IMG/VR virus record: IMGVR_UViG_3300028394_000159
Location: 1-38,547 of that record
Strand: one strand, 5' to 3'
DNA: 38,547 nt
From: a virus
Shown here: positions 1 through 38,547 of the stretch, piece by piece
How positions within the stretch are numbered: position 1 is the first letter of the stretch
How the letters are laid out: every line of letters begins with the position of its first letter
The notes under the pieces: model-generated
What the model saw: only the letters and a program-made list of their open reading frames with translations
Database searches by the model: none
What the model was told of the DNA's origin: nothing
Position numbers and translations under genes: made by a program

Positions 1-2
1 TA

Positions 3-179
3 TCACCCCGCCAAGTCAGCCAGTTTTTCCTGCCAGTAGGACTCGTAGTCTTCTACTGAATGGGTGACCTGTTTCACCAAGCGGATCTTCTCCCAGCGGT
101 TCCGTTCCTGTTTGGTCTGCTCCAGGCGATCTATGATACGCTGGATGTCTTCGTTCATTTTTTCTGCCAGCATGCTCAT
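3..179 (-). CDS. small hypothetical phage protein, helical
   Basis: Encodes 58 residues of unknown function. The chain is charged and rich in Glu, Lys, Arg and Gln, with the look of one or two amphipathic helices. I chose the ATG at 179 because it lies one base after the stop of the upstream gene (TGATATG junction). The longer frame would need a TTG start inside that gene. It is probably the second gene of the unit driven by the promoter at 462-490. The family is not recognised. Confidence 0.6.
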   Translation of the reverse strand: MSMLAEKMNEDIQRIIDRLEQTKQERNRWEKIRLVKQVTHSVEDYESYWQEKLADLAG

Positions 180-180
180 A

Positions 181-435
181 TCAACCCCAATCCTTTTTGT
201 CACCAAACGATTCGTTGTCGTTGAAGCCTGCGGTGTAGGCAGTGATTTCAGCAGCAGTCATGTCTGCCATCTCCACGCGGGGTGTGATAGAGGTAGCACC
301 CTCAAAATAGTGAGGCTGATATCCACGGCTGTAGTAAGAATCGGCACTGCCGCGGTCATAAGGGCCGCCGTGGCGTGGGTCATATCGGGGTTGATTGGTG
401 TGATTGCCGTTTACTGCGTCCATGTATGTTGCCAT
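181..435 (-). CDS. hypothetical protein, Tyr/Gly/Asp-rich, 84 aa
   Basis: Encodes an 84-residue protein of unknown function. The middle is rich in Arg, Tyr, Gly and Asp and looks disordered. The C-terminal third (around residues 55-80) could be helical. An AAGGAG ribosome-binding site lies seven bases before the ATG, and a consensus promoter lies directly upstream, so this is the first gene of a short early unit with the next gene at 3-179. No known domain is recognised. Confidence 0.65.
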   Translation of the reverse strand: MATYMDAVNGNHTNQPRYDPRHGGPYDRGSADSYYSRGYQPHYFEGATSITPRVEMADMTAAEITAYTAGFNDNESFGDKKDWG

Positions 436-461
436 TTTAAACTCCTTGTTGCGATGTGTGT

Positions 462-490
462 ATTATAGCAGGTCTGGGATTATTGGTCAA
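462..490 (-). promoter_or_regulatory. early sigma70-type promoter P1
   Basis: On the minus strand TTGACC (490-485) is separated by exactly 17 bases from TATAAT (467-462), with TGC before the -10 (extended -10). The predicted start of transcription is about seven bases after the -10, leaving a short leader that contains AAGGAG before the ATG at 435. Confidence 0.85.
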
Positions 491-728
491 CCATGCCGTA
501 TTCGCTACGACGGTCGATACCTTCGTGTGGGCAGTAGATCTCGCTGAGTTGCCAGCACTCTCTGAACTCTTTGTTGCGGCCGTGGGTGATATCGTCCGAG
601 GTGTAGAAGCCTGCTGCCATGAGTCTGGTAAAGATCTTCAAGGGAGCATCCAGTTCAAACACACACTCAGCGGGGTGCATCTGCAGGACTTCTACCACCT
701 GATCATAGGTGATGTAGTAAGGGTCCAT
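480..728 (-). CDS. hypothetical protein, 82 aa
   Basis: Encodes 82 residues of unknown function, acidic, with several Cys and Tyr residues and no recognisable domain. AAGG lies six bases before the ATG. The start follows the stop of the upstream gene by one base (TGATATG), so translation is coupled. Its 3' end covers the -35 region of promoter P1. It is likely the last gene of the unit that starts at 1345. Confidence 0.6.
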   Translation of the reverse strand: MDPYYITYDQVVEVLQMHPAECVFELDAPLKIFTRLMAAGFYTSDDITHGRNKEFRECWQLSEIYCPHEGIDRRSEYGMVDQ

Positions 729-729
729 A

Positions 730-948
730 TCAGGCCTTCAATAGATCAACCATGCGTTGATGGACCTGGTCCATTTCCGCCTGTTCCACGTAGAAATCTG
801 TGCGAGGGTCATAATACTGACCTTCACGGGCATCGTAATACAGCACACGGCCAGTGAAGTTGAACGGGCCTTCCAGACCTGGGCGTGGACCGTATTTTTC
901 ACGCATGTCGTCCATCTGATGCTTGTCTGCTACCACGCGATATCCCAT
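730..948 (-). CDS. hypothetical protein, 72 aa
   Basis: Encodes 72 residues, with a Tyr/Asp-rich middle (GRVLYYDAREGQYYDPRTD) and an amphipathic C-terminal helix. I chose the ATG at 948 because AAGGAG stands just upstream of it; a longer frame would start inside the neighbouring gene. It belongs to the unit from promoter P2 (genes at 959, 730 and 480). Function unknown. Confidence 0.6.
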   Translation of the reverse strand: MGYRVVADKHQMDDMREKYGPRPGLEGPFNFTGRVLYYDAREGQYYDPRTDFYVEQAEMDQVHQRMVDLLKA

Positions 949-958
949 GTGCTGCTCC

Positions 959-1345
959 TTAGTAGTCGATGTCGCCCAGACGATCAAAGGCTTTCACGCC
1001 TTTGGTCTTGGCATTGAGGATGTAGATGTTCTTCAACTTATAGCGTTTCTCTTGCACATCTTCCAAGGTCACAAAAGGATTCAGTTCCCAGGTATTGACC
1101 TTGTTGTAGTCCTTCTTGAGCGCAGCCACTTCTTCAGCGGGCAGTTGGTAATCCCAATCCTGACGGTGACGGCACTCTTGAACACGGCACATCTCAAGCC
1201 AGTGCTCTAGGCTTTGCTTGACCAAGTCAGATGGCACCAACTCTCGGTCAATGTCCATCCAATCGCCTACCATGCCGTTCCACAGTTTGATTTCAGGATC
1301 ACCTTCCAGGCGGTTCAACATCTCAATCAGTTTGGACTTTTTCAT
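959..1345 (-). CDS. conserved phage protein of unknown function
   Basis: Encodes 128 residues. The N-terminus (KSKLIEMLNRLEGDPEIKLW) resembles a hypothetical protein family I recall from phages and prophages whose members start with a helix followed by GDPEIxLWNG; this is from memory and not checked. Two ATGs occur in tandem (1348 and 1345). AGGAG is only three bases from the first and six from the second, so I prefer 1345. Transcription should start from the consensus promoter at 1370-1398. No enzymatic motif is visible. Confidence 0.7.
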   Translation of the reverse strand: MKKSKLIEMLNRLEGDPEIKLWNGMVGDWMDIDRELVPSDLVKQSLEHWLEMCRVQECRHRQDWDYQLPAEEVAALKKDYNKVNTWELNPFVTLEDVQEKRYKLKNIYILNAKTKGVKAFDRLGDIDY

Positions 1346-1369
1346 CATGTGCTCCTAGTGTAGGTGTGT

Positions 1370-1398
1370 ATTATACGATCAACTGCCGGCGATGTCAA
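1370..1398 (-). promoter_or_regulatory. early sigma70-type promoter P2 (full consensus)
   Basis: TTGACA (1398-1393), a 17-base spacer and TATAAT (1375-1370) on the minus strand: both hexamers match the sigma70 consensus exactly. The -35 lies inside the last codons of the upstream gene (1379-1558). It serves the genes at 959, 730 and 480. Confidence 0.85.
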
Positions 1399-1558
1399 CC
1401 AGTTCTTCCCAGGCTTCTTCGATGGTGTCGTAGCCACACATGTCATAGGATCCATCGTAGAGACGGACATAGAACATGCCGTTGCCCGGACTGGCTTCTG
1501 TGTCCAGGCCTACTTCGCCTATGCCAGGGATCACTCGCAAGGTGTAGTCAGTCATCAT
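1379..1558 (-). CDS. hypothetical protein, 59 aa
   Basis: Encodes 59 residues with a predicted beta-rich N-terminal half and an acidic C-terminal helix (YDTIEEAWEELVDIAG). The start overlaps the stop of the upstream gene as ATGATGA, with AAGGTGG before it, so I reject the longer frame that begins inside the upstream gene. Function unknown; translationally coupled to the gene at 1555-1929. Confidence 0.6.
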   Translation of the reverse strand: MMTDYTLRVIPGIGEVGLDTEASPGNGMFYVRLYDGSYDMCGYDTIEEAWEELVDIAGS

Positions 1559-1929
1559 GCCACCTTGCGAAAATATTGATAGGGCAGTCCAACCAGGTAG
1601 CACAGGAACTCGTCGTCCCCATTTGAACCTTCGGCTTCGTGAATCCAACGCAGGGCCATCTCACGGTCCTTGGCACCGCAGGCCAGGATGCTTTGGATCC
1701 GCATCTCGAACTCGTGGGCTGCGGTGTGTTCAGACTCCTTGCGGTTGGCTTCTTCACGATTGATCACTGCACCCAGTTCAACGAACTCGGTGTGGAAGTC
1801 CTCAAGGGTCCAAGTGGAGGTATCGATACCGCGAGGGCGAACGCCATATGCGTCCTTATACATGTCCCAATATTGGCATTGGGCTTGCTCCAGATCGCTC
1901 ATCTCTTCCCAGGTTTTGAACTCTTGCAT
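1555..1929 (-). CDS. conserved hypothetical protein, 124 aa
   Basis: Encodes 124 residues, mostly helical and acidic. The YWDMYKDAYGVRPRG region resembles a widespread phage/enterobacterial hypothetical family that I recall but cannot name. The ATG at 1929 has AAGGA upstream. An in-frame ATG at 1953 lies exactly six bases after the -10 of promoter P3, so a leaderless form with eight extra residues (MFSKKESK) is possible. First gene of a two-gene unit with 1379-1558. Confidence 0.65.
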   Translation of the reverse strand: MQEFKTWEEMSDLEQAQCQYWDMYKDAYGVRPRGIDTSTWTLEDFHTEFVELGAVINREEANRKESEHTAAHEFEMRIQSILACGAKDREMALRWIHEAEGSNGDDEFLCYLVGLPYQYFRKVA

Positions 1930-1937
1930 TTTGGATT

Positions 1938-1968
1938 CCTTTTTACTGAACATGCCCATATTATAGCA
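1938..1968. repeat. 31-bp repeated promoter/leader cassette, copy 1
   Basis: These 31 bases are identical to positions 2230-2260. Each copy carries the -10 hexamer and a transcribed leader with a potential in-frame MFSKK start and the AAAAAGG ribosome-binding site. The -35 and the genes that follow differ. Confidence 0.9.
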
Positions 1969-1988
1969 TTTTGGGCGATTCTGGTCAA
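1960..1988 (-). promoter_or_regulatory. early sigma70-type promoter P3
   Basis: TTGACC (1988-1983), 17 bases, TATAAT (1965-1960), with TGC before the -10. It reads into the gene at 1555-1929. Confidence 0.85.
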
Positions 1989-1993
1989 CCGTT

Positions 1994-2221
1994 TTATCGG
2001 CTGATTTCGAATGATGTTTCACCACCACGACCGTTGATCACACGGACTTTTTTCCCGTCGATCTTGACATAGCCATAGTTGCCATCTTCATATATGCCAT
2101 GCGGGCAGGGCTCAATAGTGACCTCGCGCACGATTTCGCAAAACCCCCAGCGCCGGGTGGGCAGTCGACCCTGGAACAACTTCATGTTGTCTATGGATGT
2201 AATCAGGATTTTTGCTTTCAT
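1994..2221 (-). CDS. hypothetical protein, 75 aa
   Basis: Encodes 75 residues, basic and probably beta-rich, of unknown function. The ATG at 2221 is preceded by AAAAAGG. An in-frame ATG at 2245 lies six bases after the -10 of P4 and would add MFSKKART. The ATG at 2251 directly abuts the -10 hexamer and should lie outside the transcript. Monocistronic unit: the next promoter (P3) starts right after its stop. Confidence 0.6.
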   Translation of the reverse strand: MKAKILITSIDNMKLFQGRLPTRRWGFCEIVREVTIEPCPHGIYEDGNYGYVKIDGKKVRVINGRGGETSFEISR

Positions 2222-2229
2222 GGTGCGAG

Positions 2230-2260
2230 CCTTTTTACTGAACATGCCCATATTATAGCA
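2230..2260. repeat. 31-bp repeated promoter/leader cassette, copy 2
   Basis: Identical to positions 1938-1968 over 31 bases; see that entry. The two copies precede unrelated genes. Confidence 0.9.
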
Positions 2261-2280
2261 CGAGGGCTATTTTGGGTCAA
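2252..2280 (-). promoter_or_regulatory. early sigma70-type promoter P4
   Basis: TTGACC (2280-2275), 17 bases, TATAAT (2257-2252), extended -10 TGC. The sequence around the -35 (2272-2287) is nearly the same as at promoter P5. Confidence 0.85.
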
Positions 2281-2307
2281 CCGAATTCTCCAACTGGAGT
2301 TGTGATT

Positions 2308-2493
2308 TTAATTGAAATTTTCAGCTGCAATATCTTCCAGATCTTCGCCGTGGAAGTCAGTGTAGATACCCAGCACATGCCATTGCAAAAACTCTTTGAT
2401 TTGAGCATCTGTGGGGGTCACGGTGCCGTAGACCTCAGCAGATCGTTTGATGTTGTTTATGACGTTTTTGGGCACGTTAATGGTAACTTGCAT
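2308..2493 (-). CDS. small hypothetical protein, possible DNA-binding fold
   Basis: Encodes 61 residues. The start MQVTINVPKNVINNIKRSAE (a beta strand followed by a helix) is reminiscent of ribbon-helix-helix proteins, and the acidic tail ends in FN. That resemblance is weak and only a suggestion. AGGAG precedes the ATG at 2493, and promoter P5 lies directly upstream. If it is a ribbon-helix-helix protein, it might regulate early genes. Confidence 0.6.
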   Translation of the reverse strand: MQVTINVPKNVINNIKRSAEVYGTVTPTDAQIKEFLQWHVLGIYTDFHGEDLEDIAAENFN

Positions 2494-2526
2494 TCGGAAC
2501 TCCTGTTTGTTGCTGTCTATGTGTGT

Positions 2527-2555
2527 ATTATAGCAGTTCGGGCAATTTGGGTCAA
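2527..2555 (-). promoter_or_regulatory. early sigma70-type promoter P5
   Basis: TTGACC (2555-2550), 17 bases, TATAAT (2532-2527), extended -10 TGC, leader with AGGAG. It reads into the gene at 2308-2493 and diverges from the plus-strand cassette that begins at 2618. The 2494-2617 gap otherwise holds only an AT-rich TATATAAAG stretch that might serve the plus-strand genes. Confidence 0.85.
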
Positions 2556-2617
2556 CCGAATTCCACACAGAAAGTTGCGATTTTCAGCCAGTATATAAAG
2601 TTGGAATATATACACTT

Positions 2618-3043
2618 ATGACCCATGTAGAGATAGATTACATTTCAGAAGTAAACGGATGCACTCCTAAAATATCTGTGGGCACGAGATTCGAAAAATT
2701 CTCTCATGTACAAGAAGTCCAAACAGGGTCGGGCAAAATAATATGTGATTTAAAATTCAAACCATTTGATGCCTTGGTGGTTCAATTTTCAGGAAAGAGT
2801 TGGGACGATCCTTTACCTACATGGTTAAATATGACAAACATAAAAATGGATAACATCTACCTGGACAGTATCCTGTTTTTAGGAAAACAATATCCTGACT
2901 ACGATAATATTGATTTTGATCATCGATACAGTCCACTTTATTATTGCCCAGGCACGAGATTTAATCTCAATGGTGTGTATGAGTTAGAGATTTATTTACC
3001 CATATGGCATTTTACAACCAAATCGAAAAATCCCAATGACTAA
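2618..3043 (+). CDS. small beta-rich protein, cassette family A, copy 1
   Basis: Encodes 141 residues of unknown function. It is clearly paralogous to the product of 3839-4255: both contain KISVGTRF near residue 20, a GSGKI stretch, PFD, GKQYPDY, and NGVYEL followed by PIWHF at the C-terminus. Alternating hydrophobic residues suggest a beta-sandwich. No signal peptide or catalytic motif is seen. The gene overlaps the downstream hydroxylase gene by eight bases, so the two proteins are made together, and the pair is duplicated. It may be a partner, carrier or substrate of the hydroxylase; this is inference. Confidence 0.75.
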   Translation: MTHVEIDYISEVNGCTPKISVGTRFEKFSHVQEVQTGSGKIICDLKFKPFDALVVQFSGKSWDDPLPTWLNMTNIKMDNIYLDSILFLGKQYPDYDNIDFDHRYSPLYYCPGTRFNLNGVYELEIYLPIWHFTTKSKNPND

Positions 3044-3731
3044 CAAATTATTAAATGATCTCAGCAGAGAAAATTGCTTGCAGTTGGATTCAATACTGTC
3101 ATCTGGGATGCCGTGGTTAAAATTGGATCTCAAAGTGCCAGAGTTTCCTTCCCAAGTATTGGATGATGCCATCGCTGCAAGCAGTGGGTGGCATGATCAG
3201 TGGTGTGACAATCCAATATACTCTAGTTATCACAACTGGGACGGAAAAGTGCTTTTTGGTCCAACCAATTGGAATCAGTGGATGGATATATTCACAGCCT
3301 CACCGCATAAAGATGAAGATGGGTTGAGTGAAAAATACAGGCATGAGATAGAGTTTGGATGGCGGATCGATCTTGATCATCCAGTAAGAAAATGGATTAA
3401 TTCATTTTTGGATGATGCTGCTATTAATTTTGTGAGTTATTATGTATTAGGACCCGGCGGACATCTACCGCCACACTATGATCCATGTGCCGGCAAAAAA
3501 AAATGTTTCAACAAAATATATGCTGCTGTTACTTGGCCTGCTGATTGTGAGTTTGGGTTTTTAGACTGGGGAAATATGCCAATACAGCAAGGTGACGTTT
3601 TTCTGATCAGTGTTTATCAATACCCCCATTGGGTGATAAATCATGGAGATAAACATCGCATAGTGCTAAACATCGCCTGCAATCTCACTCACATCCAAGA
3701 CCTAATTAAACGCAGTTTCCTGCGACGTTAA
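3036..3731 (+). CDS. 2-oxoglutarate/Fe(II) hydroxylase, Asp/Asn beta-hydroxylase type, copy 1
   Basis: Encodes 231 residues that read as a cupin-like 2-oxoglutarate-dependent dioxygenase. The iron-binding triad is visible: H147-x-D149 in PPHYDPC and H198 in YPHWVIN. R208 in HRIVLNI is the expected 2-oxoglutarate-binding arginine. The GPGGHLPPHYD context matches aspartyl/asparaginyl beta-hydroxylases. The substrate cannot be told; protein, peptide or lipid are all possible. It is translationally coupled to the family A gene upstream and followed by a strong terminator. A paralogue lies at 4252-4950. Confidence 0.85.
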   Translation: MTNKLLNDLSRENCLQLDSILSSGMPWLKLDLKVPEFPSQVLDDAIAASSGWHDQWCDNPIYSSYHNWDGKVLFGPTNWNQWMDIFTASPHKDEDGLSEKYRHEIEFGWRIDLDHPVRKWINSFLDDAAINFVSYYVLGPGGHLPPHYDPCAGKKKCFNKIYAAVTWPADCEFGFLDWGNMPIQQGDVFLISVYQYPHWVINHGDKHRIVLNIACNLTHIQDLIKRSFLRR

Positions 3732-3739
3732 ATCAATTC

Positions 3740-3772
3740 AAAAAAAACCCTGCCTGGCAGGGTTTTTTATTT
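3740..3772 (+). terminator. intrinsic terminator after hydroxylase copy 1
   Basis: A palindrome CCCTGCCTGGCAGGG flanked by an A-run and followed by TTTTTTATTTT, eight bases after the hydroxylase stop. The flanking A-run makes it potentially bidirectional. It separates the two hydroxylase pairs, so the second pair probably has its own promoter in the 3773-3838 gap, where the AT-rich stretch at 3805-3825 is the only candidate. Confidence 0.85.
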
Positions 3773-3838
3773 TATAGTAGTCGAATTCTTGTGTCTCTAC
3801 TAGATTTTAATATATAATTGATAATCATCAGCCTTACT

Positions 3839-4255
3839 ATGAATTTAATAACCATATTGTATTCTTCACTCATAACTGAGTGCTTACCAAAAATATCCGT
3901 GGGCACACGATTTGACGGATTTGTCTACACCGAATTATGTAAAGCAGGGTCGGGCAAAATAGAGTGTGAAATAAATCTTAGACCATTTGATAATTTGCTA
4001 ATAAAGTTTTTTGACAAAGTGTGGTCCCCACAAGGAGATACTCGATTTGATATCACAGCAATTCTAATAGATGGTATAACATTAGATCATATTATATTCA
4101 AAGGCAAGCAATATCCAGACTACGGTCAGGCTGAATTTAACAAACAATCAAGTCAAGTTTTCTGGCAGCCGGGCACAATATTCCACCTCAATGGTGTGTA
4201 TGAGCTAGAACTATCACAGCCAATTTGGCATTTCAGGGTAAAAAACGCACAATGA
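3839..4255 (+). CDS. small beta-rich protein, cassette family A, copy 2
   Basis: Encodes 138 residues from the ATG at 3839. That start gives the same distance to the KISVGTRF motif (18 residues) as in copy 1. It shares PFD, GKQYPDY, the LNGVYELEL run and PIWHF with copy 1. The stop overlaps the start of hydroxylase copy 2 (ATGA), reproducing the gene order of the first pair. Function unknown; conservation of the pair suggests the two products act together. Confidence 0.75.
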   Translation: MNLITILYSSLITECLPKISVGTRFDGFVYTELCKAGSGKIECEINLRPFDNLLIKFFDKVWSPQGDTRFDITAILIDGITLDHIIFKGKQYPDYGQAEFNKQSSQVFWQPGTIFHLNGVYELELSQPIWHFRVKNAQ

Positions 4256-4950
4256 CTTTTCCTAATTTAATAAGTTGCGCCCGCGATCAAAATCAGCTAG
4301 AGCTAGATTCAATTTTGGGATGCGGATTGCCATGGTTGCGGTTGGATTTGACTTGCCCTCAATTTTCTCAGCAGGTGCTGGATGCCGCGGTTGCACAAAG
4401 TACCGACTGGCGCAGTCAATGGAATGTTGCTGCGCCCGGATATCAAGTGAGAAACTGGAATGGTCAAATATTGTTTGGTCCTGAACAAAATCTCAAATGG
4501 CATGAGATTATAAAAAACGGTCCAGTATTGCACGACGAAGATGCAACATGCAAAAAGCACAGACAAGATCTGGCATTTGGATGGCGGATCGATCTTGACC
4601 ATCCAGTACGACAGTGGGTTAACACATTCCTGGACGATAGAGACATCCATATTGTAAATTACTATGTGCTGCCACCTGGTGGATATCTTCATCCACACTA
4701 TGATCCATGTGCCGGCAACAAATGGCTTAACAAAATATACGTGGCAATAAAATGGCCCCACGGTGCAGAACTTGGATTTTTAAATTGGGGCAACGTGCCA
4801 ATACAAGAAACAGATGTGTTGTTGATAAACAACTATCTATATCCCCATTGGGCCATAAATGCCGGTACAGAAAATAGAATAGTGTTGGACATTGGGTGCA
4901 ATCTTGACAGCATCCAGCCGCTGATCAAGCAGAGCTTTTTGAAGCGGTAA
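4252..4950 (+). CDS. 2-oxoglutarate/Fe(II) hydroxylase, Asp/Asn beta-hydroxylase type, copy 2
   Basis: Encodes 232 residues, aligned along its whole length with the product of 3036-3731. The iron ligands are H149 and D151 (HPHYDPC) and H199 (YPHWAIN), and R209 (NRIVLDI) should bind 2-oxoglutarate. I chose the ATG at 4252, overlapping the upstream stop, because it matches the N-terminus of copy 1; the longer frame begins inside the upstream gene. Divergence is greatest in residues 50-110, so the two enzymes may have different substrates. The radical SAM gene starts 24 bases downstream. Confidence 0.85.
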   Translation: MTFPNLISCARDQNQLELDSILGCGLPWLRLDLTCPQFSQQVLDAAVAQSTDWRSQWNVAAPGYQVRNWNGQILFGPEQNLKWHEIIKNGPVLHDEDATCKKHRQDLAFGWRIDLDHPVRQWVNTFLDDRDIHIVNYYVLPPGGYLHPHYDPCAGNKWLNKIYVAIKWPHGAELGFLNWGNVPIQETDVLLINNYLYPHWAINAGTENRIVLDIGCNLDSIQPLIKQSFLKR

Positions 4951-4974
4951 ATATTAAAAACTAATAAAATCTGT

Positions 4975-6546
4975 ATGGACATTGTGTTGGCCATCGCTCC
5001 TCGTATATCTGATGATTTTGGATACACTCCTGCTGGCCCTGCGTTGCTGAAAGGGTCGTTGGCCTCGGCAGGGTATTCATCCAAGATAATAGATTTCAAT
5101 GCCGAGCTTGAAGAGATCTACAAAGATGATCAGACCCTACTGACATCCATCAGCAATTACTTTATGAACTACGCATTGTACAATCAAACAGTATTTGAAC
5201 TGGTGGACAAATGGATAACCAAATGGGCATATGATATCTTGGACCATGCTCCTACATGGGTGGGCATCAGCGTATTCAGCTACAACAGCCAACGTGCCAC
5301 TAGATTGTTGGCCATACGATTGAAAACCATCAACCCTGATATAAAAATAGTAGTAGGCGGCGCAGGTATAGCCACTGACTTCACTTTCTGCGAGACTTTG
5401 CACAGGGATCACATCATTGACGCTTACATCAGAGGCGAAGGAGAACTCAGTCTGATAGAGTTGCTACGAGGAAATCTTTGTTATCCGGGCATCAATGGCA
5501 TTCCAATGCAGCAGATTGATGACATAAACAGTCTGGCATATCCTGTGTATGATGATTACGAACTGTCAGATTATACCAATCGCAAAGGATTGGTAGCCTT
5601 GCCTATCACTGGCAGCAGAGGTTGTGTAAGAAGTTGTACATTTTGTGACATTGCCAGCATGTGGCCCAAGTACAGATATAGAGATGGAAAGAACATTGCA
5701 GAAGAAATAAAACATCAAGTAGAGCGGCACGGAGCTCGTGCTTTTCGATTCACTGACAGTCTGATCAATGGCAGTCTCAAAGCCTTCAAGGACATGATCA
5801 AGGAACTGGCCGAGTATCGTATGAGCCTGCCTGAACAGCGTAGATTCATATGGGATAGTCATTTTATCGTGCGCGGTCCCCAAGAATTGAAACCAGAGAT
5901 ATTTGATCTCATGAAAGAATCAGGTGCGGGCACCATGTTGATGGGTGTGGAAAGTGGCAGTCAGACTGTGAGAGACCACATGAAAAAAGGATTCACACAA
6001 GATCAACTGGATTATTGCATGCAACAGTTTGCTCGTACAGGGATCAAAGCAAGATTCTTGATGATAGTGGGCTATCCCACTGAGACTGAAGAAGATTTCC
6101 AGCAGTCCTTGGACATGTTCACCAAATACAAGCCATACTGTGATCAAGGCATCATTGAGGAAGTTAATCTTGGACTCACGCTGAATCTGCTGCCCAATAC
6201 TCCCTTGACTGCTGATCTAGAAAAATACAACATTGTTCAAGAGATCAAACACATCAACAATTGGGTATGCTTGAACAATCCATCCATGGACTACAAAGAA
6301 CGTCTTCGCAGGCGCATATATCTACAGCAGCACATAGAGAATCTTGGATACCGAGTATTTGAATCAAAAAATTATACCAATCAATTGTTCCTGGCCTGGA
6401 ACGAAGTGATGACTTTGAAAAGCCAAGCACATGTGATTGAAGATTTTAAATATGATCGAGACCAAGGGGGATTGGTTGAAAAATCTTTGCCTGCTGTAAA
6501 ACATATCAAAATACATGAACATAAAAATCACACTGTTGGCGCATGA
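4975..6546 (+). CDS. cobalamin-binding-domain radical SAM enzyme
   Basis: Encodes 523 residues. Residues 1-165 resemble the Rossmann-like B12-binding domain of the BchE/MiaB-like class (GISVFSYN, IVVGGAG, then IRGEGELSL, the GEGE signature). Residues 210-430 form the radical SAM barrel with the cluster motif C217-x3-C221-x2-C224. The C-terminal 90 residues are charged and helical. Such enzymes catalyse methylations, ring rearrangements or other radical chemistry on unreactive carbons; the substrate here is unknown. It needs a 4Fe-4S cluster, which the phage IscU/IscA pair could help supply. It sits between hydroxylase copy 2 and a divergent family A gene, pointing to one modification pathway. 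Confidence 0.85.
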   Translation: MDIVLAIAPRISDDFGYTPAGPALLKGSLASAGYSSKIIDFNAELEEIYKDDQTLLTSISNYFMNYALYNQTVFELVDKWITKWAYDILDHAPTWVGISVFSYNSQRATRLLAIRLKTINPDIKIVVGGAGIATDFTFCETLHRDHIIDAYIRGEGELSLIELLRGNLCYPGINGIPMQQIDDINSLAYPVYDDYELSDYTNRKGLVALPITGSRGCVRSCTFCDIASMWPKYRYRDGKNIAEEIKHQVERHGARAFRFTDSLINGSLKAFKDMIKELAEYRMSLPEQRRFIWDSHFIVRGPQELKPEIFDLMKESGAGTMLMGVESGSQTVRDHMKKGFTQDQLDYCMQQFARTGIKARFLMIVGYPTETEEDFQQSLDMFTKYKPYCDQGIIEEVNLGLTLNLLPNTPLTADLEKYNIVQEIKHINNWVCLNNPSMDYKERLRRRIYLQQHIENLGYRVFESKNYTNQLFLAWNEVMTLKSQAHVIEDFKYDRDQGGLVEKSLPAVKHIKIHEHKNHTVGA

Positions 6547-7129
6547 TCAACCTGCCATACGCATATTGGTCAACGATATGGTTTATTTTGATTCAGTGCT
6601 GCATGATCCATTGACCGAGATAGAATTTGATGCTGTGCTGCAAGACAGCAATCAACTGGTCATTGAACATTTTGGCAAGAAAAACGAACATACCATATGC
6701 AACGAAGACGGCAAGATCATCTCAGATCGAGCTGCTGAATTGGTCAGCATCATGATTGGCAAATATGAGATACCCAAGAATATCCTGTTCAAGCAACCAT
6801 TTGCAGTAAAATGGCCACAAAACCTCTTAGAGGACGCCGAGAGAAAAAACCAAACCCTGCCCAGCTGTCTTTACAACAATCTTTATTTTGGATTTAATGG
6901 CACATATATATTTGATTTTGCCAAAGATCTGCGCAAGGACTATTACTACTATTTCTGGCAGATGGAACGTGATGCCAATCACAATCTCCAAATGGTAGAT
7001 GAATCATCCAATACCGGATATTTTGAAGCGTACGGAATGAAGTTAGAAATCAACAAAGCATTCAGCTTGACCATCCATGACCTCAAATACATTATTGAGA
7101 ATCAGAGTTTGCCAGACACGCTACACTGA
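6515..7129 (+). CDS. divergent cassette family A protein, 204 aa
   Basis: Encodes 204 residues and overlaps the radical SAM gene by 32 bases. It follows the same pattern as the two shorter family A proteins: an N-terminal strand, L(V/L)I(E/K)-x-F-GK near residue 55, a strand, ILF near residue 95, and FNGTYIF followed by an aromatic YYYYFWQM near residue 150. It carries about 60 extra residues, including a C-terminal extension (residues 155-204). The relationship is a by-eye alignment and distant. No catalytic motif is visible. Its place beside the radical SAM enzyme mirrors that of the other family A proteins beside their hydroxylases. Confidence 0.7.
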   Translation: MNIKITLLAHDQPAIRILVNDMVYFDSVLHDPLTEIEFDAVLQDSNQLVIEHFGKKNEHTICNEDGKIISDRAAELVSIMIGKYEIPKNILFKQPFAVKWPQNLLEDAERKNQTLPSCLYNNLYFGFNGTYIFDFAKDLRKDYYYYFWQMERDANHNLQMVDESSNTGYFEAYGMKLEINKAFSLTIHDLKYIIENQSLPDTLH

Positions 7130-7378
7130 GCCGTGGGTGAGTAATTCTATGATGATATTATCTTTAAATCTGGATAATCTAGTTTGAAATTGATAGCAAT
7201 TTTCAGCTATCTCAATCAAATCTGTGCCCCATAACATATTACGGTGCAACAGTTCTGCCCATTTAGATAATTGATCTTTTTCGTACTGTATATCCAGTGC
7301 GTGGTTGCGCGGCCTCGCTACTTTGTAACGATTCCATTCATCCAGTAGTTCCCGTGCGGTCGCCCTGGGATCTGTCAT
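7121..7378 (-). CDS. hypothetical protein, 85 aa
   Basis: Encodes 85 residues, helical, with ATARELLDEWNRYK near the N-terminus. The ATG at 7378 has GAGG upstream. A longer frame would run through the porin terminator hairpin and into the porin gene, so I reject it. It overlaps the end of the plus-strand gene 6515-7129 by nine bases (convergent). Function not recognised. Confidence 0.6.
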   Translation of the reverse strand: MTDPRATARELLDEWNRYKVARPRNHALDIQYEKDQLSKWAELLHRNMLWGTDLIEIAENCYQFQTRLSRFKDNIIIELLTHGSV

Positions 7379-7430
7379 TGCACATGCCTCATATGCTGTA
7401 TATATCAGTGATGCTGTACTCACAATCATA

Positions 7431-7456
7431 AAAATAGGCCCCAAGGGGCCTATTTG
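7431..7456 (-). terminator. intrinsic terminator of the porin gene
   Basis: A perfect stem of at least ten base pairs, AATAGGCCCC with GGGGCCTATT and a two-base loop, followed on the minus strand by TTTTT. It lies 17 bases after the porin stop and closes the porin unit. Confidence 0.9.
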
Positions 7457-7472
7457 GATTTTCCAATTGAGA

Positions 7473-8372
7473 TTAGAAGTTGTATTCAACGCCCACGCCG
7501 TATTGGGTAACGTCTGTGGTTGTGTCGATAAAGCTGTAGCGAGCATTGAAAGTCAGTGCCTTGTTCATGGCATAAGCCACACCCACACCGCGACCAGTTT
7601 TGCCGCCGTCAGTTTCGCCGTAGTTGGCCAACACACTCAGTTGGCCGGTGATTGCTTGGCTTACACCAATGCTCTTGCCAGTGCTGCTTACATTGCTTGC
7701 CACGTCGCTGCTGTATAGACCAAACACTGTGGTACCGGTACTGGCCAAGGTGTATTTCGCACCAAAGACATTGCTGCTGCTGGAAATACCATCATCGTAA
7801 CGAGCAAATGTAGCTGCAAATGGTCCTTGTGTGTAGTCAATGCTGCCTGCTGTGGCGTTGGCTGTGCCAGCAGTTTCACTGTTGGCCAATTGCCAGTTAG
7901 CGGTGAATCCCATAACAGGTGCTGTGCTCACAAACAATGCGTTCTGCACACGCGAACCTTGTGCGTTATGTACAGTGCCCACAATGGTGCCATAAGCGTT
8001 GCCAAACGAATCAAAGTTATCCAGCGCACGAGTCACTGAATGTTTGTCACGGCCCATGCCCACCGAGCCCAGGTCATTGCTGAGATCGAAGCGAGCTGTA
8101 CGATCGCCCAGTGTGGTAGCACTTGGTGCATCCACAGCCACGCCAGTTTCTAAAACGGCAGTTGCAGTGATACCATTGCCCACGTCGCCGGTGGCTTTGA
8201 ATCCCAAACGAGTGGAATCATTGGTCAAGCGAGTCAGCGCACTAGCAGTGCCTAGGGTGTATGATTCTTCATACACACGTATTTTACCATACACACTCAC
8301 TTGAGGTGCAGATTGTGCCAAGGCGGCTGAGGTGGCCAATGCTAGGGCCAATACTGTTACTAATTTCTTCAT
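7473..8372 (-). CDS. outer-membrane porin, Gram-negative (betaproteobacterial type)
   Basis: Encodes 299 residues. Residues 1-20 are a Sec signal peptide (MKK, a hydrophobic core, then ALAQ). The mature part starts SAPQVSVYGKIRV, the usual first strand of betaproteobacterial trimeric porins, and shows alternating strands and Gly/Ala/Ser/Thr-rich turns. The chain ends in VGVEYNF with the terminal Phe that the BAM complex recognises. At about 280 mature residues it is shorter than typical 330-380-residue porins, so some loops may be reduced. The gene has its own consensus promoter, AAGGAG ribosome-binding site and terminator. It could change host permeability or mask a receptor during infection (inference). 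Confidence 0.88.
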   Translation of the reverse strand: MKKLVTVLALALATSAALAQSAPQVSVYGKIRVYEESYTLGTASALTRLTNDSTRLGFKATGDVGNGITATAVLETGVAVDAPSATTLGDRTARFDLSNDLGSVGMGRDKHSVTRALDNFDSFGNAYGTIVGTVHNAQGSRVQNALFVSTAPVMGFTANWQLANSETAGTANATAGSIDYTQGPFAATFARYDDGISSSSNVFGAKYTLASTGTTVFGLYSSDVASNVSSTGKSIGVSQAITGQLSVLANYGETDGGKTGRGVGVAYAMNKALTFNARYSFIDTTTDVTQYGVGVEYNF

Positions 8373-8400
8373 GAAGTCTCCTTAAAATTTGAAGTAGTTG

Positions 8401-8429
8401 ATTATAGCAATTTATTTCTACAAAGTCAA
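8401..8429 (-). promoter_or_regulatory. sigma70-type promoter of the porin gene
   Basis: TTGACT (8429-8424), 17 bases, TATAAT (8406-8401), with TGC before the -10. It has the same architecture as the early promoters P1-P6. A TTAAATA late-like motif lies just upstream at 8444-8450. Nothing else is seen in the 8373-8495 gap. Confidence 0.85.
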
Positions 8430-8495
8430 TTGCCACTGAGTAATATTTAAGCTCATATGCTCAGACTTGGGCATTTTTCACAGATTTTTGAGCAA

Positions 8496-10589
8496 TTATT
8501 GCACCGGAACTACCGCAGGTGACGGCGTGATTGGTGGATCAGCCGGTATGTTGTTGGCCGTGAATAATCCGGATGCTTGATATGAGGTTTGATTACGTGC
8601 TTCTCTCATGGCACCTATGATGGCCTGGCCACCAACGATGGTAGTATCAGCAATGCTTTCCAAAAACTCGGCTGCCTGACATGTTTCAGTCATTGCAGCA
8701 TATGTGGGTAAGTTTTGCACAAAGGCCATCACACTGGGTTGTTCGCCTGACAGCAGACTGAAGTAATTGATGCCAGCACGAGTCTGTAATGCTCTCTCTG
8801 AACTGAGTGAAGTAGAAATAGCATTCCATGCTGTGTTCATAGCAGTGGTCTGTGTGGGCCAGGCTGCAACCACGCCATCCAATGCAGCATTGGCTAATGG
8901 TATCAATGTTTGTAATGCCAAGTCGCCGCCGTAGTAGGGAAATGCATTGGCATACACACCCGCACCTGCACCTGCTGGAACAGTCACACTCACTGCTGGA
9001 TTACCATAGGTGCCATTACACACATTTTCGATACGTTGATATAGATCCAATAATGTATTGTAACTGGCTGATCCCGAGATAGCAGACAATGCTGTGCTGG
9101 CCGTGTTGAGATAGGTGTCGAGTCCATTGTAGTTGATGGCCGTGCCCAACACATCGCAAGTGGTGATTGTGCCGTTGGGCCCAGTGCCAGTGGCTATGTT
9201 GGTATCAAAAAATGTGGTAACCGATGCCGGTACCGGAGTGGTCAGCGCAGTAATTGCCGGTAGGCCCGACATGGTGCTCTGGCCGCCCAGTGTGGTTGGC
9301 AACCAATAGCTGGTGTTGGTAATATCTGTGCCCACAGGCACATCTTGCTGTGCTCGATAGAATTCAGGTACGGGTGTGCCGTTGGCCACTAGATCATTGG
9401 TTAGATATGGCTCTGCAGGATCCCATGGTTGTTCTATGTAACCTTTAACGCTTTCAGCCAATGATGGTAGATCCGTGCCTGCAATGTTGGGTATCTGTTG
9501 GAACGCCACCTGTATGGCTTTGTTGGCCACAGCATCGCCTGGCGGTATGATCTTGCCCAATTCATCGCATCCGGATGGCGCAGGCAGATAAGCATTCACT
9601 ATGGGCTGTACTGCCGAATTCACACTGCTGTTGGGATTGAATATTGGAACCGGCCCATAAGGACTGGGCGTCTGTAGTGTGAGATAACTCTGCGGAAATA
9701 CTTTTATAGGATCCAATAGGTCGGCCAAGGTATCGATGTCAGGAGTAGTGACGTCTAGTATGCTCAATATCTGAGCCAGGTCATCACCAATCACCATGTT
9801 CATGGCATAGTATGCTTGCAACTGAAGCTGATCAAATTCATTTGTGGATAATCCGGCAGGATTGAGCACACCAACTTGATTGTTATTCACAAGATCCTGT
9901 ATGTTTTGCGCTGTCAATCCTGCGGCAGTGAGCTGATTCTTTATGGCCGGTACTGTGGCATTTGATATGCCGGCCACACGGCTGATCTGTTGTAACAGTC
10001 CTGCAGGTGTGCCGTACAATTCTAGATTTCCTAGATCGGTCAGTTGTCCTTGATTGGCCAGATCGGTGCCAAACGGTCCCAGATCAGAATTTACTGTGGA
10101 GATGTCTGCGGTGGTCAGCGCATCCATGCTGGAAAAGCTAGGACCCAAGTAAGTGGGCGCATTGACTGCGGTGTTGATGTAATCGTTGGTGGTAACGATG
10201 AATCCTTCTACTGTCATAAACCCTTGAGCAAACCGTCCGCTGTCACCATAGCCCAGATAGTAGTTGGCAGTTTGCGAAACAAGTCCAGTCAGGCCTGCCG
10301 GATTAGCCACTGGTGTCAATGTGTTGTATGCTGGTGGTATGCTGTTGCCCAATGCTGGACAATTACCAACCAACCCACGTATGGTCTCCAATGAAGTTAA
10401 TGTGCTAGACGAACACCATGTTGTGCCTGCTGCATTGTTGATGGCACCATTGATTGCTGCGATCGTAGTGAAGGCGTTGTATTGAGAAATAGCAGTGGCC
10501 AACGCTGTTGGTAATGTCTTGAGACCTTGATTGTTCAACAATGCTGCACTAGCTGTGAGTTGCAGTGGTGTTAATATACTGCGTGCCAT
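8496..10589 (-). CDS. large putative virion structural protein, 697 aa
   Basis: Encodes 697 residues with low charge and many Thr, Ala, Asn, Leu, Pro and Gly residues, typical of phage tail or baseplate-associated proteins. No enzymatic motif or signal peptide is visible. The start follows the stop of the PAAR gene by one base (TGATATG), so it is co-translated with the tail-spike tip protein. A function near the tail tip or baseplate is plausible from context. Proteins of similar size and composition occur in marine T4-like phages as virion components, but I did not identify a named homologue. Confidence 0.7.
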   Translation of the reverse strand: MARSILTPLQLTASAALLNNQGLKTLPTALATAISQYNAFTTIAAINGAINNAAGTTWCSSSTLTSLETIRGLVGNCPALGNSIPPAYNTLTPVANPAGLTGLVSQTANYYLGYGDSGRFAQGFMTVEGFIVTTNDYINTAVNAPTYLGPSFSSMDALTTADISTVNSDLGPFGTDLANQGQLTDLGNLELYGTPAGLLQQISRVAGISNATVPAIKNQLTAAGLTAQNIQDLVNNNQVGVLNPAGLSTNEFDQLQLQAYYAMNMVIGDDLAQILSILDVTTPDIDTLADLLDPIKVFPQSYLTLQTPSPYGPVPIFNPNSSVNSAVQPIVNAYLPAPSGCDELGKIIPPGDAVANKAIQVAFQQIPNIAGTDLPSLAESVKGYIEQPWDPAEPYLTNDLVANGTPVPEFYRAQQDVPVGTDITNTSYWLPTTLGGQSTMSGLPAITALTTPVPASVTTFFDTNIATGTGPNGTITTCDVLGTAINYNGLDTYLNTASTALSAISGSASYNTLLDLYQRIENVCNGTYGNPAVSVTVPAGAGAGVYANAFPYYGGDLALQTLIPLANAALDGVVAAWPTQTTAMNTAWNAISTSLSSERALQTRAGINYFSLLSGEQPSVMAFVQNLPTYAAMTETCQAAEFLESIADTTIVGGQAIIGAMREARNQTSYQASGLFTANNIPADPPITPSPAVVPVQ

Positions 10590-10590
10590 A

Positions 10591-10857
10591 TCAGCCGGCC
10601 CTTACATTTTCACTGCCGCCGGTGCGGGCATGCCCACAACTGTCTGGATTGCCTGCCACATTGATGGGCCGGTTATTCACTCTTACACTTTTGACACCAT
10701 TGGCTGTGACTGGAGTATGTGTGGGTCGTGAATTATGAGAACTCACTGTGCTACCATCTACAGATACGGGCCGGTTATTCACTCGCACAGAATTTATACC
10801 GGTCATGACTACACCGCCGCCGGTATCTCTATCTCCTATGCGCTGTACTTGTGGCAT
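10591..10857 (-). CDS. PAAR-like tail spike tip protein
   Basis: Encodes 88 residues with the PAAR pattern: RIGDRDTGGGVVMTG at residues 6-20, then two repeats of SVRVNNRP (residues 23-30 and 57-64) and a C-terminal zinc-site candidate, with H41, H47, C74 and H76 as likely ligands. PAAR proteins form the sharp, metal-stabilised tip of contractile tail spikes; T4 gp5.4 is the phage example and has a similar size. The neighbours on both sides are virion or conserved phage genes, in keeping with a baseplate role. Confidence 0.85.
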   Translation of the reverse strand: MPQVQRIGDRDTGGGVVMTGINSVRVNNRPVSVDGSTVSSHNSRPTHTPVTANGVKSVRVNNRPINVAGNPDSCGHARTGGSENVRAG

Positions 10858-10858
10858 G

Positions 10859-11164
10859 CTATCCCAGTATGATTTTCTTTTCCGGTATCTTGATACCTGT
10901 TGTGGCTTCGATATATTTCATTTTGACTGGGTCATCAGTCAAGGTATAAAGGCTCACGCTAGAAGTATTTAGTTGTAGCCGTTCTTCAGGATCTGCGGTG
11001 AATAAACTGGGCACTAATCCCATGCCTTGCGGGCCCGGAGCCACGCTGACTGGGTGCTCGATCTCCAGCCAACCATCTGCCTCTGCAGACACTTTGGCGA
11101 TGAGTTCTTCTCCTGAGTTCAATTTAAAGGTATAAACTTGACCTGGGGTGATTGACATTTTCAT
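10859..11164 (-). CDS. conserved phage protein, possible Sm-like barrel
   Basis: Encodes 101 residues. The start (GQVYTFKLNSGEELIAKVSA) has the strand pattern of a small Sm-like beta barrel, followed by IEHPVSV, a Pro/Gly loop and a C-terminal helix with ATTGIKIPEKKIILG. I recall similar proteins in T4-like marine phages without a known function. The start lies one base from the stop of the methyltransferase gene. A second ATG two codons in is possible. RNA binding would fit an Sm fold but is not shown. Confidence 0.65.
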   Translation of the reverse strand: MKMSITPGQVYTFKLNSGEELIAKVSAEADGWLEIEHPVSVAPGPQGMGLVPSLFTADPEERLQLNTSSVSLYTLTDDPVKMKYIEATTGIKIPEKKIILG

Positions 11165-11165
11165 T

Positions 11166-11837
11166 TTAAACTTTCTGTATAACGTATTGGTAATTTATCA
11201 TGCCAATGCGAATGTGTTTCTGAAACATATTCACAAAAGCATCAATGGACATTTTGGGGTGATCTAACACATCCGGAGATTGGTTCCATAGGTAATCGTC
11301 GAATATCATATATCCGTCGCTTTTGAGCAGGCCAAATGCCATCACAGCATCTGCCAGCACAGCGTCTGAACAATGGCTTCCATCCACATACACTAGGTCG
11401 AACTGTCGTTGATCCACGATCAACTGTGCCAGCCCATGATAACTCATCACTGCCATGGGCTCGACCACTTGGGTGGGTTTCTTTGCTAGATTGGTATTGT
11501 GAAGGAAGATGTCTCTGATGATCAATTGGTCAGGCAACTGATCATTTTTGTAAGCATTCATCGGAGTATTGCCGAATGGATCTATACAAGTGATAGTTCC
11601 AGTGTCACTCAGCATGTTCTCCAACATCCAGCAGGTACTACGACCTTCGTGTGATCCTATCTCTAATATAGAATCCAGCGGGCGGTCCATGTGTTTCTTC
11701 ACAAACTCAAAATTCACCAGGCCATTTGAGAACCAGTCAGAAGTAAAAAAATGTTTGGACTCAAAATCCGGAATGTTTTGTTTGAACCAATCTATAGTGA
11801 CAGATCCAAAATCAGGCAAGGTGCTTGCGGAGCTCAT
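11166..11837 (-). CDS. class I SAM-dependent methyltransferase (Methyltransf_24-like)
   Basis: Encodes 223 residues. Motif I is ILEIGSHEGRST near residues 57-68, followed by the acidic end of the second strand in ITCIDPFGN, and the YVDGSH and FDDY motifs found in the family that includes FkbM-like and cephalosporin hydroxylase-like methyltransferases. The substrate is unknown; small molecules or sugars are more usual for this group than DNA. The gene overlaps the glutaredoxin gene by 26 bases, so it is part of the nrd operon. Confidence 0.8.
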   Translation of the reverse strand: MSSASTLPDFGSVTIDWFKQNIPDFESKHFFTSDWFSNGLVNFEFVKKHMDRPLDSILEIGSHEGRSTCWMLENMLSDTGTITCIDPFGNTPMNAYKNDQLPDQLIIRDIFLHNTNLAKKPTQVVEPMAVMSYHGLAQLIVDQRQFDLVYVDGSHCSDAVLADAVMAFGLLKSDGYMIFDDYLWNQSPDVLDHPKMSIDAFVNMFQKHIRIGMINYQYVIQKV

Positions 11838-12033
11838 TGAACCCTCCTACTAGTTCTTCATCCAAGAAGATCTGTGGCACGGAACGAGCATTTGGTACTG
11901 CTTCTAATAGTTGCTCGCGAGTCCAGTCATGGCTCACGTTGCGTTCTTCAAATTCAATGTTTCGCGATGTTAGCAATGCTTTGGCTTGGTCGCAATAGGG
12001 GCATTGGTCTTTTGACCAGACTATGGCTTTCAT
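11812..12033 (-). CDS. grx: glutaredoxin
   Basis: Encodes 73 residues with the redox motif CPYC at residues 11-14, the cis-proline region RSVPQIF and the GGFNEL glutathione-binding segment. The length is normal for phage and bacterial class I glutaredoxins. It lies directly downstream of nrdB, and its likely task is to re-reduce the C-terminal cysteines of NrdA after each deoxyribonucleotide is made, as T4 NrdC does. Confidence 0.92.
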   Translation of the reverse strand: MKAIVWSKDQCPYCDQAKALLTSRNIEFEERNVSHDWTREQLLEAVPNARSVPQIFLDEELVGGFNELRKHLA

Positions 12034-12042
12034 TGTGTTTCC

Positions 12043-13146
12043 TTATAAGTTGGGCAATTGGTCGTAATCTAGGCTTTCGCTCATCACGCCGATAACATAG
12101 TTAGTTGATTCGTTCTCTTGCAGTGCAGTTTGTTTCTTTGAGGTGTCTGAATGCTTGTTGAACCAAGGGATGGGTGTGGTCCTAGGCGCCGCTGCTTGAT
12201 ATTTGATACCGATGTCTTTGAGCGCACCCACTGCTGTGTAATCCACAAAATCTTTGAGGATGGCTGCATTGAGTCCAATCACTGGACCTTTGTTGAACAA
12301 GTAGTCGGCCCAGTCTTTTTCTTCACGGATCACATCCATGTACAATTCATACACTTCAGCTTCACATTCTTCTTTGGCTTCAGCGAATCTTGGATCTTCT
12401 TTGATCACTTGATTGATCATGAATGCGGTCCATTCTTTATGTAGCAGTTCGTCTTGAAGAATCAAGCTGATAATGTTGCCGTTGCCAATGAAGATCTTGT
12501 TCTCTACCATGGCCAGGCTAGTGGCAAATGACACCATGAATCTGAATGCTTCCAGTGCATAGCTGGCATGCAGAGCCATCCATATTGCTCGAATATGACT
12601 CTTTTCACTCACTGATCCTGGGTTGACTTCTTTGAAGCAGTTCAACTCGTGCAGTCGGTCATAGTAGTTGCCCACGCTTGATGCCATATCAACAATCTCT
12701 TTTGTGTCATGGATAGTATTGAACACTTCCTTGGGCACATTGTAAATGTTGCGGATGATGTGACTGTAACTGCGACTATGGATGTTGGTCTCAAAGAAAC
12801 TCCAGTTATACATCAATGCTTCTAATTCTGGCAAGCTCACGCAAGGTGTGAATACCTGTGCCGGTCCTCGTCCTTGCAGACTATCTAATGCTGTTTGGCG
12901 TAGTAGATTTGAAGTAAAAATATGCTTGACAGCATCTGACGCATCTTTGAAGTCATTGGCATCCTTGCTGAGACTAATCTCTTCGGGTACCCAAAAGAAT
13001 CCACGAGCAGTCTGTTCGATCTTTTGTATCTTGTTGTATTTGACTTCTTCGAAGCGTTGGATTGTGACAGGACCTTCTGGGTCCAGGAACATCTTGCGAT
13101 TGAGATAATCGGTCTTTGTGGTTAGGTTGTATTGTTGTTTTGACAT
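12043..13146 (-). CDS. nrdB: ribonucleoside-diphosphate reductase, class Ia small subunit
   Basis: Encodes 367 residues, the radical-generating subunit that supplies the tyrosyl radical to NrdA. HSRSY (residues 123-127) holds the radical tyrosine, Y127. Metal ligands are expected in the ETNIH helix (E119, H123), in ALEAFRF and in DELLHKEW. The first metal helix reads ETNIH, one residue longer than the usual ExxH. I chose the ATG at 13146, which has AGGGA upstream and follows the nrdA stop; the longer frame would overlap nrdA. Length fits the family. Confidence 0.93.
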   Translation of the reverse strand: MSKQQYNLTTKTDYLNRKMFLDPEGPVTIQRFEEVKYNKIQKIEQTARGFFWVPEEISLSKDANDFKDASDAVKHIFTSNLLRQTALDSLQGRGPAQVFTPCVSLPELEALMYNWSFFETNIHSRSYSHIIRNIYNVPKEVFNTIHDTKEIVDMASSVGNYYDRLHELNCFKEVNPGSVSEKSHIRAIWMALHASYALEAFRFMVSFATSLAMVENKIFIGNGNIISLILQDELLHKEWTAFMINQVIKEDPRFAEAKEECEAEVYELYMDVIREEKDWADYLFNKGPVIGLNAAILKDFVDYTAVGALKDIGIKYQAAAPRTTPIPWFNKHSDTSKKQTALQENESTNYVIGVMSESLDYDQLPNL

Positions 13147-13154
13147 AGTATCCC

Positions 13155-15470
13155 TTAAAGTTTGCAAGATTCGCAGTCTTCCGCATCATCAAAGTCTATG
13201 GGCATGAGTGGTGCATCTTCTGCGACCTCTTTGCTGCCTTGTTTGTTAATTAGACTGTAATAAAAAGTTTTCAATCCCCACACATGTGATTGCATGAGGT
13301 TCCGTGCTATCAGTGTGGTAGGTACCTTGCGATCCGCAAAATGTGCAGGGTTGTAGAAGGTGTTGGTGCTGATTGATTGATCCACATATGCTGCAATCAC
13401 TGCTGCGGTCTTGAGATATCCTTCGCAGTCCTTTTGTTCCCACATCATCTGATACTTATTTTTCAACTTGTGATATTCGGGAACCACTTGCACAAAGCTA
13501 CCGGCCTTGCTTTCTTTCACACTGATCAAGCTCATGGGCATTTCAATACCATTGGTACTGTTGATTACCACTGAGCTGGATTCCACCGGGGCCACGGCCA
13601 TCTGTGTGGCATTGCGAACACCATGCTGTTTCATATTGGTGCGTAGCGTTTCCCAATCCAGTTCCGGGGCAAAGTCCGCAAGTTCATTTACGCCATTGGC
13701 TCTGAGTTCCCAGGGAAATACTCCCTTGCCATAGCGTGTGTGTTGGCTGCCCAAGCAGGCACCGCGTTCTTGTGCCAGTTCCACTGACGCTTCTGTGAGG
13801 TAGAATGCCATGTGTTCCATCCAAGATTTGATTTCAGCTAGAGCATCCTTCTCCCCGTAACGCAGGCCCCTCTTGGCGTGCCAGTAGGCAAGGTTTGTGA
13901 CGCCGATACCAAGTGGTCTGATCTCATCGTTGGACAGTTTTGATTGGATGGATAGGAAGTCTTGGTAATCAAGAATATTATTGAGACTGCGGTGCAGAAT
14001 GCGGGCAGCCCTACGCAGATCTTCTGGGTTACGGAAGGCTCCCCAGTTGAGACTTCCCAGTGTGCAAAGTGCGATGCGACCATCAGGATCATCCAACCGC
14101 TTAAAGGAACGAGTAGGTAAAAGTATTTCACAGCAAAGGTTACTCTGGTAGATGGTGTGATATTCCGGATCAAACGGCCCCTGGCTCATCACATTGTCAA
14201 TGAACACTAGATATATACGTCCAGTGTCTGTTCGTTCTTTGAGAATACCACTCTTGAAAACTTCCTCCGCAGCCATCGTCTTCTTACGCAGGCCTTTCTG
14301 CTTTTCATATCGGCAGTAAAGTTCTTCAAACAGTGCAGTATCTTTATAAAATGCTTCATATAAGTCAGGTACCTCGTTGGGGTCAAAGAATGTTATGTTT
14401 TCCTTGTTCTTGAATCGCCGCCAGAAAAATGCGGATAGAACCACACCATAGTCCATGTGTCTGACACGGGTTTCTTCCGTGCCTTGGTTGTTCTTGAGCA
14501 CAATAAGATCATCAAACTGATGATGCCAAATAGGATAAAAAACAGTAGCACTTGCATTGCGGATACCTCCTTGTGAACATGAACGTAGATCACCAAACCA
14601 CTTTTTCAAGAAAGGTATCATGCCGGTGTGCATGATCTCTCCACCACGGATGGGACTACCCAGTGGCCGCAGGCGACCAATCTCCAGTCCAATGCCAGCT
14701 CGTTTGCTGGCATACTTGGCCATCATCTCTCCACTAGCAAAAATGCTGTCTAGGTCATCATCACTGCGGATAAGAACGCACGAACTGAATTGCTTTGTTG
14801 GAGTGCCAAGCCCAGCGAGAACAGGAGTAGCAAGAGTAAACAGGCCATCTGAAGCTGCGTTATAATATTCTTTAATATATCGCATGCGCGCCGTATTAGG
14901 CTCTTCTTTGTGGAATACGGTTGCTGCCGCAACCATATAACGGACCTGTGGTGTTTCATATGTTTCCTTGGTAGCACGATTCTTCACCAGATACTTTTCG
15001 ATCAATTGTTCAATAGCAGCATAACTGAGACTCTCATCCTTGTCATGATCGATCATGTCCTGCATGCGGTTCCAATCTTCCTCACTGTACCATTCCATCA
15101 GTTCAGGAGTATAAAGACCGGTTAAGACATTCTTTTTGACTATTTCGTACAGGTGAGGTACAGTATAGCTTCCATACACATCTTTTCGCAGCATACTCAA
15201 GCGTTGTTTGCCTGCCACGTATTGATAGTTGGTGTGACCTACATCCGGATTTGATTCTACGTCGATAAGATCTACTATGGCTCTGAGTGTGATGCCGTCA
15301 ATTTCTCGTGTGCTGATACCATCATAAAAGTGCATCTGTGCCTTGATCTCTACCATGCTTTGGCTAACATCTGCTATACCTGCACATACCTTGGCAATCT
15401 GAGCTTGCCATTTTTCTAATGCCAATGGCTCTCTACTGCCATCGCGCTTTTGTACTGTTGTAATTTTCAT
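13155..15470 (-). CDS. nrdA: ribonucleoside-diphosphate reductase, class Ia large subunit
   Basis: Encodes 771 residues, close to the 761 of Escherichia coli NrdA, and makes deoxyribonucleoside diphosphates for phage DNA synthesis. An ATP-cone occupies the first 90 residues (VQKRDGSREPLALEKW). Visible active-site elements are FSSCVLI (first redox cysteine), SNLCCEI (the Asn-x-Cys-x-Glu radical site) and the C-terminal pair CESC for reduction by glutaredoxin. An extra cysteine follows the radical-site cysteine. No intein or frameshift interrupts it. The ATG at 15470 is preceded by AAGG, and the nrdB start lies just after the stop. Confidence 0.95.
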   Translation of the reverse strand: MKITTVQKRDGSREPLALEKWQAQIAKVCAGIADVSQSMVEIKAQMHFYDGISTREIDGITLRAIVDLIDVESNPDVGHTNYQYVAGKQRLSMLRKDVYGSYTVPHLYEIVKKNVLTGLYTPELMEWYSEEDWNRMQDMIDHDKDESLSYAAIEQLIEKYLVKNRATKETYETPQVRYMVAAATVFHKEEPNTARMRYIKEYYNAASDGLFTLATPVLAGLGTPTKQFSSCVLIRSDDDLDSIFASGEMMAKYASKRAGIGLEIGRLRPLGSPIRGGEIMHTGMIPFLKKWFGDLRSCSQGGIRNASATVFYPIWHHQFDDLIVLKNNQGTEETRVRHMDYGVVLSAFFWRRFKNKENITFFDPNEVPDLYEAFYKDTALFEELYCRYEKQKGLRKKTMAAEEVFKSGILKERTDTGRIYLVFIDNVMSQGPFDPEYHTIYQSNLCCEILLPTRSFKRLDDPDGRIALCTLGSLNWGAFRNPEDLRRAARILHRSLNNILDYQDFLSIQSKLSNDEIRPLGIGVTNLAYWHAKRGLRYGEKDALAEIKSWMEHMAFYLTEASVELAQERGACLGSQHTRYGKGVFPWELRANGVNELADFAPELDWETLRTNMKQHGVRNATQMAVAPVESSSVVINSTNGIEMPMSLISVKESKAGSFVQVVPEYHKLKNKYQMMWEQKDCEGYLKTAAVIAAYVDQSISTNTFYNPAHFADRKVPTTLIARNLMQSHVWGLKTFYYSLINKQGSKEVAEDAPLMPIDFDDAEDCESCKL

Positions 15471-15472
15471 CT

Positions 15473-15898
15473 CTACCTTGTTTGTTGTTGTACTTGTTGT
15501 TGAGTCAAGCTGTGTCGTATTTGATATTGGCCTGGATCAATATTTAACACGCGAGACTGGTCCCAATTCAATATATATTTCTCTTGGCTGATCAGGACTA
15601 AATTGTCGGCTCCGGTGTCTATCAACGCAGCATCTTGTAATTCTGGGTGATCTATCATAGTCACAGTATACAGGATTCCCAGGCCGCGAGCAACCGGACA
15701 ATAGATATTGTCGCTCAATAATTGCCATGGATCGGGCCAATCTGCTTGATCGTCCCAGTGCAAATGATATGCTGACCAGGGGGCACAAAACCACCATGTG
15801 TTGATGGATTCTACAGCTTCTCCAGCTGTCATAGATTCAGCAGCCTGTCTCAGTTGTTGCCATTTTTCAAGCCGCTGGGCAAAGGTTGGAAACCACAT
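15473..15898 (-). CDS. conserved phage protein, Trp-rich
   Basis: Encodes 141 residues with an unusually high Trp content in the first 60 (WQQLR, NTWWFCAPW, LHWDDQADWPDPWQLL) and a Gln-rich C-terminus. The start shares bases with the stop of the tail-spike gene (TAATG), so it is coupled to it. It may be a tail-spike chaperone or a virion component, but that is only from position. I know no function for it. Confidence 0.65.
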   Translation of the reverse strand: MWFPTFAQRLEKWQQLRQAAESMTAGEAVESINTWWFCAPWSAYHLHWDDQADWPDPWQLLSDNIYCPVARGLGILYTVTMIDHPELQDAALIDTGADNLVLISQEKYILNWDQSRVLNIDPGQYQIRHSLTQQQVQQQTR

Positions 15899-17667
15899 TA
15901 ATTTAAATGTGTTACGCTGTATTTGATGTTGCCTACGTATCCAGAGTTGGTCGATGTGTAACTCACTGTGATATTTCCGCCAGCTGATGCTTCTGCTGCA
16001 ACCAGTGTGATACCACTGATACCATTCTCCGAGTATTCATCTGTGTACCCAAACCCGCCACCTAATCCGTACACCACTGTGAGCTGGCCAGTTCTAGCAA
16101 AAACATCACGGGTGATGGTGTAATCCATTTTGAATGCTTTCATGATGCTGGTATCTACAATGAACAATGTGCCCGAGCTGTTGTTGGCCAGGCTGTCATT
16201 GATACCATTATCTCTCGCATATGTTCCTTGTGCCAATTGATTGGCAATGCTGTTGCTGGCCGAATTAGCAACATAATACGTGATACCACGATTGTTCATG
16301 CTCATCGCGGTGCTGTTGGTATTGCTCAATGCGATACGAGCATATGTGGTGCTGCTGGCAGTGGTGCGGGTGAACATGTCACCCACACTGATATTGTTAT
16401 CCCCGGAGATCAAGATTATGTTACTGGCCGGAGACCCTATACCCGAAAAATGATTTCCTACGTCATAGAAAGTGTTATATGCGCTGGCATTCAATGAGCA
16501 AGCACTGAACACAATACCTTCCACATAGATGTTGTCAAATGTGTTTTGTACTATCCTCACACCAGTGGCATTGGTACTAAAATACAAACCTTGGTACAGT
16601 GTGTCAAAGTTGCTGTTGCTGTAGGTGATACCTTGTAAAGTAGCACTGGTGGATGTGGCATATGTACAACCTGTAAATTTACAAGTGTCCATGATGATAT
16701 TTTCGCAAGCCGGAGAAGTTCCGGCAAAATCCACAGCACGAGTATCATCGACAGCATCGCCAAGCTCGGCAGTGGTCAAACTACCTGCAAAGGTCACTCC
16801 TCGGGCTGAACATTGTTGTGCATTTTGCCACAGGAATGGATCATTCAATTGATCTGTGGCAAATGACATATCCTGTATGGTGATATATTGTGGAGGAGTG
16901 GCGCCATTGGAGCCGATATTCACTCCGGTCTGTTGCAGACTGTCTGCTGTGCTGGCCACACAAGAAGGTAATGTGGTAGCTGCACCTGTGCCGATGTCGC
17001 CCCAATAGTATTGACCACTTCCGGTTGTACTACCTAATGCAGTGCCAATTGGCACGTCAAAGTTGGCTCTGTAAAAACTGCCCGAATTACTGACTAGAAC
17101 ACCAGCAGAATATGAGATTGCATTGGTCCAGGCATTTACAGTAAATTTAACGATACTGGAATTGGAACCTTCACCATACAGCAATGCATAAGGAGGAATA
17201 GCTATGGTATCAGTGACCACATAAGTTCCGGCAGGGAAAAACAAACTACGACGGATGGCAGTATTGACTTCTCGGCAGTACAATTGATATAACGCACGAT
17301 TGATGGCAGCAGTGTCATCTGTAACTCCATCACCAACTGCACCAAAATCGGTAACTATCGCGTAACTGTCAAGTCTGGCCTGGATGCTCTGTGATTCCGG
17401 CGAACTGGTACTGGGGCCAGTTTGTACTGTGTATCCAGCAGCAGCACCTTCGTACGTGTAGGCAGTGCTGAATGCCAATATGTCAGAAAATTCTGTTAAT
17501 ACTTCGGTATTTCCAATGACCGGAGCACCGTCTTCAATGGTACCGTTTCCAATAAAAAGTTGTCGGGTATCAGTTGCCCAACCAAGTTCTGCACCGGCCA
17601 GCGGTTGTGGTAGGTCTTCGGTTAAGCCCTTGCGTTGGGTGATTCTTGAAATTTGTACAATTGCCAC
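15898..17667 (-). CDS. tail spike/fibre with pectate-lyase-like beta-helix
   Basis: Encodes 589 residues. Residues 1-55 look like the N-terminal attachment module common to phage fibres (RITQRKGLTEDLPQPL, then ELGWATDTRQLFIGNG). From about residue 105, FGAVGDGVTDDTAAINRAL is the entrance motif of the pectate-lyase-superfamily right-handed beta-helix, followed by repeated short strands to about residue 480 and a C-terminal beta domain. Such proteins bind and often depolymerise surface polysaccharide. The start codon is GTG with AAGGA upstream; a CTAAATA late motif lies 25 bases before it. Confidence 0.85.
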   Translation of the reverse strand: MAIVQISRITQRKGLTEDLPQPLAGAELGWATDTRQLFIGNGTIEDGAPVIGNTEVLTEFSDILAFSTAYTYEGAAAGYTVQTGPSTSSPESQSIQARLDSYAIVTDFGAVGDGVTDDTAAINRALYQLYCREVNTAIRRSLFFPAGTYVVTDTIAIPPYALLYGEGSNSSIVKFTVNAWTNAISYSAGVLVSNSGSFYRANFDVPIGTALGSTTGSGQYYWGDIGTGAATTLPSCVASTADSLQQTGVNIGSNGATPPQYITIQDMSFATDQLNDPFLWQNAQQCSARGVTFAGSLTTAELGDAVDDTRAVDFAGTSPACENIIMDTCKFTGCTYATSTSATLQGITYSNSNFDTLYQGLYFSTNATGVRIVQNTFDNIYVEGIVFSACSLNASAYNTFYDVGNHFSGIGSPASNIILISGDNNISVGDMFTRTTASSTTYARIALSNTNSTAMSMNNRGITYYVANSASNSIANQLAQGTYARDNGINDSLANNSSGTLFIVDTSIMKAFKMDYTITRDVFARTGQLTVVYGLGGGFGYTDEYSENGISGITLVAAEASAGGNITVSYTSTNSGYVGNIKYSVTHLN

Positions 17668-17691
17668 GATGTGATTCCTTGAGGTATCACA

Positions 17692-17698
17692 TATTTAG
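17692..17698 (-). promoter_or_regulatory. late-promoter motif CTAAATA (tail spike)
   Basis: CTAAATA on the minus strand, 25 bases before the GTG start of the tail-spike gene. It matches the core of T4-type late promoters (TATAAATA), read by the phage late sigma factor and sliding clamp in T4. Confidence 0.65.
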
Positions 17699-17717
17699 CC
17701 TGGATTGGTCAGGGCCA

Positions 17718-18434
17718 CTAGATGTACTTGGTGTAATATTCTTCTACTTTTCGCCACCACAGATCACGATAACGGTCGTATTCTGTGCCCTCTAGCACAA
17801 ATTCTTGATATTGTGGCTTTGAGATGAGATTATGACCCGCATCAAGGTCGGGCTTGACACACATCAAGATCACACCTTTGCGTATTTTTGTGCCATGTAA
17901 TTCATTGTGTGCTTCTGCGTAGGCGCATAACTGTACAAAGTAATCATCAATCCATTCACGTTTCTTGGGCTTGTTGGTCTGCTTGTAATCCAGGATTGAT
18001 TCTTCATTTAGATGTATGCCAGCACCATCAGTTGTGCCTGCATAGATTTTAGGAAAATACAGCGGCACTTCAATACCCCAGAATTCATTCACATTCTTCA
18101 ATCCCTCTGCAATCACAGTCTTGGCCATCTCGTGGCTGCTCCAACTAAAAGGATTGGTTCCACGTTCTTTGATCGCACCTTGTTTCACATACTCTTCAAG
18201 ATAGGTATGCATCCTGGTGCCACGGTTGGCTGCTTCTGTGGTTATCTGTTGTGCTTTTTCCGCACCCACTGCACGTCGCCAATTGTGCAATGCTGCTTTG
18301 CTAGCTTCGCTCTTGGTCCGGTCCAGGATCGTGGTCACAGATGGTAGATTATTGCCATCAGGTGTGGCATAAAATCGTTTGCCCTCTATAGTGACTCTGG
18401 GAATGGGTTGATAGTTAAAGCGAGGGTTGTACAT
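17718..18434 (-). CDS. PD-(D/E)XK exonuclease, RecB-like
   Basis: Encodes 238 residues. The nuclease core is visible as AGTTDGAG, then ILDYKQ (D-x-K), and the QxxxY motif in QLCAYAEAH, the signature of RecB-family nucleases. The N-terminal half (LPSVTTILDRTK, NRGTRMHTYLEEY) matches the RecB-like phage exonucleases, where GTxxH precedes the core. Only two cysteines are present, so it should not carry an Fe-S cluster as Cas4 and AddB do. It overlaps the radical SAM gene by 20 bases and is the last gene of the iscU operon. Likely roles are degrading host DNA or processing DNA ends in recombination. Confidence 0.82.
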   Translation of the reverse strand: MYNPRFNYQPIPRVTIEGKRFYATPDGNNLPSVTTILDRTKSEASKAALHNWRRAVGAEKAQQITTEAANRGTRMHTYLEEYVKQGAIKERGTNPFSWSSHEMAKTVIAEGLKNVNEFWGIEVPLYFPKIYAGTTDGAGIHLNEESILDYKQTNKPKKREWIDDYFVQLCAYAEAHNELHGTKIRKGVILMCVKPDLDAGHNLISKPQYQEFVLEGTEYDRYRDLWWRKVEEYYTKYI

Positions 18435-19455
18435 GAGTTTTTAGATTATCTAAGATTTGTGATTTGCAATTTCGACTACAGTTGATATGCCATCTGTCTT
18501 GTTTGAGACTGTTCACTAGTTCGTGTTTAAAAAGTTTATGCTTTAGTATGTCCAATAATGAATATTTGGTCAAGTCTTGATTCTCAAATCCATCAGTCAT
18601 GTCATGAAGTTGTTTGGTTCCTGGCCAGTTCAGTTTGGTATCAAAATGCATCATACAACACGGAATCACATGATTCAAGTAGTTGATATACAATCTTCCT
18701 TGAGACTGCCATGGGCAAATCCTATCAGGATTATGAGTTGAAATATCTCTTTCTCTTACAAACTTTCTGGCACTATGTATAACTTTTCCTCGTGACTGAT
18801 TTATGGGTTGTTGCAAAAAATGTGATGTCTGTCCATGGATCACAACCGGCCACATTTCGATGCCATTAAAATCTCCTGATCGACAAGGGTCATAATCTAT
18901 TTCGGCAAATCCCAGGTGTTTACTGAGGGCTATTACCTTGTCCAGTTGATGTTCGTTGTGTCTGAATAACAAAAATTTCCAAACAGCATTGCCACCGGCA
19001 TTGATGAAAGATGTAGCATTGTGAATGATCTTGTTGAAGTCTAACCCGACTCTATATAGATGGTTAGTATCTTCTAACCCGTCAATGCTAAAAGTTACTT
19101 TTAGTCTTGCATGATTTTTTTCTGCCAATGATCGCCACCAAGCCGAGGATCGTATACTGCCATTGGTCACAATCTGTATTTCCGGACTTGAAGGTGCTTG
19201 CAAGAAAAAATCAATAATTTTTTCTATCTTGGGATGCATGATTGGATCACCTTTATCGCCTTCCAATCTCACTATCTTTAAATTAATCAACTGATCAAGT
19301 TGAAGATTTGATTGTATTGAATCAACATCCAAATGCCCTAGTGTTAGATCAGGATGTAGATTACCATCTGAATCAAATCTTGGACAATGAGGGCAGCCGG
19401 CATTGCAATAAGTAGATAGCTCTATCAATAACAAAGTGATATCAGCCAGTTCCAT
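18415..19455 (-). CDS. radical SAM/SPASM-like protein
   Basis: Encodes 346 residues. The cluster motif C17-x3-C21-x2-C24 sits in STYCNAGCPHCPRF, followed by GDKGDPIMHP and TNGSIRS, typical barrel motifs. The C-terminal part has further cysteines (IPCCMMHF, then INCSRNCKS), as in SPASM or twitch domains that bind an auxiliary cluster. These enzymes often modify peptides. I chose the ATG at 19455 right after the upstream stop (TGAGATG); an alternative ATG at 19545 would overlap the Fe-S carrier gene by 89 bases. Neither substrate nor precursor peptide is recognised nearby. The gene is AT-richer than its neighbours, a hint of transfer. Confidence 0.82.
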   Translation of the reverse strand: MELADITLLLIELSTYCNAGCPHCPRFDSDGNLHPDLTLGHLDVDSIQSNLQLDQLINLKIVRLEGDKGDPIMHPKIEKIIDFFLQAPSSPEIQIVTNGSIRSSAWWRSLAEKNHARLKVTFSIDGLEDTNHLYRVGLDFNKIIHNATSFINAGGNAVWKFLLFRHNEHQLDKVIALSKHLGFAEIDYDPCRSGDFNGIEMWPVVIHGQTSHFLQQPINQSRGKVIHSARKFVRERDISTHNPDRICPWQSQGRLYINYLNHVIPCCMMHFDTKLNWPGTKQLHDMTDGFENQDLTKYSLLDILKHKLFKHELVNSLKQDRWHINCSRNCKSQILDNLKTHVQPSL

Positions 19456-19456
19456 C

Positions 19457-19783
19457 TCAGACTCTAAAACTTTCTCCACATCCACATCGATCTCTCTCGT
19501 TGGGATTGGAGAATTCAAATCCTTCGTTGAGTCCTTGACGAACATAATCTATAGTGATACCTGAAAGATACACTTCGTGCTTTTTGTCTACTATCACAGA
19601 GAATCCAGCTTGTGCATAGTTGATCACGGTGTCAAGGTCCGATGGGTGTGCATCTATATATTCTAACACATAAGCTAGTCCAGAGCAACCAGTAGTTTTC
19701 ACTGCCAATCGTATGCCTATGCCGCCGCGTTTCTCTAGTAGTCGTCGGATTTTTTTATCGGCTGTTTCAGTTAGGGTTATCAT
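19457..19783 (-). CDS. iscA: A-type iron-sulfur carrier (IscA/ErpA/HesB family)
   Basis: Encodes 108 residues, the normal length of the family. The three cysteines that bind iron or the cluster are C33 (TTGCSGLAY), C100 and C102 (CGCGESF). A-type carriers pass clusters from the scaffold to client enzymes. The ATG at 19783 lies within the end of iscU (17-base overlap), and the next gene is a radical SAM enzyme that needs such a cluster. Longer upstream starts overlap iscU heavily and lack family similarity. Assignment among IscA, ErpA and SufA cannot be made by eye. Confidence 0.9.
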   Translation of the reverse strand: MITLTETADKKIRRLLEKRGGIGIRLAVKTTGCSGLAYVLEYIDAHPSDLDTVINYAQAGFSVIVDKKHEVYLSGITIDYVRQGLNEGFEFSNPNERDRCGCGESFRV

Positions 19784-20153
19784 GACGGCTGCGATAGTCT
19801 GCCACTGCTGCTTTGATAGCATCTTCCGCAAGTATTGAACAATGAATCTTGACCGGAGGCAATGCAAGCTCAGATGCGATTTCTGAATTTTTAATTGCCG
19901 ACGCAGCATCAAGAGTCATGCCCTTGACCATTTCAGTAATTAGCGAACTTGACGCAATCGCCGACCCGCAGCCATACGTTTTGAACCTGGCATCTTGGAT
20001 GATTCCATCCACTACCTTGATCTGCAACTTCATCACGTCGCCGCAGGCGGGTGCGCCAACCATGCCGGTGCCAACAGTATCGTCGCCTTTGTCAAAGCTG
20101 CCCACATTGCGTGGATGTTCGTAGTGATCAATTACTTTTTCTGAGTAAGCCAT
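19767..20153 (-). CDS. iscU: iron-sulfur cluster scaffold IscU
   Basis: Encodes 128 residues, the same length as bacterial IscU. All functional residues are present: C37 and D39 (GAPACGD), C62 (YGCGSA), H104 and C105 (KIHCSI), plus the LPPVK motif (98-102) that HscA binds. It therefore should accept sulfur from host IscS and hand clusters over with host HscA/HscB. AAGGAA precedes the ATG. No IscS, HscA or ferredoxin gene is in the window. It begins a four-gene operon with iscA, radical SAM and nuclease genes. Confidence 0.95.
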   Translation of the reverse strand: MAYSEKVIDHYEHPRNVGSFDKGDDTVGTGMVGAPACGDVMKLQIKVVDGIIQDARFKTYGCGSAIASSSLITEMVKGMTLDAASAIKNSEIASELALPPVKIHCSILAEDAIKAAVADYRSRHDNPN

Positions 20154-20211
20154 GGTGTTTTCCTTATGTTATATAATAAGGTATTTACTCACAAAGAGCA
20201 ATAGTTCTGGA

Positions 20212-20568
20212 CTAACCCACTCGTTTTTTCTTCATGGCCGACTTGGCGGCGGCAGCCACTATGTCTTGTGCCCGATTGACCGGCATAGCAGTATTGGCCT
20301 CTTCGCCGCCTTTGAATGTGACCACACCGGAGTTGGGATCCAGTGGTGCCAACATGTTGCTCAATGGTGGTTGTGCTATGAGGTCAGCAAGATTCTCCTT
20401 GGTCACATTGATGTCTAGACTCTGTGCTAGACTTACGAATGCATCCTGACTTATCTCTTTGCGAGCATTGGTGTCATCGGCACGGCCGGCAAGGAATGAA
20501 ACCAGACCCATCAATTGATCCGGACTTGGAGTTGCCGCAGCAGAATTGGCAACTTCAAATATACGCAT
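20212..20568 (-). CDS. hypothetical protein with possible capsid-targeting leader, 118 aa
   Basis: Encodes 118 residues of unknown function, helical with a basic C-terminus (KSAMKKKRVG). The start MRIFEVANSA has the I-x-E pattern that recurs at the N-termini of three neighbouring gene products and resembles T4 leaders cut by the prohead protease gp21. The ATG shares bases with the upstream stop (TAATG). Context suggests a head-associated protein; this is inference. Confidence 0.65.
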   Translation of the reverse strand: MRIFEVANSAAATPSPDQLMGLVSFLAGRADDTNARKEISQDAFVSLAQSLDINVTKENLADLIAQPPLSNMLAPLDPNSGVVTFKGGEEANTAMPVNRAQDIVAAAAKSAMKKKRVG

Positions 20569-21500
20569 TATCTACGTGCTCGACCTAGTGCAGCGCCAGC
20601 TGGGGCTGCTGGCGGTGGTTCTTCTTCCTCACCTGGAGGGGGACCTGCTAAACCCATGTCACCTGCAGCAGCACCCATATCGGCCCCAGCTGTGGCCATG
20701 TTACCGGCGGCAGCACCGGCATTGGCGATGGCGCTCATGTCCGGGCCGCCTGTTCCTGTGACCACACCCAGTGCAGCTTCCAGTTGTTGTTTGGCGCCTT
20801 GTAGGTTTTGCAGCAAGCCAGCCAATGCGCCGGTGGCATCAGTGTTGAATTGCATGGCTTGATCTACACCAACTTGATTCTTGATGCTTTCAACCAAGGC
20901 CGGTAGGTCTTTGAATTGCAATTCAGACACTTCTTCCACCATGTCTTGCATCTTGTCCACTAGGTCTTGTGCGGCCAATACCACTTGGGCTTGTTGGATT
21001 TCGGATTCTTTCAATATGCGATATTCTCTACGCAGACGGCTTTCGGCCATGGCCATTGCAGCACCAGCAACCAGTTGCTTTTCTGCCTGTGATAATTCTG
21101 CTCCGGTAGAACTTTTCTGCACAGCAGCAGCTACTTTAGGATCCTTTGGTGGTTCTTGCTGTGTGGCTGGCTTTGTGGTTTGGCCAGGAGCAGATCCAGA
21201 TGAAGTTCCTGGATTAGGTGCTCCGCCGCCACCACCTGGAACAATTACACCTTCTTCGCGCAAGCGGCTGGATAGAGCTTGCTCCATCATGACCAGTTGC
21301 AAGTATTTTGGATCCTGCTGGCTGGTATGGCGTGCAGTGGTGCTGCGGTGCTCGCCCAATACGCCACGCACTTTGCTCAGCATCATTCGGGTTTGATTTC
21401 TAGTCAAACGATCAAAGCTGATGCGTGAACCAAAATAACTTTCGAATACTTTGGCGATTTGTTTTGATGGCTTAGGAGCCGCTAGTTCTTGCAGTTTCAT
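20568..21500 (-). CDS. probable virion/head-associated protein, 310 aa
   Basis: Encodes 310 residues. Residues 1-90 are helical and basic, 90-140 are a Gly/Pro/Ser/Thr-rich linker, 150-250 are a long helical region (ESEIQQAQVVLAAQDLVDKM onward), and the C-terminal 60 residues are Ala/Gly/Pro-rich with a Glu run. The N-terminus MKLQELAAPK has the L-x-E pattern of a possible prohead-protease leader. AGAGGA precedes the ATG, and a CTAAATA late motif lies 34 bases upstream. I recall similar proteins in marine T4-like phages, where they are regarded as virion proteins. Exact role unknown. Confidence 0.7.
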   Translation of the reverse strand: MKLQELAAPKPSKQIAKVFESYFGSRISFDRLTRNQTRMMLSKVRGVLGEHRSTTARHTSQQDPKYLQLVMMEQALSSRLREEGVIVPGGGGGAPNPGTSSGSAPGQTTKPATQQEPPKDPKVAAAVQKSSTGAELSQAEKQLVAGAAMAMAESRLRREYRILKESEIQQAQVVLAAQDLVDKMQDMVEEVSELQFKDLPALVESIKNQVGVDQAMQFNTDATGALAGLLQNLQGAKQQLEAALGVVTGTGGPDMSAIANAGAAAGNMATAGADMGAAAGDMGLAGPPPGEEEEPPPAAPAGAALGRARR

Positions 21501-21951
21501 TATGGAATCCTCTAATCTGTAGGTATTTAGCCGAATTTACACATTTTTCTAATTCGGCAGTCACTGACTCAAGCATATCAATCTTGGGTTGCATCTTGGT
21601 ATTTACTATTTCGTAGAATGATTCGTGTCCGCTGACTTCGGCGGTTTTACGACTGCAAAAGATATCTGTTTTGAGAACCTGTTGCCTACGATCCAGTATT
21701 ACTATGTTGTTTGATAAGTTGTATCTTTGATATTTGTCTGCTATGCACCAGCTCAATGCGATACGTTTGGCGGAGAAACAATGTAAAGGACTATGCCAGT
21801 CACTGACTAAAAATCCCTCCGGTGTCTGTGAGATTTCGTACTTTCCGAATACCAGATACTTGGTACCAGTGTTGTCGTCCACAATGGTGTTGGCTGAATG
21901 TTTTTTGAACTCTCTTGTCATCAAGACTTCAAGTTTTTGTTCGTGTATCAT
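21472..21951 (-). CDS. hypothetical protein, 159 aa
   Basis: Encodes 159 residues with a predicted beta-rich first half (TKYLVFGKYEISQTPEGFLV) and a helical second half. The ATG at 21951 overlaps the upstream stop (ATGA). The 3' end overlaps the next gene by 29 bases and contains that gene's late-promoter motif. The family is not recognised. Confidence 0.6.
   Translation of the reverse strand: MIHEQKLEVLMTREFKKHSANTIVDDNTGTKYLVFGKYEISQTPEGFLVSDWHSPLHCFSAKRIALSWCIADKYQRYNLSNNIVILDRRQQVLKTDIFCSRKTAEVSGHESFYEIVNTKMQPKIDMLESVTAELEKCVNSAKYLQIRGFHNETARTSGS
21534..21540 (-). promoter_or_regulatory. late-promoter motif CTAAATA (310-aa virion protein)
   Basis: GGCTAAATACC on the minus strand, 34 bases before the ATG at 21500 and inside the upstream gene. 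It matches the late-promoter core. Confidence 0.6.
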
Positions 21952-22214
21952 GAGTTCTTGAAGTATTGCACAGTTAACCATGCCACTGTGCCTATCAAGG
22001 TACCAATGATACCGATGCCCCAGTTGATCAATTGATCATTGCGTTTGTTGGCCATTTCGTGCATCATCTCATGCACTTCTGTGACAACAGTTTTAACCGA
22101 ACCCACACTTTTTTCCACATTTTCAATCTTGAGCTCCAGCAGGCGATAACGCTCGGCGCAAAGTTCCACGTGAGCCTCGAGGCTTTTCTTTTCAATATCA
22201 GTTGTATCTACCAT
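21948..22214 (-). CDS. coiled coil plus C-terminal membrane anchor, XhlA/holin-like
   Basis: Encodes 88 residues. Residues 1-60 are a charged coiled coil (ELKIENVEKSVGSVKTVVTE), and residues 63-85 form one membrane helix (GIGIIGTLIGTVAWLTVQYF). This layout matches XhlA-type haemolysin/holin accessory proteins of phages. The ATG at 22214 has GGAG at good spacing, and a CTAAATA late motif lies upstream. It may take part in lysis timing, but a virion membrane-contact role is also possible. Confidence 0.65.
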   Translation of the reverse strand: MVDTTDIEKKSLEAHVELCAERYRLLELKIENVEKSVGSVKTVVTEVHEMMHEMANKRNDQLINWGIGIIGTLIGTVAWLTVQYFKNS

Positions 22215-22216
22215 GA

Positions 22217-22648
22217 TCACTCCAATGACGTATTTAGTGCCCGAAACCAAATATTCTGTTCTGCACCAATGGTTGTGATAGTGGATTTCAATTCGGGTTG
22301 TTCAGTAAGACGGGTCATCATGGGCACATCTGCACAACCTTGTATGAGTCCAGCCAATGGGTCTGGGTCACCATCTATTGCATACACAGACGGTGCTTCT
22401 ACTCGAAATTCAAATTCCCACGCACCATTACGACAAACAGGTGTGGTGATATCCATGGGTTGAGTGCGCAATCCAATGATCTGCAACAGGGTTTCCCAGT
22501 TGCGTTGTTGATTACGGCTGTGATGCCAGTCGGCTTGATTGGTTATGATCTGGCCCATACGATCTTCAAACGGGATTTCAGCTGGTCTAAAATGGCCAGT
22601 GGTACCTGTGTAACTGCAATCAAAAAGTGTGCGGCATTGTATTCTCAT
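22217..22648 (-). CDS. conserved phage protein, 143 aa
   Basis: Encodes 143 residues, starting MRIQCRTLFDCSYTGTTGHF. I recall similar N-termini in hypothetical proteins of T4-like phages. A WHHSRNQQRNWETLLQ segment near residue 40 is helical; the rest looks beta-rich. The ATG at 22648 is only eight bases from the TTAAATA late motif, so its leader would be very short. A virion or assembly role is likely from context, not shown. Confidence 0.65.
   Translation of the reverse strand: MRIQCRTLFDCSYTGTTGHFRPAEIPFEDRMGQIITNQADWHHSRNQQRNWETLLQIIGLRTQPMDITTPVCRNGAWEFEFRVEAPSVYAIDGDPDPLAGLIQGCADVPMMTRLTEQPELKSTITTIGAEQNIWFRALNTSLE
22231..22237 (-). promoter_or_regulatory. late-promoter motif CTAAATA (coiled-coil/membrane gene)
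   Basis: CTAAATA on the minus strand, 16 bases before the ATG at 22214 and inside the 3' end of the upstream gene. Confidence 0.6.
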
Positions 22649-22656
22649 TAGATAGA

Positions 22657-22663
22657 TATTTAA
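22657..22663 (-). promoter_or_regulatory. late-promoter motif TTAAATA (143-aa gene)
   Basis: TTAAATA on the minus strand, eight bases before the ATG at 22648, between the terminator at 22666-22701 and the gene. The short distance would leave almost no leader. Confidence 0.55.
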
Positions 22664-22665
22664 GG

Positions 22666-22701
22666 CCAAAAAGAAACCCCGGATTTTTTACCTCCGGGGT
22701 T
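22666..22701 (-). terminator. intrinsic terminator after the 135-aa gene
   Basis: On the minus strand AACCCCGGA (22701-22693) pairs with TCCGGGGTT (22683-22675), followed by TCTTTTT. It lies 21 bases after the stop of the gene at 22722-23129 and closes that single-gene unit. Confidence 0.9.
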
Positions 22702-22721
22702 GCGGCTATCGCTGACCTAGA

Positions 22722-23129
22722 TTACAGGCTAGTGAAGCTGGCTGTGTTGCTTACATTGCCAGTTGGGATACCAATGTTCAAGCCACCAGTTGCATTGGCC
22801 ACTTGAGCAGCAGCAACCAGAGTAGCTGTGGTATATGCGCCATTTGGATAGATAGCCAAGCTGATTGTACCGGCTGTGGCGCCAGCTTGATAAATTGCAA
22901 TGGTGCCAGTTTGTTGGATAGACTGCAATACATTGTTCAAATAACCATTGACGTTACCGGCATTGGTCAAAGCAGCGTTGGCTGTTAATGTGAAGAAGTC
23001 TAGTTTTGGACCTTGGATCTGAACTGGACCTTGAGCAGCTACGTTAGCTGTTCCTGCGATAGAACCGTTGGCCACGTCCAGTGCAAATACTGGTTGTGTA
23101 GTTCCGTTTACTTTTGTAAATACTGCCAT
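22722..23129 (-). CDS. putative abundant small virion protein, 135 aa
   Basis: Encodes 135 residues, very rich in Ala, Thr, Asn, Gly and Val with almost no charge, and probably all beta. Its single-gene unit has the best late promoter in the window (TATAAATA), a good AAAGGA ribosome-binding site and a strong terminator, the arrangement of a highly expressed structural protein such as a capsid decoration or fibre protein. That role is inferred from layout and composition only. Confidence 0.7.
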   Translation of the reverse strand: MAVFTKVNGTTQPVFALDVANGSIAGTANVAAQGPVQIQGPKLDFFTLTANAALTNAGNVNGYLNNVLQSIQQTGTIAIYQAGATAGTISLAIYPNGAYTTATLVAAAQVANATGGLNIGIPTGNVSNTASFTSL

Positions 23130-23169
23130 GATAAATTTCCTTTAAGTTAGTGGGTTGTTGCCCTACTTT

Positions 23170-23177
23170 TATTTATA
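23170..23177 (-). promoter_or_regulatory. late promoter, exact T4 consensus TATAAATA
   Basis: TATAAATA on the minus strand, 40 bases before the ATG at 23129 and 13 bases after the stop of the upstream gene. Of the late-motif copies in the window, this is the only one equal to the T4 consensus. Confidence 0.8.
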
Positions 23178-23190
23178 CAATCGGCAAAAA

Positions 23191-25149
23191 TCACTGGGGT
23201 TGAGGATTGTTTTGGGCACGATTTTGGGCAGCAAACGCATTGGGATCAAATCTAGTGACCAGCTTGCTGTCGCCTGCCGGCGTGGCCATCACCCAGCCTT
23301 CGCCGCCGGGATTGGCCAGATCAGCCTGCCCTTTCAGATACATCTTCAAGGCATGCAGCAATTCAAATGCGTAGAATGATGCTGCCAAGGCCTGTGCATT
23401 GCTGCTGGGACTGTTGAGATATTCCACTATGTTGTTGTACTTGCGAGGGCTCACACGAGACTGCAACCAAGGTCCAAACTCTTGCAACAACTGCTGTGCA
23501 GACTGCAACGGAGCACCCACTTTGGTATTGATAAAATCCACTGCCAGCTTGAATAGATCTGTGATCTGTTGGGCCCGCAATTCAGCAGGATTGAACAAGG
23601 TCTTCATGGCAGCACCTTGTGTGCTTATGATCTGTCGGAGTTGTTTTTCTATATTGCTCTCAGTTGCTAATGCTTTGGGAGTAGCAGGTTTTTCCAACAA
23701 CAATCCTGGAACTGGGTTAAACGAAACCCCACGCAGTGGTTGCCGCGGCTCACCTTGATCTGCATACATTGTGTGCATTGCAATACCTATTTGTGCAGGC
23801 GGCACCCCGGCTTCGGGATCGCCAGAAATACGTTGCCCCATTGCACTCCGTACCGGTATGCGATATTCAATGGTATTGGGCTTGAACACATAGTTGCCGG
23901 CAATCACTGGTGGTGTTTGCATGAACAACAGATCTCCCTTGACATAGCCACGGAAGTTGGGTGGCAGTGCAGCTTCCAGTACTGGAAACAACGCAGCATA
24001 TATCTGTATGAGATCGTCTCTGTTGCCGGATCTAGTACGTTGTATGTCTGCCATCATCTGCGGACTGGTGGCCATGCCGTCATAGCCCTTGGCTTCAAAT
24101 CCAGATCCATCTGTGAGTACAAATTCTCCAGTGGCAGGTTTGCGGCCAAATATCAACGCAGGCTTGCCGTCCCACTTGGCAGTGGTAGTCTGTTGCGGTG
24201 ATTCAGTGGCGTGTTTAACTATGTCCAAGGCTTTTTGTATGCCCGGTGCTCCCATTCGAAATACATAATCTTCCAGATGTTCTATACCTTTGGCACGGCC
24301 ACCTACTCCAGCTTCCGCAGCTTCAATCACTGGGCGTTGATGTTCCACCAAGGCCACATATCCACGATTAACAATGCGATCTCTCAGTCTGGCCAGGAAG
24401 TATGAGTCGCCTTCTTTCACTGTTTGTTCGGGCTCTTGCAATCCTTCTCGGGCTAGATAATCACGGAAGTCTTGCAGTTTGGCATCACGATCAGGATCAC
24501 GGGCCAATGCCGCATAGATTGATTCCACGTTCTTTAGATTGTCACGAGTGGCTCCGCGACCCAACAATACTGATGCCACATAGTCCGGATCCATGCCTCC
24601 CTGAACCAGTTGATCAGAGGCTCGAGAAAACATGCCGTTGGCACCAACTCGGAGTCCTAGTTTTTTAGCTATGCTGCTCATCAGCACATTGCGATTTACA
24701 CCTTTGTAAGCTGAATCTGTTCCGCCGGCATAAAAGAACTGTCCCCAATCCAGATTGGGAAAGAACATGAAGTCGGTCTGCACAAACCCTCGGTTGGCAT
24801 CACCGGCAATGGGTGTTTTAAGATGTACCTCACCTTTTTTAACTACGTATTCTCTAGGATCTAGCCTTTGACTCTGCACAAACTGTGAAAGAATACCAGC
24901 CAGTTGTTCTTTTGAAATTTCATTGAGATCCACTGCGAGATCTAAGTCGCCCGAAGAAGGGGCCTTGCCAGTTGATCCTAGCCAGCGTGTGGGGATGCCA
25001 TCTTCTCCTACTTCGCTAGTAAAATCTATACCAGTGACTTGTTCTATCCATTGGATCGTGGCAGGTACATCTTGACGATTGATACGCTGTGTGAGTGGCT
25101 CGCCCTTGGGCCCTTTGAAAACATTGCCGCCTTCTAGTAAATATCTCAT
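23191..25149 (-). CDS. nucleotidyltransferase plus nucleic-acid-ligase-like fusion (DUF6267-like)
   Basis: Encodes 652 residues. Residues 55-75 carry the nucleotidyltransferase-fold signature (LGSTGKAPSSGDLDLAVD; acidic residues D68, D70), with a third Asp at D126 (VQTDFMFF). Near residue 325, AKWDGKPALIFGR resembles the KxDG adenylation motif of ATP-dependent ligases and capping enzymes, and VKGDLLF near 403 could be a later motif of that fold. This combination fits the DUF6267 family of marine T4-like phages as I remember it. MRYLLEGGNV starts with L-x-E-G, a likely cleavage site for a gp21-type prohead protease, so the protein may be packaged. The C-terminus is helical and Asn/Gln-rich. 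Confidence 0.75.
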   Translation of the reverse strand: MRYLLEGGNVFKGPKGEPLTQRINRQDVPATIQWIEQVTGIDFTSEVGEDGIPTRWLGSTGKAPSSGDLDLAVDLNEISKEQLAGILSQFVQSQRLDPREYVVKKGEVHLKTPIAGDANRGFVQTDFMFFPNLDWGQFFYAGGTDSAYKGVNRNVLMSSIAKKLGLRVGANGMFSRASDQLVQGGMDPDYVASVLLGRGATRDNLKNVESIYAALARDPDRDAKLQDFRDYLAREGLQEPEQTVKEGDSYFLARLRDRIVNRGYVALVEHQRPVIEAAEAGVGGRAKGIEHLEDYVFRMGAPGIQKALDIVKHATESPQQTTTAKWDGKPALIFGRKPATGEFVLTDGSGFEAKGYDGMATSPQMMADIQRTRSGNRDDLIQIYAALFPVLEAALPPNFRGYVKGDLLFMQTPPVIAGNYVFKPNTIEYRIPVRSAMGQRISGDPEAGVPPAQIGIAMHTMYADQGEPRQPLRGVSFNPVPGLLLEKPATPKALATESNIEKQLRQIISTQGAAMKTLFNPAELRAQQITDLFKLAVDFINTKVGAPLQSAQQLLQEFGPWLQSRVSPRKYNNIVEYLNSPSSNAQALAASFYAFELLHALKMYLKGQADLANPGGEGWVMATPAGDSKLVTRFDPNAFAAQNRAQNNPQPQ

Positions 25150-25883
25150 GGTGCTGTACCTGCTTGCATGGCCTGCATGTAGGCCGCGTGTTGTGGATTG
25201 TTCATGTCTATTGGTACCCAGCCTACCCCAAAATTAATTTGAAATTGTCCTGTTCGAGTTCGTCTTATACTGCCATGTTGTGGTTGATTGGCTGCTGCTG
25301 ATGCCGGTGGTGGTGCAACCGGTGAGGCCTGCCCTGCTTGTGCTCCTGGATGGAATTGCAGCAACACTCCTGCTTCATATGCGGCCTGCGCAATCATTTG
25401 AAATCTAGCTAATTCTTGTGTGGCAGGGGTCGCTGCATTGAGACTGCTCAATTGATGCATGCCGGACAGCATGCGATTCATTATGCCATTAGCTTGATCA
25501 ACATAAATCGTGGTGGGATTACCATTGGCATCCACCTGAGATACCATTTGATCCAGATGTTCAAAATCTACACCTCTGAGAAATTCATTGTGTGCTACGA
25601 TTGATTTTATTGATGCTTTCAATTGGAACTTGGCTCGTGAGCTTATCTGCGCGGGGTCTGTGACTCTGTCTGCTGCCATGGCTCGACTCACCTGCTCGGC
25701 CCATTGACGCTGCATGTTTTCTGCACTTTGTCTGACCAACAACGGTGCCTTGGCCAGTGCTTCTAGTTCAGGAGTTGATTTTTGTTGATCCGGCACTTTG
25801 ACTCCCATCTGATCAAGGAATCCCCTGGCGAATGCGCCCACTTCGTTCAGCTTGCTTTTGCCTGTGAGTTCATGGATTTGCAT
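25146..25883 (-). CDS. probable head-associated protein with leader, 245 aa
   Basis: Encodes 245 residues, helical through residue 170, then a Pro/Ala-rich linker and a small C-terminal module (RRTRTGQFQINFGVGWVPID). The start MQIHELTGKSKLNEVGAF contains two I/L-x-E sites like those cut by T4 gp21. The stop overlaps the start of the downstream fusion gene (ATGA), so the two are co-translated. Function unknown. Confidence 0.65.
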   Translation of the reverse strand: MQIHELTGKSKLNEVGAFARGFLDQMGVKVPDQQKSTPELEALAKAPLLVRQSAENMQRQWAEQVSRAMAADRVTDPAQISSRAKFQLKASIKSIVAHNEFLRGVDFEHLDQMVSQVDANGNPTTIYVDQANGIMNRMLSGMHQLSSLNAATPATQELARFQMIAQAAYEAGVLLQFHPGAQAGQASPVAPPPASAAANQPQHGSIRRTRTGQFQINFGVGWVPIDMNNPQHAAYMQAMQAGTAP

Positions 25884-26118
25884 CTGTTTTCCTTACTGAT
25901 CTAGAGAATTTACCGGCATTTTTAGTGCGTATGGCATTGAGGAATTTCCTATTAAGAGCTTCGGCTGTTTCTGCATCAAATTCTTGGTCAATCTGTTCTA
26001 GCAGTCTCACAGCATTGGCTATTATGGTGGCTGCACGATTTTCTATCACCAACCGACGATCTCGTTCGATGTACAGACTGTCCAGTTCTTCCAGAATGCT
26101 GCGTGTTTTCTTTTGCAT
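25870..26118 (-). CDS. conserved helical phage protein, 82 aa
   Basis: Encodes 82 residues, nearly all helical (TRSILEELDSLYIERDRRLV) with a basic tail. The ATG at 26118 is chosen; a TTG three codons earlier sits nearer to the AAAGG and is an alternative. The 3' end overlaps the next gene by 14 bases. A CTAAATA late motif lies just upstream. Function unknown. Confidence 0.65.
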   Translation of the reverse strand: MQKKTRSILEELDSLYIERDRRLVIENRAATIIANAVRLLEQIDQEFDAETAEALNRKFLNAIRTKNAGKFSRSVRKTDANP

Positions 26119-26139
26119 GTAAATCAATGGCCTTTGGAT

Positions 26140-26146
26140 TATTTAG
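26140..26146 (-). promoter_or_regulatory. late-promoter motif CTAAATA, divergent pair
   Basis: GCTAAATAATCC on the minus strand before the 82-aa gene. It forms a back-to-back pair with the plus-strand motif at 26162-26169. Confidence 0.65.
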
Positions 26147-26161
26147 CGATTTCCGGATGTG

Positions 26162-26169
26162 AATAAATA
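26162..26169 (+). promoter_or_regulatory. late-promoter motif AATAAATA (fibre protein)
   Basis: AATAAATA on the plus strand, 21 bases before the ATG at 26191, one base off the T4 consensus TATAAATA. AAGG follows as ribosome-binding site. Confidence 0.7.
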
Positions 26170-26190
26170 TCTATACAAGGATACCAACCA

Positions 26191-27474
26191 ATGACCAGCA
26201 GCATCAACCCGCAAAACATCGACGCCAACTACCCTGTTGCCGGCGTGCCCAACAACACTCAAGGATTCCGTGATAACTTCACCAACATCCAGACCAATTT
26301 TACTTACGCCAAAAACGAGATAACTGATCTGGAAAACAAAGCCATCCTCAAAAGTGCATTGACCGGAACTACCTTGGACAACAACATGGCGGATCAATTG
26401 ATCTACTCTGCGCTGATCCGTGACTTTTCCGGCAGCATCGTGCAAAACACAGTGACCTCAGGATCGGTCACACTGGATTATAGTTCTGGGCATTATCAGA
26501 CTGTGAGCACCAGCGGTAGTGTTAGCCTGGGATTTACCAACTTTCCTGCTGCTGGCACTGTGGGTATGATGCGTGTGCAGATCAACATCACCAACACTGC
26601 ATACACCGTGACTTTGCCTGCTGCGGTGACCCTGGGTATCACTGGCATACAAGGTATCAGTTCTAACGTGATCACTTTTGGAGCAATCGGTTATTACGAA
26701 TTTGGATTTGTGACCAGTGATGGTGGTACTACTATTACTGTGTTTGATTTGAATAGACCTTTAAGTTATTACACCAACACCGTTAATGTGGCAGCTACTA
26801 CTTCAAGCACCAGTACCACCACAGGTGCGTTGATTGTTGCCGGCGGTATGGGCATCGCAGGAAACTTGTACGTAGGCGGTGACATATTTGGTAATGTGAC
26901 TGTGACAGATATTTCTCTTGGCAATGTGTCGGCATCCGGATTCGTCAGTGCCACGGGCAATGTCACAGGCGGTAATGTACGCACAGCCGGATTGATCTCG
27001 GCCACTGGCAATATCACAGGTGGCAATATCATTGGTATTGTTGCTGCCGGATCCAATACAATCACCACTACAGGTAATATCAGTGGCGGCAATCTTATTG
27101 GTATTGTTGCTGCCGGATCCAATACAATCACTACTACAGGTAACATCACCGGTGGCAACATATTGACTGGTGGCCTGGTCAGTGCCACAGCCAATGTCAC
27201 TGGTGGTAATATACGAACTGGTGGTCAGGTGAGTGCTACCGGTAATGCGTTGTTTCTAGCCGGTACCGCAGTACCAGTTGGTGGCACAGCAGGTGCTGGC
27301 ATAATGATGTCTAGCACTACCAATCTTGGTGTGTTCTTTGGATCAGGTGCACCGACAATAGCAGCAGCCCAAGGCAGTCTATATCTCAGGACTGATGGTT
27401 CCAGCACCAGCACAAGGTTGTATGTGAATACCACAGGCAGTACCAGTTGGACTGCTGTGACCACTGCTATCTAA
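26191..27474 (+). CDS. tail fibre-like virion structural protein, 427 aa
   Basis: Encodes 427 residues. The N-terminal 60 (SSINPQNIDANYPVAGVPNN, then TQGFRDNFTNIQTNF) match a module I know from structural proteins of T4-like marine phages. Residues 60-200 are beta-rich, and 245-370 are built of short repeats of the form ATGNVTGGN, typical of fibrous beta structures. Two adjacent 22-residue repeats are encoded by the 66-bp DNA repeat at 27031-27162. The C-terminus (LYLRTDGSSTSTRLYVNTTG) resembles a common fibre end domain. One of the few plus-strand structural genes here, with its own late promoter. Confidence 0.8.
   Translation: MTSSINPQNIDANYPVAGVPNNTQGFRDNFTNIQTNFTYAKNEITDLENKAILKSALTGTTLDNNMADQLIYSALIRDFSGSIVQNTVTSGSVTLDYSSGHYQTVSTSGSVSLGFTNFPAAGTVGMMRVQINITNTAYTVTLPAAVTLGITGIQGISSNVITFGAIGYYEFGFVTSDGGTTITVFDLNRPLSYYTNTVNVAATTSSTSTTTGALIVAGGMGIAGNLYVGGDIFGNVTVTDISLGNVSASGFVSATGNVTGGNVRTAGLISATGNITGGNIIGIVAAGSNTITTTGNISGGNLIGIVAAGSNTITTTGNITGGNILTGGLVSATANVTGGNIRTGGQVSATGNALFLAGTAVPVGGTAGAGIMMSSTTNLGVFFGSGAPTIAAAQGSLYLRTDGSSTSTRLYVNTTGSTSWTAVTTAI
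27031..27162 (+). repeat. tandem 66-bp coding repeat, two copies
   Basis: Two adjacent 66-bp units (27031-27096 and 27097-27162) encode IGIVAAGSNTITTTGN followed by (I/V)xGGN, differing at only a few bases. They lie in the repetitive shaft of the fibre gene and look recently duplicated. Confidence 0.85.
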
Positions 27475-28173
27475 TTTTATTAGAGACATATTGTTCCAAA
27501 TTTCTTCACGATCAGGATCATACGGAACCCATTTGTGACTAGAAATACGTTTATATAATTCTTCAGCAAGAGACTGATTTATTTCTATTCCGGCCACTGG
27601 CATGATTGATTCAATCAACCATCGATAATGTAGCAAAGGCTGTGGCTGTATCTCAGTTCCGCGGCAATCTAAATTTTCTGCAAATTTTTCTTGTTCATCG
27701 TTGCTGGTATCAATGTATCTGGCATTTTGTTGTGAAACATATGCTGATATCAATTTCTTTTGTATTTTTTGTCTCTGTAGAGATTGTTCGGTCTGTATGT
27801 AAAAATTGTGATATTTTTTAATCACATCAATCCCACTGCCACTACTGCACCACCATATACCGCTTTCAGTTTTGTAAGTGTTAAAATCATATATTGGATC
27901 AGATTTTACAATATCCACCCACTGGTCATCTTGTATCAGTTTATCAAATCTTTGGTGTTGCGGCCATTGAAAAATCACGGTAGAATATCCAATGTCACAG
28001 GCCAGCAGTTCGTTGATCAAGAACTCACACCCAGCCCCAACTGCACTTATAACAATCACTTCAAGATCGGGTCTGAGTGCTTGTAAGATTTGCGGCCATT
28101 CTGGCCAGATGTGTCCATGAGCATATCCATCACCAAGGCAAAATATCTTAGTAATATTTGTAGTATTTTCCAT
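27379..28173 (-). CDS. conserved unknown protein, GDSL/SGNH-like N-terminus
   Basis: Encodes 264 residues. The first block IFCLGDGYAHGHIWPEWPQI resembles block I of SGNH/GDSL hydrolases, but the catalytic Ser position reads Gly (GDGY). A later AVGAGCEFL could be block II. An esterase activity is therefore doubtful. The last 32 residues are read antisense through the end of the fibre gene, as no stop occurs at the junction. The ATG at 28173 is chosen over a TTG four codons earlier. It overlaps the gene upstream, with which it seems paired. The gene is AT-rich. Confidence 0.65.
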   Translation of the reverse strand: MENTTNITKIFCLGDGYAHGHIWPEWPQILQALRPDLEVIVISAVGAGCEFLINELLACDIGYSTVIFQWPQHQRFDKLIQDDQWVDIVKSDPIYDFNTYKTESGIWWCSSGSGIDVIKKYHNFYIQTEQSLQRQKIQKKLISAYVSQQNARYIDTSNDEQEKFAENLDCRGTEIQPQPLLHYRWLIESIMPVAGIEINQSLAEELYKRISSHKWVPYDPDREEIWNNMSLIKLDSSGHSSPTGTACGIHIQPCAGAGTISPEI

Positions 28174-28792
28174 GTGCCAGTTCAAATTCTGCTTCGTGAT
28201 ATCTTTTTACCAAACTGTTATTCCACAGATTTGAATCATATAAAAAAGAATTTAGACTTTTCCATCGATCCATGTGTGTTTTGATTTCCATTCCGGACAT
28301 TATATCATAAAATTCTGCTGTGGTTTCTACTATGTCGGCGAACTCTAAGTTACAATAATGTGGAATAGCACCGAATGCCTGCAGATAGTTTTTTGCGGTT
28401 TCTCTTTGTTTGTCGACAAGTTCCATGCCAGTTAAGGAGCTGATATGATCTTGCTTAGAAAAATATAAATGCCAAGCACGAAGCCATCGATAAATTTTGC
28501 TCCTGGTAGTTTCTGTTGTGATTAGAATAACTTGGTCGCACATGGACAGATCCATTTCCCCGGGCCAACAATGTGTACCAATAATTAATTCATGATCTTT
28601 TGCGTTTGACAAAAAAATATTAAATTTGTTTTGATCAAAGTTTGTAAAAGTTGATTCTGAATCACCAATCTTTCCATATGAATGACTCAACGAATCGAGC
28701 CCACCATTTTTATGAACAGGCGAAAACTTGTTTTCTAAAATATCACATAATAATCCGCCACCGGCGTAATGTGGAAAACACAATAATTTCAT
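28148..28792 (-). CDS. conserved unknown protein, 214 aa
   Basis: Encodes 214 residues. The start LLCFPHYAGGGLLCDIL has a glycine-rich turn after a first strand, loosely like the phosphosulfate-binding loop of sulfotransferases, and IGTHCWP and VILITTETTRSKIYRW follow as further strands. A sulfotransferase-like P-loop fold is a guess. The start overlaps the helicase stop (ATGA). AT-rich like its downstream neighbour, so both may be a recent insertion behind the replication genes. Confidence 0.65.
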   Translation of the reverse strand: MKLLCFPHYAGGGLLCDILENKFSPVHKNGGLDSLSHSYGKIGDSESTFTNFDQNKFNIFLSNAKDHELIIGTHCWPGEMDLSMCDQVILITTETTRSKIYRWLRAWHLYFSKQDHISSLTGMELVDKQRETAKNYLQAFGAIPHYCNLEFADIVETTAEFYDIMSGMEIKTHMDRWKSLNSFLYDSNLWNNSLVKRYHEAEFELAHGKYYKYY

Positions 28793-30240
28793 TGGATCGG
28801 CTTCATTTTGCCCAACAACTGCTTGAGTTTGTTGCTCTGCACTTCTGCACCCACTTTGGGTGTGGGATCAAATGGATCCACACCCGGCTTAGGCTGACCA
28901 CGTTCCCAGGCGTTGTTTGAAGTCACTGTCTCTGATGGTGTCACAGTGGCACGAGCCTTGATAGTTTCCATGAAGCTGGGCTTGGAAGCACGTGATCCGG
29001 TATCTCCATCTTCACCACCTTCATCGGTGATTCTCATGGTCTCGATGTTGTATTCCAGATCAATCTTTTGCCCAACACCTGTGGAACTACGCGACTTCAT
29101 GCATTGGATCTGATACTTGCCACGTTCTTTCATGGATCTGCTGGTAAAGATACCAAACACATTGTCTGCTGTGTTGATTTTACTGATACCACCTGCGATG
29201 TGGCTGTGATCAAATTCCACTTCTTCCACTGCTGATCGATTCAACTGCGATGCAGTGACCATGAGTATCTGTAGTTCCTTGGCCAAATTGCGCAGTTCTT
29301 CACTCACATACTTGTCTTTGATAAACTGATCATTGGGATTGACTTTCACACTGATTGGCATCAGCAAGTCCAAGTAGTCAATCATCACAAAGTCCACCCT
29401 CTTGCCTGTTTGTATCTGATACTCTTTTAGATATGATCGGATGTCGTTGATGTTTGATTGTGCTGGCAAGCCTTTGAGCTGATAATTGCCCGACTTCTTG
29501 GCCATCATCTTGACCTTGAGCTCAGTGGTGTCAATGTCTCTGCGGATGTCTTTGGTGCTCATGTTGGTGAGCATGGCATCTGTTCGCAAGCCGGTCAAGT
29601 CTTCACTCAATTCCAGTGTCACATACACACCACTCAATCCTTGTTGCAACCAGTTCAGTGCGATATTCATCATGACCAATGATTTGCCCGACCCCGAACC
29701 ACCTGCAAAAATGTTCAGCTCGCCTCTACTGAATCCGCCATACAGCAGTCTATCCATTTGTGGCCAGCCTGTTGACACTTGACCTCCTGAATTGAAGTAT
29801 TTGTTGATGCGCTCGCTGGGATTGGCAAAATAATCTGTGCCCATGTCCTTGGTCAGACTGATCTGTACTGCATCTTTGATCAGCTTTTCAACCGGGCCGT
29901 AGTCGCCTTTTTCCAACAAGTCTGCTGCTGCCAAGATCGCACGTTCCAGTTCTTGTCTGCGAGTGAATGACTCAAACTCTTCCATGAACCATTCATAGTG
30001 CCCTTCATTCAAGTCGGGCACTGGTTGCAGTTTTAGTCCAGTGGTAGCTGAGATCTGCGTGATATCTGGCAGAGTCTTGTGCTTTTCGCTGTGCTCTTTG
30101 ATAAATGCTGCTGCTTCTCTTAGGCTTTTATCAAAGTTCTCTGGATTGTAGATGTTCTGGATGCGCACATAGCTGGCAGCATCTTCCAACATCATTTCCA
30201 GGAATAGTTTCTGTACGTCAATTCCGTATTCTTTTAACAA
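28789..30240 (-). CDS. 41: replicative DNA helicase, DnaB/gp41 family
   Basis: Encodes 483 residues. The RecA-like core has Walker A GGSGSGKS near residue 190, Walker B VDFVMIDYLDLL near 305, and TASQLNRSAVEE, the sensor region of DnaB-family helicases. The N-terminal 140 residues are helical, as in gp41. The C-terminal 70 are polar and probably disordered. The start is TTG at 30240 with AAGGAAG eight bases upstream, overlapping the primase gene by 23 bases. It should unwind DNA at the phage replication fork and work with the primase upstream. Confidence 0.92.
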   Translation of the reverse strand: MLKEYGIDVQKLFLEMMLEDAASYVRIQNIYNPENFDKSLREAAAFIKEHSEKHKTLPDITQISATTGLKLQPVPDLNEGHYEWFMEEFESFTRRQELERAILAAADLLEKGDYGPVEKLIKDAVQISLTKDMGTDYFANPSERINKYFNSGGQVSTGWPQMDRLLYGGFSRGELNIFAGGSGSGKSLVMMNIALNWLQQGLSGVYVTLELSEDLTGLRTDAMLTNMSTKDIRRDIDTTELKVKMMAKKSGNYQLKGLPAQSNINDIRSYLKEYQIQTGKRVDFVMIDYLDLLMPISVKVNPNDQFIKDKYVSEELRNLAKELQILMVTASQLNRSAVEEVEFDHSHIAGGISKINTADNVFGIFTSRSMKERGKYQIQCMKSRSSTGVGQKIDLEYNIETMRITDEGGEDGDTGSRASKPSFMETIKARATVTPSETVTSNNAWERGQPKPGVDPFDPTPKVGAEVQSNKLKQLLGKMKPIQ

Positions 30241-31201
30241 GTTGTTTCTTCCTTAGTTCTATTTTGATCTTGCTGGTGTTTCTGTTTTCAAATATAGTTA
30301 GCAGAGTCGCCACACGCCCGTAACGAACCACTGAGTCATTCACATCTTTGATGTCCGCAGGCCAAGGTGGCATGCTCACTGCCCAGCCCAGTTCCACTGC
30401 ACGATCCACCAGTTCCATGCCAGACAAGTCTTGGTCTGGCACCACTGTTATTTCCTTGCCTAGACTGCGAATCAACCTGGCCTGTTCATCTGATACGGTG
30501 CTGTGCATCACTGCCAGGCCGCCGATGCTGAGCGCATCAAATATTCCTTCTACCACGATTGCATGAGTCCAATCCTTGTGCTGTAGGTCTGTGCCAAACA
30601 CATACCCGGGTTGGCTATTGCTGATGTATTTGGGAGTGCGATCATCCAAGAATCTCTGTGTGTGTCCTACTATGCAATTGTCATGGATGAATGGAATGAT
30701 CACGCTGGGTCGATGTTTCCATGCTTGTTCTGGATGATCTTGTATCATCACAGGATAGTCATCGGGCACACACCTGAGCCTTAGATACTCTCTACGCAGA
30801 TCTTCGCCTGTCAATAACTCACTCAATGGTGGCAGTTCTTGTTCGTCAAATTGTATATCCGCCAAAGTATTGAATATGCGTTGGCGATCATCTATGATAC
30901 CGTGTATGCTGCGATGACGCAGACTTTCCAAGTTTAACGCATCAATCTCTGCGTCAGGCACACCTAACCAGCCCAAGAGCCTGCGGGCCTTAAAACTCAA
31001 CGAACGGCCAAGGATAAAGCTGGCGGTGTAGGTGCAATTGAAGCAGTGATAACTCCAACCTGTTTCTGTGGGTTTGAGGCCTCCGCGGCTTCTCTTATCT
31101 GCTGTACTACCGTTATGAGCACAGCAAACAGCGTTAAACGACATCCACCCCGAAGGTGTGGCTTTTCGTTTCGCAGGCAGATAACCAAGGATGTCTAGCA
31201 T
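30218..31201 (-). CDS. 61: DNA primase, gp61/DnaG type
   Basis: Encodes 327 residues. The N-terminal zinc-binding part has CCAHNG and HCFNC near residues 26-60. The TOPRIM core appears as AIVVEGIFDALSIGG near 212 and VVPDQDLSGMELVDRA near 255. Length and order match T4 gp61. It makes RNA primers for lagging-strand synthesis with the helicase encoded next, to which it is coupled by overlap. Only a poor -10-like sequence is seen upstream of the ATG. Confidence 0.9.
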   Translation of the reverse strand: MLDILGYLPAKRKATPSGWMSFNAVCCAHNGSTADKRSRGGLKPTETGWSYHCFNCTYTASFILGRSLSFKARRLLGWLGVPDAEIDALNLESLRHRSIHGIIDDRQRIFNTLADIQFDEQELPPLSELLTGEDLRREYLRLRCVPDDYPVMIQDHPEQAWKHRPSVIIPFIHDNCIVGHTQRFLDDRTPKYISNSQPGYVFGTDLQHKDWTHAIVVEGIFDALSIGGLAVMHSTVSDEQARLIRSLGKEITVVPDQDLSGMELVDRAVELGWAVSMPPWPADIKDVNDSVVRYGRVATLLTIFENRNTSKIKIELRKKQLVKRIRN

Positions 31202-31239
31202 CCGTATAGTTTAACAGATTGTTTGAGCAATCGCAACAG

Positions 31240-32310
31240 TTATCGGTATTGTACGTTGCGGATTAGTCCGTTTGAGAATACCACTGTTGCTGCCAGCGAG
31301 CCCTGGAACTGCAATGGTAGGTATCCCGATCCACCATTGGTCACTGTGACATAGGCCACACCACCATTGCCACTGGCCGATGCCACTGCTTCGGCGCCAG
31401 CACCATTGCCCAGGATCTGCACATATGGTGGAGCCACATAATATTGGCCCGGATAAGTCACGCTGATTCCTGTGACCACACCATCCACCACCGTGGCCGT
31501 GCCACTGGCACCATATCCAATGCTGTTGTTCATGGCCAATCTCAACAAGGGATGGAATCCTACTATGTTGAAATAGTCGCTGACCGTGGCATCATAATAC
31601 TCACGTGCTTCGGATACATCTGTCCAAACTGCTTCGTAGTTTTCGGCAGCCTGGACCTTGACTGTGCCTGTGTAATGCACAAGATCAAACTTAACAGTGG
31701 TAAAAGCTGTTTGATTTGTGTTGATATAGCTGGAATAGAATTCAGTCTGTTGTATGCTGTTGATGGGCTGCGGAGTCAGCGCCCAGTCAGGGAATGCAGT
31801 AGGCGCAGCACCAACATACTGATTCTTGCCATATAGATCAGGCACGGTACAGACTGCACTGGGGATAAAACTGGGGAATATGCTGTCCACGATATTGCAA
31901 TCAGCCCGAGCTGCGCTGTCTGCATTGGTATAAACTGCCTGCACATAGTCGCCGGCTGTACGTTGTATGCTGTAGCTGGCCGGTTGCGATTGAATGTTGA
32001 TGGTATCTGCACTGTTGAGAACCACTTTAACACGCCCTGTGCTGGCACTGAGTGTTTCCATGTCCTTGGCCAACAGCAGCTGGCCGCCGGCTTGGTCGAT
32101 CAGGCGGAACACAAATGTGCTGCCGGTGATGTTCACAGGTTTTTCATCTTGATTGATGAACTCAAACAACAGAACGTTGTCAACACCTTTGTTGATGGTC
32201 AGGGTTTTTGCATACACAGGGTCATACCTCGCAGTAAAGTATCCTCCACTGGTGTCCACTAATAGCACTCGTGTGATTTGTTGGTAAAGATAAGCGGTGG
32301 TAGAATACAT
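31240..32310 (-). CDS. virion structural protein, baseplate/fibre-like, 356 aa
   Basis: Encodes 356 residues. Residues 30-130 (INKGVDNVLLFEFINQDEKP, then VNITGSTFVFRLID) resemble the beta-sandwich of BppU-type baseplate proteins. Residues 265-350 contain two copies of a Gly-rich motif (VTYPGQYYVAPPYVQILGNG; VTNGGSGY) known from repeated virion domains of marine phages. A GATAAATA late motif stands eight bases upstream of the ATG region. Exact place in the particle unknown. Confidence 0.75.
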   Translation of the reverse strand: MYSTTAYLYQQITRVLLVDTSGGYFTARYDPVYAKTLTINKGVDNVLLFEFINQDEKPVNITGSTFVFRLIDQAGGQLLLAKDMETLSASTGRVKVVLNSADTINIQSQPASYSIQRTAGDYVQAVYTNADSAARADCNIVDSIFPSFIPSAVCTVPDLYGKNQYVGAAPTAFPDWALTPQPINSIQQTEFYSSYINTNQTAFTTVKFDLVHYTGTVKVQAAENYEAVWTDVSEAREYYDATVSDYFNIVGFHPLLRLAMNNSIGYGASGTATVVDGVVTGISVTYPGQYYVAPPYVQILGNGAGAEAVASASGNGGVAYVTVTNGGSGYLPLQFQGSLAATVVFSNGLIRNVQYR

Positions 32311-32317
32311 ATCCTAT

Positions 32318-32324
32318 TATTTAT
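32318..32324 (-). promoter_or_regulatory. late-promoter motif ATAAATA, divergent pair
   Basis: GGATAAATAATAGG on the minus strand, directly before the virion gene that starts at 32310. Together with the plus-strand motif at 32341-32347 it forms a divergent late-promoter pair 16 bases apart. Confidence 0.65.
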
Positions 32325-32340
32325 CCAAAAAATACTGACC

Positions 32341-32347
32341 ATAAATA
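32341..32347 (+). promoter_or_regulatory. late-promoter motif ATAAATA (plus strand)
   Basis: CCATAAATACC on the plus strand, only five bases before the ATG at 32353, so the transcript would have almost no leader. Confidence 0.6.
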
Positions 32348-32352
32348 CCCCG

Positions 32353-32730
32353 ATGGGTAACAATGTATTCGAAAAACTAACGGAGAAATATCCTTTTATC
32401 AGCTTGTGCATGTATGCCAACGCTGAATATGTGGGTGTGATCCAAAACAAAGATGATGTGGTTACCACCATCTACGACTTTGGTGCGGTGGCAGATCAAG
32501 CAGACAAGATGCTGTATCTGGAATTGGCATCGGCCTGGTGGTGGGAAAGCAATAGATCCATACCTATCAATATCTTTCTGCGCAAAGATTGGGAACAATT
32601 CCGATATACTCTGCGCACATTCATCAACAAAGATCTAGAAATCCTGCACGGCCCTGCTTGTAGTTTGCTGGACATAGCCCGCAAAAAGAGCAAGCGCAAA
32701 AGCATCATGCTGGTGCGTCGGCTTGATTGA
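32353..32730 (+). CDS. conserved phage protein, 125 aa
   Basis: Encodes 125 residues. Characteristic stretches are YPFISLCMYANAEYVGVIQN and ASAWWWESNRSIPINIFLRK, which I recall from T4-like marine phage hypothetical proteins. The C-terminus is basic (RKKSKRKS). I chose the ATG at 32353, just after the late motif; the longer frame runs through the promoter region. It overlaps the convergent gene 32705-33283 by 26 bases. Function unknown; a nucleic-acid-binding role would fit the basic tail. Confidence 0.7.
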   Translation: MGNNVFEKLTEKYPFISLCMYANAEYVGVIQNKDDVVTTIYDFGAVADQADKMLYLELASAWWWESNRSIPINIFLRKDWEQFRYTLRTFINKDLEILHGPACSLLDIARKKSKRKSIMLVRRLD

Positions 32731-33283
32731 GTAGATTCATGTGCAAGGCTACCAAGGCTGCATAGCCCAGTGCATGAGCTTTTTTGAACACATATCCTCG
32801 ACCGTCATCACCATCCCATACTGATCTAAACACATCCGGCCAAGGCTGATTCTGCAAGTGTGCTTTGCCTGGACGTATGATAGAGATAAATGCTGCCATC
32901 CTGGGAATTGAATCGGGACGCATGCTCTGCAATAGTCCTGTGTAGTTGCCCACATGTACCAACTGCTGTGCCCAGTCGGCGTCCTCCCACAGCCTAGCCC
33001 AGGGCGGATCTTGTGCCAACATGTGCTCATAGTGTGCAGGATCCTGTATCAGGCCATACACACCCATGTTCAAAAAGTCTATCTTGAAATAGCCACGTGA
33101 TTCGGCAGTTTCATAGTCAATGGCCGCACAGCCCAACACCGGATCTTGAGGAATGTCTGTGACATACACACCTGAATTGTGTTTTCTTGCTGTGCCTTGG
33201 TGTAGCTGTCGTGCCGGAGTATGGCGTATCAGTTTCAACACCTGTTCTCTGTCAGCAAAGTCAATGTCAATGTCTGCGCTCAT
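32705..33283 (-). CDS. miniature DnaE-like (DNA polymerase III alpha) protein, 192 aa
   Basis: Encodes 192 residues with motifs of the DnaE/PolC catalytic core in the right order: ADIDIDFADREQV at residues 3-15 (like PDFDIDF, the first two catalytic Asp), HNSGVYVTD at 35, YFKIDFLNMG at 65-74 (like VKFDFLGL, the third catalytic Asp), then FISIIRPGKAHL and VFKKAHALGYAAL. It is less than a fifth of DnaE length and lacks the PHP, most of fingers and DNA-binding domains. Similar short proteins are, as I recall, conserved in T4-like marine phages and annotated as DNA polymerase III alpha-like. Polymerase activity is doubtful; its role is unknown. Confidence 0.8.
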   Translation of the reverse strand: MSADIDIDFADREQVLKLIRHTPARQLHQGTARKHNSGVYVTDIPQDPVLGCAAIDYETAESRGYFKIDFLNMGVYGLIQDPAHYEHMLAQDPPWARLWEDADWAQQLVHVGNYTGLLQSMRPDSIPRMAAFISIIRPGKAHLQNQPWPDVFRSVWDGDDGRGYVFKKAHALGYAALVALHMNLLNQADAPA

Positions 33284-33284
33284 G

Positions 33285-33959
33285 TTACCATCCTGCTTTT
33301 GCCAGCATTAATTTTGCGTATTCCTGATCAGCTGGGTAGGTCTGGAATTTCTTCTGCCACACATCCGAATCAATATAGATCCATATCATGGCCACTTGAT
33401 CTGTGCTGAGCTCACCCAAAAACTTCTGTCCTGACTCGCTGTTGTAGATCACCCAAGGACTCACACGCCCAGTGGTGATGGCATGACACAAAGCATTGGC
33501 GTTGCCGTATCTCACACAATCATGCGCTGGGTTGCCAGTTTTTTCTGCCCAGTCTAGACCGTATTCCATGGCTCGGGCCAGGGCATCATCCACTGCTTCC
33601 ACGGTGAGATAATTCACCAGATACTCTGTGTAGATCTGATCACTGCACCACTTGTCGATCTTCTTTTGTTGTTTCAGCAACCATGCCATGAAGCGTTCTG
33701 GATTGATCACTCGTGTATTCACACAATAGTGTCCAAACTTCACAAACGCACGATAGTAGGATGACGTTTCAAAATCATCAAAGGTCTTGTTCTTGGCCGA
33801 GCCTTGCATGGTCTCATAGAACCGCACATAGGCCTGCAGGCCCAGCTGCACTCCTCGGTCGTCGCGTTGCAGTCTGCGACGTTTGGGTTCGCACATGTGT
33901 ATTTCGATACTGCTTTCTCTAGAGAAAGTCTTGTCGCAGTATCCACAGGTGAATGTCAT
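33285..33959 (-). CDS. conserved phage protein with N-terminal zinc finger
   Basis: Encodes 224 residues. Residues 3-24 form a C2H2-like zinc finger (C5, C8, H21, C23: FTCGYCDKTFSRESSIEIHMC), followed by a basic patch and a mostly helical body (residues 40-224). It is coupled to both neighbours (ATGA upstream, TAACATG downstream). I recall such finger proteins in T4-like marine phages but know no function; nucleic-acid binding is likely from the finger. Confidence 0.72.
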   Translation of the reverse strand: MTFTCGYCDKTFSRESSIEIHMCEPKRRRLQRDDRGVQLGLQAYVRFYETMQGSAKNKTFDDFETSSYYRAFVKFGHYCVNTRVINPERFMAWLLKQQKKIDKWCSDQIYTEYLVNYLTVEAVDDALARAMEYGLDWAEKTGNPAHDCVRYGNANALCHAITTGRVSPWVIYNSESGQKFLGELSTDQVAMIWIYIDSDVWQKKFQTYPADQEYAKLMLAKAGW

Positions 33960-34402
33960 TTCTTTTCGTTGCCAGCGGCTCGGTTGTAAGCGTCGATTTC
34001 TTTTTGTGTGACCAGTTGGGCCATCACGTCGATCTCATCATCTTTGTATGTGGGAAACATGGCTACAAGTGCTTTTCTTTTGGCACTGAGTCCAGCTTCT
34101 TTCTTCTTGGGTGCGATCCAGCTGTGTCGCATCACACCCATACCGGGACTGGCAGCAGTGGCACACAGCCATTGCAGTTTGGGGTGCTTGGCTATGTCAA
34201 AGAAGTGCTTGTTGAGATAGTGGTTGGTGCTTTGTACATAGTATTCTTGCAGTTCTCTGCTGCCGCCCACTGCCGAGCCCCAGCGTATCATGAGGAATGT
34301 TGAGAACTTCTTGCGTTCTTCCGGCGTGAGTTCATCATAGAAGTCACGGTTCTTGACATCCAGCTGACGCATCTCATTCGAAATGTTTAGTTTGTCGCTC
34401 AT
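33956..34402 (-). CDS. conserved phage protein, 148 aa
   Basis: Encodes 148 residues, helical, with NRDFYDELTPEERKKFSTFL near the N-terminus and a basic region at 95-110. The pattern belongs to a family I have seen in T4-like phages near replication genes; no function is known to me. It overlaps both neighbouring genes by four bases (ATGA). Confidence 0.68.
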   Translation of the reverse strand: MSDKLNISNEMRQLDVKNRDFYDELTPEERKKFSTFLMIRWGSAVGGSRELQEYYVQSTNHYLNKHFFDIAKHPKLQWLCATAASPGMGVMRHSWIAPKKKEAGLSAKRKALVAMFPTYKDDEIDVMAQLVTQKEIDAYNRAAGNEKK

Positions 34403-34704
34403 TTGATCTTGGTCAATCTATAGATTATTTTTGCTTGATCCAGTAGGTCTTGTAAAGCAGGATTGGTTTCAGCGGCTGCTGTTATGTCTCGCCATTCTTC
34501 GAATAGTTGGTATTCATCGCCGGAAAGCTCAAAGTAAGGCTCATATACTTTTTCTTGGATTTCTTTATATTCTTCCATTTCGCGCAATTTTTCCCATTTG
34601 GTGCGTTCCCATTCATCCGGTTCATACTCCTTGGTAAGCCATAGGTCAGTCCATTTTTCTGTATCCAGGTCAGTCCACTTTTGTGTATACTGGTTAATTT
34701 TCAT
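34399..34704 (-). CDS. hypothetical protein with TNPALQD C-terminal motif, copy 1
   Basis: Encodes 101 residues, rich in Trp, Glu, Lys and Tyr. The last 20 residues (TNPALQDLLDQAKIIYRLTK) are nearly the same as the end of the protein encoded just upstream (34701-34976), while the rest of the two proteins differs. Overlaps both neighbours by four bases (ATGA). Function unknown. Confidence 0.62.
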   Translation of the reverse strand: MKINQYTQKWTDLDTEKWTDLWLTKEYEPDEWERTKWEKLREMEEYKEIQEKVYEPYFELSGDEYQLFEEWRDITAAAETNPALQDLLDQAKIIYRLTKIK

Positions 34705-34976
34705 GGTGATTTTTCAGTCTGAGTCAAATGATACACCATTATAGCATGATCTAGAATATCTTGTAAAGCAGGATTGGTGCGGGCCTCTCTGCGAATATCA
34801 CCCCAGAGTTTGTCTTGCTGTATCCATTCGTGTAGTGGTCTACCATCTTGGGTCCTAGGATCATAGTCATGTCCCACTTCTGTTCGCGTGGCAGGGTTGG
34901 CTCCTGCTTCGCGCTGATACACCGTGGCACCATCACGCTCGTATATCAATGTGGCTCCGGGCTTGAGCTGTCCCAT
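34701..34976 (-). CDS. hypothetical protein with TNPALQD C-terminal motif, copy 2
   Basis: Encodes 91 residues. The N-terminus (LKPGATLIYERDGATVYQRE) is probably beta-rich; the C-terminus TNPALQDILDHAIMVYHLTQ is shared with the next gene's product. Start overlaps the upstream stop (TAATG). Function unknown. Confidence 0.65.
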   Translation of the reverse strand: MGQLKPGATLIYERDGATVYQREAGANPATRTEVGHDYDPRTQDGRPLHEWIQQDKLWGDIRREARTNPALQDILDHAIMVYHLTQTEKSP

Positions 34977-35476
34977 TACCAGGCCTTGTTGTAATCCACT
35001 ATCTCGCAGTTGCGGCTGATTTCTTTAACAAAATACACACAATCGGGTTCTGCGTCGTCGTTCAGCGGCACTGCCAGCAGCTGGCCATTTTTCAGCTTGG
35101 GTGCAAACCAATTCACTTCATGATACACATCCAAGATTTCAATGTCCGGAAAGCTGGGACGGAAACTGGTCAGCGGATTGAATTGGAATACCTTGAAGCC
35201 GCGATCATTTATGCTGGTGAGTGGCAGCACTTCGAGGTCGCCCACGTCGGGTTCGCCAATCAAGATCTGCCAGTCCATGGGCATCTTGATTGTGGTGTTT
35301 CCTATCCTTAACACCAAGGCAGGTGCATTGAAGCTTTCTAAAAATATTAATGGTATGAAATGATAGTCTGGATCTTTGGGATCCGAGTTGTCCAGAATAG
35401 CAAATCTCATGTCATCTACTTCGTCGGGCAAGTGATCTAGATCATAAAAGCTGTTGTCTAAGGTTAGTATTCGCAT
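34976..35476 (-). CDS. conserved phage protein, likely leaderless mRNA, 166 aa
   Basis: Encodes 166 residues: LDHLPDEVDDMRFAILDNSD, FIPLIFLESFNAPALVLRIG and LPLTSINDRGFKVFQFNPLT are typical of a family I recall beside uvsW in T4-like marine phages; function unknown. The ATG is exactly six bases after the -10 of its promoter and has no Shine-Dalgarno sequence, so the mRNA should start at the ATG. First gene of a coupled six-gene operon to 32705. Confidence 0.72.
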   Translation of the reverse strand: MRILTLDNSFYDLDHLPDEVDDMRFAILDNSDPKDPDYHFIPLIFLESFNAPALVLRIGNTTIKMPMDWQILIGEPDVGDLEVLPLTSINDRGFKVFQFNPLTSFRPSFPDIEILDVYHEVNWFAPKLKNGQLLAVPLNDDAEPDCVYFVKEISRNCEIVDYNKAW

Positions 35477-35482
35477 GTGTGT

Positions 35483-35511
35483 AGTATAGTTGGATATCTT
35501 ACCAATGTCAA
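35483..35511 (-). promoter_or_regulatory. sigma70-type promoter, leaderless type
   Basis: TTGACA (35511-35506), 17 bases, TATACT (35488-35483), six bases, then the ATG at 35476. The -35 overlaps the stop codon of the helicase gene upstream. Confidence 0.8.
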
Positions 35512-36977
35512 GATATCTTCATCCATTCCAGTTTCTCAGCTGTGAATGGATAGTTGGCCTCTTTGTAAAAGACCTTGCGTTTGTTTAGATGCCGTCTAGC
35601 GAACTTGCATGTGCTGGTGATATCCCAGATCTGCACATGATCTTTGTCTTCGGCCTTGCGGATGCCACGTCCAATTGATTGTATCACCCGCACAAAACTC
35701 TTGCCCGGTTCGATCAACACAAGATTAAAGATGCGTGGTATATTGATGCCCACAGCAGCCACGCCGTATGTGGCCACGATGATCTTGCCGTCGCTCACAG
35801 CAATTTCGTCATATTCTTCCTGGCGCACCTTGGCCTTGGTGGCGCCGCTCACAAACACAGCATGTTCGCCCAGACGTTCTACCAGCTGGCGACCACACTC
35901 GGTTCTATCTACCAGCACTAGAGTATTGCCTGTTTCGTTCACACGCTGTATGAGCGAAGCCATGGTGTCCAGTCTGCCGGATTCTTCCAGAAGATATTTC
36001 AGCTCGGCTTGATAGTCTGCGTACTCCACATGATCAACCAGCTGCACTATATTCACATGGCAGTTGGCCAACACGCCTGCATCTTGCAATGTGCTGGCAG
36101 ATAATCTGCTGATCACCGGGCCCAGGCTGACCAACAACGCCTGGCTTTCAAACAGCTCTTTGGGCACAGTACCGGTCAACCCCCATCGAATTGGCACTCT
36201 AGACATCACGCCGGTCAGCAGAGTTTTCAATGCATCTGCCTTGGCCATATGCACTTCATCCACTATCACGCATATCACGTCTTCAATGAACTCCTGGATG
36301 GTGCAATCACCTATGCCATTCTTGGTGTTCTTCATGAGGTTATTTAGACTTTGCCAGGTACAGATGGTGTGTGTTCTGCCGTATTCTTTTCTGTCGCCAA
36401 AATACACACCCACATCCAGTCCCATGTTGATGTAGTCTTTTTCTGTCTGTGTCACAAGACTTTTGTTGGGCACGATAACGATACTGCGACCATACGCACT
36501 CACAGCATCACTCAAGGCTGCTGTCATGATGGTCTTGCCTGCACCTGTGGCCACTTCTTGTATGCATTGTGGGTTGGTAAGGAAGTTGTTGATGATCTCC
36601 ACTTGATAGTCTCTCAGCAGTATGGGCTGACCTTCTGCAGGATGATTCTTGGGCCATAGTCGATCGCTGTAGCTGTGTTCTGTGACCTGTGCAAACTCAA
36701 ACGTGGTTGAGTATTCTCTGCGGTCGTCCAGTTCGATGTCGTAGTCAAATCGTTCCAATAGCGGAATGATATCCGGCAGCAGATTCACATAAGTGCTGCC
36801 GCCCAGTTGGAAATAAGATACCTTGCCATCCCAGCGGCCCAGTCGTACTGCTGGCAGATATCGTGCATACGGAATGTCGTATTTGAAAGCCTTTACTAGA
36901 GCTTTGCGAGCGTCAAGGTCAAGACCTTCGATCTTGATATTCACTTCGTCATTGATTTGTATTGTACATCGTTTCAT
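35508..36977 (-). CDS. uvsW: UvsW-type DNA/RNA helicase (superfamily 2)
   Basis: Encodes 489 residues. The helicase motifs appear in order: ATGAGKT (motif I) near residue 143, VIVDEVH (motif II) near 240, LTGT (motif III) near 275, VATYGVAAVGINIP (motif V) near 405 and QSIGRGIRK (motif VI) near 440. N-terminal residues 1-110 match the UvsW substrate-recognition domain in layout (KYDIPYARYLPAVRLGRWDG). UvsW unwinds R-loops and branched DNA and helps switch T4 from origin- to recombination-dependent replication. The ATG lies six bases after the -10, without Shine-Dalgarno sequence. Confidence 0.92.
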   Translation of the reverse strand: MKRCTIQINDEVNIKIEGLDLDARKALVKAFKYDIPYARYLPAVRLGRWDGKVSYFQLGGSTYVNLLPDIIPLLERFDYDIELDDRREYSTTFEFAQVTEHSYSDRLWPKNHPAEGQPILLRDYQVEIINNFLTNPQCIQEVATGAGKTIMTAALSDAVSAYGRSIVIVPNKSLVTQTEKDYINMGLDVGVYFGDRKEYGRTHTICTWQSLNNLMKNTKNGIGDCTIQEFIEDVICVIVDEVHMAKADALKTLLTGVMSRVPIRWGLTGTVPKELFESQALLVSLGPVISRLSASTLQDAGVLANCHVNIVQLVDHVEYADYQAELKYLLEESGRLDTMASLIQRVNETGNTLVLVDRTECGRQLVERLGEHAVFVSGATKAKVRQEEYDEIAVSDGKIIVATYGVAAVGINIPRIFNLVLIEPGKSFVRVIQSIGRGIRKAEDKDHVQIWDITSTCKFARRHLNKRKVFYKEANYPFTAEKLEWMKIS

Positions 36978-36983
36978 CAGTGT

Positions 36984-37012
36984 AGTATATACTTATCACA
37001 AACAAAAGTCAA
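36984..37012 (-). promoter_or_regulatory. sigma70-type promoter of uvsW, leaderless type
   Basis: TTGACT (37012-37007), 17 bases, TATACT (36989-36984), then six bases to the ATG at 36977. The -35 begins in the T-run of the preceding terminator (37011-37037). Confidence 0.8.
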
Positions 37013-37037
37013 AAAAACAGGCACCTAAGTGCCTGTT
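37011..37037 (-). terminator. intrinsic terminator of the ATPase/micro-gene operon
   Basis: On the minus strand AACAGGCAC (37037-37029), loop TTAG, GTGCCTGTT (37024-37016), then a run of T. The 9-bp stem is perfect. It ends the transcript from 38355 and directly precedes the uvsW promoter. The 37038-37096 stretch between it and the last micro-gene has only weak hairpins (for example GTTCGGG with CCCGAAC). Confidence 0.9.
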
Positions 37038-37096
37038 ATAAAGTTCGGGCGGAGCCAACCTATCCCGAACGTTTCATTGGCTATGAAGCCATGACT

Positions 37097-37237
37097 TTAA
37101 AAAACTGCCTCTAGCACACGAGCTAGGTAATAGGCACTGATAATCAAACAGATCCATCCTGACATGGTGCTGCCATCCTCAAAACAATGCTTGGCGAACC
37201 AACCATTCAACAACATCCAAACAATTGAAACTTCCAT
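37097..37237 (-). CDS. micro-protein with membrane helix, 46 aa
   Basis: Encodes 46 residues. Residues 1-15 (MEVSIVWMLLNGWFA) are hydrophobic, then a short polar stretch (KHCFEDGSTM), then GWICLIISAYYLARVLEAVF as a membrane helix. The ATG follows the stop of the next micro-gene by one base (TAATATG), indicating coupled translation. Its operon position, with a terminator downstream, supports it as a real gene. Function unknown. Confidence 0.6.
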   Translation of the reverse strand: MEVSIVWMLLNGWFAKHCFEDGSTMSGWICLIISAYYLARVLEAVF

Positions 37238-37238
37238 A

Positions 37239-37325
37239 TTACCACGTCACCAAAAGAAAAGCAATCAAACCGGCCACCCAAGGGTAGCCGCACCATAATG
37301 CTGCAATCACGGCTACCCAGGGCAT
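37239..37325 (-). CDS. micro-protein, single membrane helix, 28 aa
   Basis: Encodes 28 residues, nearly all hydrophobic (MPWVAVIAALWCGYPWVAGL followed by IAFLLVTW) with PWVA present twice. Its ATG follows the ATPase stop by one base (TAACATG), and its stop precedes the next micro-gene by one base. The tight spacing on both sides supports a real gene. A membrane peptide acting on the host envelope is possible. Confidence 0.58.
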   Translation of the reverse strand: MPWVAVIAALWCGYPWVAGLIAFLLVTW

Positions 37326-37326
37326 G

Positions 37327-38355
37327 TTAGTCTGCTACCTTCATGCAGGTAGTCTCTGCAAGACGCTGCCAGTTACCGGGACTCAGCTTACGCAAATCAG
37401 CAATCTTCAATGCCATACGCAGACTCATTTCACGCAAGCGAGTCTGGTTTGTTTCCATAAACTCAAAGATGCTGTCTTGAGTTTCGGGTTCAAAGTCGTA
37501 GCCTTCAAACAGCACACCGTCTTTGGCAATCTGTTTGATACGCAAGATCTTGTCACGCATAGTATCCAGCGTCAAGTCCAAGTAATGGCAACGACTTTGC
37601 AGAGCGTCCAAATGATCACGCAGTTTCTGCGATTTCATCTTGTCAAACTTCATGTTGGTGATAAAGATCACACTGCCTTTGAAGTCAAACTGATCTGGGA
37701 TGCCTTCGCGGCGCAGAGCCGAGCTCTCCGACAACCAAGAAATCTTACGCTTCTTGCCCGAGTCCAATGCACCTTTCAGCAAGTTCAAGCACACATCGTC
37801 CAGCAGGATGCTGTCACAGTCGTCAAATACCAGCACACAATTCTCGTCTGAGTATTTGTACAGAGTTTGATACAGGCCAATAGGAGTGGCTGAACCTTTC
37901 ACAACTTCGGCTCGCAGTCGCTTGCCTGCAAGACGATCAAACAGCGTGGCTTTCTCAATCTCTTGTTCCACGCCAAAGCTCTTGCCCACGCCTGGAGGAC
38001 CCGATACGATCATTGCACGGATGTCGCCGCCAATGCAGGCTTTAGACATTTCTGTAAGGATTTCAAAACGCTCGCGGATACGAGTCATTGCTTCGTCTTC
38101 AGTCTCTACTGTCTTGGCAGTAGGAGCAGGAGCGGGTGTGTTCATTTCCACGCTGTCACCACTGACCAACTCGTAGTCAGAGATAGCATCAACACGGATG
38201 CGGATAGTGGCAGGGCAGTTGGGAAAGGTGCCGTCATTTTGCACGGTTACATAACCGCCTTTGGCACCAGTTTGGAAGCCGCTGACTAGTGTAAAGTTTT
38301 GGTTTTTTACAGTTTTGCCGCGATACTCGCCGCGTACGATACGAATTGCACTCAT
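37327..38355 (-). CDS. AAA+ ATPase, phage type
   Basis: Encodes 342 residues. Residues 1-70 form a small beta-rich domain (YRGKTVKNQN, GGYVTVQNDG), 71-90 a Pro/Ala/Thr linker, and 95-342 the ATPase: Walker A GPPGVGKS (119-126), Walker B VLVFDDCDS (near 175-183), a sensor-like IFITNM near 232 and a helical C-terminal lid. The client and process are unknown; AAA+ proteins of this size remodel protein or nucleic-acid complexes. AGGAG lies eight bases before the ATG and a consensus promoter upstream. First gene of an operon with two micro-genes. Confidence 0.88.
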   Translation of the reverse strand: MSAIRIVRGEYRGKTVKNQNFTLVSGFQTGAKGGYVTVQNDGTFPNCPATIRIRVDAISDYELVSGDSVEMNTPAPAPTAKTVETEDEAMTRIRERFEILTEMSKACIGGDIRAMIVSGPPGVGKSFGVEQEIEKATLFDRLAGKRLRAEVVKGSATPIGLYQTLYKYSDENCVLVFDDCDSILLDDVCLNLLKGALDSGKKRKISWLSESSALRREGIPDQFDFKGSVIFITNMKFDKMKSQKLRDHLDALQSRCHYLDLTLDTMRDKILRIKQIAKDGVLFEGYDFEPETQDSIFEFMETNQTRLREMSLRMALKIADLRKLSPGNWQRLAETTCMKVAD

Positions 38356-38400
38356 TTGGTTGGCTCCTAATGTGCTGTTGAACTTACTTACTAAGCTGTT

Positions 38401-38429
38401 ATTATAGCAAAATACCCATTATTAGTCAA
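38401..38429 (-). promoter_or_regulatory. early sigma70-type promoter P6 (AAA+ ATPase operon)
   Basis: TTGACT (38429-38424), 17 bases, TATAAT (38406-38401), TGC before the -10. The leader of about 40 bases holds AGGAG. The -35 overlaps the stop of the 35-codon frame upstream. Confidence 0.85.
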
Positions 38430-38529
38430 CCCGTTTAGTTGCATCTTTTTCCAACTTCGATTGCGAATTTAGTTGGATTATTCCAACTCTTGTTGCAATG
38501 TTGCTGAACTGTGCTTGTTTTGTTGACAT
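38422..38529 (-). CDS. possible micro-protein, 35 aa
   Basis: A 35-codon frame (MSTKQAQFSNIATRVGIIQL, then a basic stretch) starts six bases after a TATAAT at 38541-38536, the same spacing as the two leaderless genes at 35476 and 36977. No Shine-Dalgarno sequence is present. The composition (Lys, Gln, Asn, Thr) is protein-like but the frame is short, and the -35 of the supposed promoter lies beyond the window. Tentative. Confidence 0.4.
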   Translation of the reverse strand: MSTKQAQFSNIATRVGIIQLNSQSKLEKDATKRVD

Positions 38530-38535
38530 GAGCAT

Positions 38536-38541
38536 ATTATA
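38536..38541 (-). promoter_or_regulatory. probable -10 element at window edge
   Basis: TATAAT on the minus strand, six bases before the ATG at 38529. The matching -35 would lie past the end of the window. Confidence 0.45.
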
Positions 38542-38547
38542 GTGCAG

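Follow-up and report, generated by a model that had tools for sequence, protein, structure and literature searches.

Phages carry many radical SAM and 2-oxoglutarate (2OG) oxygenase genes without known targets. In RiPP biosynthesis, diverse tailoring enzymes are brought to one substrate by a small binding domain, the RRE, while the known members of the calcium-dependent carbohydrate-binding families CBM60 and CBM36 are domains of secreted xylanases. In the Campylobacter phages CP220 and CPt10, radical SAM and amidinotransferase modules have been described with no established role, and the number of radical SAM and 2OG oxygenase genes was called highly unusual, with no target given (PMC2853527). 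We also noted, in the Pelagibacter phage Mosig (L056, 57452-67991), a cluster annotated as Asp_Arg_Hydrox, desaturase-like, aminotransferase, nitroreductase, carbamoyltransferase and several radical SAM-like genes, in which no CBM60-like gene was detected. The enzyme classes of the locus reported here are known; its new element is a pairing rule, whereby a small CBM60-like gene is tightly coupled to a tailoring enzyme gene. The open-licence literature searched yielded no description of such enzymes with CBM60-like partners, and within that literature the original prediction, that no described phage system has this composition, holds.

The window (the whole 38.5 kb virus record analysed here) comes from a freshwater-type virus of bacteria that, judged by its genes, is a T4-like phage. 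The six predicted open reading frames of the cassette are present on the plus strand (Table 1), and so are the two tandem small-protein/hydroxylase pairs with overlapping frames. The overlap is 8 nt in pair 1 and, if P0004 starts at ATG 4252, a 4-nt ATGA in pair 2; an alternative in-frame start at TTG 4225 would extend the latter to 31 nt. P0005 and P0006 overlap by 32 nt. The strong terminator-like hairpin sets pair 1 apart from the later cassette genes. No convincing match to Pfam, PHROGs or NCBIfam was obtained for P0001, P0003 or P0006. A late-promoter-like TATAAATA upstream of the cassette was no better than background and was discarded.

Table 1. Features of the cassette at 2618-7129 of the window and its immediate context.
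Feature	Position	Strand	Description	Evidence or relation
P0001	2618..3043	+	small CBM60-like protein of pair 1, 141 aa	46% identical to P0003 across 138 aa
P0001 orthologues				L004, L005, L006 at same site; also G004/G005
P0002	3036..3731	+	2OG/Fe(II) hydroxylase of pair 1, 231 aa	PF05118 E 1.3e-6, above cut-off; 56% identical to P0004 across 221 aa
Terminator-like hairpin	3742..3768	+	12-pair stem then T run	between pair 1 and remainder
P0003	3839..4255	+	small CBM60-like protein of pair 2, 138 aa	AlphaFold2 model and Foldseek
P0004	4252..4950	+	2OG/Fe(II) hydroxylase of pair 2	PF05118 E 4.2e-5, above cut-off
P0005	4975..6546	+	B12-binding-domain radical SAM enzyme, 523 aa	PF04055 E 6e-20, PF02310 E 4e-11
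P0006	6515..7129	+	third small protein, 204 aa, CBM60-like N-terminal half	57% identical to P0015
Porin, Gram-negative type	7473..8372	-	context, outside module	PF13609 E 4.6e-22

The enzyme assignments of the original prediction were borne out. The two window hydroxylases scored 28.8 and 23.9 bits against PF05118 (Asp_Arg_Hydrox; cut-off 22.6), and the iron ligands HxD...H and the 2OG-binding Arg (H158, D160, H208 and R218) are invariant in six hydroxylase homologues. By profile and catalytic residues, P0002 and P0004 are assigned to the PF05118 2OG/Fe(II) enzymes, with hydroxylation as the predicted reaction; a search of PDB sequences with these hydroxylases returned no match. P0005 exceeded the cut-offs of both PF04055 and PF02310 and combines an N-terminal B12-binding domain with the radical SAM motif C217-x3-C221-x2-C224. 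Its best NCBIfam models are methyltransferases, all far under cut-off, and among the named B12 radical SAM families (PhpK, rSAM_ocin_1, HpnJ, BchE) the best score was 110 bits against a cut-off of 600, so that P0005 belongs to none of them. An anti-phage defence system was also considered and found no support in PADLOC: P0005 was the only cassette protein to match any defence model, namely the candidate PDC-M51A (E 5e-11), across its B12/radical SAM part.

Three related contigs (L004, L005 and L006) have a small-protein/hydroxylase pair in the corresponding position, flanked by the ORF at 2308-2568 and the porin gene; L004 and L005 each have one small gene and one hydroxylase, and L006 has one small gene with two hydroxylases. 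The NrdB, glutaredoxin-like and porin genes are collinear with the window, as is NrdA as far as the records reach. Pair 1 is the orthologue of the relatives' pair (small protein 74-85% identical). The pair 2 small protein is only about 46-49% identical to those of pair 1 and the relatives alike, which points to an old paralogue or a separate arrival and not to a fresh duplication. Small-protein and hydroxylase distances gave a Mantel r of 0.94, to which we attached no weight because linked genes have a common history. The cassette had been regarded as an acquired unit from its AT-richness and its strand. The former sign stands (G+C 38-45% versus 45-52% for most of the flanks), whereas the opposite-strand orientation is shared by L004, L005 and L006 and is therefore a lineage trait, not evidence for recent arrival. 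These three contigs, all of them linear records and perhaps fragments, lack both the radical SAM gene and P0006. The neighbouring porin, which has a signal peptide-like start and adjoins the pair in all three relatives (69-91% identity), is possibly a receptor decoy or a surface-remodelling gene. Between it and a PAAR-motif gene lies a 697-aa ORF (8496-10589, minus strand) with no Pfam match and about 34% identity in relatives, possibly a fast-evolving virion protein.

Single-protein scans of viral contigs with P0004, P0005 and P0006 found nothing, and alignments were required. A scan guided with a distant SF3 homologue retrieved L024, a T4-like contig whose radical SAM gene is 74% identical to P0005 and overlaps a downstream P0006 homologue by 32 nt, just as in the window. 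There the pair adjoins UvsW, not the porin, and hence retains its partner at a different genome site. Five more contigs emerged from a second scan at 61-62% identity to P0005, a P0006-like gene standing next in each, which brings the P0005 homologues to six viral contigs (61-74% identity). Scanning genome contigs with the radical SAM pair gave remote enzymes only, so a bacterial donor was not found. Isolate phages yielded no homologue of the small proteins or the window hydroxylases, and a P0022 search of them gave one weak Asp/Asn hydroxylase match. Elsewhere in the window, two overlapping minus-strand ORFs at 27379-28792 (268 and 214 aa, no Pfam match) have similar-looking neighbours in L024 (10605-12102).

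Two long contigs, G004 (137 kb) and G005 (300 kb), carry the hydroxylase and radical SAM modules within about 8 kb of each other. Their pairs are homologous to the small-protein/hydroxylase pairs of the window (profile E 5e-29 and 3e-81), and the G004 hydroxylase scored 24.5 bits against PF05118 (cut-off 22.6). The same neighbourhood contains a third module, in which an amidinotransferase-like gene is overlapped by another small-protein gene. The original proposal to look for the three families together in related phages is thus borne out in these two contigs. The idea of a single cassette did not survive: the modules are separable, the first occurring without the second in L004, L005 and L006 and the second without the first in G007, a linear record that, like those of the relatives, may be a fragment. 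Around the G004 modules, we observed a dense tailoring cluster (L050:1981-9945, L050 being G004 92001-112000) with three CBM60-like proteins and a B12 radical SAM enzyme, a carbamoyltransferase, a HAD-like protein, an amidinotransferase-like enzyme and a hydroxylase. At L050:13575-14393, 3.6 kb from the hydroxylase pair, lies a 272-aa ORF with an apparent signal peptide, a C-terminal Phe and no Pfam match, resembling an outer-membrane protein.

This gene content bears on the possibility that the enzymes make a sugar precursor, for instance a modified nucleotide sugar, or another small molecule, with the CBM60-like proteins holding the sugar intermediate. The G004 modules stand in one gene run with the carbamoyltransferase (PF02543/PF16861), a HAD-type phosphatase-like ORF and the amidinotransferase-like enzyme, and the CP220, Mosig and S-SCSM2R clusters contain amidinotransferase, radical SAM, aminotransferase or glycosyltransferase genes, all of which would suit biosynthesis. 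However, the hydroxylase and radical SAM modules of the window lie side by side with no sugar-nucleotide genes between them, and the isolate-phage clusters examined lack the small proteins. We regard a biosynthetic role as improbable.

The fold of the small proteins was approached through P0003, for which an AlphaFold2 model was built from five homologues (mean pLDDT 66). This model matched 2xhh (E 5e-4) and 2xfd (E 2.8e-3) in Foldseek, CBM60/CBM36 structures that were also its best matches by Z score (8.7 and 8.5, with the next fold at 6.6). It matched two uncharacterised phage proteins in BFVD as well. P0003 is accordingly modelled with a CBM60/CBM36-like fold, with calcium and sugar binding as putative properties; the match could reflect likeness of fold alone. 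P0015, the P0006 homologue, gave an independent weak match to the Pfam CBM60 family PF16841 (E 0.008, 17 bits against a cut-off of 28.2); it was the only small protein to give any match, and none exceeded the cut-off. Searching PDB sequences with every small-protein profile returned no match, and no obvious signal peptide was seen by eye in the small proteins examined. AlphaFold2 on P0006 alone reached a pLDDT of 39, and that model was not used.

The third small protein had been taken for a divergent copy of the first two. Direct comparison of the P0003 (A) and P0006 (B) subfamily profiles was not significant, and the link runs through intermediates instead. In a search of 922 ORFs, profile B found small genes of G007 (1e-6) and G005 (2e-4) and profile A found a G001 gene (0.004) and a G005 gene (0.014). 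All subfamilies likely share one ancestor, a view that falls short of proof given the A-to-B result and given that subfamily C, the amidinotransferase-linked one, is tied to the others by aligned pattern only. Across subfamilies, only N-G and W positions are nearly invariant, and these look structural.

Across five contigs, profile searches identified 12 small genes of the CBM60-like kind. Each is coupled to a tailoring enzyme gene on the same strand, either overlapping it (11/12) or no more than 18 nt away. Nine were reached via or along with their enzymes and are not independent evidence. The remaining three emerged from profiles only, and each lies directly beside a radical SAM gene: a B12 type in G007, a SPASM type in G005 and a twitch type in G001, the last above the curated cut-off of NF033640. 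With 17 of 251 similar-size ORFs lying that close to listed enzymes, the chance of this outcome comes to roughly 3e-4; the value is approximate, since members of the family are counted among the 17 and the list of enzymes was compiled in this analysis. The partners comprise several unrelated classes, namely the PF05118 hydroxylase, two B12 radical SAM types, the SPASM and twitch types and the amidinotransferase-like enzyme. The repeated partners of the original prediction therefore reach more widely than was claimed, and the small gene-enzyme coupling is well supported. These contigs carry 14 radical SAM genes, and for 8 of them no partner was detected; as a class, therefore, the enzymes do not depend on a small partner. 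The window itself has a second, SPASM-like radical SAM gene (18415-19545, minus strand) with no partner detected, which shares a PHROG match with the CBM60-partnered G005 enzyme.

These counts also weigh on whether the genes were merely co-acquired by chance as accessory cargo, the small proteins being unrelated virion or accessory proteins. A G+C content under that of most flanks and the differing copy number and content among relatives would be expected of cargo. Yet each partner type persists across diverged phages and in differing genomic locations, and the blind profile matches fall beside enzymes; with the 12/12 association already disfavouring chance, we consider it highly improbable.

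A dedicated modification role, as originally proposed, is supported. We tentatively favour a model, at slightly under even probability, in which CBM60-like proteins serve as recognition subunits, one per tailoring enzyme, and direct hydroxylation, methylation or further reactions to a glycan or to a molecule that bears one; the adaptor role and the substrate are what we infer. The locus encodes three two-gene tailoring modules, in each of which a small cytoplasmic CBM60/CBM36-like protein is coupled in translation to one modifying enzyme, which it would bind and dock on a target common to the modules. The CBM60-like fold suggests that this target is a glycan, or a glycan-bearing phage or envelope molecule. 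Pairs 1 and 2 would hydroxylate it by 2OG/Fe(II) chemistry, and the B12 radical SAM enzyme would methylate it at an unactivated carbon. The benefit may be virion protection or remodelling of the infected cell's surface. An envelope target is attractive on circumstantial grounds, with a porin beside the pair in four contigs and the signal-peptide-like 272-aa protein near the G004 pair. L006, with one small gene for two hydroxylases, counts against dedication to one enzyme. Elsewhere on the minus strand of the window (19457-20153), and also in the L004 and L005 contigs, are genes for an IscU/NifU-type scaffold (PF01592) and an A-type carrier (PF01521), which could supply Fe-S clusters.

Alternatively, the small CBM60-like protein could itself be the substrate of its partner enzyme and, once decorated, act as a sugar-binding protein within the cell or on virions. 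This would account for one-to-one coupling with chemically unrelated enzymes, for the invariant KQYPDY and PIWHF motifs in subfamily A of close relatives and for a small protein conserved in these relatives at least as well as its enzyme. Against it, the single small gene of L006 serves two hydroxylases, although a doubly modified substrate would fit too, and the near-invariant columns across subfamilies are confined to the structural-looking N-G and W. Sequence does not separate this live alternative from the recognition-subunit model; we rate it as unlikely.

Taken with its relatives, the locus points to a modular strategy, so far undescribed, by which viruses direct chemical modifications to a target. 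Extended to several phage lineages, the recognition-subunit model becomes a scheme of interchangeable CBM60-like subunits, one per enzyme, directing many modifications to one target, which we put forward as possible but at somewhat less than even probability. By marking which enzymes belong to one scheme, the small protein would help to uncover further ones and to capture the target they share. Should the partner prove to be a sugar-binding adaptor, phages may modify glycans or glycosylated virion or envelope molecules during infection, which would bear on receptor blocking, superinfection and virion stability.

Compared with PF05118 hydroxylases, a family that includes AspH, LpxO and amino-acid hydroxylases, the window enzymes are alike in the core 2OG/Fe(II) domain with its HxD...H and Arg, but carry an N-terminal region of about 120 residues beyond the Pfam match. 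P0005 shares domain order and motifs with the B12 radical SAM methyltransferases (PhpK, the RiPP maturation C-methyltransferase and HpnJ/BchE-like enzymes). The locus and CP220/CPt10 both represent phage-borne tailoring clusters, the CP220 one with several radical SAM genes and an amidinotransferase, but the CBM60-like partner detected with window-type enzymes was not detected in CP220. CP220 gp085, upstream of the amidinotransferase, was checked as a possible small partner and rejected, as was a weak S-SCSM2R match to the small proteins, because it contains two stops and is out of frame with the annotated gene. With the RRE, the small proteins share a functional analogy and no claimed membership, being of unrelated fold and having no precursor peptide found with them. 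With the CBM60/CBM36 calcium-dependent modules (2XFD, 2XHH and PF16841), they share a predicted fold and, for the P0006 homologue, a weak Pfam match; unlike those xylanase domains, the phage proteins stand alone, have no evident signal peptide and are coupled to tailoring enzymes.
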